Positions 1 through 43,071 of a stretch of DNA of 43,071 nt are shown here, piece after piece. The stretch lies in NCBI GenBank assembly GCA_020532215.1, contig JAJBBF010000103.1, positions 1-43,071 of the forward strand, written 5' to 3'. Made by a program: the position numbers and the translations under genes. The notes below the pieces were generated by a model. That model was not told the DNA's origin, ran no database searches, and was given only the letters and a program-made list of their open reading frames with translations. Position 1 is the first letter of the stretch, and every line of letters begins with the position of its first letter. This stretch comes from Candidatus Cloacimonadota bacterium. Lineage in GTDB: Bacteria; Cloacimonadota; Cloacimonadia; Cloacimonadales; Cloacimonadaceae.

Positions 1-1650
1 ACCAAGAAATGGATCGAACAGTCCTCTGAAGTTGAATCCGAATATGAATCTGCTTTGACCGACCAAGCTGTGAAAGCCAGGACCCTGGACGTTCTGCGCG
101 GACAACTGCAGGATCAGGATTCCCTGCTGGTGAAGGTGGAAAATGTTCTTCAGGCCCCGTACATTGATGAACTGCGCAAGCAGATCACAAATACCCAGGC
201 CACCATTGCCCGGCTCCGGACCAATGAAAACTACTCTGAGAACCATCCCCAGATGATCCTCCTGCAGGAGGAACTGGCCAAAACCAAGAACACTCTTGAT
301 ACGGAAATACAGAAGTTCATCGCCATCTCTCTAAACCAGGATCCGCTGGCGGTGAGAAACGATCTGCTGATGAAGATCGTTCAGGCCGAGGTCGAATTGG
401 AAATGGCGCGCACTCTGGTCAACGGCCTGGAGCAGACCAAGGTCATATACGATGACCGGTTGATCACGCTTCCCGACAAAGAGTTGGAATACGCCCGACT
501 GTTGCGCAGCATGTCTCTGGACGAAAAGATCTACGGCATCATGATGGAAAAATATGAGGATGCCCGTATTGCCGAGCAAGCCAAGATCGGTAACATCCGC
601 GTCCTGGATTACGCCGAGATGCCGGGCAGTCCTATCAAACCGCGCGTTTCGATGAACATGCTGGTGGGCATCATCCTCGGTCTCGGTTTGGGTGTCGGCG
701 CCGCCTTTTTGGTACACTCTCTCGACACCAAGCTCAGGACCCTGGAGGACATGGAAAACTACGTCCGCCTTCCTATCATGGGCACCATTCCCGTCATCCA
801 GGAATCCGAATCGCGGATCATGGAATTCAACAACATGATCGAACAGGCCGAGGGCGAAAACAAGGAACAACTAAGCAGATCGCTGCATTATGTGATGATG
901 CAGCTGGTCTCGCATTACGCGCCGAAATCGCCCATCGCTGAATCCTACCGTACGCTTCGTACCAACATTCTGGCCAAAAAACCAACTGGTAGCACCACCC
1001 TGCTGGTCACTTCCTCAGGCCCCAAGGAAGGTAAGTCCACCACCATCGTGAACCTGGCCATCACTCTTTCCCAGATGAATGCCAAGGTGATCCTGGTAGA
1101 TATGGACATGCGCCGCCCGATGATCCACAGCAAATTCGGCGTGGAAAAGGAAAACGGCCTCAGCGATTACCTGATCGATACCGAAGTGGCTCTCGAGCAG
1201 GTGGTAAAAGCTTCAGGCATACCCAATCTGGACGTGATCACCAGCGGATTCATCCCGCCCAACCCCTCGGAGCTGATCTCTTCGGCCCAAACCGACAAAC
1301 TCATCGAGGATCTCCGGGTCCGTTACGATTTCATCTTGTTCGACACCCCGCCCATCATTGCCGTCACAGACGCCCTCATCCTCACCAAGAAGGTTGACCT
1401 GACCTTCATAGTTGTCCGCTGCGGCTTCACCGAGAAAGGCGTTATCAAGCGTACCAAGGAACTAATGGAAAACATCGACGCCACCATCGACGGCATCATC
1501 GTCAACGGCGTCTATGTCCAGAAGTATTACAGCAAACAGAACTACTACTATTATTACTACTATTACTACTACTACTATGGAGAAGACATCCCCCAGAAAC
1601 AGAAAAAAAGCGCAGCACGTTTCCTACGCAAAAATAAATCTGTTTCTTGA
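1..1650 (+). CDS. Polysaccharide biosynthesis tyrosine autokinase (Wzc/CpsCD type), 5' truncated by window edge
   Basis: Frame 1 is open from base 1, so the TTG at 55 in the ORF track is not a real start and the N-terminus lies outside the window. What remains is a long coiled-coil periplasmic region, a membrane segment (MLVGIILGLGLGVGAAFLV) after a PxxP-like stretch, then a cytoplasmic BY-kinase domain with Walker A (GPKEGKSTT), Walker A' (ILVDMDMRRP) and Walker B (FILFDTPP). It ends in a tyrosine cluster (YY, then twelve consecutive Tyr). Such kinases work with Wzz-type co-polymerases to control capsule or exopolysaccharide chain length and export, and autophosphorylate on C-terminal tyrosines. 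The family is clear; the polymer controlled is not visible here. The 3' end overlaps the ispE start by 74 bp. Confidence 0.9.
   Translation, partial: TKKWIEQSSEVESEYESALTDQAVKARTLDVLRGQLQDQDSLLVKVENVLQAPYIDELRKQITNTQATIARLRTNENYSENHPQMILLQEELAKTKNTLDTEIQKFIAISLNQDPLAVRNDLLMKIVQAEVELEMARTLVNGLEQTKVIYDDRLITLPDKELEYARLLRSMSLDEKIYGIMMEKYEDARIAEQAKIGNIRVLDYAEMPGSPIKPRVSMNMLVGIILGLGLGVGAAFLVHSLDTKLRTLEDMENYVRLPIMGTIPVIQESESRIMEFNNMIEQAEGENKEQLSRSLHYVMMQLVSHYAPKSPIAESYRTLRTNILAKKPTGSTTLLVTSSGPKEGKSTTIVNLAITLSQMNAKVILVDMDMRRPMIHSKFGVEKENGLSDYLIDTEVALEQVVKASGIPNLDVITSGFIPPNPSELISSAQTDKLIEDLRVRYDFILFDTPPIIAVTDALILTKKVDLTFIVVRCGFTEKGVIKRTKELMENIDATIDGIIVNGVYVQKYYSKQNYYYYYYYYYYYYGEDIPQKQKKSAARFLRKNKSVS
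1543..1578 (+). repeat. TAY trinucleotide microsatellite encoding twelve tyrosines
   Basis: Twelve consecutive TAC/TAT codons form the C-terminal tyrosine cluster of the autokinase. The last Tyr codon supplies the A and T of the ispE ATG. Because the unit is 3 nt, slippage would change tyrosine number without a frameshift in the kinase and would leave the ispE frame intact. Confidence 0.9.
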
Positions 1651-2452
1651 GGTTCTGGGAAAGCTCCCAGACAACTATCACGAGATCGAGACACTGCTCT
1701 GCAGTGTCTCTCTCTATGATACGCTCAAATATGCTTTGACAAAAAGGCAGGGCATAAAATTGTGGTCTAACTTGCCTGAATTGCCTGCAAAAAGCAATCT
1801 TGTTTTCAAGGTGGCCCAGTATCTGCTGGATGAGTTCAAACCCGATCAGGGTGTGGATATCCACCTGACAAAGAGGATTCCTTTGGCAGCCGGTTTGGGA
1901 GGCGGAAGCAGCAACGCCGCGATAACTTTGCGTGCCCTTAACTCCCTGTGGAATTTGCAGTTGAGCATTGCCGAGCTGGAACTTGTCTCTGCGCGTTTTG
2001 GCAGCGATATCCCCTTTTTTCTGCACGGTGGAACTGCCTGGGCCACCCACAAAGGCGAGTTGGTTCAGCCCCGGCCGGACGTCCAGATGGAATTGCTGCT
2101 GGTTAATCCGAATATCGGCATTGCCAGCGCCGAAGCCTATGCCTTGGTACCGGACGCTTCAGGCAGCGACAGGCAACACCTGGAGCAGCCAATTGGCCAC
2201 AAGTGGCTTTTCAACCGCTTGGAACCTGGCATCAGGCAAGCTTATCCGGCAGTGGACCGGTTGCTGAGTTATCTGCATGAAGCGGGAGCTGATGCCGCGA
2301 TCATGAGTGGAAGCGGATCGACCTGCTTCGGAGTTTTTGAGGATGCCGCCAAAATGCAGGCATGCAAGGATTTTTTCGACCAAGTTGGTTATTGGACAAA
2401 AATAGTAAGGACAGTATCTAGGAAAGAGTACCAAAGTGAATTCGAAGCTTAA
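1577..2452 (+). CDS. ispE: 4-diphosphocytidyl-2-C-methyl-D-erythritol kinase
   Basis: Phosphorylates the 2-hydroxyl of CDP-methylerythritol in the MEP (non-mevalonate) isoprenoid pathway. It is a 291-aa GHMP kinase with the N-terminal YAKINLFLEV motif, the ATP-binding PLAAGLGGGSSNAA motif, GSDIPFF, and the C-terminal MSGSGSTCFGVF motif. The ORF track starts at 1514, but those 21 residues are an out-of-frame reading of the tyrosine repeat. ATG 1577 is the first sensible start and gives a normal N-terminus. No Shine-Dalgarno is visible because the upstream bases are the TAY repeat, so translation is probably coupled to the kinase. It overlaps prs by 17 bp. The order ispE-prs-ctc-pth is common in bacteria. 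Confidence 0.95.
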   Translation: MEKTSPRNRKKAQHVSYAKINLFLEVLGKLPDNYHEIETLLCSVSLYDTLKYALTKRQGIKLWSNLPELPAKSNLVFKVAQYLLDEFKPDQGVDIHLTKRIPLAAGLGGGSSNAAITLRALNSLWNLQLSIAELELVSARFGSDIPFFLHGGTAWATHKGELVQPRPDVQMELLLVNPNIGIASAEAYALVPDASGSDRQHLEQPIGHKWLFNRLEPGIRQAYPAVDRLLSYLHEAGADAAIMSGSGSTCFGVFEDAAKMQACKDFFDQVGYWTKIVRTVSRKEYQSEFEA

Positions 2453-3380
2453 ACTATTCACCGGAAAAGCCAACCGGCCCCTGGCCGAGGAAGTGGCACG
2501 CTTTGCGGGTGTGCCCCTCGCGGATATTGACCTGTTCAAATTTGCCAATGATGAGTCTTTCGTAAAGATCAACGACAACGTTCGGGGCGCAGACGTATTC
2601 GTGATTCAACCAACCTGCAGGCCCGTCAACGACAACCTGATGGACCTGCTGATCATGATCGACGCCCTGAAACGCGCGTCAGCCCAGAGGATCAACTGCG
2701 TAATCCCCTATTATGCCTACGCCCGCTCGGACAAGAAGGACCAGCCCCGGGTTCCCATCACGGCCAAACTGGTTGCGGACCTGCTGACGGTAGCTGGCGC
2801 GGACAGGATCATCACGGTCGATCTCCACGCGGAACAGATCCAGGGGTTTTTCAACATACCGGTCGATCATCTGTATTCCATCCCCACTTTTGCCCGCTAC
2901 CTGCTGAGCATGGAGATAGAGGACCCGGTGGTCATTTCCCCCGATTCCGGCGGAGCCAACCGCGCCCGCGCTTTGGCCAAAAGGCTGAACTGCGGCCTGG
3001 CCATTGGCGATAAACGGCGTACGGGAAATGACGACCAAACTGTACTTCTGAACATCATCGGGGATGTTTGCGGAAAAACGGCCATCCTCTTTGACGACAT
3101 CATCGACACCGGAGGCAGCCTGGTAAAGATCGCCGACGTCCTGAAAGATTATGAAGTCAAGAAAATCTATGCCGCTTGCACGCATGGCGTGCTGTCCGGA
3201 GCAGCGGTAAAAAACATAGAGAAATCTGCAATAGAGAAGCTTTTTGTCACCAACACCATACCGCTGCCTGAAGCAGCGGCGAACTGCCCCAAAATAGTAC
3301 AGCTTTCCATAGCCGAAATGCTGGCCATAGCGATAAAAAAAATACACATAGAGGAATCTCTCAGTATTCTGTTCAAATAG
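2436..3380 (+). CDS. prs: Ribose-phosphate pyrophosphokinase
   Basis: Makes PRPP from ribose 5-phosphate and ATP for purine, pyrimidine, NAD, His and Trp synthesis. The 314-aa protein has the usual length and family motifs: FANDESFVKINDNVRG near the N-terminus, the ATP/metal loop YYAYARSDKKDQPR, VDLHAEQIQGFF, and the PRPP-binding loop ILFDDIIDTGGSL. It starts with GTG inside the end of ispE, in a sequence resembling 'AAAGAGTACCAAAGTG', so it is probably translationally coupled. A 21-bp gap with a clear GGAGGA precedes rplY. Confidence 0.96.
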   Translation: MNSKLKLFTGKANRPLAEEVARFAGVPLADIDLFKFANDESFVKINDNVRGADVFVIQPTCRPVNDNLMDLLIMIDALKRASAQRINCVIPYYAYARSDKKDQPRVPITAKLVADLLTVAGADRIITVDLHAEQIQGFFNIPVDHLYSIPTFARYLLSMEIEDPVVISPDSGGANRARALAKRLNCGLAIGDKRRTGNDDQTVLLNIIGDVCGKTAILFDDIIDTGGSLVKIADVLKDYEVKKIYAACTHGVLSGAAVKNIEKSAIEKLFVTNTIPLPEAAANCPKIVQLSIAEMLAIAIKKIHIEESLSILFK

Positions 3381-3401
3381 ATATTGAGACTGGAGGAATA
3401 A

Positions 3402-4010
3402 GTGATATTCAATCTCGAAGCAAAAAAAAGAACAACCACCAAGCGCAGTGAGTTGAACGCTCTGCGCCAGCAGGGAATGATCCCGGCGGTGCTTTATGGA
3501 AAGGCAGTGGAATCCACTCCCATAGCCATCGACCGCGGAACCTTTCTGCAGTGCTACAAAAAAAGCTTCAACGAACTGGCTTTCTATGAGATCGAACTCG
3601 ATGGCGCCAAACACCACACGATCCTGAAAGACAAACTCATCCATCCCGTCACGCGGAACATTCTGCACATCGATTTCATGGTCATCGAAGAATCCGCCCA
3701 GATGGAATTCGAGGTTCCGGTTCAGTACATCGGAGAGGCCATTGGCACCAAGGAAGGCGGATTCGTGGATGTTGTGCAGAGAACCGTGAAGGTTACCTGC
3801 CGGGCCAAGGATTTGCCGGATGACATCCAGCTGGACATTTCCGGAATGCGCGTTGGCGATACCATGCACATCAAAGACTTGCCCGAAGGCAAGTGGCATT
3901 ACAAGGATCATCCTGATGTAGCCCTGGTTGTCGTGCACGCCAAGAAGACCGAGGAAGTGCCTGTTGTGGAAGCCGCTCCTGAAGCCGAGGAAGAAAAACC
4001 TGAAGAATGA
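3402..4010 (+). CDS. rplY: 50S ribosomal protein L25/general stress protein Ctc
   Basis: 5S rRNA-binding ribosomal protein of the long Ctc type (202 aa): an N-terminal L25 beta-barrel (RSELNALRQQGMIPAVLYGK; HVDFMV-like LHIDFMVI) followed by the C-terminal Ctc domain and a short acidic tail rich in Glu, Ala and Pro. The start is GTG 3402, supported by GGAGGA seven bases upstream. The stop overlaps the pth ATG (ATGA), so the two are coupled. Confidence 0.94.
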   Translation: MIFNLEAKKRTTTKRSELNALRQQGMIPAVLYGKAVESTPIAIDRGTFLQCYKKSFNELAFYEIELDGAKHHTILKDKLIHPVTRNILHIDFMVIEESAQMEFEVPVQYIGEAIGTKEGGFVDVVQRTVKVTCRAKDLPDDIQLDISGMRVGDTMHIKDLPEGKWHYKDHPDVALVVVHAKKTEEVPVVEAAPEAEEEKPEE

Positions 4011-4615
4011 AACTGATCCTGGGACTGGGGAACATTGGCAGCGAATATGAGTTGTCCCGGCATAATGCCGGATTCCTCTGTCTCGATCTGTGGTCCCACA
4101 AGCACAACATGAGCTTCAAACATGACCGCCATTTCAGCTATCTTCGCTTTCGCGGGGCTTGCCTGATCAAACCAGGTACCTATATGAACCGCTCGGGCCA
4201 GGCCTTGGCCGAGGCGCAAAAACGCTGGAAGATCTCTGAAGCGCTGGTCATCCACGACGATATTGAACTCCCGCTGGCCAGGCTGCGGCTGCGCGAAGGC
4301 GGCGGAGACGGTGGCCATAATGGCATGAGATCCTTGCTGGAAATCATGCCAGCCGAGGATCTTAAACGAGTCCGCGTGGGCATTGGCCGCGACAGCGGAA
4401 ATCCCCGCGACTACGTTTTGGATGACTTCAGCCTGGAGGAACTGCAGCTGCTGCAGCCTTCCCTGGATCTGGCCTGCGAGTTTATTGACGAATATATACG
4501 AGGCGATTTCAACTCTGTGTTGAACGCCTATAGCGTATGGAAAAAATCCTGTTCCGGGGAGAAAAACCCTGGAAACACAAGACCAAAGGAGATAAACAAT
4601 GGAAAAGAATTATGA
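4007..4615 (+). CDS. pth: Peptidyl-tRNA hydrolase
   Basis: Releases tRNA from prematurely dropped peptidyl-tRNA. The 202-aa protein shows the family signatures LGLGNIGSEYELSRHNAGF with the catalytic His, KPGTYMNRSG, and the long IHDDIELPLARLRLREGGG...GGHNGMRS motif with the catalytic Asp region. It begins at an ATGA overlap with rplY and ends 17 bp inside rpsF. The C-terminal extension of about 25 residues (SCSGEKNPGNTRPKEI) is low-complexity and probably exists because it carries the rpsF ribosome-binding site. Confidence 0.95.
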   Translation: MKLILGLGNIGSEYELSRHNAGFLCLDLWSHKHNMSFKHDRHFSYLRFRGACLIKPGTYMNRSGQALAEAQKRWKISEALVIHDDIELPLARLRLREGGGDGGHNGMRSLLEIMPAEDLKRVRVGIGRDSGNPRDYVLDDFSLEELQLLQPSLDLACEFIDEYIRGDFNSVLNAYSVWKKSCSGEKNPGNTRPKEINNGKEL

Positions 4616-4889
4616 ACTTATGGTGATTCTGTCGCCTAAGCTCAGCGACGAGGAAGCCGCCGCCCTTAACGAAAGCATCCTCAACCTTCTCAAGGAACAC
4701 AAAGGCGAGATCGTGAAAACCGACCCCTGGGGTAAACGCATTCTGGCCTATCCCATCAACAAACATACTGAAGCCCATTATTTTGTGAACTACCTGAGCA
4801 TGGACGCCACCGGAGTCAAAAGCGTCAAGCAACAGCTTAACATCAATGAACAGGTGCTCCGGCACATGTTCATCGTAAAAGAACAATAG
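4599..4889 (+). CDS. rpsF: 30S ribosomal protein S6
   Basis: 96-aa S6 protein of the small-subunit platform, where it pairs with S18, encoded two genes downstream. Motifs: YELMVILSPKLSDEE, WGKRILAYPINKHTEAHY and the C-terminal VLRHMFI. An AAAGGAG sits upstream of the ATG, inside the end of pth. The order rpsF-ssb-rpsR is a classic conserved cluster. Confidence 0.96.
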   Translation: MEKNYELMVILSPKLSDEEAAALNESILNLLKEHKGEIVKTDPWGKRILAYPINKHTEAHYFVNYLSMDATGVKSVKQQLNINEQVLRHMFIVKEQ

Positions 4890-4897
4890 GAGGAAAG

Positions 4898-5338
4898 ATG
4901 GCAGATCTGAAAGTACCCCGGCTGAACAGAGTGCTCATTGCCGGCCGCATCACCAAAGACCTTGAGTTGAAGTACACCCCAAAGGGAACCGCAGTTGTAA
5001 ACTTCTCGGTTGCCATGGACAAACGCTACAAAGACGATTCCGATCAATGGCAGTCTTCTTCGATCTTTTTGGATGTAGTAGCCTGGAACCAGCAAGCTGA
5101 AACCATCTGCAAAATGGCCAGCAAAGGCACCGCCATTCTGGTTGAAGGAAGGATCGACGTTAGGTCTTACGTGGACCAAAACAACAATAACCGCAAGGTT
5201 TTTGAGATCATTGCAGATTATATCCAGACCCTCGAATGGAAACCCAGGGATGGCAGCGGCGACAATCAGGAAGCCCCCCTGCCCCAGGAACCGCCCCAGT
5301 CTTCCGGCGAAACAACCAACGATGACGTACCCTTTTAA
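4898..5338 (+). CDS. ssb: Single-stranded DNA-binding protein
   Basis: 146-aa SSB with an N-terminal OB fold (LNRVLIAGRITKDLELKYTPKGTAV, FLDVVAWNQQAETICKMASKG, VEGRIDVRSY), a Pro/Gln/Gly linker and the acidic tip DDVPF. In this family the tip binds partner replication and repair proteins. It lies between rpsF and rpsR with short gaps and has a good AGGAGG at the start. Confidence 0.96.
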   Translation: MADLKVPRLNRVLIAGRITKDLELKYTPKGTAVVNFSVAMDKRYKDDSDQWQSSSIFLDVVAWNQQAETICKMASKGTAILVEGRIDVRSYVDQNNNNRKVFEIIADYIQTLEWKPRDGSGDNQEAPLPQEPPQSSGETTNDDVPF

Positions 5339-5351
5339 TTTGGAGTAAATA

Positions 5352-5588
5352 ATGAACCTGACAGACCGAAAAAAGAGATTCACCCGGAAAAAATACTGCC
5401 GTTTCTGCGCCAATAAAGAACTCGTTATCGATTATAAGAACCTGGATACTCTGCGCCAGTTCATCTCGGATGTTGGCAAGATCGATCCCGCCCGCATGAC
5501 CGGCACTTGCGCCAAACACCAGAGGAAGCTCACCACAGAGATCAAGCGCGCCCGCCAAATGGCGCTGCTGCCCTACGTGATAGAGTAG
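5352..5588 (+). CDS. rpsR: 30S ribosomal protein S18
   Basis: 78-aa S18, partner of S6. The sequence [16 protein letters not shown] near the N-terminus retains Cys-x-x-Cys, followed by the usual [11 protein letters not shown] and [26 protein letters not shown]. The stop codon TAG overlaps the GTG start of the next gene by one base. Confidence 0.96.
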
Positions 5589-6424
5589 TGCCCGTAATCG
5601 CCTTGCTCCTGGGTGCTTTGGCCAGCATCAGCCCCTTTCTGGGCTTGCTGTTGATGCAAACCAGCTGCCGCAGCCTGCTGCTGCGGACACAAGGAAAACC
5701 CCTGAACCGGGCTCTGCTTTGGTTGGTTTTCCCGGTGCTGCTTGCCGTTTTTTCCTATCGGCAGCCGGATTCCCTGGTGTTTGCTTCAGATGCCATTTTT
5801 GGCGCCGGACTGGTCACCCTGCTCTACCTGTTTACCCTGATAAAGCAGGGCAAGCCGTCGGTGGCCCTCGCCCAGGCAGCAATATTGGTCATAGCCTATG
5901 GCGCGGTAAGGTCTTTTCTGTTCGCAGCCCAACTTACCGCCGCCCACGACCAGGCGATCACTGAACTGAACAAACTTGTACCCCAGATAATGCAGATGGC
6001 GGAAACCCAAAACAACCTGGCCCTGATGCGCCTGCTTCTGCCGGCCAGCTGGACGGTCACCCAATTGACCGCTCTCGTCGCCGGACACCTGATCTTTCTG
6101 CATCTGAGCGGGGCCAAGTCCATCCTCAGGGATTTCACCCTACCTGCTTATTACAACCTGCTGATCCTGGCGGTTCTGCCGCTGTATTTCTTTCCCCAGC
6201 TGCGTGGCGTTTGGATCAATACCCTGCTTGCGCTCTTTGTTTTACCGCTGGTGCAGGGGACCGGAGTGATCCTGAACTGGTTATCACGCCTGGCCTCGAA
6301 TGCCTTTGTCACCGTGCTGGTGATAGCGCTGGCTGTTTTCAACCTGATCCTGGTCGCCCTCTTGGGATTTGCCGACATCTGGCTCGATTTCAGGAAATTA
6401 AGAACTAAAGGAAACTACGCATGA
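5588..6424 (+). CDS. Multi-pass membrane protein, DUF2232/YybS-like
   Basis: 278-aa polytopic membrane protein with about eight hydrophobic segments. The ORF track begins at 5507, but those 27 residues lie inside rpsR out of frame. GTG 5588, overlapping the rpsR stop (TAGTG), places the start directly at the first membrane helix (PVIALLLGALASISPF). A DUF2232-type protein between rpsR and rplI is a recurrent arrangement in many bacteria, so the assignment rests on position and topology rather than on a strong motif. The function is unknown. It overlaps rplI by 4 bp (ATGA). Confidence 0.75.
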   Translation: MPVIALLLGALASISPFLGLLLMQTSCRSLLLRTQGKPLNRALLWLVFPVLLAVFSYRQPDSLVFASDAIFGAGLVTLLYLFTLIKQGKPSVALAQAAILVIAYGAVRSFLFAAQLTAAHDQAITELNKLVPQIMQMAETQNNLALMRLLLPASWTVTQLTALVAGHLIFLHLSGAKSILRDFTLPAYYNLLILAVLPLYFFPQLRGVWINTLLALFVLPLVQGTGVILNWLSRLASNAFVTVLVIALAVFNLILVALLGFADIWLDFRKLRTKGNYA

Positions 6425-7038
6425 AAGTCATCCTCCTCAATCACATAGACAAGATCGGGAGAAAAGGCGAAGTTGTGACCGTGAAACGCGGTTTTGCCCG
6501 CAACTACCTTATACCCCGCGATCTGGCAATTTATGCCACCCCCCAGAACATGAAACGTCTCAGCTCCATCCAGAACCAGGCTGCTGAGGAAGAAGAAAAA
6601 CTGATCGCTGAGCTGAAAAAGCTTGACGATAAGATCAGAAACCTCAGTCTGGCATTTGTCCGCAAAGTGGATGAACATGACAGCATGTTCGGCTCTGTCT
6701 CCGAAACTGACATTGCTCAGGAACTGGCCGCCCATGATATCACGGTTCACAAGTCCCAGGTCCTGATGGACAAGCATATCAAGACTTTGGGCGAGCACAC
6801 TGTTCAGATTCGCCTGCATAAGGACATCGTGTCAGAATTGAAAGTGCTGGTCGAAAAGGAAGCCAAAGAAGCTTCAGCCGAAGAGCCGGAGCCCGCCCCC
6901 GCCGTGGAGGAAGAGCCTGTGGAACCCGAACTCCCGGCAGAGGAAGAAGCAGAGGAACCCGAACTCCCGGCTGAGGAAGAAGCAGAGGAACCCGAGACCA
7001 AAACCGAAGAACCGATCCTGACTGAAGACGAAAAATAA
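6421..7038 (+). CDS. rplI: 50S ribosomal protein L9 with acidic C-terminal extension
   Basis: The first 145 residues or so are an ordinary L9: an N-terminal rRNA-binding domain (MKVILLNHIDKIGRKGEVV, VKRGFARNYLIP), a long connecting helix and a C-terminal domain with GSVSETDIAQEL. A tail of about 60 residues, almost entirely Glu, Pro and Ala, follows and makes the protein 205 aa against the usual 148-150. The tail contains an 11-residue unit (ELPAEEEAEEP) repeated twice in tandem, encoded by a 33-bp duplication. It is coupled to the upstream membrane protein by an ATGA overlap. Confidence 0.94.
   Translation: MKVILLNHIDKIGRKGEVVTVKRGFARNYLIPRDLAIYATPQNMKRLSSIQNQAAEEEEKLIAELKKLDDKIRNLSLAFVRKVDEHDSMFGSVSETDIAQELAAHDITVHKSQVLMDKHIKTLGEHTVQIRLHKDIVSELKVLVEKEAKEASAEEPEPAPAVEEEPVEPELPAEEEAEEPELPAEEEAEEPETKTEEPILTEDEK
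6928..6993 (+). repeat. 33-bp tandem duplication in rplI tail
   Basis: Two adjacent 33-bp units differ at a single base and encode ELPAEEEAEEP twice. Being a multiple of three, copy-number change would keep the frame. Confidence 0.9.
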
Positions 7039-7052
7039 ACTGGGAGAAACCC

Positions 7053-7793
7053 ATGAAGAACACCCTGTTTTACATTACCAGGATCCTGGCTGTGATCGTG
7101 ATGATCGGAGCTTTGTCCCTGGTGGGGGCAGGCAATCCAAAAGCCCTGCCTTTTTACGTTCTCTTCTTTGTCGCTGTCTTCGCGGTCATTTACCTGCTGA
7201 ACAGAAGCGCCAAGAAAAGCGAGCGGGAAGGAAAATCCGGCGCCGGGGCCAAGCCTGTGGTCCAGATCATTGGTGTGGTGCTGTTTGTGGCCATAGCCTC
7301 GATCCTGGGGCTGCTGCGCCACGGCATCCTGGGTTACGTGGTGATGTTTGCCGTGCTGGCCGCCATCCTGGCCCTGATCTATTTCACTCTCAAGAATCGT
7401 CAGCGGCATTTTGAGATCACTGCCTCCAATCCTGTGCTCAAACCAATTCTGAGCGCGGTGATGGCTGTCCTGGCCCTTGGCCTGCCCCTGCTGATCGCCA
7501 TTACCAGCGATCTGATCGTTCCCACCGCTGTTCCGATCATCATCGCCATTGCCGCGATCCTGGCCTTTATCGCCCTGATCGTGCTGGCCTTGCTGATCAC
7601 GAACCGCAAAAGCGTGAACGCGGGGATGGGGGCGGCTGGATACGCTCTGGTGATCCTGGCTGCCATTCTGCCGGGGATCATGGTATTGCTGACCACCAAT
7701 GATTCCAGCGCTTTTGCCATGGCCTATCTGGCCGCCCTGGTGGCTGCCGTTCTGGCTTACTTTGGTCTGAACCTGGTTTACAAACTCGACTGA
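7053..7793 (+). CDS. Polytopic membrane protein of unknown function
   Basis: 246 aa with about seven or eight hydrophobic segments rich in Ala, Ile, Leu and Val, and one charged loop (NRSAKKSEREGKSGAGAK) after the second helix. I recognise no family. It starts 14 bp after rplI with a GGGAGAAA ribosome-binding site and ends exactly at the stem of the operon terminator, so it is the last gene of the ribosomal-protein transcription unit. Inner-membrane location is inferred from topology only. Confidence 0.75.
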   Translation: MKNTLFYITRILAVIVMIGALSLVGAGNPKALPFYVLFFVAVFAVIYLLNRSAKKSEREGKSGAGAKPVVQIIGVVLFVAIASILGLLRHGILGYVVMFAVLAAILALIYFTLKNRQRHFEITASNPVLKPILSAVMAVLALGLPLLIAITSDLIVPTAVPIIIAIAAILAFIALIVLALLITNRKSVNAGMGAAGYALVILAAILPGIMVLLTTNDSSAFAMAYLAALVAAVLAYFGLNLVYKLD

Positions 7794-7823
7794 TCCGGCT
7801 TCTGCCGGATCGGTCTTTTTTTT
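7792..7823 (+). terminator. Intrinsic terminator closing the ispE-rplI operon
   Basis: An 8-bp perfect stem (GATCCGGC/GCCGGATC) with a 4-nt loop is followed by a run of nine T after one C. The stem begins inside the stop codon of the membrane protein gene. Confidence 0.9.
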
Positions 7824-7840
7824 CCAGGGGAGAACCCAGC

Positions 7841-8128
7841 ATGCCACTCAGCCCGGTATCCCAGCTGCTGAAGCAGGTGCTCACCCGGATCAGTGGCGAG
7901 AAGTACCAGCCTTTCATCCTGCTCTACCGCGGCTGGGAAAGCATCGTGGGAGAACTTCTGGCCTCGCGTTCCCATCCCTTCCGTTTTCATGACTCCGTTC
8001 TTTATATCGCGGTGCAAAACAATTCCTGGCTGCAGGAGCTGTATCTGCGCAAAGCTGAGATCCTGCGCCAATGCAGGGCCCAGATTCCCCAGGAGATCAA
8101 AGACATCATCTTTTTCATCAGGAGTTGA
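7841..8128 (+). CDS. DUF721/DciA-like protein
   Basis: 95-aa small protein resembling the DUF721 family, whose DciA members help load the replicative helicase. The pattern 'W..IVG..LA.RS.P..F.D.VLYIAVQNNSWLQEL..rk.eIL' with the conserved Trp and SWLQEL is visible. It has a good ribosome-binding site (GGGGAGA) downstream of the terminator and lies 2 bp ahead of rpe. A role in helicase loading is only a family-level guess. An overlapping alternative frame (7893-8138) is a shadow. Confidence 0.75.
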   Translation: MPLSPVSQLLKQVLTRISGEKYQPFILLYRGWESIVGELLASRSHPFRFHDSVLYIAVQNNSWLQELYLRKAEILRQCRAQIPQEIKDIIFFIRS

Positions 8129-8130
8129 AC

Positions 8131-8778
8131 ATGCCTGAAGTTCAGATCGCGGCCTCGGTGCTTTCCTGTGATTTTGGCAATCTGGAGCGAGAACTGGCCG
8201 CTGTGAGCACTGCCGATCTGCTGCACCTGGATATCATGGACGGGCATTATGTGCCAAATCTCAGCTTTGGCCAGCCTTTGATCGCCAGGATCAGCGAGCT
8301 TTCCGATCTGCCTCTGGACGCTCATCTGATGGTCACCAATCCCGCAGATCACATCGATATCCTGGCCGATCTCGGAGTTAAGATGTTCAGTTTCCATCAG
8401 GAGTGTGAACACCATGTCCACCGGCTCGTGCAGCGGATCAAGGATCGCGGCATGCAGGCCGGGATCGCTCTCAATCCCGCCGTGCCTGTCTCCACCCTGG
8501 ATTGCATCTTGCCGGATCTTGACTACGTGCTGCTGATGAGCGTCAATCCGGGCTTTTCCGGCCAGAAATTCATCCCCTCCGTGTTCGCAAAGATAAAGAC
8601 ACTCAAAGAAATGATTAAGCGTCAGGATCTTCCCGTTCGCATCGAAGTGGATGGCGGAGTAACTGCTGAGAACGCCGCGGCTTTGATCTCCGCCGGAGTG
8701 AACATCCTTGTTTCCGCTTCATACATTTTTGGCAGCAAGAACTATGCCGCGGCGATCAGCGGTCTGCGCGGGTTGTGA
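8131..8778 (+). CDS. rpe: Ribulose-phosphate 3-epimerase
   Basis: Interconverts ribulose 5-phosphate and xylulose 5-phosphate in the pentose phosphate pathway. The 215-aa TIM barrel shows ASVLSCDFGNLERE, the metal-site motif HLDIMDGHYVPNLSFG, DAHLMVTNP, MSVNPGFSGQKFIP and EVDGGVTAENA. The ORF track extends to 8071, but ATG 8131 with TCAGGAG upstream gives the correct N-terminus. Probably co-transcribed with the DUF721 gene. Confidence 0.95.
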   Translation: MPEVQIAASVLSCDFGNLERELAAVSTADLLHLDIMDGHYVPNLSFGQPLIARISELSDLPLDAHLMVTNPADHIDILADLGVKMFSFHQECEHHVHRLVQRIKDRGMQAGIALNPAVPVSTLDCILPDLDYVLLMSVNPGFSGQKFIPSVFAKIKTLKEMIKRQDLPVRIEVDGGVTAENAAALISAGVNILVSASYIFGSKNYAAAISGLRGL

Positions 8779-8910
8779 TCTTTTCCCCTCCCTGCTTATG
8801 CCTCACAGACTTTTACCGGCCGGATGAAAACCCTGTGTTAAATCCCGTAGCAACTCAAATCCTGCAATTGCGGCCATCCAAGCCCCTGCCGGCTCTTATC
8901 TTTTGCGCCC

Positions 8911-8994
8911 CCCGCCTGATCCCCGCATCTGGTGCGGGCATTTGGCGGGAGGCAAACGAGCGGCCGTACTCCTGGGGATAAGGGCCGGATCGCT
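8911..8994 (+). other. Structured intergenic segment upstream of ffh
   Basis: The 271-bp gap between rpe and ffh contains a composite hairpin: an outer CCCGCC/GGCGGG pair around an inner CCCGCA/TGCGGG stem (8911-8949), then a second possible stem (AGCGGCC with GGCC...CGCT, about 8958-8994). No T-run follows, so it is not a standard intrinsic terminator. I looked for a bacterial SRP RNA because ffh is adjacent, but the conserved apical sequence is absent. It may be a leader structure or a rho-independent terminator remnant. Confidence 0.35.
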
Positions 8995-9049
8995 GTCATG
9001 AAACATATTCGCCACCATATCACCTTCAGACCACCCGGAGGAACTGCCA

Positions 9050-10381
9050 ATGTTTAACAGCCTTTCCGAAAAACTGGACAAAGTTTTCCGCAATATCCGC
9101 GGCAAAGGCTATCTCACCGAACAGAACATCAAAGACGCCCTGCGCGAGATCCGCATGGCCCTGCTCGAGGCGGATGTAAACTTCCGCATCGTCAAGAATT
9201 TTGTTGCTGAAGTGGAAAAACGTGCCCTGGGCGCCGAGGTGATGAAATCCCTCACGCCCGGACAGCAGGTCATCAAGATAGTGCACGAACAGCTCGTAGC
9301 TTTGATGGATACTGAGGATTTCGAGCTTAAGGTTTACAATAACAAGCTTACCAAGGTGATGCTCGTGGGATTGCAGGGTTCGGGAAAAACCACCGCCTGC
9401 GCGAAACTGGCCCTGCATTTCCGGAAAAAGAACCTCAAGCCGATGCTGGTGGCCTGCGACGTTTACCGTCCGGCCGCCGTCGACCAGCTGCAGATCCTGG
9501 GCAAGCAGATCAATATCCCTGTGATCTCGGAAGATACCAAGGACGTGCTCAGGATAGCCGATTCCTCTCTGCGCCAGGCCCAGAAGGACCTGATGAATCT
9601 GCTGGTCTTCGACACCGCGGGACGCCTGCACATCGATGAAGTCATGATGGACGAGGTGGTGCGGCTCAAGTCTTTCATCAAGCCCGACTATATCTTGTTT
9701 GTGGCCGATTCCATGACCGGCCAGGAAGCGGTGAACGTAGCCAGGGAATTCTATGAAAAACTGGCCTTTGACGCCGTGATCCTTACCAAGCTGGATGGCG
9801 ATGCCAGAGGCGGCGCGGCTCTCTCCATCAAAGCCGTCACGGACCGTCCGGTGGCCTTTGTGGGCATTGGCGAAAAACTCAGCGACCTGGAGGTTTTCTA
9901 TCCGGACCGCATGGCCTCGCGCATTCTGGGCATGGGCGATGTGCTCAGCCTCATCGAGAAAGCCGAGGAAGCCGTGGACGCCAAAGAGAGCGATAAGCTC
10001 GCCAAAAAAATGCTCAAAAACCAGTTCACCCTCAACGACTTTCTCAAACAGCTGCAGAGCATCAAAAAGATGGGCTCGCTGGAATCCATCATCCGCATGA
10101 TCCCTGGCTTAGGACACAAGCTCCCCGCCGACCTCAAGATCGACGACAACGCCCTCAAACACGTGGAGGCGATCATCCAGTCCATGACAGATAAAGAACG
10201 CGAACGCCCGGAAATCCTCAACGGCAGCCGCCGCCTGCGCATCTCCAAGGGCTGCGGACGCCCCGTGATGGAAATAAACCGCCTCCTGCGCCAGTTCGAG
10301 GACATGAAGAAAATGATGAAGAAATTTTCCACCCCCCAGGGCATGAAAGACCTGGAAAACATTATGGGCAAGTCTCAATAA
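9050..10381 (+). CDS. ffh: Signal recognition particle protein Ffh
   Basis: SRP54 GTPase that binds signal sequences co-translationally and delivers ribosomes to FtsY. The 443-aa protein has an N domain (LSEKLDKVFRNIRGKGYL, ALLEADVN), a G domain with GLQGSGKTT, the CDVYRPAAVDQL and DTAGRLHID motifs, TKLDGDARGGAAL and the FVGIGEKLSDLEVF closing motif, then a Met-rich M domain ending MKKMMKKFSTPQGM. The start is supported by GGAGGA. It stands alone here, followed by a terminator rather than by rpsP. Confidence 0.97.
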   Translation: MFNSLSEKLDKVFRNIRGKGYLTEQNIKDALREIRMALLEADVNFRIVKNFVAEVEKRALGAEVMKSLTPGQQVIKIVHEQLVALMDTEDFELKVYNNKLTKVMLVGLQGSGKTTACAKLALHFRKKNLKPMLVACDVYRPAAVDQLQILGKQINIPVISEDTKDVLRIADSSLRQAQKDLMNLLVFDTAGRLHIDEVMMDEVVRLKSFIKPDYILFVADSMTGQEAVNVAREFYEKLAFDAVILTKLDGDARGGAALSIKAVTDRPVAFVGIGEKLSDLEVFYPDRMASRILGMGDVLSLIEKAEEAVDAKESDKLAKKMLKNQFTLNDFLKQLQSIKKMGSLESIIRMIPGLGHKLPADLKIDDNALKHVEAIIQSMTDKERERPEILNGSRRLRISKGCGRPVMEINRLLRQFEDMKKMMKKFSTPQGMKDLENIMGKSQ

Positions 10382-10434
10382 ACTGGGAAGAAGGGAATCA
10401 AACCTTTATTTTTGAAATATATCTGAAAACAAAG

Positions 10435-10464
10435 GCCCGGCCAAACCAGCCGGGCTTGTTTTTT
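10435..10464. terminator. Intrinsic terminator after ffh, between convergent genes
   Basis: A 7-bp perfect stem (GCCCGGC/GCCGGGC) with a 7-nt loop is followed by TTGTTTTTT on the plus strand. On the minus strand the trailing sequence is CTTTGTTTTC, so it may also stop the convergent minus-strand gene. Confidence 0.85.
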
Positions 10465-10483
10465 CCCAAAGTGTCAGCGAGCG

Positions 10484-12274
10484 CTATTTGATGCGTGCCA
10501 CCCGTCGCGTCGCGCTTAACGAACCAGCGTCTAGCCGCAGCAGATAGAGCCCGGAGGGAACTTCCCGGCCCTGGTCATCCCTGCCGTCCCAACTGAACCG
10601 GACTTCGCCGGCGGGCAGCAAACCTTCGTGCAGATGCCGCAGCGCCTGTCCCCGCAGATTGTAAACCGTAACAGATGCGGAACTTTTGGCAGGTAGAGAA
10701 ACGTCCAAAAAACAGTCAGCGGCAAAGGGATTGGGAAAAGCTTGCAGACCGGGCGCAGCCACCGGTGGGATCTCCTCAGAAGGCGAAGAAACAGTCGGAA
10801 ACTGCAGATCCAGCGCCATGTACATCACGTTACCCCAGTCGATTTCATGTGAAGGCGGCAGCGCCGCGCCCCAGTTATGGTCGTCCAGAAACATCAGCCA
10901 GAGCCGCTTCCAGTCTCCCGTGGGGCCTGGCGTAGCCAAAGGCAGCAGTGCGTCCGAGGGATACACCCACATCGGCGTCATGCCCGCCAGTTCAGGGTTT
11001 GTTACTCCGCTCAGCACCGCCGGCTCGCTCCAGTGCGCGCCCTGGTCCGAGCTCAGCGCCAGAAAGATCTCCGGGTCGTCTTCATAAGCCGCGTACTGCA
11101 AAGAATCAGCCGGGTGAAGATTGTACATCCGGGCTTTGTAGCTGTCCTGCCAGAGGCAGGCCATACTGCCGTCCGCGCCTCCGCCGGTAAGGCGAAGATA
11201 GTTATAGGCAAACATCATCATCATGGTTCCGGCCATATGCTCCGTGTCCCAATGGCTGAAGGGAAACTGGAAGCGCATGTCCGGCTGCTCCTGGCTCAGG
11301 GGCCAGTTGTCGTAATTTAGATTGCCGTCCGTGTCCCAGGGCATCCACCAGAGGTCGTCGGAACTTGTTCCCGCCACGGGAAAAACTTCGCGGATGGCAA
11401 ATTGCTGCGTGTCCGGATCGAACACAACCTCCTTGACCGTGAACAGATCCGGGTTCAGATAGCTATCCTCGCCTATCGTCAGGAACCAGAGCCCGGGAAA
11501 ATGCAGCACTCCGTCGGCATCGATCAGCAGGTTGAAGTGCCCGGAACTGCCAATGCTGTAATAGATCTCGTCATCCGGTACAGCTGTTTGGTTGGGCGGC
11601 TCGCCCTGGTAAAAAGCGTGGCGCATCAACCAGCTGTTCCAGGGATTGTAGGAAGGGATCCTGCTGGAGTGGCTGTAATGCTGCCAGGTGCCGGCGCCGT
11701 AGTTGTCGCAGACGAAGACGTCGAGGTCCGGCTCATCGCTGGCCTCGTAAGTGTTCGGATCGTAGGCCGAATGGTAGCCGGCATAGTAGATGCGGCCGTC
11801 ATCGCCCACCGCGAAAGAGCCGCACATCCTGCGCACAAAGGTATCCGCCTCCGCGTGCCAGGCATCCAGCACAGGAATGGTGGTGTAGGACCAGTTCAAA
11901 GGCTGCAGCGCGTCCAGCAGGGCGGCATTGAAATCCGCGTAGCCGATCAGCACGTTCTCGGAAACATTTCCACCCACTCCTCCCGCGGCCAGGCGGTTCC
12001 TGCCCAGGATGTAGACCCGGCGCATGCCCGGGTTGGGTGAGGGACCGGTCTTGATGCTGGGCCAGACGAACTCGTCGTTCTCGTGTCCCGCTGGCAGGGA
12101 GGGCGGATCGAAGACCGGGATCCGGTCGCTGTAGATGCCGGGAAAACTCACCGGATCGTGTTCGTGCATGAACACCACTTCCAGCTGGTTATCCGCGTCG
12201 TGGCTCTCGTGCCAGGCATAGAGCGCTTTTCCGGTGCTTTGGTCCCAGGCCAGCGAGGCATAACCCATCTGCAC
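10484..12274 (-). CDS. Secreted T9SS-type protein, C-terminal part (frameshifted from the 12148-12576 ORF)
   Basis: 596 aa in the track. It lacks its own signal peptide and has no convincing start; the track start is GTG within a Q-G-Y-A-S stretch. The protein looks like a periplasmic or surface protein rich in Trp, Tyr, Asp and Pro, with repeated blocks such as DDEIYYSIGSSGHFNLL and IFLALSSDQGAHWSEP that recall beta-propeller or sialidase-like BNR repeats. It ends in an Ig-like sorting domain (FPNPF, VTVYNLRGQ, WDGRDDQG, PSGLYLLRL) typical of T9SS cargo. Together with the upstream ORF it would encode a normal exported protein of about 697 aa. The frame is broken near 12275-12300. Enzymatic function is not recognised. 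Confidence 0.8.
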   Translation of the reverse strand: MQMGYASLAWDQSTGKALYAWHESHDADNQLEVVFMHEHDPVSFPGIYSDRIPVFDPPSLPAGHENDEFVWPSIKTGPSPNPGMRRVYILGRNRLAAGGVGGNVSENVLIGYADFNAALLDALQPLNWSYTTIPVLDAWHAEADTFVRRMCGSFAVGDDGRIYYAGYHSAYDPNTYEASDEPDLDVFVCDNYGAGTWQHYSHSSRIPSYNPWNSWLMRHAFYQGEPPNQTAVPDDEIYYSIGSSGHFNLLIDADGVLHFPGLWFLTIGEDSYLNPDLFTVKEVVFDPDTQQFAIREVFPVAGTSSDDLWWMPWDTDGNLNYDNWPLSQEQPDMRFQFPFSHWDTEHMAGTMMMMFAYNYLRLTGGGADGSMACLWQDSYKARMYNLHPADSLQYAAYEDDPEIFLALSSDQGAHWSEPAVLSGVTNPELAGMTPMWVYPSDALLPLATPGPTGDWKRLWLMFLDDHNWGAALPPSHEIDWGNVMYMALDLQFPTVSSPSEEIPPVAAPGLQAFPNPFAADCFLDVSLPAKSSASVTVYNLRGQALRHLHEGLLPAGEVRFSWDGRDDQGREVPSGLYLLRLDAGSLSATRRVARIK

Positions 12275-12576
12275 ATCCAGTCCTGCCAGGGATCCACCAC
12301 CGTCTGCAGCTGCCCCTCCGCATCCACGTAGCTGAAATAGACCTTGCGTAAACCGCTGTAACTTCCCCGTCGCGCGTGATAGACCATCACCCGGCCGCTG
12401 TTTAAATCAGGCGAAAATTCCGCCACAGGCAGGTCGTGATAGCCGCCGATCATATAATCGTAATAGCTTTGGGTCACGAAGACCGGGGGAACGGAGATCT
12501 CGTACAAGGGCGTTTGGGCGCTCAATATCCCCAGGCAGGCGCAACCACAGACCAGAAGCAGAGATAAATGTCGCAT
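12148..12576 (-). CDS. Secreted T9SS-type protein, N-terminal part with signal peptide (frameshifted)
   Basis: The ORF starts MRHLSLLLVCGCACLGILSAQ, a good Sec signal peptide, with AGGTGG ahead of the ATG. About 90 plausible residues follow, up to VVDPWQD. After that point the frame runs into Arg/Trp/Cys/Ser-rich nonsense, while the -1 neighbour frame (10484-12274) continues as sensible protein. One base gained or lost at about 12275-12300 (minus reading ATCCCTGGCAGGACTGG) would join them. It could be a real mutation, a phase-variable site or a base-call error; the local sequence is not a long homopolymer. Confidence 0.75.
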   Translation of the reverse strand: MRHLSLLLVCGCACLGILSAQTPLYEISVPPVFVTQSYYDYMIGGYHDLPVAEFSPDLNSGRVMVYHARRGSYSGLRKVYFSYVDAEGQLQTVVDPWQDWMCRWVMPRWPGTKAPEKRSMPGTRATTRITSWKWCSCTNTIR

Positions 12577-12630
12577 CTTACCACCTCTCGCGCGGCCTGG
12601 TGTAATGTATTAATAAGACCGGCCGCTTCC

Positions 12631-12664
12631 TATTTACAATTCTCTTCACCCCCCCCATTGTCAA
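12631..12664 (-). promoter_or_regulatory. Candidate promoter containing a G8 tract
   Basis: On the minus strand a perfect TTGACA (12664-12659) is followed by AT, eight G, then TGAAGAGAATTG and TAAATA. The spacer to TAAATA is 22 bp as read, too long for a standard promoter. At 16-18 bp only GAATTG/AATTGT-like -10 boxes are available. Homopolymeric G in a -35/-10 spacer is a known arrangement for phase-variable promoters. Confidence 0.35.
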
Positions 12665-12714
12665 GTAAAATATTATCAAACCAATATTAATGCTCAGGTC
12701 CAGTCCGCTCTTGG

Positions 12715-12787
12715 TATCATTACGGGATAAATACGGGATCAATACGGATGAAATCCGTATTGATCCCGTATTTATCCCGTAATGATA
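12715..12787. repeat. 73-bp perfect palindrome, copy 1 (loop GAA)
   Basis: Two 35-bp arms pair perfectly around a 3-nt loop (GAA). Inside each arm, short units of the form TACGGGATMAA repeat in tandem. The right flank ATAATGGGGGCC is shared with the second copy at 32937-33027, whose loop reads TTC, that is, the same element in the opposite orientation. Confidence 0.95.
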
Positions 12788-12985
12788 ATGGGGGCCGGGC
12801 AGGATTTGGACTCCGGACGGTACATTTCGAGGGTTGGCTTTATCCTGGAGAAATTTGCGCGCGTTACTACAGCTCAAACCCTCTTGGCAAGGTACTTCTG
12901 GCGATTTGTTAAGAAAAACTAACATAAAAACCCTTGCCAGAATAACCGCCTTGCGCGGATGTTGCATTCATAAACAGGTAGATAA

Positions 12986-13693
12986 ATGAGCTTGATATAC
13001 ATTGTTGAAGACTCTGCGGACATGCTGTCCGTGGAGAAAACTTTGTTGGAAGGCTCCGGCTATAGGGTCCGGGGCTTCCCGGATGCCAGGTCCCTGCTGA
13101 AGGGGTTGACCGAAGAGATTCCGGACCTGCTGATGCTGGACCTGGCGCTTCCGGATCGCGACGGGCTGGACGTATGCCGTGACCTCAAATCCGATCCTGT
13201 GTTCCGCAACGTTCCCATCATCATGGTCACGGGGCGGATGGAGCACCAGGACATTGTGAAGGGCCTGGATCTCGGCGCGGACGACTATATCTGCAAACCT
13301 TTCGCCCTGGATGAACTAACGGCCAGGGTGCGCGCCATCCTGCGCCGCAGCGAACGCCCCACCCTCAGCGGCATAGTGGAAATAGCTCCCGGCCTGCGTT
13401 TGGACCTGCAACGCCAGGAACTGCTCACAGACACAGACAAGATCATCCTCCCACCCTCGGAATTCAGGATAATGCATTTGCTGATCAGCCGGCCGGACTG
13501 GGCTTTCCGGCGCAGCGAGATCCTCGACCACCTTTGGGGCGATGACAAGATTGTGGTGGAACGCACAGTGGATGTGCACGTCCGCAACCTGCGCGAAAAA
13601 CTCGGGGACCGCAGCAGCCTGATCCAAAAGGTGCACGGCGTGGGCTATTGCTTCAATCCCAAACCGGAGGACGGCGAAGAAGAGGACGATTGA
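12986..13693 (+). CDS. OmpR/PhoB-family response regulator, orphan
   Basis: 235 aa: an N-terminal receiver domain with the acidic pair E8-D9, phosphoacceptor D52 in LLMLDLALPD, the switch Thr in IIMVTGR and Lys in ICKPF. A C-terminal winged-helix DNA-binding domain follows (LPPSEFRIMHLLISRPDWAF, RTVDVHVRNLREKLGD, IQKVHGVGYCF), and a short acidic tail. No histidine kinase is next to it, so partner and regulon are unknown. It is divergent from the frameshifted secreted protein gene, which it could regulate, but nothing in the sequence proves that. Confidence 0.92.
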   Translation: MSLIYIVEDSADMLSVEKTLLEGSGYRVRGFPDARSLLKGLTEEIPDLLMLDLALPDRDGLDVCRDLKSDPVFRNVPIIMVTGRMEHQDIVKGLDLGADDYICKPFALDELTARVRAILRRSERPTLSGIVEIAPGLRLDLQRQELLTDTDKIILPPSEFRIMHLLISRPDWAFRRSEILDHLWGDDKIVVERTVDVHVRNLREKLGDRSSLIQKVHGVGYCFNPKPEDGEEEDD

Positions 13694-13741
13694 AGATCCG
13701 CTCCGATGATCTTTCCCGTCCCTGATAAGATGGATTCCCAA

Positions 13742-13770
13742 GAAAAAAAGCCCGGCAAAACCGGGCTTCT
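13742..13770. terminator. Bidirectional terminator between response regulator and pckA
   Basis: A stem GCCCGG/CCGGGC with an AAAA-type loop has seven A on the left (T-run for the minus strand, directly after pckA) and TTCTTC on the right. It is strong for the minus operon and weaker for the plus gene. Confidence 0.85.
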
Positions 13771-13791
13771 TCATTATTTGAGAGGGGTGGG

Positions 13792-15522
13792 TCAGATGTT
13801 CAGGGTCAGGGCGTCCACCACCAGTTTCTGCAGTTCGGGTTTTTCCTGAAGGTCGCTGCCCAGCAGGAAATCGCGGCGCTGCTGGAAACGGTCGTGGAGC
13901 AGTTCCCGATACTTATCCAGATTTCCGCGTTTGGCAGGGTCGTAGCGGTCGTAATAACCGGGCAGGATCTTCTCCACGCTGGCGCGGGTAGGGATCATTG
14001 CTCCGGGCAGAACGCTCCAGGGCTCCCACTCAAGCTGATCGAGCAGGATGGCAGTTTGGAGGGTGAGGGAGGTTTTGAGCGGAATTGCTTCCAGAACTTC
14101 GTCGGATTCCTTCCAGTAGCCGCGGGAGTTGAAGCAGTAGAAGTCAGCGCCGTTGTCGGCCACATGGATGAAAGCCTCGACGTCGCGGTGGAGTTCGTAA
14201 ACGCGGAAGGGATTGGCAAAGGGTTCAAAGACCAGCTTCTTGAGGTCTTCCTCAGTTACATTCTCTGCTCGGTTGCGCTGGGTCATGAGCGCGGCGCCCA
14301 TGGCGATGGCCAGATGTTTGTCCTCCAGTTTGAGGATGGGCGGCAAGACCGAGTCTTTCATCAGCCAGACCAGGGCTTTGGGGAAGGCGCAGCGGTTGAC
14401 GTAGTTGCCCAGCAGGGCGCGGTCCAGCAGGGCGCGGCCGTTTTGGTTGCGGGCGTCCTGGCCGATGGGAAGGCGCTTGCCGTCCAGTTCCACGATCGCG
14501 TGGTTCATCACGGCCAGAGTGTATTTCCAGTCGGGATGGTCCGGAGGCCGGCTGTCGGTTTTATCGAAGAGGGTGGGTTCCCAAACGCGGCAGATCTTGT
14601 TCTCGAGGTCGATCTGGAAGGCGTCGTCGTGCAGCACCACCTTGGAAACGCCTGCGGGCATGGTTCCGGCGTTGTCGTGGCTGTTCGTATGGGAGGATTT
14701 TCCCGTTCCGGAAAGGCCGTAGAAGGCGATGGAGCGCTTGCCAAGCTCGTGGAATCGGGGATCGTCGCAGGTGCCGAAATCGAGTTCCTTGATGCCGCCA
14801 TGGCAGGCTGCCATGCCGATGCGGATACCTGAGGTCCAGGCCAGGGTGAGGGTGCCTTTCTTGCGCTCACCGAAATAGCGCATGCCGAGGTTGACGATCA
14901 CGTTGTGCTTTTCGTCCACCAGGGCCAGTTGGGGGGCGCCGACGTTGTTGTAGAACGGATCGTCGCAGGTCCATTCGTTGAAAGCGACAATGATGATGTC
15001 CTGGATGGGCAGTTTGGGGCTGGCTTCATATTGCTCTCTGAGTTGCTCGTAGGGCGCGAAGTTCACCAGCCAGTTATATACGTTGGCGATGTCGCTTTCT
15101 GTGGTGATGAAGGTGGCCTTTAGCATCAGGTCCTTATCCAGCCCCAGCACAGCCTCAGCCTTTACCAGCGGATAGTGCTGCATCTGCCAGACGGCTTCGC
15201 GGAAATCTCCTTCCAGCTTGTTTTTCTTGCTGGCATCCAGCCGATGGTAGAAGCGGCGGGCTTTGGCTGTTCGGCCCAGGATGTTGCCGTGGCAATCGTC
15301 CAGAACCATGGCGTCGGTGGGCAGATTGTGCAGTTTGATGAATTCGGGATAGACAGGCAGGTCGGTGACGGTGACGCCGGGCTGGTTCTTAGCCATTTCA
15401 TAGGCTTCGCGGATATCGATCTTGCGCACTTTGTGAGAGTTCATAAGCGTCTCGGCGATGGCGCGGATCGGAGACATCTCTTTCAGGCTGCCGTAGTATT
15501 CGGCGCTGCTTTTGCTGGCCAT
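13792..15522 (-). CDS. pckA: Phosphoenolpyruvate carboxykinase (ATP-type), divergent
   Basis: Converts oxaloacetate and ATP to PEP, CO2 and ADP, or runs in reverse as an anaplerotic step in anaerobes. The 576-aa protein contains the kinase-1a P-loop GLSGTGKSS, a metal/ATP segment VVLHDDAFQIDLENK, the upstream GERKKGTLTLAWTSG block equivalent to the substrate and metal site, and a C-terminal nucleotide region (IPTRASVEKILPGYY). It is longer than the usual 530-540 aa and deviates around the P-loop (SSHTNSHDN in place of TTLSAD). ATG 15522 has CAGGAGGAAT upstream. It is the last gene of the minus operon, followed by a strong terminator. Confidence 0.82.
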   Translation of the reverse strand: MASKSSAEYYGSLKEMSPIRAIAETLMNSHKVRKIDIREAYEMAKNQPGVTVTDLPVYPEFIKLHNLPTDAMVLDDCHGNILGRTAKARRFYHRLDASKKNKLEGDFREAVWQMQHYPLVKAEAVLGLDKDLMLKATFITTESDIANVYNWLVNFAPYEQLREQYEASPKLPIQDIIIVAFNEWTCDDPFYNNVGAPQLALVDEKHNVIVNLGMRYFGERKKGTLTLAWTSGIRIGMAACHGGIKELDFGTCDDPRFHELGKRSIAFYGLSGTGKSSHTNSHDNAGTMPAGVSKVVLHDDAFQIDLENKICRVWEPTLFDKTDSRPPDHPDWKYTLAVMNHAIVELDGKRLPIGQDARNQNGRALLDRALLGNYVNRCAFPKALVWLMKDSVLPPILKLEDKHLAIAMGAALMTQRNRAENVTEEDLKKLVFEPFANPFRVYELHRDVEAFIHVADNGADFYCFNSRGYWKESDEVLEAIPLKTSLTLQTAILLDQLEWEPWSVLPGAMIPTRASVEKILPGYYDRYDPAKRGNLDKYRELLHDRFQQRRDFLLGSDLQEKPELQKLVVDALTLNI

Positions 15523-15576
15523 TATTCCTCCTGGTATGGCTTATTTTTTTAAACAATTCTCAAATTTCAGGCCCGC

Positions 15577-16755
15577 TCAGATCACTTTCAGTTCTTTGCC
15601 GATGGTGCGGAACTTATCCAGGGCGAAATCCAGCTGGGCGTTGCTGTGGGTGGCCATGAACGAACAGCGGATCAAACAGGAATTGGGCGGAACCGCCGGC
15701 GGGATCACGGGATTGATGAAAACCCCCTCCTCGCCGAGGCGTTTCCACATGTGGAAAGCGGTGTTCATGTCTCCCACGTGGAGCGGGACCACAGGGGTGC
15801 AGGACGTTCCGGTGTTGTAGCCCATGCCCTGGAACTCCTTCAGCATGTAGTGGGTGATCTCCCACAGGCGTTCGATCCGCTCGGGTTCTTCCTCCATGAT
15901 CTTGAGCGCGGCCAAAACGCTGGCCGTGGAAGCAGGAGGCAGTGAAGCGGAAAAGATCAGGGCACGGGATTTGTGTTTCAGATAGTGGATCACATCCTCA
16001 TCCGCGGCGATGAAACCGCCCACGGAAGCCAGTGATTTGCTGAAGGTACCCATGATGAGATCGGTCTTCGCGGTGAGCCCGAAATGCTCGGCGGCTCCGG
16101 CTCCCATTTTCCCCAAAACGCCAAGGGAATGGGCTTCATCCACCATCAGGTTGGCGCCGTATTGGGCGGCCAGTTTGCTGATCTCGGGCAGGTTGGCGAT
16201 ATCGCCTTCCATGGAAAAGATGCCATCCACGATGATCAGGCTGTTTTTTCCCTCTATCTTTTGCAGAACCCGTTCCAGGGAAGCCATGTCGTTGTGGTTG
16301 AAGCGCAGCATGGTGCCCAGGGAAAGCGCGCAGCCGTCAATGATGGAGGCGTGGTCAAATTTGTCCGTGATCATAAACTCGTCTTTACCGACCATCGCGG
16401 AGATGCAGCCCACATTGGCCTGGTAACCGGTGGGATATGCCAGCGCGGCTCCCTTGCCCACCAGGCGGGCGAGCTCTTCCTCCAGCTGGAGGTGGATATC
16501 CAGGGTGCCGTTCAGGAAACGGGATCCGGCACAACCGCTGCCGTATTTTTTCACCGCAGCGATGGATGCCTCTTTCACCTTGGGATGGATGGTGAGCCCC
16601 AAATAGCTGTTGGAACCCATCATCAGCATTTTCTGCCCGTTGCAGATCACTTCGGTATCCTGCTCGGAGGATATTTCCCTGAAATAGGGATAAAAACCCA
16701 TGGCCATGGCGCGCTTGGCGTCTTGGAAGGAATGACATTTGTCGATCAGACTCAT
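15577..16755 (-). CDS. Alpha-oxoamine synthase, serine palmitoyltransferase-like
   Basis: 392-aa PLP enzyme of the family that joins an amino acid to an acyl-CoA with loss of CO2. The PLP lysine is K240 in GTFSKSLASVGGF; other motifs are GSGCAGSRFLNGT, DKFDHASIIDG, IVDGIFSMEGDIANLP and MVDEAHSLGVLG. The blocks FYPYFREI near the N-terminus and EGVFINPVIPPAVPP with SFMATHS at the C-terminus match what I recall of bacterial serine palmitoyltransferases (Bacteroides type) better than KBL or BioF. That suggests the first step of sphingolipid synthesis. The alternative is glycine C-acetyltransferase. It lies 13 bp downstream of the permease gene and 54 bp ahead of pckA. Confidence 0.85.
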   Translation of the reverse strand: MSLIDKCHSFQDAKRAMAMGFYPYFREISSEQDTEVICNGQKMLMMGSNSYLGLTIHPKVKEASIAAVKKYGSGCAGSRFLNGTLDIHLQLEEELARLVGKGAALAYPTGYQANVGCISAMVGKDEFMITDKFDHASIIDGCALSLGTMLRFNHNDMASLERVLQKIEGKNSLIIVDGIFSMEGDIANLPEISKLAAQYGANLMVDEAHSLGVLGKMGAGAAEHFGLTAKTDLIMGTFSKSLASVGGFIAADEDVIHYLKHKSRALIFSASLPPASTASVLAALKIMEEEPERIERLWEITHYMLKEFQGMGYNTGTSCTPVVPLHVGDMNTAFHMWKRLGEEGVFINPVIPPAVPPNSCLIRCSFMATHSNAQLDFALDKFRTIGKELKVI

Positions 16756-16768
16756 TTATACCTCATAT

Positions 16769-17830
16769 TCAGATAATACGGAATTCTTTCAGGTTTTTCT
16801 GCAATGCCGAAAGCAGACTGAAGATCATATAGACCAAGGGAACGGAGATCAGCATCCAGATCACCCCGCCGAAATAGCTGCCGGCCAGAACCGTGAGAAT
16901 CACCAACAGCGGATGCATCTTCATGGTTTTCCCTATTATGGCCGGATAGACCATATAGTTGTCTACCTGCTGCACTAAGAACATGGCCAAGCCGGCCCAG
17001 ATGATATTCACCGGCGCCATGCCGCTGATCAGGATCACCAGAACGGCGATCAGGCCTCCCAGCCAGGGCCCGATATAGGGAATGATGTTGGTGAGGCCGG
17101 CAATGGCTCCGATCACGATCGCGTAGGGCACCCCCACGATGCTGAGCACGAAAGTGGACATAATGCCCACGGCCAGCATCTCCAGCAGGATGGCGCGGAT
17201 GTAATTGCCCACGTTCTCATCCACCTTTTTCAGCAGGATCAGGGTGATCTCGAAATACTTGTTTGGCACCAAACTCATCAGAGCCCGGCGGATGCGCTTT
17301 TTATCGCTGAGCAGGAAAAAACTGAAGATGGGCACCATCAGGACCATGGCCAGGGTGCCCAGGATGGGTTGATAGTTCGAGATCAGCAGCTGGGGAAACT
17401 CGCCGATCTTGTTCACGGCCGTTTCCAGAAAGCTGTCAAACCTGGCCAGCAGATGCATCTGGGGCACGGAATGATCCAGGTTTTCCACCAGTTCATGCAG
17501 TGACCTGATCACCGGAAGATCCACAATTAGCTGCAGCGGGGACTGGTCGGTCCGGCTGAGCAAAGCCAGAAATTGATTACCCTGTCTGATCAGCTCGGGA
17601 ACGTAGGTGGCGATCAGCCAGGTGAGCACTCCGGCGATGATAAAATAGAGGATCAGCACTCCCAGCCAGCGGGGAATCTTCTTATACTCCATCCAGGTGA
17701 TGGCGGGGTCCAGAAAATAAGCCAAAACCAGCGCTAGCAGCAGATAGATGAGCAGCGGGCTGTAAAAGACCAGCGCCAAAACGCAGGCCAGCAGGATGAT
17801 GAGAGTGAAGATCAGCCTGGTCCAGTTCAT
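16769..17830 (-). CDS. AI-2E family transporter/permease
   Basis: 353-aa inner-membrane protein with about eight hydrophobic helices: two N-terminal hairpins, a soluble loop (roughly residues 90-150), then a C-terminal block with the family pattern GAIAGLTNIIPYIGPWLGG and VQQVDNYMVYPAIIGKTMKMHPLLV. Members of this UPF0118/AI-2E exporter family transport varied solutes, including sodium/proton exchange, so the substrate is open. The ORF track starts at 17881, but ATG 17830 overlaps the stop of the upstream gene (ATGA) and gives a proper N-terminal helix. Confidence 0.9.
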   Translation of the reverse strand: MNWTRLIFTLIILLACVLALVFYSPLLIYLLLALVLAYFLDPAITWMEYKKIPRWLGVLILYFIIAGVLTWLIATYVPELIRQGNQFLALLSRTDQSPLQLIVDLPVIRSLHELVENLDHSVPQMHLLARFDSFLETAVNKIGEFPQLLISNYQPILGTLAMVLMVPIFSFFLLSDKKRIRRALMSLVPNKYFEITLILLKKVDENVGNYIRAILLEMLAVGIMSTFVLSIVGVPYAIVIGAIAGLTNIIPYIGPWLGGLIAVLVILISGMAPVNIIWAGLAMFLVQQVDNYMVYPAIIGKTMKMHPLLVILTVLAGSYFGGVIWMLISVPLVYMIFSLLSALQKNLKEFRII

Positions 17831-18303
17831 GATCTGTTCTGGCGGGAATGCTCCGCGATAAAGTCGCTGAGGAAACAGCAACAGGCTTTGAGCAGTTTGA
17901 CGCCGAGAGCGGGATCTTTGGCAATCAATTCCTGAAAATCCTTCTCGGACAACGCCCTGAGCTTTAGGTCAGTTCGGGCATTGGCGCTGTTGAGGCGTTT
18001 TTTTTCGCTGAACAGGTCCAACACCCCTACGAATTGGTGTTTCTTGAGCACGGTATTGCCATCCGCGGCCAGGATGGGGGTAAGTTCCATCTCACCGGAT
18101 TCGATGAAATAGATGACCTCAAGGGGGTAATTCGCTTCAAAGATGCTCTCCCCAGCCTTGAATTCCCGCTCGTGCAAAAAGCTCGCCATGATTTTTCGCT
18201 GGTGGGCGTTGAGCTCTTTGAAGAGGGAGTACTTCAGCAGGTCTTTGTGTAGATCGGGAGAGACGAACAGGCGTTTGAACCAAAGCAGAAATCTGGGAGC
18301 CAT
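17827..18303 (-). CDS. Cyclic-nucleotide-binding (cNMP) domain protein
   Basis: 158-aa protein with a single cupin-like cNMP-binding fold: SLFKELNAHQRKIMASFLHEREFKAGESIFEANYPLEVIYFIESGEMEL, then FVGVLDLFSEKKRLNSANARTD in the place of the phosphate-binding cassette. The canonical GE...RxA is not well preserved, so nucleotide binding is doubtful. There is no DNA-binding domain, so it is not a CRP-type regulator. ATG 18303 is chosen over 18318 because AAGGAGG lies between them. It is coupled by ATGA to the permease, which suggests a regulatory role for that transporter. Confidence 0.85.
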   Translation of the reverse strand: MAPRFLLWFKRLFVSPDLHKDLLKYSLFKELNAHQRKIMASFLHEREFKAGESIFEANYPLEVIYFIESGEMELTPILAADGNTVLKKHQFVGVLDLFSEKKRLNSANARTDLKLRALSEKDFQELIAKDPALGVKLLKACCCFLSDFIAEHSRQNRS

Positions 18304-18314
18304 TGCAACCTCCT

Positions 18315-18950
18315 TCATGTGCTTATCAGGGGTACGAAAGTGCAGCCGCCGTGCTGGCTGGTGCTGAAACCCTCGGCCGTGCGCGTAACTTTATTGAGGA
18401 TCTGATAGTATCCACTGCCCACCGGCACCACCATGATCCCATCCACAGCCAGCTGTTTTCTGACCCCGGCCGGTATGTCGGTTGCCGCGGCGCTGACGAT
18501 GATCTTGTTGAATTCCTTAAAGGGCGGATAGGCTTTTTGCCAACCTTGGGCGCCATCGCCAATGCGGAAATGGATGTTTTTGTAGGCCTGTTCTTTCAGC
18601 AAGCCCTGGGCTCTGAGGGAAAGAGGCTCCAAGCGCTCAATGGTGCAAACGGTTTGGGCCAGTTCGGCCAAAAGAGCGCTCTGATAGCCGCTGCCGGTGC
18701 CGATTTCCAAAACCGTGTCCGTATCCTTCAGTTCCAGATGCTCCAGCATGATGGCTATCATCAGAGGCTGGGAAATGGTTTGGCCCAGATCGATCGGCAA
18801 GGGCTGGTTGCGATAGGCGTAATCGCGGTATTGGGGCAAAACGTAGACCTCGCGGGGCACCTTGGCAAAAGCTGCCAAAACACGTTCGTCGGTGATCCCG
18901 GACCGGGCCAGATCCTGCACCAAAAGTGCCCGCTGATCAGCAAAACGCAT
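18315..18950 (-). CDS. pcm: Protein-L-isoaspartate O-methyltransferase
   Basis: Methylates isoaspartyl residues in aged proteins with S-adenosylmethionine. The 211-aa protein has VPREVYVLPQYRDYAYRNQPLPIDLGQTISQP and the SAM motif VLEIGTGSGYQSALLAEL, then IERLEPL and the later GDGAQGW block. The start is placed at ATG 18950, which shares one base with the surE stop (TGATG), rather than at 18992 inside surE. The surE-pcm pair is widely conserved. Confidence 0.95.
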   Translation of the reverse strand: MRFADQRALLVQDLARSGITDERVLAAFAKVPREVYVLPQYRDYAYRNQPLPIDLGQTISQPLMIAIMLEHLELKDTDTVLEIGTGSGYQSALLAELAQTVCTIERLEPLSLRAQGLLKEQAYKNIHFRIGDGAQGWQKAYPPFKEFNKIIVSAAATDIPAGVRKQLAVDGIMVVPVGSGYYQILNKVTRTAEGFSTSQHGGCTFVPLIST

Positions 18951-19723
18951 CAGCCATTCTCGAACTGGAGCAGAGAATTGGTCTCCAGCCATTCCAGGAT
19001 GCCGGGAAAAGCTTCACCATGGGTGAGGCTGATGCCCAGCGGAGTTATGGAAACGTAGTTTTCGGCGATTGCTTCGGCGTCGGTGCCTTTCTGTATCTCC
19101 CAATCGGGCAGATCCCCGCCGATCCGGTACACAAAGCCGTCTTCCAGTTCTTCCCGCAGCGTGATGAAATTGTAGTAGCGGCGGTGCCCGGTGCTGGTGA
19201 GCCGGATTCCCTGGATGGCTTCCGGCAACACATTGGGAAAGTTTATGTTCAGGATCCCGCGCTGAGGTATCAGGGTATCCACTCCCAGTTCCAGCAGTTT
19301 AACCATCCAGCCCGCAGCGGTGTCAAAATTTTGGTTCTGGTAGGAATTGATGGAAACCGCGATCGCCTTGTAACCGAAGAGGCTGGCTTCCAAAGCCGCG
19401 GCCACGGTTCCGGAGTAAAGTACGTCCTCACCCATGTTCTGCCCGGCGTTGATGCCGGAGATCACCAGGTCCGGTGTTTCTTGCAGGATCTTCTGGGTGG
19501 CCAGCACTACACAATCCACCGGGGTGCCGTCCACGCTGTATTCGTTGTCCTTCAGTACCTTCATCCGCAGGTCCCGGCGCAGGGTTATGGAGTGAGAAGC
19601 CGCGCTGCGTTCGCGGTCCGGTGCCACGATCGTTATCTCATGCCCGGCTGCTTGCAGATGCCTGGCCAGAGTCCTGATCCCGATGGCAAATACGCCATCA
19701 TCGTTGGTCAGCATTATCTTCAT
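18950..19723 (-). CDS. surE: 5'/3'-nucleotidase SurE
   Basis: Metal-dependent survival protein and nucleotidase for nucleoside 5'/3'-monophosphates. The 257-aa protein has the N-terminal metal site MLTNDDG, the APDRERSAASHSIT loop, VDGTPVDCV and the GINAGQNMGEDVLYSGTV motif. An AAGGAAA lies upstream of ATG 19723. Followed by pcm with a TGATG overlap. Confidence 0.96.
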   Translation of the reverse strand: MKIMLTNDDGVFAIGIRTLARHLQAAGHEITIVAPDRERSAASHSITLRRDLRMKVLKDNEYSVDGTPVDCVVLATQKILQETPDLVISGINAGQNMGEDVLYSGTVAAALEASLFGYKAIAVSINSYQNQNFDTAAGWMVKLLELGVDTLIPQRGILNINFPNVLPEAIQGIRLTSTGHRRYYNFITLREELEDGFVYRIGGDLPDWEIQKGTDAEAIAENYVSITPLGISLTHGEAFPGILEWLETNSLLQFENG

Positions 19724-19751
19724 GCTATGTTTCCTTATCCTCCTTCTTGCT

Positions 19752-20096
19752 CTAAGGGCGCATGTAAACCAGCACCACGATCAGGATGATCGCCGCCATG
19801 GCCAAAAAAACCCAATGCTCGGCCAAAAAAGTCCAGAGCGTGCGTCTGTGGCGCCGTTTTCTTCTTAATCCCCTGGAACCTTCAGAGGCAGTCTTTTTCA
19901 ATTTCAGCTTGAGTGCGGTCAAACCGCGGGCCTTGTTGTAGGCCTTCTCCGCTTCCGTTAGCCACTTGACTCTGCCATCACCCATCCGGTAAGGCTTGTA
20001 ACCCAGTTCCGCGTAGTGCTTTTTATGCACCTCGGGAACGTCGCCAATGCTTGCCGGATCCAGCTCCTCGACGATTTCGAAGCGTTTCTTGCTCAT
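19752..20096 (-). CDS. Small tail-anchored membrane protein of unknown function
   Basis: 114 aa. A charged N-terminal half (VKWLTEAEKAYNKARG, KLKLKKTASEGSRGLRRKRRHRR) is followed by a single C-terminal hydrophobic helix (VFLAMAAIILIVVLVYM). No signal peptide is seen. The topology predicts a cytoplasmic basic domain anchored by its tail. It is the first gene of the surE-pcm operon, 28 bp upstream of surE, with AAAGGA before its ATG. I recognise no family. Confidence 0.7.
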   Translation of the reverse strand: MSKKRFEIVEELDPASIGDVPEVHKKHYAELGYKPYRMGDGRVKWLTEAEKAYNKARGLTALKLKLKKTASEGSRGLRRKRRHRRTLWTFLAEHWVFLAMAAIILIVVLVYMRP

Positions 20097-20116
20097 AAGG
20101 TTTCCTTTGAAAAGTT

Positions 20117-20145
20117 ACTTAATTTGAGGTAAATAATTCTGTCAA
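20117..20145 (-). promoter_or_regulatory. Candidate promoter of the surE operon
   Basis: On the minus strand a perfect TTGACA (20145-20140) lies 17 bp ahead of TTAAGT (20122-20117), about 20 bp upstream of the first gene's ATG. The -10 box is weak. Confidence 0.4.
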
Positions 20146-20363
20146 GCACTATCTCGCCTGCGATAGTAAGCGGTTTCAGGCATTCCTGCCTTCTTTTGGC
20201 CAGAGTCAAAAACCCCATGGCCGTCTGCGCGAGCCGATCTTCCCGCCAGCGGTTTCAAGCCACATTATTGGAGACCTCGACCAATTCAAAAAAGAAATCT
20301 TGGGTTTGGGAGCAAAAATTGTATGCACTTAAGCAGAATTGCCTTTTATGGAGAAAACCTTGT

Positions 20364-22385
20364 ATGAATAAGATGCCCTGGCTGAGTGTGATGATTCTGA
20401 TGCTGGCTCTGCCTTTTTTCGCCCAGCTTGAAGCAGATCAAGCATTACCAACCGACCAATGGGGAGATTTTGGCCGTTTCACAGAAACACCCCCGCCAGC
20501 CGGGCCGGTTCGCCCCGTCGCAGAATTTGAACCTGCCTCTCACGTCCTGATCCGTTATCCGCTGGGCATTCCGCTCTCGCTGGTAGTTCAGCTTTCGAAC
20601 ACCGCTGATGTGATCTGCCTGGTGTCCTCCGCTTCCCAGCAAAACTCTGCTGCCAGCGCTTTCACCAACGCTGGAGTGAACATGGCCAGGGTATCCTTTC
20701 TAACTGCCGCCACAGATTCTTACTGGACCAGGGATTACGGGCCCTGGTTTATCTTCGACGGAAACGGCGATTATGGAGTGGTGGATTTCCGCTACAACCG
20801 GCCCCGGCCCAACGACAATCTCATTCCCCAGGTTTTCGCCAACCAGCTTGACCTGAATTACTGGGGCATGAACCTGTACCAGACTGGCGGCAATTATATG
20901 TGCGACGGGATCAATACCGCCGCCCAAACCACCATCGCCTACACCGAGAACGCTGGACTCAGCCAAGCCCAAGTTGATCAAAAAATGCAGGATTATCTGG
21001 GGATAGAGAACTACCATGTGTTGCCGGACCCCAACAACACCTATATCGACCACATCGACTGTTGGGGCAAGTTTTTGGCTCCGGACAAGGTTTTGATCCG
21101 CAGCGTGCAAAACTCCCACGCCCAGTACAACGCCATCGAACAGACCGCCGCCTACTTTGCCGGAACAAACTGTGCCTGGGGTTATCCCTACCGGGTTTAC
21201 CGGGTCAATACTCCCCAAAACCAACCTTACACCAATTCCCTGATCCTGAACAAGCGCGTCTTCGTGCCCATAATGAACAGCAGCTACGACGCGGCGGCCC
21301 TGCAGGCCTATCAGGACGCCATGCCGGGCTACGAGATCATCGGCGTGGCCAGTTCCGGATCCACCTCCTGGGAATCCACCGATGCCCTGCACTGCCGCAC
21401 CCACGAAATCCCGGACCAGGAGATGCTCCATATCAGCCATCTGCCCTATCACGGCGAATACGGCTACGATCCCGCCTGGGATTTCAATGCCAGCATCACC
21501 GCCCACAGCGGACAAGCGCTGATTGCAGATTCGGTCTATGTGGCCTACAGAGTGAATCAGGGCGCCTGGCAGACCGCGCTGCTGGCACATCTTGGCTCAA
21601 ATGGCTATGAGGCCACGCTTTCGGGTTTCGCTCCCGGCGATACCATCCGCTATTTCATCCACGCCGCCGATCAATCCGGACGCAGAACCGATCATCCCGT
21701 CTTCGCCGAGCTTGATCCCCACATCTTTGCCCTGGCCGCCGATACTGAGCCGCCCACGATCATACACGATCCACCCTCCTCCATAGCCAGCGGGGAACAC
21801 AGCTTTTCAGCCCTGATCACAGACAATATCCAGGTTGGCTCTGTTTATCTGCATTACAGGACCGACTCCGGCGAGACCACCTCCCTGCCCATGACGGCCG
21901 ATCCCGAAGCCCCGCCCAATTATTGGGCTGCGGATGTCGATCTGCAGTTCGAACCCGGCGCCCAGCTTTTCCATTACCAGATCGAAGCCCGCGACAACGC
22001 CAGCCCGCCCAACGCCGCCACCTACCCCTTCCCGGGCGAATGGCTGAACATCCCGATCGACCCGGTGAACATATCTGACGATAATATACTGCAACCAGAA
22101 TTATCAGCTTTGAATGCTTTTCCCAACCCCTGTCGAATCGGCCTATCCGGTTATCTGTCAATAGAATGCAAAACTGTGGTGAATTCTACACCCATGTTGA
22201 ATATTTTCAACAGCAAAGGTCAACTCGTTTTCCAGGAAACTAACCTCGGATTCCGTAAAGATGGGATCAAATACCTGTGGAACGGAATCGACCATCATGG
22301 ACACAAAGTGGCCTCCGGCGTTTATTTTCTGCGGTTGGATTGCGATGCCAAAGTACTGACCCGCAGGGTCTTAATACTGGATTAA
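20364..22385 (+). CDS. Secreted peptidylarginine/agmatine deiminase (PPAD-like) with T9SS sorting domain
   Basis: 673 aa counted from ATG 20364, which has GGAGAAA upstream and begins a good signal peptide (MNKMPWLSVMILMLALPFFAQ). The track's first 56 residues are unrelated. The catalytic domain carries WTRDYGPWF (D124), GGNYMCDG, HIDCWGKF (H230, D232) and ALHCRTHEIP (C344), plus RYNRPRPNDN near the substrate-binding arginines. The spacing of D/H/D/C (0/106/108/220) closely matches the Porphyromonas gingivalis peptidylarginine deiminase. The C-terminus has Ig-like modules and a sorting domain (FPNP, LNIFNSKGQLVF, WNGIDHHGHKVASGVYFLRL). It probably hydrolyses the guanidinium of arginine in extracellular peptides. 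Confidence 0.88.
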   Translation: MNKMPWLSVMILMLALPFFAQLEADQALPTDQWGDFGRFTETPPPAGPVRPVAEFEPASHVLIRYPLGIPLSLVVQLSNTADVICLVSSASQQNSAASAFTNAGVNMARVSFLTAATDSYWTRDYGPWFIFDGNGDYGVVDFRYNRPRPNDNLIPQVFANQLDLNYWGMNLYQTGGNYMCDGINTAAQTTIAYTENAGLSQAQVDQKMQDYLGIENYHVLPDPNNTYIDHIDCWGKFLAPDKVLIRSVQNSHAQYNAIEQTAAYFAGTNCAWGYPYRVYRVNTPQNQPYTNSLILNKRVFVPIMNSSYDAAALQAYQDAMPGYEIIGVASSGSTSWESTDALHCRTHEIPDQEMLHISHLPYHGEYGYDPAWDFNASITAHSGQALIADSVYVAYRVNQGAWQTALLAHLGSNGYEATLSGFAPGDTIRYFIHAADQSGRRTDHPVFAELDPHIFALAADTEPPTIIHDPPSSIASGEHSFSALITDNIQVGSVYLHYRTDSGETTSLPMTADPEAPPNYWAADVDLQFEPGAQLFHYQIEARDNASPPNAATYPFPGEWLNIPIDPVNISDDNILQPELSALNAFPNPCRIGLSGYLSIECKTVVNSTPMLNIFNSKGQLVFQETNLGFRKDGIKYLWNGIDHHGHKVASGVYFLRLDCDAKVLTRRVLILD

Positions 22386-22439
22386 GAGACTGTGGAAATA
22401 ATTCAACAGCAAAAAAACGAAAAAAACCAAAAAAAACTC

Positions 22440-22467
22440 TTGACAGATTATCCGGGATATCTATCTT
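22440..22467 (+). promoter_or_regulatory. Promoter candidate for the M14 carboxypeptidase gene
   Basis: TTGACA (22440-22445), a 16-bp spacer and TATCTT (22462-22467). It lies after a poly-A-rich stretch and before the hairpin at 22508. Confidence 0.6.
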
Positions 22468-22507
22468 CGGAATCAGCCTACAGACCCTACATAGAATGCC
22501 CTCCGAG

Positions 22508-22547
22508 CAGTGGGGATGCCGCCCGGCATTCCCCACTGTATTTTTTT
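22508..22547 (+). terminator. Hairpin-T terminator between promoter and carboxypeptidase gene
   Basis: A 14-bp stem with one bulged A (CAGTGGGGATGCCG against CGGCATTCCCCACTG) and a tiny loop is followed by TATTTTTTT. It lies upstream of the ATG at 22569 and downstream of the TTGACA/TATCTT promoter. It may stop transcription from the deiminase gene, or act as an attenuator on the carboxypeptidase leader. Confidence 0.8.
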
Positions 22548-22568
22548 ACGCCAACTTTGGGAGCTTAA

Positions 22569-25061
22569 ATGAAAACCATCATCTTGATCCTCACCATCAT
22601 CATGCTATCCCTGCCACTTTTTTCCAGCCCGCGCATGGTGGCCCGCCTGGACAATCCCACTCCCTCGATGCTGCAGCGCTTTGCCAGCCAGGATGCAGAT
22701 ATCGCGGCTTATAAACCCGGGGCCTGGCTGGACCTTGTGCTCACCCAGGAGCAGTTTACCGCCTTGGTCAAGGAATTCCCCAGCCTGCGCATTACTCAGA
22801 CTGAAGCCCAGTTGAAGGAAAACCTCCGTTCCGCGAAAGATATTCCGGGCTATCGCTCTTACACTCAGATGTTGAATGAACTTACGCAGCTCCAAGCCCA
22901 GTATCCCGGATTGATGCAGCTTTCCAGCATCGGCACCGGCTGGGGTTCCATCTATGCGGACCAGGGGGCAACTTATTATCAGAATTTCGACCACGAACTC
23001 TGGGCCGTGAAGGTCTCCGCCAACGTCCAGTTGAATGAAGACGAGACAGCCTTTTACTTCGTGGGCGAACACCACGCGCGCGAACCTTTATCCACGGAAG
23101 CCTGCATGGGAATCCTGATCCATTTGCTGGAAAACTACGGCAGCGATCCCGTTGTGACAGGCATCCTGGACACCAGCGAGGTCTGGATCGTTCCGCTGCT
23201 GAATCCCGACGGCCACAAGATCGTGCTGCAGGAAACCGATATTTGGTGGCGCAAAAACCTGCGCGACAACAACGGCAACCAGAGCTTCAACCACGGAAGC
23301 TACGGCACCGGTTGGGACGGGGTGGACCTGAACCGCAATTACAGCTGGCATTGGGGCTACACCAGCGCCACCGACGACCAGAACTCTGCCACCTATCACG
23401 GACCTGAGGCTTTCAGTGAGCCGGAAACCCAGGCCCTGCGCGACTTTCTGCTCTCCAAGCCTTTTCTGGCCGGGATCGGCTACCACACCTATGGAGAATA
23501 TGTGCTTTATCCCTATGGTTATGTGGATGGCATCGCCGCCCCGGACCAAGCTGAACTGGCTTCCCTGGCCGAAGTTATCGCCACTATGCTGCCTTCGCAG
23601 GATTACGGAACCTACGCTCCCGGACCTTCCTGGGGCCTGTATCCCGTTAGCGGTGGCCTGGATGACTGGATGTACGGAGAAACCGGCGCTTTCGCCTATA
23701 CGATAGAGATGGCCACCCAGTTCATCCCGCCCGCGGCTCAGGTACCCCAGATCGTGCAACATCAGGTGAATGGCGCCCTGGCGCTGCTGCTGAGGAAAAA
23801 CCGCAATACCCTCCGTGGGCACATCACTGACGCCAACACCGGCGAGCCTCTGTCCGCGCTGGTGCTCGTGGACGGCATCGACGACCAGCCGGTGTACCGG
23901 AAGCCCCGCTCTTCCGATCCGGAATTTGGATCCTACCATTATTTCCTGCCCTCCGGCTACCACACTGTCCATTATCTTTGTCCCGGTTACGCCACCCAAT
24001 CGCTAACGCTCTATGTTTCCCCGGATGCACAGACGATCCAGGACATATGCCTCGCCCCCACCCCAGCCCAGGAACTGAATATCCTTGTCCAAAACGACTT
24101 TTTTGACCCCCTCCCGGGAGCCGTGCTCAGCTTTGACGACCTCCCGCTGGGGGAACTGGTCTCCGGTCCCGACGGATACATCACCATTGCGGATTTCCAC
24201 CCCGGTCTGTACCGCCTCACCCTGTCCAAACCCGGCTATGAAACCCTTAAACTCCGGCGCGAGATAAACTGCACAACAATAACCCTACGCCTCACCGGAC
24301 AGCCCGTGATGAGCGAGGATTTTGAGCTTAGCCTGGGCAATTGGGTTAGCACCGGCGCTTGGAACCGGACCGATTCCGAATCATTCAACGGAGATTACAG
24401 CCTCACGGACAGCCCCAACGGCAACTATTCCAACAACGGCAATTCTGCCTGCTCGCTGGCAGAGCCGATCCCACTGCAAAATGTCCAGAACGCCAACCTC
24501 CAGTTCCAGCTGAAGCGCTCTCTCGCTCTGGATGGCGATAATCTCATAGTGGAAGCTTCCACCAATGGCAGCAATTGGATCGTGCTGGGCTTTTTCGAAG
24601 GTTCAGCCGATTGGGAACTGCAATCCTACAATCTGAACAGCTTCATCGGCCACAACCTGTATTTCCGTTTCCGCCTCAACACCACCTCCTACGGATCTTC
24701 CAACGGCGTTTTCATCGATGACCTTAAGCTGTTCGTCAACGCCGATGTTTCGGCCAATTCAGACCCCGCGACGCCTCCGGCTTCCCTTACCCTTACCGCC
24801 GGACCCAATCCCTTCTCCGCCGTCACCAGCATCAGCTTGAAAACCAATTCCGCCGTAAGCGGCATAAATGTTGGCATATACAATCTGAAGGGACAGCTGA
24901 TCCGAAAACTGGGCACGTGGGACTTTGGCAAAGGCAACCACCAGCTGCTTTGGGATGGCCTGGACAACAGAGGAAACTCTGTCGCCAGCGGGATCTATCT
25001 GTTGCGGGTCGCCACTTCCGGCGGTACCCTCGCCACGCTCAGATTGGCCAGGATCAGATAG
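22569..25061 (+). CDS. Secreted M14 zinc carboxypeptidase with T9SS sorting domain
   Basis: 830 aa. A signal peptide (MKTIILILTIIMLSLPLFSS) and a propeptide-like segment precede the carboxypeptidase T/A-type catalytic domain. Zinc ligands are H169 and E172 in GEHHARE and H306 in GYHTYGEYV; the catalytic Glu is E380 in YTIEMATQF; DGVDLNRNYSWHWG gives the substrate-binding arginine region. Then come carboxypeptidase regulatory-like beta modules (LRGHITDANTGEPLSA), a jelly-roll segment (FELSLGNWVSTGAW, DGDNLIVEAS) and the sorting domain (GPNPFS, VGIYNLKGQLIR, WDGLDNRG, SGIYLLRV). It trims C-terminal residues from extracellular peptides and is adjacent to the deiminase. GGGAG precedes the ATG. 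Confidence 0.93.
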   Translation: MKTIILILTIIMLSLPLFSSPRMVARLDNPTPSMLQRFASQDADIAAYKPGAWLDLVLTQEQFTALVKEFPSLRITQTEAQLKENLRSAKDIPGYRSYTQMLNELTQLQAQYPGLMQLSSIGTGWGSIYADQGATYYQNFDHELWAVKVSANVQLNEDETAFYFVGEHHAREPLSTEACMGILIHLLENYGSDPVVTGILDTSEVWIVPLLNPDGHKIVLQETDIWWRKNLRDNNGNQSFNHGSYGTGWDGVDLNRNYSWHWGYTSATDDQNSATYHGPEAFSEPETQALRDFLLSKPFLAGIGYHTYGEYVLYPYGYVDGIAAPDQAELASLAEVIATMLPSQDYGTYAPGPSWGLYPVSGGLDDWMYGETGAFAYTIEMATQFIPPAAQVPQIVQHQVNGALALLLRKNRNTLRGHITDANTGEPLSALVLVDGIDDQPVYRKPRSSDPEFGSYHYFLPSGYHTVHYLCPGYATQSLTLYVSPDAQTIQDICLAPTPAQELNILVQNDFFDPLPGAVLSFDDLPLGELVSGPDGYITIADFHPGLYRLTLSKPGYETLKLRREINCTTITLRLTGQPVMSEDFELSLGNWVSTGAWNRTDSESFNGDYSLTDSPNGNYSNNGNSACSLAEPIPLQNVQNANLQFQLKRSLALDGDNLIVEASTNGSNWIVLGFFEGSADWELQSYNLNSFIGHNLYFRFRLNTTSYGSSNGVFIDDLKLFVNADVSANSDPATPPASLTLTAGPNPFSAVTSISLKTNSAVSGINVGIYNLKGQLIRKLGTWDFGKGNHQLLWDGLDNRGNSVASGIYLLRVATSGGTLATLRLARIR

Positions 25062-25106
25062 CGGACCCGCCCTGCCGGTTCAAACCGGTCCGAACAAGAT
25101 GAATTG

Positions 25107-25140
25107 AGGCCCCGAAGCCATAATTGGCTTCGGGGCCTTC
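25107..25140. terminator. Terminator-like hairpin between convergent carboxypeptidase and photolyase genes
   Basis: A 12-bp perfect stem (GGCCCCGAAGCC/GGCTTCGGGGCC) has a 6-nt loop and is followed on the plus strand by TTCACTG. The T-run is poor in both directions, but the stem is very stable and sits between convergent genes. Confidence 0.7.
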
Positions 25141-25170
25141 ACTGCGATTTCCGAAAGCCGCCGGACGATG

Positions 25171-26622
25171 TCAGGGCGATGCAAACGCGGCCACTTTATC
25201 CAGATAGCCCTGCATGTTAAATTTGCGCTTCAGCCCTGCCGCGTTCATATAGCGCACGCTGCCAAAGACAGCACGGGATTGCCAGGGCCGGTCGTGCTTG
25301 CCGAAGCACCAGGCGATCCCGGCGAAAGAATTGGGATCCCGCCCGTCCAGCTGGTATTTGTTATTAAGCCACAGCATCACTTGGAAGGCCGTATCAGGAT
25401 CCGGGCTCCATTCTATGATCTTCTTGCCCCAATACATACGCATATAGTTGTGCATCTTCCCGGTAATGGCCATCTCACGCTGGGCCGCGTTCCACCAGGG
25501 GTCTTCCGTGGCAGCGCTTTCCAATTCTTCGGGGCTGTAAATGGCGGGCCGGGAATCCAGCAGATGATCGTTGAGGCTTTGCCTGGCCCAGAGCGGAACG
25601 CAGGCGTAGTTGTCGTAATCAGGGTTGAACCAGCAGAAATTACAGCTCAACTCCCGGCGGATGATCAGTTCTTCCAAAAACGAAGCGAGTCCTGCCTGCA
25701 GCGGTTCAAGCCCGCTTTTATCGCCGATCAGGCCAGCCGCGGCATAGGCCGGAACTCCGCAAAATTCCAAAGCCCGGACCGCCACCTCCAGCGAGGAGAT
25801 CTGCCCGAAATGCAGCCAGGGGCTCAGATCGCTCTGGATGCCCAGGGAGGGATCGTTGCGTTTTTGCGCGTAGCGAATCAGCTTTTCGGACAGAAAGGAA
25901 TCCAGCCTTTTTAATCCTTCTGACCTGCCCCCTTTGAACACGGATACCGGGGTTACAGAAGCGTCGATCCGCAAATACCGGGCGGCAAACTCAGTCAGTC
26001 CGTCCAAGCCCAATCCTTGCTTGTAACTCAGCCGCGGTATGGATGCGGGTAGCTCCGGCCCCGGCTTTTTCAACTTGGGCAGCCCCAACTGATCCGGCGG
26101 CAGCAGAAAAGCTTCCAGATGCTTCAGGATCTTCCTGCGGATGGTGGCCGCGGCGTATTCTTCCTTGTTGGAAGCGGTCTCCACCGGCACCACTACGTCG
26201 CTTTCCACCTCCAGCCAGCGCTGTGGTCCCAGTTTGGCGGAAAGTTTCTCCCGCCAATTCCGCTGCCAGCGCAGATAACCCCGGTCTGCAACAACGAAAG
26301 CCCTGTCTTTGGCAATGGCAGCGATCACCTCTGGCGGTTGGCCGGCGCAGAGGTGAAAGGGGATTCCCTGTCCGGCCAGTTCCGAGGCGGTTTCCGCCAA
26401 GCCTTCCAGCATGAATTGATAGTGGCGCTGGTTGGCTTCAGGAACATCCCCGCTGAGCACGAAAACCACTATCAGCGGCACTTTCCATTCCGCTGCCAGC
26501 GTTCCGGCCAGGTTCAGGGCGTGGTTGTAATCAATCCGCTGGGATTGCTGCATCCAATAAAGCACAAACTCCGGTTTTGCCCCGGCCAGCGGTGGCGGGC
26601 TGCCAATTCTGGCTTCATTCAT
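25171..26622 (-). CDS. Deoxyribodipyrimidine photo-lyase, class II
   Basis: Uses light and FADH to split cyclobutane pyrimidine dimers in DNA. The protein is 483 aa from ATG 26622; the track's extra N-terminal residues to 26949 run antisense over pgsB and contain no family sequence. Class II signatures are strong: RRELSCNFCWFNPDYDNYACVPLWARQSL, MAITGKMHNYMRMYWGKKIIEW and WLNNKYQLDGRDPNSFAGIAWCFGKHDRPW. The N-terminus has an antenna-type Rossmann domain (VLYWMQQSQRIDYNHALNLA). For an otherwise anaerobe-like gene set it points to occasional light exposure. Single-gene unit, divergent from pgsB. Confidence 0.94.
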   Translation of the reverse strand: MNEARIGSPPPLAGAKPEFVLYWMQQSQRIDYNHALNLAGTLAAEWKVPLIVVFVLSGDVPEANQRHYQFMLEGLAETASELAGQGIPFHLCAGQPPEVIAAIAKDRAFVVADRGYLRWQRNWREKLSAKLGPQRWLEVESDVVVPVETASNKEEYAAATIRRKILKHLEAFLLPPDQLGLPKLKKPGPELPASIPRLSYKQGLGLDGLTEFAARYLRIDASVTPVSVFKGGRSEGLKRLDSFLSEKLIRYAQKRNDPSLGIQSDLSPWLHFGQISSLEVAVRALEFCGVPAYAAAGLIGDKSGLEPLQAGLASFLEELIIRRELSCNFCWFNPDYDNYACVPLWARQSLNDHLLDSRPAIYSPEELESAATEDPWWNAAQREMAITGKMHNYMRMYWGKKIIEWSPDPDTAFQVMLWLNNKYQLDGRDPNSFAGIAWCFGKHDRPWQSRAVFGSVRYMNAAGLKRKFNMQGYLDKVAAFASP

Positions 26623-26822
26623 CCGCTTTTCCCCATAAATATTGATTTTACTGGACAATTTCTGCGGCGGCCAAAAATGTGTCAACCGATATCCCGCGTT
26701 CAGGCTTGCGGTTGCTGGGGCGAAAAGCCGTCCGGGTGGAACGGAATTTGCATAATTACGATCGTAATGCTGCTGAAAATCCCTTTTCACGCCAGCCTGA
26801 CTAGACGATAAATGAGGAATTG

Positions 26823-28022
26823 ATGACTGTTTTGATCCTTGCGACGGCGCTTTTGATCGGATTCTGGATCCATGAATACTGGCGGCACCAGCGCAACGTG
26901 AAAGCCATCCCAATCCGGATCCACGTAAATGGAACCCGGGGGAAATCAAGCGTGACCCGTTTGATAGCGGCCGGACTCCGGGCCGGGGGCAAACGCACGG
27001 TGGCCAAGATCACCGGCACCCTCCCGCGCGTGGTATTGCCGGATGGGCGGGAATCTGCCATCATCCGCTTGATGGGGGCGAACATCATCGAACAGAAATA
27101 TATTTTTCGCCACGCCTCCAGCGAGAAGCCGGACGCCATCGTGGTGGAATGCATGGCCGTGAACCCCACCTTCCAGTGGATCACCGAACGCAAGTTTGTG
27201 CGCAGCACCATCAGCGTGATCACGAACTGCCGGGCGGACCATCAGGACCTGATGGGCTGCACGGAACAGAGCGTTACGCTGAGCCTGAGCAACACCATCC
27301 CCAGCGGCGGGATCTGCTATACGGCCGAAAACGTCCACTTTGGCCTGCTGGAGAAAGTGGCCAAAAAGCGCCATTGCCAGATCCGCCAGATCCGCCCGGT
27401 TGACGTAACCCAGCAGGAACTGGCGCAGTTCCGCTACATCGAGCATGCCGAAAACGTCCAGCTCGCCCTCGCCGTCTGCGCCGAAGCCGGCGTTCCCCGC
27501 GATATCGCCATCCGCGGCATGCAAAGCGCCAACCCCGATCCGGGAGCCCTGCGCAAATACGTGATCCACGAAAGCCGTAAAGTTATCACCTTCTACAACG
27601 TTTTTGCCGCCAACGATCCGGAATCCACTGCCACAGTGATCGGCATGGTCACCGGCCACCTCAAAAACGTGGAGAAGATCATCATTCTGAACAGCCGCGG
27701 AGACAGGCTTTATCGCTCCCACCAGCTGGTAGACGAGGTGGTGAAGCTGGACTATTCCTACGTGCTGCTCACCGGTGAGATCACGGATAAGGTGGAGGCC
27801 TATGCCCTGCACGCCGGGATCCCCAGGAAACAGCTGTTCAACCTGGGCGAGCCGCTGCCGGAAGTCATCTACAACAAAGTGGTGGAACTCACCAACAGCG
27901 AATCGCACGTGCTGGGGATCGGCAACATGGCCGGCAAGATCAAATACGGCGCGCAGATCGTAGCGCATTTCAAACATAAATCGAGAAAGCAAAATGAGGA
28001 ATTAAAGTGGTTGAAGCTGTAA
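26823..28022 (+). CDS. pgsB: Poly-gamma-glutamate synthase PgsB/CapB
   Basis: Mur-ligase-type ATP-dependent amide ligase that polymerises glutamate through gamma-carboxyl links, or ligates a similar acidic amino acid. The protein is 399 aa from ATG 26823 (track start 26820 is TTG), with GAGG upstream. An N-terminal membrane helix (LILATALLIGFWIHEYW) precedes the P-loop HVNGTRGKSSVTRL, followed by VVECMAVNPTFQW, SVITNCRADHQDLMG, FNVFAANDPEST-like YNVFAANDPES, ILNSRGDRLYRS and a late GIGNMAGK. First gene of a seven-gene operon, overlapping pgsC by 16 bp. Confidence 0.93.
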   Translation: MTVLILATALLIGFWIHEYWRHQRNVKAIPIRIHVNGTRGKSSVTRLIAAGLRAGGKRTVAKITGTLPRVVLPDGRESAIIRLMGANIIEQKYIFRHASSEKPDAIVVECMAVNPTFQWITERKFVRSTISVITNCRADHQDLMGCTEQSVTLSLSNTIPSGGICYTAENVHFGLLEKVAKKRHCQIRQIRPVDVTQQELAQFRYIEHAENVQLALAVCAEAGVPRDIAIRGMQSANPDPGALRKYVIHESRKVITFYNVFAANDPESTATVIGMVTGHLKNVEKIIILNSRGDRLYRSHQLVDEVVKLDYSYVLLTGEITDKVEAYALHAGIPRKQLFNLGEPLPEVIYNKVVELTNSESHVLGIGNMAGKIKYGAQIVAHFKHKSRKQNEELKWLKL

Positions 28023-28462
28023 TTCAGGCCGCTGTGGGCCTGGGCGTCATCATCAGTCTGATCTTCAGCGAGATGCTGGGCGCCTCCGCCGGAGGTATAG
28101 TGGTTCCGGGCTATCTGGCCCTGTATCTGGACAAACCCATGCAGATCCTGGGCACCTTGCTGGTCAGTTTGCTCACCTGGGCTATCATTCGGGTAATCAG
28201 TCAGTTCACCCTGATGTTCGGAAAACGGCGCATGGTGCTGAGCATTCTGATCGGATTCATCCTGGGCTGGGCCACCCGCCTGCTGGTGTTTCAAAACTTC
28301 ACCGTATATACCTTTCAGATGCAGTCCATCGGCTACATCGTGCCCGGCCTCATCGCCAACTGGTTCGAGCGCCAGGGCTTCGTGAAAACCCTCGCCACCA
28401 TGGGCATCGCCGCGATCGTCGTGCGCCTGGCCCTGATGGTGATCTTCAACGGGGAGGTATAA
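28007..28462 (+). CDS. pgsC: Poly-gamma-glutamate biosynthesis protein PgsC
   Basis: 151-aa integral membrane partner of PgsB, with about four to five helices and the family patterns FSEMLGASAGGIVVPGYLALY and VPGLIANWFERQG. It starts with GTG 28007 inside pgsB. PgsC is thought to form the membrane part of the polymerase/export complex. It is followed two bases later by pgsW. Confidence 0.93.
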   Translation: MVEAVIQAAVGLGVIISLIFSEMLGASAGGIVVPGYLALYLDKPMQILGTLLVSLLTWAIIRVISQFTLMFGKRRMVLSILIGFILGWATRLLVFQNFTVYTFQMQSIGYIVPGLIANWFERQGFVKTLATMGIAAIVVRLALMVIFNGEV

Positions 28463-28464
28463 GC

Positions 28465-29586
28465 ATGTACCGTCCTTCCCTTAAATCCGGCTGGTCCCTG
28501 ATCATTCTCTTCGCGCTCAGCGTGATCCTCTTTGTGATCGCCCATAGCAGCTATGTAACCATCGAGGCCGATTTCCACCAGTCCAAAGTGGATGCCGCCC
28601 GGCTGATGGCAGCTTTTATGGACAGTCTGCGGGCCGAACAGCAGGAACTGGGGATCCCCTTCGATCCCATCAACGATCCGCTGCAGACCGGCCTTATCGG
28701 CGCTGCCCGCACCACCATAACCACAGACCGCGGCTTGCTGTCGGAAAAACAGGCCGCCCTCAATCCCAATCTCGCAGCCGTTTTTGTGGAAGAGCTCTCC
28801 AAACAGGGCCTCAAAGCCGGCGATCACGTTGCAGTGGCCTTCACCGGCTCGAATCCCGGGGCGAATCTCGCCCTCTACGCCGCCCTCCAGGTGATGAAGC
28901 TGGAGCCCGCCATCATCGTGGCCCTTTCCTCTGCCTCCTATGGTGCCAACCGGGAGGAATACACCTGGCTGGATATGGAGGCGATCCTGAGGCAGAAAGG
29001 CCTGATCGATTTTGGCTGCCAGTACGCCTCCCTCGGTGGCAAGGACGATCTGGGGATCGGGCTTTCGGACAACGGTATCACCGCCCTGTTCGATGCCATG
29101 TCCCGCAACGGGACCAGCCAGATCATCGGCGCCACCTTTGCCGAAAACGTTCAAACCCGGGCTGAGGCCTACAAACAGCTGCTGCCCCAGGGCAAGCGCT
29201 ACAAGCTGTTCATCAATATCGGCCGCGGCCTGGCCAATGTTGGCAGCATTCCCAATGCCAACCAGATCCGGGAAGGCCTCAATCCCAAGCTGGCCGAAGA
29301 GCAGTTCGATCCCGAAGGCGTGATGATGGTGATGGCCAAAGAAGGCGTGCCCGTTTTCAGCATGCAGCATCCCCGCCGCTGGATCCGCCGCTATAAGCTG
29401 GAAGAGCCTTCCGGCCAAATGCCCGAGCCCGGCGTCGGCCCTGCCTTCAGCGTAAAAAAACACAACGTCACCGTTGCCGCCATCTGCCTCGCCATCCTTC
29501 TGGCGGCTATCGTTGCCGTGATCATTTTCGACCGCCACGACCGTCATTTCATGGCCAATATCGTCGATCCCGATGAAGAATTGTAA
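28465..29586 (+). CDS. pgsW: Poly-gamma-glutamate system protein PgsW
   Basis: 373 aa with an N-terminal membrane helix (WSLIILFALSVILFVIAHSS), a large soluble region and a second helix near the C-terminus (VAAICLAILLAAIVAVIIFD), so most of it probably lies outside the cytoplasm. The region VAVAFTGSNPGANLALYAAL and LFINIGRGLANVGSIPN are characteristic of the poly-gamma-glutamate system protein found with pgsB and pgsC in several diderm or Thermotoga-like bacteria. The exact role is not known. GGGGAGG lies before the ATG. No PgsA/CapA homologue is present in the operon. Confidence 0.88.
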   Translation: MYRPSLKSGWSLIILFALSVILFVIAHSSYVTIEADFHQSKVDAARLMAAFMDSLRAEQQELGIPFDPINDPLQTGLIGAARTTITTDRGLLSEKQAALNPNLAAVFVEELSKQGLKAGDHVAVAFTGSNPGANLALYAALQVMKLEPAIIVALSSASYGANREEYTWLDMEAILRQKGLIDFGCQYASLGGKDDLGIGLSDNGITALFDAMSRNGTSQIIGATFAENVQTRAEAYKQLLPQGKRYKLFINIGRGLANVGSIPNANQIREGLNPKLAEEQFDPEGVMMVMAKEGVPVFSMQHPRRWIRRYKLEEPSGQMPEPGVGPAFSVKKHNVTVAAICLAILLAAIVAVIIFDRHDRHFMANIVDPDEEL

Positions 29587-29599
29587 TTTTGGAGCATAA

Positions 29600-30415
29600 A
29601 TGTTCAAACGTCTGATCCTTGTTCTTGCCTGCCTGGCGGCCCTGGTCGCCCTCCCGGCGAAGGTCAAGCCCCTCAATTTCAACGATCCCGGCAACCGCCG
29701 CCTGCTCAAGACCGAAGCCGGAAATTACTGGTATTACCGCTCTCTACCGGAAAAATCCATGACCCTCGATGTGCAGGGCATCGAAAGCATAGACCTGCGT
29801 TCCTTCGGCCTGGAAGACCTGCGGAAACCCCAGGTGATCACCATCATCGGCGGCACAAAAAAGACCTGGGACCTCAGCCTTGATCAGCGCCTCGGCGGCT
29901 TTTACCTTTACCACGAAATCAAGGTACCCATCCCGGCCGGCACCAAGTCCATCCAGGTCCTCTGCTATGAGCGCAGCATCTATTTCCGCCCCTTTTACAC
30001 GGTGAAGCCGGCCCCCAAACCCAAAGCCGCCAAACCGGCCAACCTGGCCGTTAAAGCCCACGGCGGGGTGATCACCATCAGCCACAACGGCACCGACAGC
30101 CCCTACTATGTCTTCAACCCCTCCCAAGGGCTAAAATTCACCCTCAACAACGGCCGCACCGCGATCGTCTATGTGCGCGCCAGATTGCTCGACCGCAGCC
30201 TGCCGGTCTTTGAAGTTTACCGCGACGGCAAACTGCTTGACACCCATGAATTCACTCTGCGCCGGACCACCAAATACAGAGCGGTGGGAGTTGACCACCT
30301 GACCACCGGGATGAAGCTGGAATTGCCAGAAAACAGTGGATCGGCGGAAATTGAACTGCGCGCCAAAAGCGACCACATGTTCTTCGCCCGGCCGCTGCTG
30401 CGCAAAGCGGATTGA
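29600..30415 (+). CDS. Periplasmic protein of unknown function in PGA operon
   Basis: 271 aa with a signal peptide (MFKRLILVLACLAALVALPAK) and no further membrane helix. It is rich in beta-type sequence with a Pro/Lys/Ala linker (VKPAPKPKAAKPAN) between two halves. The first half has YRSLPEKSMTLDVQGI and the second GGVITISHNGTDSPYYVF. I recognise no family. GGAG precedes the ATG, 13 bp after pgsW. Position suggests an adaptor between the inner-membrane Pgs complex and the outer-membrane barrel encoded next. Confidence 0.75.
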   Translation: MFKRLILVLACLAALVALPAKVKPLNFNDPGNRRLLKTEAGNYWYYRSLPEKSMTLDVQGIESIDLRSFGLEDLRKPQVITIIGGTKKTWDLSLDQRLGGFYLYHEIKVPIPAGTKSIQVLCYERSIYFRPFYTVKPAPKPKAAKPANLAVKAHGGVITISHNGTDSPYYVFNPSQGLKFTLNNGRTAIVYVRARLLDRSLPVFEVYRDGKLLDTHEFTLRRTTKYRAVGVDHLTTGMKLELPENSGSAEIELRAKSDHMFFARPLLRKAD

Positions 30416-30423
30416 GACAGCTT

Positions 30424-31557
30424 ATGCCTGATCCCAACAAGAAAGAACCGCTGGAACCCCTCTCCGATCAGCAGTCCGGCAAACCAGGGGAAAAGGGTTC
30501 ACGCCCGGAACGGGATGACCGCCCCCAGGGGAAACCTCCGGTCAAAGCGCCCCGCAGCATCATTCCGATCATTATGGGCCTGGCTCTGTTTCTGGCTTTG
30601 GCGCCCCGGCCCCTCTGCGCCCAGCTCGAGATCGGCGTCTCCCTGGGAACCTCTTATTCAGACAACGTTTTCCAGCTCTCCGAATATGACCTGAACCGCT
30701 GGGACCACAGCCATCCCAACCTCGATTACGCGAACACCACGGACGACCTGGCCCTCGACGCCCGCTTCGACCTGGCCTGGCCCATCCGCTACCAGTGGTG
30801 GAAATTCATCCCCTCGGTGACCGCCAAGATCTCCCAAAACCTTTCGAACCCGGACAAACAGCGCCAGGACGCCCTCTTCCGCCTGCGCGTGGAACGCTAT
30901 TACTGGAATTTCACCGCCCTCTACGGCTACTACCCGGAAAACTACGTGCGCAGCTACATCGATACTGATGGCAGCCAAAGGCTGGAAAAATTCAGCTACG
31001 CCCGTAACCTTTACCGCGGCGACCTCAACCTCAAACCTTTTAAAAACACCACCCTGCAGTTGCATGGACGCTACGAGCAGTATTATTACAACGAATTCTG
31101 GACCGAGTTCGACGCCAACGCCACCACCCTCGGCCTCGGAGCCCGCTATGCCTTTCCCGCTTTCAGCCTCAGCGCCAATTACCGCTACCGGATCTTCGAT
31201 AATCACCGCCACGACGCCGAGGACGGCAGCTACGAAAGCAACCGCTACAGTGGAAACATCCGCCTCAAAAGCACTCCCCTCAACGACGACAAGCCTTCCG
31301 GGCCCTCTTTCTATCCCGAACTCACCCTCTCATACGAGGAACGCTTCTTCCAATCCCTGGACCCCTGGTATGGCGGCCGCGCCGATTTTATCTACAACAC
31401 CAGCGCCGCCCTCAATTTCGAGATCGAACCCCGCTGGAATTTAAAGCTTGACTACTCTCACGCCTACAGGAATGTAGAATCGCCTGTGGAGGAAGTCCGC
31501 CGCGCCAGGGAATACAGCGAAAACGAGGTCTCCGCCACGGTCAAATACAGCTTTTAG
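30424..31557 (+). CDS. Outer-membrane beta-barrel protein in PGA operon
   Basis: 377 aa from ATG 30424 (track start 30412 is TTG inside the previous stop). An unusual charged N-terminal stretch of about 45 residues (KKEPLEPLSDQQSGKPGEK...) precedes a signal-type helix (SIIPIIMGLALFLALAPRPLCAQ). The rest is repeated amphipathic beta strands ending in aromatic residues (YSDNVFQL, RYYWNFTALYGYY, LSANYRYRIFDN) and closes with Phe (ATVKYSF), the standard barrel signature. An internal ATG (PIIMGLAL) could give a shorter signal peptide. Likely an outer-membrane channel or receptor for the polymer made by PgsBC. Confidence 0.8.
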   Translation: MPDPNKKEPLEPLSDQQSGKPGEKGSRPERDDRPQGKPPVKAPRSIIPIIMGLALFLALAPRPLCAQLEIGVSLGTSYSDNVFQLSEYDLNRWDHSHPNLDYANTTDDLALDARFDLAWPIRYQWWKFIPSVTAKISQNLSNPDKQRQDALFRLRVERYYWNFTALYGYYPENYVRSYIDTDGSQRLEKFSYARNLYRGDLNLKPFKNTTLQLHGRYEQYYYNEFWTEFDANATTLGLGARYAFPAFSLSANYRYRIFDNHRHDAEDGSYESNRYSGNIRLKSTPLNDDKPSGPSFYPELTLSYEERFFQSLDPWYGGRADFIYNTSAALNFEIEPRWNLKLDYSHAYRNVESPVEEVRRAREYSENEVSATVKYSF

Positions 31558-31566
31558 GTGCACACC

Positions 31567-31896
31567 ATGGAATTCAGACAAGAAAGCGACATTAAAAAGA
31601 TCCGGGAATTCCTTGATCTTTCCGAGAACCACAAGATCGAACTCCGCCACTACAAAAGCCCCGTCCTCGTTTGGGCGGTCTCGGACGGCACAGCCTATTA
31701 CACCATCTGGGAACATGAACTGCTGCAAAGATTTGGCCTCGCCAATGTCGATGGCTGGGATTTCGAGGAAGACCTGCTCTTCTGTCCGGACTGGATGGCG
31801 GAGGACTGGGATGAGGACTCCGATCCCGAAGACGATGACGATGACGATCTGGGGCTGATCTGCGACATCAAGCTGCCCCCTTTGAAAAAGGACTGA
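31567..31896 (+). CDS. Small acidic protein of unknown function
   Basis: 109 aa from ATG 31567, with AGGTG eight bases upstream. It has an N-terminal helical stretch (EFRQESDIKKIREFLDLSENHKIELRHY), a beta segment (VLVWAVSDGTAYYTIWEHEL), and an acidic C-terminal region (EDWDEDSDPEDDDDDDLGL). No signal peptide, so cytoplasmic. No family recognised. It lies tightly between the barrel gene and gpsA. Confidence 0.7.
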   Translation: MEFRQESDIKKIREFLDLSENHKIELRHYKSPVLVWAVSDGTAYYTIWEHELLQRFGLANVDGWDFEEDLLFCPDWMAEDWDEDSDPEDDDDDDLGLICDIKLPPLKKD

Positions 31897-31910
31897 GCGC
31901 GGAGGCCTGG

Positions 31911-32930
31911 ATGCGGGTCGCCGTGATCGGCGGAGGCGGATGGGGCCTTGCCCTGGCCAAACTGCTGGCGGAAAACTCCCATCAAGTCTTGGTTTGGGAA
32001 CACGATCCGGATTTTCTGCGAACCCTTCAGTCAACCAGCTCCAACCCCCTGCTCCTGCCCGGGATAGTTCTGCCGCCGGCCATATCTTACACCGGTGATT
32101 TCTTCGCCCTGGCGGATTTCCAGCCCCAACTGGCGGTTCTGGCCACCCCCTCCCAATTTATCCGCGCCACCCTGGCAAAAATCCCGCCCGCGGCGGCTGA
32201 GCGAATCTGGGATCCCGGTCATCTCAAGGCCGTGGTCAATGTGGCCAAAGGCATCGAGGAAACATCCCTGCTTACCCCCGGCGGCATTCTGAAGCAGATC
32301 CTTCCCGCCCGGATCCATCCCCGCCTCTGCACCCTCTCCGGACCCAGCCACGCCGAGGAAGTGGCCGGCCAGATCCCCACGACCGTGGTCATCGCCGGAC
32401 CGGATGACGCTCTGCTGCGCGAGCTGCAAAGCGTTTTCAGCAACCCTTATTTTCGCGCCTACCGCAGCTCTGACCTCATCGGAGTGGAGATGGGCGGCGC
32501 GGTGAAAAACGTGATCGCCATCGCCGCCGGGATCGTGGCCGGTCTTGGTTTTGGCGATAACACCATGGGCGCCCTGCTCACCCGCGGGCTGGTGGAGATC
32601 CAGCGCCTGGGAGAAGCCTGCGGTGCAGACCCGGATACCTTTTTGGGACTCTCCGGTGTCGGCGATCTCATCACCACGGCCATTTCACCCCACAGCCGCA
32701 ACCGCCGCGTTGGCTTTGCCATCGGCTCTGGACGCAAGCTGAAAGAGATCATGGCCGAAATGAAGATGGTGGCCGAAGGCGTGGCCACCACCCGCTCCGT
32801 GTACAACCTGGCCCGTGAAAAAAACGTGGAAATGCCCATCACCGAAGAGGTTTATGCCACCCTTTACCAGGACAAGGATCCCCGCCAGGCTATCCTCGAA
32901 CTCATGACCCGCGAACTCAAAGCCGAATAG
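31911..32930 (+). CDS. gpsA: Glycerol-3-phosphate dehydrogenase [NAD(P)+]
   Basis: Makes sn-glycerol 3-phosphate from dihydroxyacetone phosphate for phospholipid synthesis. The 339-aa protein has the Rossmann motif VIGGGGWGLALAKLL, VNVAKGIEE, LSGPSHAEEVA, the catalytic-lysine block EMGGAVKNVIAIAAGI, DNTMGALLTRGLVEI, GLSGVGDLITT and SRNRRVGFAIG. GGAGG precedes the ATG. Last gene of the run beginning at pgsB; the second palindrome lies directly after its stop. Confidence 0.96.
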   Translation: MRVAVIGGGGWGLALAKLLAENSHQVLVWEHDPDFLRTLQSTSSNPLLLPGIVLPPAISYTGDFFALADFQPQLAVLATPSQFIRATLAKIPPAAAERIWDPGHLKAVVNVAKGIEETSLLTPGGILKQILPARIHPRLCTLSGPSHAEEVAGQIPTTVVIAGPDDALLRELQSVFSNPYFRAYRSSDLIGVEMGGAVKNVIAIAAGIVAGLGFGDNTMGALLTRGLVEIQRLGEACGADPDTFLGLSGVGDLITTAISPHSRNRRVGFAIGSGRKLKEIMAEMKMVAEGVATTRSVYNLAREKNVEMPITEEVYATLYQDKDPRQAILELMTRELKAE

Positions 32931-32936
32931 CTGGTT

Positions 32937-33027
32937 GGCTCCCAGCATCATTACGGGATAAATACGGGATCAATACGGATTTCATCCGTATTGATCCCGT
33001 ATTTATCCCGTATTGATAATGGGGGCC
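32937..33027. repeat. 91-bp imperfect palindrome, copy 2 (loop TTC)
   Basis: Arms from 32937 and to 33027 pair around the TTC at 32981-32983 with four unpaired or wobble positions; the inner 30-bp arms are perfect. It is the 12715-12787 element in opposite orientation, with matching GGC(T/C)CCCA outer ends. It may also act as a terminator for gpsA, although no T-run follows. Confidence 0.93.
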
Positions 33028-33110
33028 AGATGGGGTTTTTCCCTTTTTCAGATCGAGTGAGTGAAGCTACAGGACATTTTTTCTTTGCACAGCCTCATAC
33101 TATTTCGCCT

Positions 33111-33431
33111 TCATATATCCAAGTTTAGCCACTTGAAATTGGTCAGTTTTGAGACCATATCTTTATTATTGACCAGGTACGAGTAACCTTCAATCAGAGC
33201 TTTCTGCACATCATCAAGCGATCCATAGGCTGTATTCCTGAATTTTAGATCTCTGATCTTTGACCAAAGATGTTCGGGGGGATTCAGCTCAGGGCTATAA
33301 GCGGGCAGGAATATCAGCCGGATATTATCAAATTGCTTGAGATGATTTGTAGTATGCCACCCTGCTTTGTCCATGATGATGATGTTACGGTAATTGCGAT
33401 ATTCAATCCCCTTTATCATATGTTGGAACAC
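33111..33431 (-). pseudogene. IS630-family transposase remnant (C-terminal third)
   Basis: 106 aa corresponding to the end of an IS630-type DDE transposase: IIIMDKAGWHTT (second Asp), LIFLPAYSPELNPPEHLW (catalytic Glu). The N-terminal helix-turn-helix and the first catalytic Asp are missing, and bases 33432-33560 give no further transposase sequence in any frame. It therefore looks like a decayed fragment. No clear terminal inverted repeats were found around it. Confidence 0.85.
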
Positions 33432-33563
33432 ACATTGGGAGTGGAAGATAATTCAGTATGGTACAGATAAGCCGAAGGGTTCAATCTTGAAAGAGTTTGA
33501 TATCGCCCAGAACTCCATCTCCGATATATAGGATGTTTCAGCAGCTTTGCCAACGCCTGTAAA

Positions 33564-36005
33564 TCAGATCTGATCCACCGTATAGCCCATACCCTCATAC
33601 CCCTTGATCCTCTTTCGGAACATCGCGGCCAGCACCGGCACCTCCCGGTCAACATAGTCATAGATCGTTACCTGGGTTTTGTTAGCATGGGCCCGGTGCA
33701 ATCGCCCCGCGTATTGCTGCAGGGTGCCCTTCCAGGAAATCGGCAAAGTTAGGAAGAGCGTATCCAGCCGGCTGTCATCAAAGCCTTCCCCGATATATTT
33801 TCCGGTTGAGATGATCACTCTTTCCTCATTATCCGGAATGGCTTGCAGCTGTTCCCTGACTGCCTTGAACTGCTTGCGGCCCATTCCTCCCCTCAGGCTG
33901 ATGATGTTTTTGGAAAAGCCCACCAGCTTGGAAGCAAAGAACTCCACGTGGGCAGTCCTCTCTGTAAGAATCAGAGGGCTTCTTCCAGCTACAATCGAGG
34001 CAATGATATCGTCCAGGATCAGCTTGTTCCGGGCCTCATCTTCGATCAGTGCCTGATAGACAGCTGTTATTCTGGCCTCTGGTTGTTGCAGGCTTTCCGG
34101 CAACTGAAAAGCAGTGTGGCGCACCTTGACCTTGTGGGTGAATGATCTCGATGCCAGCTGTGATCTGGCATCCACCTTGTAACGGATGGGACCGCACTGC
34201 ATGTACACGATCGGATGCTGTCCGTCTTTGCGGACTGGCGTGGCAGTAATGCCATAAACATACTTAGCCCTGGCTTCCTTGAGGACCTGTTCAAAGCTGA
34301 AAGCGGAGATATGGTGGCACTCATCCACGATCACCATGCCGTAATCACTCACGAATTCCTTAACTTTGCGTCCCTGATACAGGCTCTGCAAAATGGCCAC
34401 GTCGATCTTGCCGCTTCTTTTGTCCTTGCCGGCTCCCACTGCGCCAAATTCTGCGCCGTCCAGAAAGCAGCCCAGCCGTTCCAGCCACTGCTCCATCAGT
34501 TGACGGCGATGGACCACTATCAGGGTGTTGGTTTTTCTCTGCGCGATCATCCAAATGGCCACCACCGTTTTTCCAAAGGCTGTGGTCGCCGATAGAATCC
34601 CATTGTCACGCGCGAGCAGGGACTGCCCGGCCATTAACTGCTCCGGACTCAGTTTACCGATGAATTCAGCTGTTAGTGCCTCTCCAGTATATCTGAGATC
34701 CCTAACATTTGTTATGATGCCTAATTTTCCCATCAGAGCCGACAAAGCATCGCAACAGCCCCGGGGTAGGGCCAGATATTCATCGCTTTCGCCTGAGAGA
34801 TTGATGATCCTGGGTATGTTGTAGATCGGCATCCGCAGGGCTTGGGCTTTGTAAAACTCCGGATTCTGGAAGGCAGCCAACCTGATGATGTGACTCAGCA
34901 ATTTCTGCGGCAGGCCTGCTTTTTCGATGTAGATCATATTGCTGAGGACGATGTTTGCCTGGGCTGGCAGGTCTTCATATTCTTCAAATGCGGGGGTTCT
35001 ATGTTGCCAAGGTGGGATTTCCTCTTGATCCGCTTCAGCTAGCATTCCTGCTACTTTATGCCTGGCCGTGAGTTCAGAAATATACTGAGTTAATTTTGCT
35101 GGACCAATCCTCTTGAAGTTGGCCAGCCATTGCCATTGATCTTCCATCGGGCTAAGCTCATCATCCAAAAACACGCTGTTGCCCTGTTCTCTGGACTGTT
35201 TCTGGAGCGGTAGGGCGATCAGATTGCCAAAACCTCCCTTGGGCATGGAGTCCTGATTGGGGAAAAGCCTGTCGTAGGAATCAAGCCCGATCTGATGACG
35301 GCTGTCGAGCGTGGCAGTGATAATGGCTGATCCCAGTTTTCTGGCCATCCCAGCAGACACGGCTTCCTCAAAGAACATCCACACATGCGCGCCATTCCCC
35401 GATCTTGATCTCTCTGTATATGCTGGGATAGAGTGCGTAGAACAGGTTTGCTTGATGGCCAGAACATCCTCCCGCCATTCCTTCTTGTCAAAATCTATAG
35501 CCAAAAAATGGCAGGTATCGTTGTCCAGCAGGGGATAAATACCGACAACTATTTCGCCTTTCAAATGTCTGTAGATCTGGCTGGCATCGAGCGGTATGAG
35601 TTGCCTGTGTTCGCATTTGGCACAGGGGGTCTTCTTGTATTTGCCGCAAATCCCAAGTTTCCAGTCGTTCAAGCAAGCAGGTGAGTAGCCGGACCGGTTG
35701 TTCTTGCCGCTCCACCGGATCGCAAAAACATCCTCTCGTCCGCGAAAGAGGCTTCGAAAGAGGGCAACCTTTTCCTGGGGAGAAGACTGATTATTGATGG
35801 ATTCCACATGAGGTGAAGATGGAATGTCTGATGTCCTGGCCAATTTCTCTGGTTTTGCCCGTTCCTCCATGTCCATTGCAACACGATCACCCTTCCTGAG
35901 CTCAGCCAAATTCTCTTTGAGCCTCCCGTTTTCTCGCTCCAGGATGGCAATCCTTTCCAAAGCTTTCTTCAATTCCTCATCGTTGCTATCGTGATCATCT
36001 CTCAT
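33564..36005 (-). CDS. Primase-helicase fusion, TOTE conflict-system-like
   Basis: 813 aa from ATG 36005, with AAGGAT seven bases upstream; the track start at 36029 is TTG. N-terminal coiled coil (ELKKALERIAILERENGRLKENL). Next is a domain like the archaeo-eukaryotic primase of TOTE conflict systems: zinc-type cysteines (PACLNDW..GIC..TPCAKC), AIDFD with paired Asp, RSRSGNGAHVW with His, YDRLFPNQD and GGFGNLIALPLQ. A superfamily 2 helicase follows: motif I TTAFGKT (unusual), motif II VDECHH, motif III TATPVRKDG and motif VI QYAGRLHR. It probably acts on nucleic acid in defence or element maintenance. No partner nuclease is adjacent. Confidence 0.88.
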   Translation of the reverse strand: MRDDHDSNDEELKKALERIAILERENGRLKENLAELRKGDRVAMDMEERAKPEKLARTSDIPSSPHVESINNQSSPQEKVALFRSLFRGREDVFAIRWSGKNNRSGYSPACLNDWKLGICGKYKKTPCAKCEHRQLIPLDASQIYRHLKGEIVVGIYPLLDNDTCHFLAIDFDKKEWREDVLAIKQTCSTHSIPAYTERSRSGNGAHVWMFFEEAVSAGMARKLGSAIITATLDSRHQIGLDSYDRLFPNQDSMPKGGFGNLIALPLQKQSREQGNSVFLDDELSPMEDQWQWLANFKRIGPAKLTQYISELTARHKVAGMLAEADQEEIPPWQHRTPAFEEYEDLPAQANIVLSNMIYIEKAGLPQKLLSHIIRLAAFQNPEFYKAQALRMPIYNIPRIINLSGESDEYLALPRGCCDALSALMGKLGIITNVRDLRYTGEALTAEFIGKLSPEQLMAGQSLLARDNGILSATTAFGKTVVAIWMIAQRKTNTLIVVHRRQLMEQWLERLGCFLDGAEFGAVGAGKDKRSGKIDVAILQSLYQGRKVKEFVSDYGMVIVDECHHISAFSFEQVLKEARAKYVYGITATPVRKDGQHPIVYMQCGPIRYKVDARSQLASRSFTHKVKVRHTAFQLPESLQQPEARITAVYQALIEDEARNKLILDDIIASIVAGRSPLILTERTAHVEFFASKLVGFSKNIISLRGGMGRKQFKAVREQLQAIPDNEERVIISTGKYIGEGFDDSRLDTLFLTLPISWKGTLQQYAGRLHRAHANKTQVTIYDYVDREVPVLAAMFRKRIKGYEGMGYTVDQI

Positions 36006-36382
36006 GCTTATATCCTTAGGCGCATCCAAAACAACACCTTATATCGGTCAATGCTTTTCGGTACCATAACCAAACAAACTCGACCGATACCTTTCTGTTT
36101 TCTGTTAGTCTAGTTCTGTCGCGCGGCATGCCAGTAATCAACAGTGGTCAATTTACTCGCAGGTTTTCTATGGTATTTGCAAAAAGAATGAAACTGGAGT
36201 CTCACCAAAACCGGCGATTTGCAACGAAAGTGATACTATTTGCAATTTCACTTGATTCTCTATAGGCAAACTCAAATCTCACTGCCTGGCTCCCAGCATA
36301 GAAAGAGACCTGCGCGTCCATTATTTTGGTTGACATCCAGCCTGTATCTGTCAAACTGGTTTGTTAACCAAAGGATAAGAAT
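36006..36382. other. 377-bp divergent intergenic region with phased ATTTGCAA repeats
   Basis: No gene is supported. It contains three ATTTGCAA octamers at 36175, 36217 and 36238 (spacings 42 and 21 bp), an 8-bp inverted repeat TATCGGTC/GACCGATA at 36042 and 36082 close to the helicase start, and the right copy of the direct repeat at 36287-36299. A TTGACA at about 36332 is not followed by a convincing -10 box. Confidence 0.6.
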
Positions 36383-37462
36383 ATGGATATCAAAATGACC
36401 CGGGAGTTCGTGCAAAAACTCCCCAAAACAGACCTGCACGTGCACCTCGACGGCAGTGTGCGCATCGCCACCATCATCGATCTGGCCAAGCAGTTCAAGA
36501 TCGAGCTGCCAACCCTTGATCCGGAGGAACTGCGCCGGCTGATAGTTTGCGGCGACCACACCGTGAGCCTGGAAGACTATCTGCGCGGTTTCGGGATCGT
36601 GAACCTGGTGCTGCAGAACAAGGAAGGCCTGCGCCGCGCGGCCTACGAACTGGCCGAAGACGCCGCCGCGGAAAACGTGCGCTACATGGAAGTGCGCTAT
36701 TCCCCCATCCTGCATACGGACAGGGGCCTCAAACTCACCGAGATCTCCCAGGCGGTGATCGACGGGCTGAAACAGGGCGAACGCGATTTCGGCATCCAAA
36801 CGGCCGTGATCATCTGCGGCATGCGCAACATGGACCCCACCACCTCGGTGAAGCTGGCGGAACTGGCGGTGGCCTTCAAAAACAAGGGCGTTATCGGTTT
36901 CGACCTGGCCGGCGGCGAATACAACAACCCCGCCAAAGACCATAAGGAAGCCTTCGACCTGTCGCTGAAAAACAACCTCAACATCACCATCCACGCCGGC
37001 GAGGCCTACGGCCCGGACAGCATCCACCAGGCCCTGCACTATTGCGGCGCCCACCGCATCGGCCACGGCACCCGGCTGGTGGAGGACGGCGACCTGCTGA
37101 ACTATGTGAACGACCACCGCATCCCGCTCGAGATCTGCATCAAGAGCAATTTTCACACCAAGGCGGTGCCAGACATCCGCAGCCACCCCATCGATTTTTA
37201 CATCGATTACGGCCTCCGCGTGACCATCAACACAGACAACCGCACCATATCCGACACCACCGTCACCGACGAATACATGCTGGCCATCAACGAGCTGAAG
37301 CTGGATTATGCCACCATCAAGGACGTGATCCTGAACGGCTTCAAAAGCGCGTTCGTGCCTTATAAAGAACGGGTGCGCCTGATCAATTCGATCCTCAAAG
37401 AACTCGATGAGATCGAGGAGAACGAGCTCAAAACCAAAGTGAAGATACGGGAAAACCTCTGA
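36383..37462 (+). CDS. add: Adenosine deaminase
   Basis: Hydrolyses adenosine (and deoxyadenosine) to inosine for purine salvage. The 359-aa TIM-barrel amidohydrolase has the zinc motif KTDLHVHLDGSV, the catalytic HAGEAYGP, RIGHGTRL and the late NTDNRTIS block in which the more usual TDDP is TDNR, as in many bacterial members. ATG 36383 follows AAAGGATAAGA. It begins a three-gene unit with gmhA (2-bp gap) and the endonuclease gene. Confidence 0.94.
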   Translation: MDIKMTREFVQKLPKTDLHVHLDGSVRIATIIDLAKQFKIELPTLDPEELRRLIVCGDHTVSLEDYLRGFGIVNLVLQNKEGLRRAAYELAEDAAAENVRYMEVRYSPILHTDRGLKLTEISQAVIDGLKQGERDFGIQTAVIICGMRNMDPTTSVKLAELAVAFKNKGVIGFDLAGGEYNNPAKDHKEAFDLSLKNNLNITIHAGEAYGPDSIHQALHYCGAHRIGHGTRLVEDGDLLNYVNDHRIPLEICIKSNFHTKAVPDIRSHPIDFYIDYGLRVTINTDNRTISDTTVTDEYMLAINELKLDYATIKDVILNGFKSAFVPYKERVRLINSILKELDEIEENELKTKVKIRENL

Positions 37463-37464
37463 TC

Positions 37465-38064
37465 ATGCGCGACCTCATCCAAAACTCATTCACCGCAGCC
37501 GGCCGCGGCCTGAAAGCCTTTTTGGCAAATGAAGAAAACTTCGCCGCCATCGAAAAGGCGGCCCGGCTGATCGCTGACTGCTTTGCCCGGGGCGGCAAGG
37601 TGATCGCCTTTGGCAACGGCGGCTCGATGTGCGATGCCATGCACTTCGCGGAAGAATTCACGGGCCGCTTCCGCCGGGACCGCAAAGCCCTGCCCGCCAT
37701 CGCTTTGTCCGATCCCAGCCAGCTTACCTGCGTGGGCAACGACTACGGCTTCGAGCAGGTCTTCGCGCGCGGCGTGGAAGCTTTCGCCCGGCCGGGTGAC
37801 GTGGTATTGGGGATATCCACCAGCGGCAATTCAGACAACGTGATCAAGGGTTTGGAAGCCGCCAGGCTACTCGGCTGCCATACCCTCGCCCTGCTGGGCA
37901 AAAACGGAGGCAAGATCGCCGGGAGCTGTGGCCTGGAAATCATCGTGCCCGGCGAGCACAGCGACAGGATCCAGGAACTGCACACCCTGATCCTGCACAT
38001 CATCATCGAAGGTGTGGAGGAATTGCTGTTCGCGGATGAGGCTTCCGGAGGCATAAACACATGA
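37465..38064 (+). CDS. gmhA: Phosphoheptose isomerase (SIS domain)
   Basis: Converts sedoheptulose 7-phosphate to D-glycero-D-manno-heptose 7-phosphate, the first step to the heptose of lipopolysaccharide inner core or of S-layer glycans. The 199-aa protein shows GNGGSMCDAMHFAEEFTGRF, LTCVGNDYGFEQVF, GDVVLGISTSGNSDNV and the metal/active-site ELHTLILHIIIEGVE. It is coupled to add and overlaps the next gene by 4 bp. Confidence 0.94.
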   Translation: MRDLIQNSFTAAGRGLKAFLANEENFAAIEKAARLIADCFARGGKVIAFGNGGSMCDAMHFAEEFTGRFRRDRKALPAIALSDPSQLTCVGNDYGFEQVFARGVEAFARPGDVVLGISTSGNSDNVIKGLEAARLLGCHTLALLGKNGGKIAGSCGLEIIVPGEHSDRIQELHTLILHIIIEGVEELLFADEASGGINT

Positions 38065-39095
38065 AAAGAATAACTTTGACCCTGATGATATTGCTTGCTG
38101 CGGCACTCGCCTGCGGACAGGGCAACTATTACGACGCCGTGATTGACCTCACCGGACAGGAACTTTATACCGCGCTGCACGCTCTGATCTCCACCAATAC
38201 CTACAGCAGTTACGACGGCGCCAAGGTCTTCCTCTTTCAGCAGCTGGACAACCACAACGGCTATGTGACCTGCATCTATACCGGTTACGAACATTACGTA
38301 GGCTACGATTACTACGGCTCCAGCGATCCCAACACCGAGCACACCTATGCCCAAAGCTGGTTTTCCTCCAGCGAATCCACGCGCAAGAAAGCCGACCTGC
38401 ACCACCTCTTCCCCTCAACCATGCAGGTGAACAGCTCCAGGGGCAACTATCCTCTCTTCACCGTGGCCAACCACGCCGCGGCGGATGTGTATTACAACGA
38501 CACCCCCTGGCAGAGCTTCCGGGGCCTGAGTTCCAACGGCTACACGGTGTTTGAACCGGCCGATGAATCCAAGGGCAATATCGCCCGCGCCCTGCTCTAT
38601 TTCAACACCCGCTATTACGACAGCCTCACCCAGCAAAACGTGAACATGATCCCGGACCTGGCGCAGTGGCATTACGACGATCCGCCCGACGCGGCTGAGA
38701 TCGCGCGCAACAGCGCCATCCAGGGTTTTCAGACCAACCGCAACCCCTTTATCGACCATCCGGAATTCGTGGGCCGCATCTGGGGCGGATCGCCGGTTCA
38801 GGACGAAAGCGTGGTCCCGGGCGCGGAACTCCGTTTGGAACAGGTCTGGCCGAATCCTTTCAGTGACTCCACCACCCTGGCTGTCCAAAGCAAGGAAGCC
38901 CTGCAGGCCAAGGTTTGCGTTTATGATGTAAAGGGCCGGCAAGTGAAGGCTTGGGAACAAAACCTGCCCCGGGGTAGTTCAGAAATATCCTGGAACGGCA
39001 GGGATGAGAGGGGCCTGAAAGCCGCTCCCGGAGTGTATCTGATCCAAGTGCGGACAGCCGGGCAAAGCCTCAGCGCCAAAGTGCTGCTGAACTAA
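38061..39095 (+). CDS. Secreted endonuclease I-family nuclease with T9SS sorting domain
   Basis: 344 aa with a signal peptide (MKRITLTLMILLAAALACGQ). The catalytic domain has the endonuclease I pattern: EHTYAQSWF, then DLHHLFPSTMQVNSSRGNYPL with the metal-binding His and Asn, and WHYDDPPDAAEIARN. The C-terminal sorting domain follows (VWPNPFSDSTT, VCVYDVKGRQVK, WNGRDERG, PGVYLIQV). It probably degrades extracellular DNA for nutrients. It overlaps gmhA (ATGA), which is unusual company for a secreted nuclease, so operon structure may only reflect compaction. Confidence 0.92.
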   Translation: MKRITLTLMILLAAALACGQGNYYDAVIDLTGQELYTALHALISTNTYSSYDGAKVFLFQQLDNHNGYVTCIYTGYEHYVGYDYYGSSDPNTEHTYAQSWFSSSESTRKKADLHHLFPSTMQVNSSRGNYPLFTVANHAAADVYYNDTPWQSFRGLSSNGYTVFEPADESKGNIARALLYFNTRYYDSLTQQNVNMIPDLAQWHYDDPPDAAEIARNSAIQGFQTNRNPFIDHPEFVGRIWGGSPVQDESVVPGAELRLEQVWPNPFSDSTTLAVQSKEALQAKVCVYDVKGRQVKAWEQNLPRGSSEISWNGRDERGLKAAPGVYLIQVRTAGQSLSAKVLLN

Positions 39096-39181
39096 GATCC
39101 GCTTAAATCAGGAGCCGCAAACGTCCCCGTTTGCGAAGTTCCGCAGGAACTTGTTTTCAACGCGCTCTGATTGCTTGGCAA

Positions 39182-39393
39182 AGCCCGAAGGGCGACAGAA
39201 TATAGCGAGGGTGTGAAGTAAGCGCAGCGAACGAAACCCCTCGTTCCAGAGCAGCGATAAATTTGTTTTCCAGGCCTCCCCCCTCCTCGAAAACTTCCCC
39301 GTTTTCGGGGAGGGGGAGGCCATTTTTTGATCACTATCATGGCTCGCACAAATTCGAGGGGCTTGCCTCCTATATTCTGTCGCCCTGCGGGCT
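39182..39393. repeat. 212-bp element with 24-bp inverted ends
   Basis: The left arm 39182-39205 and right arm 39370-39393 are reverse complements with a single mismatch. Each arm also contains its own small GCCC-3nt-GGGC hairpin. The interior has no ORF and includes the terminator. It could be a non-autonomous mobile repeat or a REP-type cluster. Confidence 0.75.
39273..39328 (+). terminator. Strong intrinsic terminator upstream of clpB
   Basis: A stem of about 21 bp with one bulge and one mismatch (arms beginning GGCCTCCCCC and ending GGGGGAGGCC), a 6-nt loop, then ATTTTTT. It would end transcription of the add-gmhA-endonuclease unit. Confidence 0.85.
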
Positions 39394-39458
39394 GTTTAAG
39401 GATAATACGTGTTTAAACCAGCGATTTATCATATTCTCCCCCAGTTACTTCTGAGAAA

Positions 39459-39485
39459 TTAGCAATCTACCATATAGACTGCTAA
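39459..39485 (+). promoter_or_regulatory. CIRCE-like operator (HrcA binding site)
   Basis: TTAGCAATC-N9-GACTGCTAA has exactly the CIRCE layout (9-9-9) with one mismatch in each arm against TTAGCACTC-N9-GAGTGCTAA. It ends seven bases before the -35 box of the clpB promoter. Confidence 0.8.
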
Positions 39486-39492
39486 AAAATCC

Positions 39493-39520
39493 TTGACATC
39501 TGTCCGCGCCTGGTTATTTT
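39493..39520 (+). promoter_or_regulatory. clpB promoter
   Basis: TTGACA (39493-39498), a 16-bp spacer, TATTTT (39515-39520), 20 bp before the clpB start codon with AGGAGG between. Confidence 0.75.
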
Positions 39521-39540
39521 GTCTTCAAAGAGGAGGCGCC

Positions 39541-42099
39541 ATGAACGCACAGAAATTTACTTTGAAGAGCCAGGAAACCATCCAGGCGATGCAGACCCTG
39601 GCAGAAGAATACGGACATCAGGAGATCCGCGACCTGCATCTGCTGGCCGCGCTGCTGCGGCAGAGCGATTCGCTGGTGCTGCCGGCCCTGCAAAAGCTGG
39701 AGGTGAACACCTCCGCGCTTACCGCCGAGGCAGAAAACGCGCTGAAAAAACTGCCCCGGGTTAGCGGAGCCCAGGTTTACCTGGCCCAGGATACTCTGGA
39801 CGTGCTGCATCAGGCGGAACGCGACGCGGAGCGGCTGCAGGACGATTATATCAGCCTGGAGCATCTGCTGCTGGCGCTGCTGGCCAAAGGCAAAGAGGCC
39901 GCCAAATTGCTCAAGGCCGCGGGAGCTTCTTCGGAGAAGCTGCTGCTTGCCTTGAAAGAACTTAGAGGCAACCAGCGGGTGACGGACCAGAACCCCGAGG
40001 CCAAATTCCAGGCCCTGGAAAAATACGCCCGCAACCTCACGCGCCTGGCCCGGCAGGAAAAGCTGGACCCCGTGATCGGGCGCGACGATGAGATCCGCCG
40101 CAGCGTGCAGATCCTTTCCCGCCGCCGCAAGAACAACCCCATCCTGATCGGCGAACCGGGGGTGGGCAAAACCGCCATCGTGGAAGGCCTGGCCCGCCGC
40201 GTGGTGGCTCGCGACGTGCCGGAAAACCTGAAGGACAAGGAAATTTTGGAACTGGACATGGCGGCGCTGCTGGCCGGGGCGAAGTTCCGCGGCGAGTTTG
40301 AGGAACGCCTCAAAGCCGTGCTGGCCGAGGTGGAAAAATCCGACGGACAGATCATCCTTTTCATCGACGAGATCCACACCGTGGTGGGGGCCGGGGCCGC
40401 CGAAGGCGCCGTGGACGCCTCGAACATGCTCAAACCCGCTTTGGCACGGGGTTCGCTGCACTGCATCGGCGCCACCACCATCTCTGAATACCGCAAACAC
40501 ATCGAGAAGGATCCCGCCTTCGAACGCCGCTTCCAGCCTGTGCTGGTGCAGGAGCCCAGCGTGGAGGAGACCATCTCCATCCTGCGCGGCATCCGCGAGA
40601 AATATGAGGTGCACCACGGCGTTCAGATCACCGACACAGCCTTGGTTTCCGCCGCCGTGATGAGCGACCGCTATATCGCCGACCGTTTTTTGCCGGACAA
40701 GGCCATCGACCTCATCGACGAGGCCTGCGCCAAGCTGCGCATGGAGATCGACAGCCTGCCCGTCGAGCTCGACGAGATCGAACGCAAGCTGCGCCAGCTG
40801 GAGATCGAGCGCCTCTCTTTGGCCAAGGAGGAGGACCCGCTGTCCAAACAGCGGCTGGAGAAAGTGGCGGCCGAGATCGCGCAACTGGGAGAGGAGCAGA
40901 AAGCCCTGCGCCTGCGCTGGGAGAACGAAAAGAAAGGTTTTGAACGCACCCGCGAACTGCGCGCGGAGATCGATGCCCTCAAAAGCCAGGCCGACAAGGC
41001 TGAGCGCGAAGGCGACCTGGAAACCGTTTCCAAACTGCGTTACGGCAGCATCAAGGAAAAAGAAAAGGAACTGGCTGAACTCACCCAAAGCCATGATCAA
41101 ACCGAAGCCGCTGATCCGCTGATCAAGGAAAAGGTGGACGAGGAACTGATCGCGGAGGTGGTATCCAAATGGACCAACATCCCGGTGTCTAAACTGGTGC
41201 AGAGCGAGATGAGCAAGTTGCTGGGGCTGGAGGAGATACTGGCCCGGCGCGTGATCGGCCAAAGGGAAGGGATCACCGCCCTGGCCAACGCCATCCGCCG
41301 TTCCCGCAGCGGCCTCAGCGACAGCAACCGGCCCATCGGCTCCTTCATCTTTCTGGGCCCTACCGGAGTGGGCAAAACGGAACTGGCCAAGACCCTCGCC
41401 GCCTACCTCTTCGACACCGAAAAAGCCATGCTGCGCCTGGACATGAGCGAATTCATGGAGAAACACTCGGTGGCCCGGCTCATCGGCGCTCCCCCCGGCT
41501 ATGTGGGTTACGACGAAGGCGGCTACCTCACCGAAGGCGTGCGGCGACGTCCCTACAGCGTGATCCTCTTTGATGAGATCGAAAAAGCGCATCCGGACGT
41601 GTTCAACATCCTGCTGCAGATCCTCGACGACGGCCGGCTCACCGACGGCAAGGGCCGCACCGTGGATTTCCGCCACAGCGTGATCATCATGACCTCGAAC
41701 ATCGGCTCGCAGGAGATCTATGAAGCCAGCGACCTCGAAGCCCTCCGGCCCCGGCTGCTGGCCACCCTCAAGCAGTATTTCCGGCCGGAATTCCTGAACC
41801 GCCTGGACGACATCATCATCTTCCACCGCCTCAGCCAGGCCAACATCCGCGAGATCGTGAAGATCCAGCTGACCCAATTGGCCGGCCGCGTGCGCGAAAA
41901 AGGCATCGAACTCAGCTGGACGGAGGCCCTGGTGGACCACATCGCCGCTGCCGGCTACGATCCCCAGTTCGGTGCCCGGCCCCTCAAACGCCTGATCCAG
42001 AAAGACCTGGAGGACGCCATGGCCAGGGCCGTGCTGAGCGGACAAGCCGGACAGCAGATGAAACTGGATTATCAGAACGGTAAAGTGATCATCACCTGA
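39541..42099 (+). CDS. clpB: ATP-dependent chaperone ClpB
   Basis: Hsp100 disaggregase that extracts polypeptides from aggregates with DnaK. The protein is 852 aa from ATG 39541, supported by AGAGGAGG; the track start at 39493 is a TTG that overlaps the promoter. It has an N-terminal Clp repeat domain, a first AAA+ domain with [13 protein letters not shown] and [22 protein letters not shown], the middle coiled coil that identifies ClpB ([16 protein letters not shown]...[12 protein letters not shown]), and a second AAA+ domain with [15 protein letters not shown] and [15 protein letters not shown]. It ends with the [11 protein letters not shown] block. The CIRCE-like site implies heat-shock control by HrcA. 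Confidence 0.97.
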
Positions 42100-42122
42100 T
42101 CGCGATACCTGAATAGACATGC

Positions 42123-42152
42123 CGCCCCGAAACAACATCGGGGCGTTTTCTT
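42123..42152 (+). terminator. Intrinsic terminator after clpB
   Basis: An 8-bp perfect stem (CGCCCCGA/TCGGGGCG) with a 7-nt loop, followed by TTTTCTT. Confidence 0.88.
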
Positions 42153-42154
42153 CC

Positions 42155-42183
42155 TTGACAGGATTTCCGGCGGTAAATATCTG
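42155..42183 (+). promoter_or_regulatory. Promoter of the terminal lipoprotein gene
   Basis: TTGACA (42155-42160), a 17-bp spacer and TATCTG (42178-42183), directly after the clpB terminator, 17 bp before the ATG with GGGAG at 42191. Confidence 0.65.
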
Positions 42184-42200
42184 TTGTTTTGGGAGTTGAT

Positions 42201-43071
42201 ATGAAGAAAATCGTCTATCTGTTGGTGCTGGCCCTGCTGGCTCTGCTTGCGGGCTGTGACCTCTTCTGTCCCGAAGACGAGCCTTCCGGCTGGATCGAAA
42301 TTGCCGGCCAGGATTTTCCCGTCTATGTGGGCCATTTTGCCGATTACGAGCACACCGATGCCAGTGGAAATTCCCTGGGCACGGTGGTTTACGGCGAAGA
42401 CGGCGATGCCAGCGACTGGCAGATCTTTGCCTATGATCCTTCCACCCGGGGCGCTCTGCCCAAAATGGCCGTCAAGGCAGGCGGGGCCAGGGATGAATAC
42501 CACATCCTGGTCCAGGCGTTTTCTTACACCTCAGTTGATCTTGGCGCTGCCATCCTTTTTAACGGCAATGACACAGGTTTCATCACGCCGCACACCTTCA
42601 GCTATCAGGGTGCCTACGATCCGGCTTTGGAGGACAGTTTTTTGTGTCGTTGCCCTATCATGAGTTCTTTTGCGGTCCGGAGGTCAGCTTCGCCCCGGAC
42701 ACCAATACCTACAGCTATGTCTTCCATGGTTTGCCATTTATCCCTCCCTGGTATTCCTACACCGCCAGCCTGGATGAACAGGGCCATGTTCTGCTGAGAT
42801 GGACATTTGAGTCGGAACCAAACGAGCTGGGGTTCCAGATCCACCGCTCTGAGACGTACAATGACATTGCCACAGCCGAGGTGGTCAATCCGGAACTTAT
42901 CCCCGCCACCAACACCGGCGAGATGCACGATTACAGCTATACCGACGTGAACGTGTCCCCCGGCCACACCTACTATTACTGGCTGGAGCGGGTCTTTGAC
43001 GGAGCAGACTCTTGCCTTTACGGTCCATGGTCAGTTCTCACACCCCCGGCTGACAACAGGATCGCTCCGGC
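42201..43071 (+). CDS. Lipoprotein with fibronectin III-like region, frameshifted and truncated by window edge
   Basis: Begins MKKIVYLLVLALLALLAGC, a lipoprotein signal peptide with lipobox LLAGC. Sensible sequence runs to YDPALEDSF, then the ORF-track frame turns to nonsense and stops at 42797. The neighbouring frame continues from the T6 run at 42638-42643 (FVSLPYHEFFCGPEVSF...) to the window edge with typical FnIII-like features (LLRWTFESEPNELGFQIHRSE, YTDVNVSPGHTYYYWLE). Seven T instead of six would restore one frame. The exported protein is therefore probably a surface lipoprotein of unknown role; the rest lies beyond the window. Confidence 0.78.

Follow-up and report, generated by a model that had tools for sequence, protein, structure and literature searches.

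The window analysed here is a 43,071-nt stretch of contig JAJBBF010000103.1 from a Candidatus Cloacimonadota MAG (G000; 1.95 Mb, 178 contigs, 80% complete), and it holds two copies of a long intergenic palindrome. Copy 1 lies between divergent genes, one of which encodes a response regulator, and copy 2 starts about 10 bp past the stop codon of gpsA at 32930. The features are as follows.

12696..12807, + strand: whole conserved extent of copy 1, an invariant core with degenerate symmetrical ends (GGCTCC-like and GGAGCC-like), from column conservation in 52 aligned copies
12715..12787, no strand: copy 1 palindrome, 35-bp arms, 100% complementary; loop GAA at 12750-12752
12718..12747, + strand: copy 1 left arm, three 11-bp-spaced cores, CATTACGG (12718), AAATACGG (12729) and CAATACGG (12740)
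12755..12784, - strand: copy 1 right arm, the left-arm cores inverted, CCGTATTG (12755), CCGTATTT (12766) and CCGTAATG (12777)
12986..13693, + strand: response-regulator gene flanking copy 1 (Pfam Response_reg and Trans_reg_C), which led to the orthologous copies in G003 and G012
31911..32930, + strand: gpsA (NAD-dependent glycerol-3-phosphate dehydrogenase; Pfam), upstream of copy 2; site read in eight other species
32926..33037, - strand: whole conserved extent of copy 2, loop orientation opposite to copy 1, with the outer end directly against the stop codon of gpsA
32936..33028, no strand: copy 2 palindrome, arms 32936-32980 and 32984-33028 (45 nt, 91% complementary); loop TTC

An earlier note on this DNA had described a perfect palindrome at 12715-12787, repeated in inverted orientation at 32937-33027, with reverse-complement loops and arms built of tandem TACGGGAT-type units. 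The 35-nt arms of copy 1 are indeed fully complementary around GAA, and the loop of copy 2 is TTC. The second location does hold an inverted copy, 95% complementary to copy 1 over 82 nt, but it is not perfect over the range given, since its arms pair at 91% and the uninterrupted central stem measures 29 bp. The repeated units are more exactly three 11-bp units per arm with the common core YAWTACGG, and self-identity of the palindrome reaches 0.75 at a shift of 11 against 0.11-0.32 at other shifts. The two contexts, a divergent intergenic region for copy 1 and a position about 10 bp past the gpsA stop for copy 2, are as the note had them. Predicted RNA folds of the window copies reach -64 to -76 kcal/mol with z-scores of -12 to -14, values at which the palindromes are not a product of chance.

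Adjoining copy 2 are a gene for a TOTE-type primase-helicase protein (33564-36029, - strand; Pfam AEP-TOTE and ResIII; PADLOC PrimPol) and a C-terminal fragment of a DDE_3 (IS630-type) transposase (33111-33431, - strand), which together mark this intergenic region as a variable spot. The right arms at 12760-12789 and 32991-33020 (+ strand) read TTGATC-18-GATAAT, an outward-pointing sigma-70-like match whose second hexamer depends on the variable box and which is probably fortuitous.

A pattern scan finds 57 palindromes of the TACGG type in G000 and none with the reversed control pattern; the element is thus a dispersed repeat, and not the mere pair of copies that the earlier note had named as the contrary case. 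All 53 sampled copies are intergenic according to a simple home-made gene caller, which places 30 between tandem, 12 between convergent and 8 between divergent genes, with 3 adjoining contig ends. Across 52 aligned copies, positions -33 to +37 relative to the loop hardly vary; beyond them lie degenerate symmetrical ends (GGCTCC... / ...GGAGCC) along which conservation fades to background at about -53 and +58, giving a core of 71-73 bp within a conserved extent of about 110 bp. Dispersed, homologous, non-coding, foldable and intergenic, the copies form an intergenic stem-loop repeat family in the general sense of that class. Rfam 15 returns no match at gathering score within the window, and a search of the open-access literature, with subscription papers outside its scope, found neither this repeat nor the concerted evolution of such palindromes described.

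Outside the core, the boxes of G000 copies at -40..-34 and +38..+44 are drawn, left and right, from one small set of 6-mers (CCATTA, CCAGCA, CTGCGA, CTGTTA and others), and the two boxes of a copy agree less than shuffled pairs do (6.25 versus 6.90 of 10 positions; 0.02% of shuffles are as low). The outer boxes of G003 are uniform, and the left/right mismatch of G000 is absent there. The largest protein cluster around the G000 copies comprises 28 proteins in 21 loci (L042, L058, L075, L076, L079, L085 and others); its members appear to be secreted proteins with a common C-terminal part, and several palindrome copies lie just past their 3' ends. It was the only candidate for a recurrent gene linked to the copies.

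TACGG-type copies are distributed patchily among relatives. In the same genus there are 57 in G003, 76 in G007, 39 in G009 and 41 in G012, G005 has a few diverged copies, and no palindrome of this type occurs in G001, G002, G004, G006, G008, G010 or G011. Other genera of the family are also uneven, with 75 copies in G020 and fewer in G018, G054, G016 and others, and the type was not found in 75 sampled genomes of the phylum from outside the family. Dispersed palindromes built of 11-bp units that have a TACGG-like core also occur in a Bacteroidales MAG (L297, G125), and the spread into other phyla is at least that seen among the matches listed. Viral contigs (IMG/VR), phages and plasmids gave no match to the palindrome, and a phage or plasmid origin was rejected on that basis. 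The 11-bp architecture extends to palindromes of unrelated sequence: in the DNA fetched, a shift of 11 gives the strongest self-similarity in every one of the 77 TACGG palindromes and also in 15 of the 27 remaining long ones. Relatives and the Bacteroidales MAG have such unrelated palindromes, at times in the same place; the non-TACGG types include TATCACTTGTC (G007), CTTAATCAAGC (G001, G004 and G009), ACACTTCCCGC (G003) and CCTTAGTATAA (G013).

Flanks that are 70-88% identical put many of the copies at one and the same intergenic position in other species; these orthologous sites were located through sampled copies and so do not give an unbiased figure for the proportion of sites in common. 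Both window copies are present in G003. The copy 1 site ahead of the response-regulator gene is occupied in G003 and G012, and for two locus pairs (L057/L149 and L065/L160) the alignment of the flanks runs right up to the element. Downstream of gpsA the TACGG type stands in G000, in G003 (about 20-30 bp past the stop) and in G012 (about 150 bp past it), a TTAATCAAG/ATCACTTG type stands in G001, G004 and G007 (at about 490 bp in the last), and G008 possibly has a third, weaker type; no palindrome was seen near the downstream side of gpsA in G009 or G002. A place can therefore be kept or re-used while the type of sequence changes. The distance of about 150 bp in G012 against 10-30 bp in G000 and G003, together with unrelated types at some sites, suggests that part of the positional overlap may reflect repeated insertion into preferred places.

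The dispersed palindromes evolve in concert: they are homogenised per species, and orthologues are no closer than paralogues. In a comparison of draft MAGs at species-level distance, with 10-54 copies per species aligned without gaps and loop orientation normalised, mean identity of the 71-bp core is 0.955-0.972 within species (0.937 in G007) and 0.78-0.94 between them. Eight G000-G003 orthologous pairs have a core identity of 0.882, against 0.891 for all G000-G003 pairs; paralogues within each of the two species (0.972 in G000, 0.962 in G003) resemble one another more than orthologues do. Each species is marked by its own spacer haplotype, GATA/GA in 44 of 54 copies of G000, TATC/AA in 19 of 24 of G003, GATC/GA in 21 of 21 of G009, AATA/AA in 9 of 15 of G012 and TGTC/AC in 8 of 10 of G007. 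Nearly all fixed stem differences between species are compensatory, changing both arms: 4 of 4 between G000 and G003, 3 of 3 between G000 and G012, 6 of 7 between G000 and G007, and 1 of 2 between G000 and G009, where one difference is single-sided. Rare variants aside, each species has a single loop sequence; identity drops symmetrically outward from the loop, and minority copies of one species match the majority type of another.

Palindromes in E. coli provoke SbcCD-dependent breaks that are repaired by recombination. Two papers deal with such a system (PMC4125073; PMC6061781). We hypothesize, with about an even chance of being right, that the Cloacimonadota palindromes are old MITE/REP-like hairpin insertions that keep their positions while ectopic gene conversion, which we infer to be provoked at the palindrome itself, overwrites their sequence. 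The family would first have spread as a palindromic element inserted at new sites, its mobiliser since lost or not recognised, and the hairpins would then mostly have remained where they were. A hairpin or cruciform arising at the replication fork could be cut near its tip by an SbcCD-type nuclease, and repair templated by any other copy would homogenise the element from the centre outward, make its arms perfectly complementary again and allow a new variant to sweep the genome. Conversion started at the palindrome is expected to homogenise most strongly around the centre, as is observed. The YAWTACGG core, spaced at one helical turn, may additionally be kept by a DNA-binding protein, and its TACGG is kept in every unit across genera, which suggests selection on the sites as well and counts against conversion alone. 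Instability is expected of long, nearly perfect palindromes. Dozens of them nonetheless persist at fixed sites from species to species, still palindromic despite turnover of their sequence, which makes them a natural system in which to test how bacteria process hairpins and carry out ectopic gene conversion.

The main rival, which we consider doubtful and which is compatible with gene conversion, takes each hairpin as an array of 6-8 binding sites, the protein recognising YAWTACGG at every turn of the helix and being, for example, a nucleoid organiser, a segregation factor or a transcription roadblock, with the concerted change reflecting co-evolution with that protein. Across genera every unit retains TACGG whereas the 3-nt spacers vary, the sampled DNA has 222 of its 246 core motifs clustered within the palindromic arrays, the 11-bp period recurs in palindromes of unrelated sequence, and positions are conserved between species; the core kept at one helical turn suggests that a protein may also read the array. 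Binding alone, however, requires neither identical spacers in all copies nor spacers that pair from arm to arm, most species of the genus lack the TACGG type, and the analysis turned up no candidate protein. ParR/parC and similar iteron arrays likewise consist of tandem 11-bp sites, spaced by roughly one turn of the helix. The Cloacimonadota arrays differ from these in being inverted into hairpins, in their roughly 57 dispersed chromosomal copies and in that no partner gene was found. A broader reading, more doubtful again, is a chromosome-wide, species-specific hairpin address system in which 11-bp recognition units at conserved intergenic places change over as a set, either through overwriting from a template or in step with a binding protein dedicated to them, while relatives hold the same places with different, even unrelated, units. 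Should a protein read the 11-bp arrays, an uncultured phylum would prove to have a new system of sites that spans the chromosome.

That the family is instead an actively mobile MITE with a site preference, having burst recently in each species and inserted repeatedly into preferred intergenic places, is unlikely. Its patchy distribution, with no copies in G001, G002, G004 and others, would fit, as would the gpsA site, occupied by different types at varying distances from the stop. But flank alignments reach the element ends at exact orthologous positions, and neither a target-site duplication nor a linked transposase, solitary ends or a parent element was seen. A DDE-type MITE, for instance one derived from IS630/Tc1, was rejected, since no TA or other 4-9 bp duplication stands at any assumed end. 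No transposase family recurs beside the copies at the 53 sampled loci, the IS630-type DDE_3 fragment lying beside copy 2 only, and these loci, from a draft genome that breaks at repeats, contain no autonomous element with the same ends. Very unlikely too is a role as bidirectional transcription terminators or protectors of mRNA 3' ends: 21 of the 30 tandem-context copies are closer to the upstream stop (p=0.04), and TTTT lies directly outside 24% of sides against 13% in the control (p=0.009), but eight copies, copy 1 among them, lie between divergent genes, three quarters of sides lack a T-tract, and termination does not need genome-wide uniformity of the core. Terminator scans found that the palindrome forms no intrinsic terminator, a GC-rich hairpin with a T-tract directly behind it, at copy 1 or copy 2. 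A general terminator role was rejected on the mixed gene contexts, the mild T-tract enrichment and the nature of the window copies, bearing out the earlier view that a simple terminator does not fit.

Mobilisation as REP/REPIN elements by a RAYT (Y1) transposase is the least credible of these readings. It seemed convincing at first, as carriers possess Y1/RAYT genes and the palindrome lies 30-440 bp from some of them, but it was then rejected: most Y1 genes have short, unrelated repeats of their own, and the nearby cases come down to two Y1 loci seen as orthologous copies, with the palindrome on one side. Y1 genes also occur without the TACGG palindrome in G001 and G013, and tags at the stem foot stay at control level (GTAG 1 and 0, CGTC 2 and 2 of 54 copies per side). 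The suggestion of a REP/MITE-like mobile element thus stands as regards a dispersed repeat, whereas the evidence supports neither the RAYT link nor current mobility, many copies being at orthologous places in other species. The note's alternative of a protein-recognised element may hold, as the core is a phased 11-bp array.

Like REP, REPIN and BIME sequences, the palindromes are dispersed, intergenic and numerous, biased towards gene 3' ends and of several types per genome (PMC3733652; PMC3116915; PMC2817692). REPs, however, are 20-40 bp long with a GTAG or CGTC tag and, for the GTAG type, a linked RAYT (PMC3733652; PMC3116915; PMC2817692), whereas the Cloacimonadota element is about 110 bp long, has a period of 11 bp, and possesses neither such a tag nor a RAYT linked to it. 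Nor does it flank a RAYT gene in the manner of a REPtron, most Y1 genes being flanked by other repeats. ERIC, Bcr1 and YPAL stem-loop repeats or MITEs are alike in being intergenic, 70-200 bp long and without coding capacity, with long stems and tens of copies (PMC2267715). Unlike them, the Cloacimonadota palindrome has arms of three tandem 11-bp units, is homogenised per species at common sites in both arms together, and showed no target-site duplication or parent element. The TIRs of Y1-type transposase genes (TIRYT/TIRtrons; PMC3733652) are likewise long, partly self-complementary and moderately repeated, but they stand on both sides of a gene, which the 11-bp palindromes do not flank.

Several of the loci visited hold other repeats. 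Y1/RAYT genes with short repeat arrays of their own (for example GAGTCCCGTAGGGACGGCATTTTAGATAGAA; AATCCGGTGTTCCGG) occur at L102 (1-420), L104, L100, L106 and L074 (1-1200), and are ordinary REP-like systems in Cloacimonadota. At L319 of G007, a different, GC-rich palindrome (CCCCACCCCCACCCCAAACAC...) lies on both sides of a Y1 gene (1146-1250 and 2160-2260), resembling the TIRs of a TIRtron. Several kilobases of L179 (G009:C154) and L190 (G012:C70), palindrome included, are 100% identical between the MAGs of two species, which reflects contamination of one bin or very recent transfer. In the Bacteroidales MAG, L338 (G125:C2:60646) is a direct tandem array of about six copies of the 11-bp unit TACGGTCGAGA that forms no simple palindrome.
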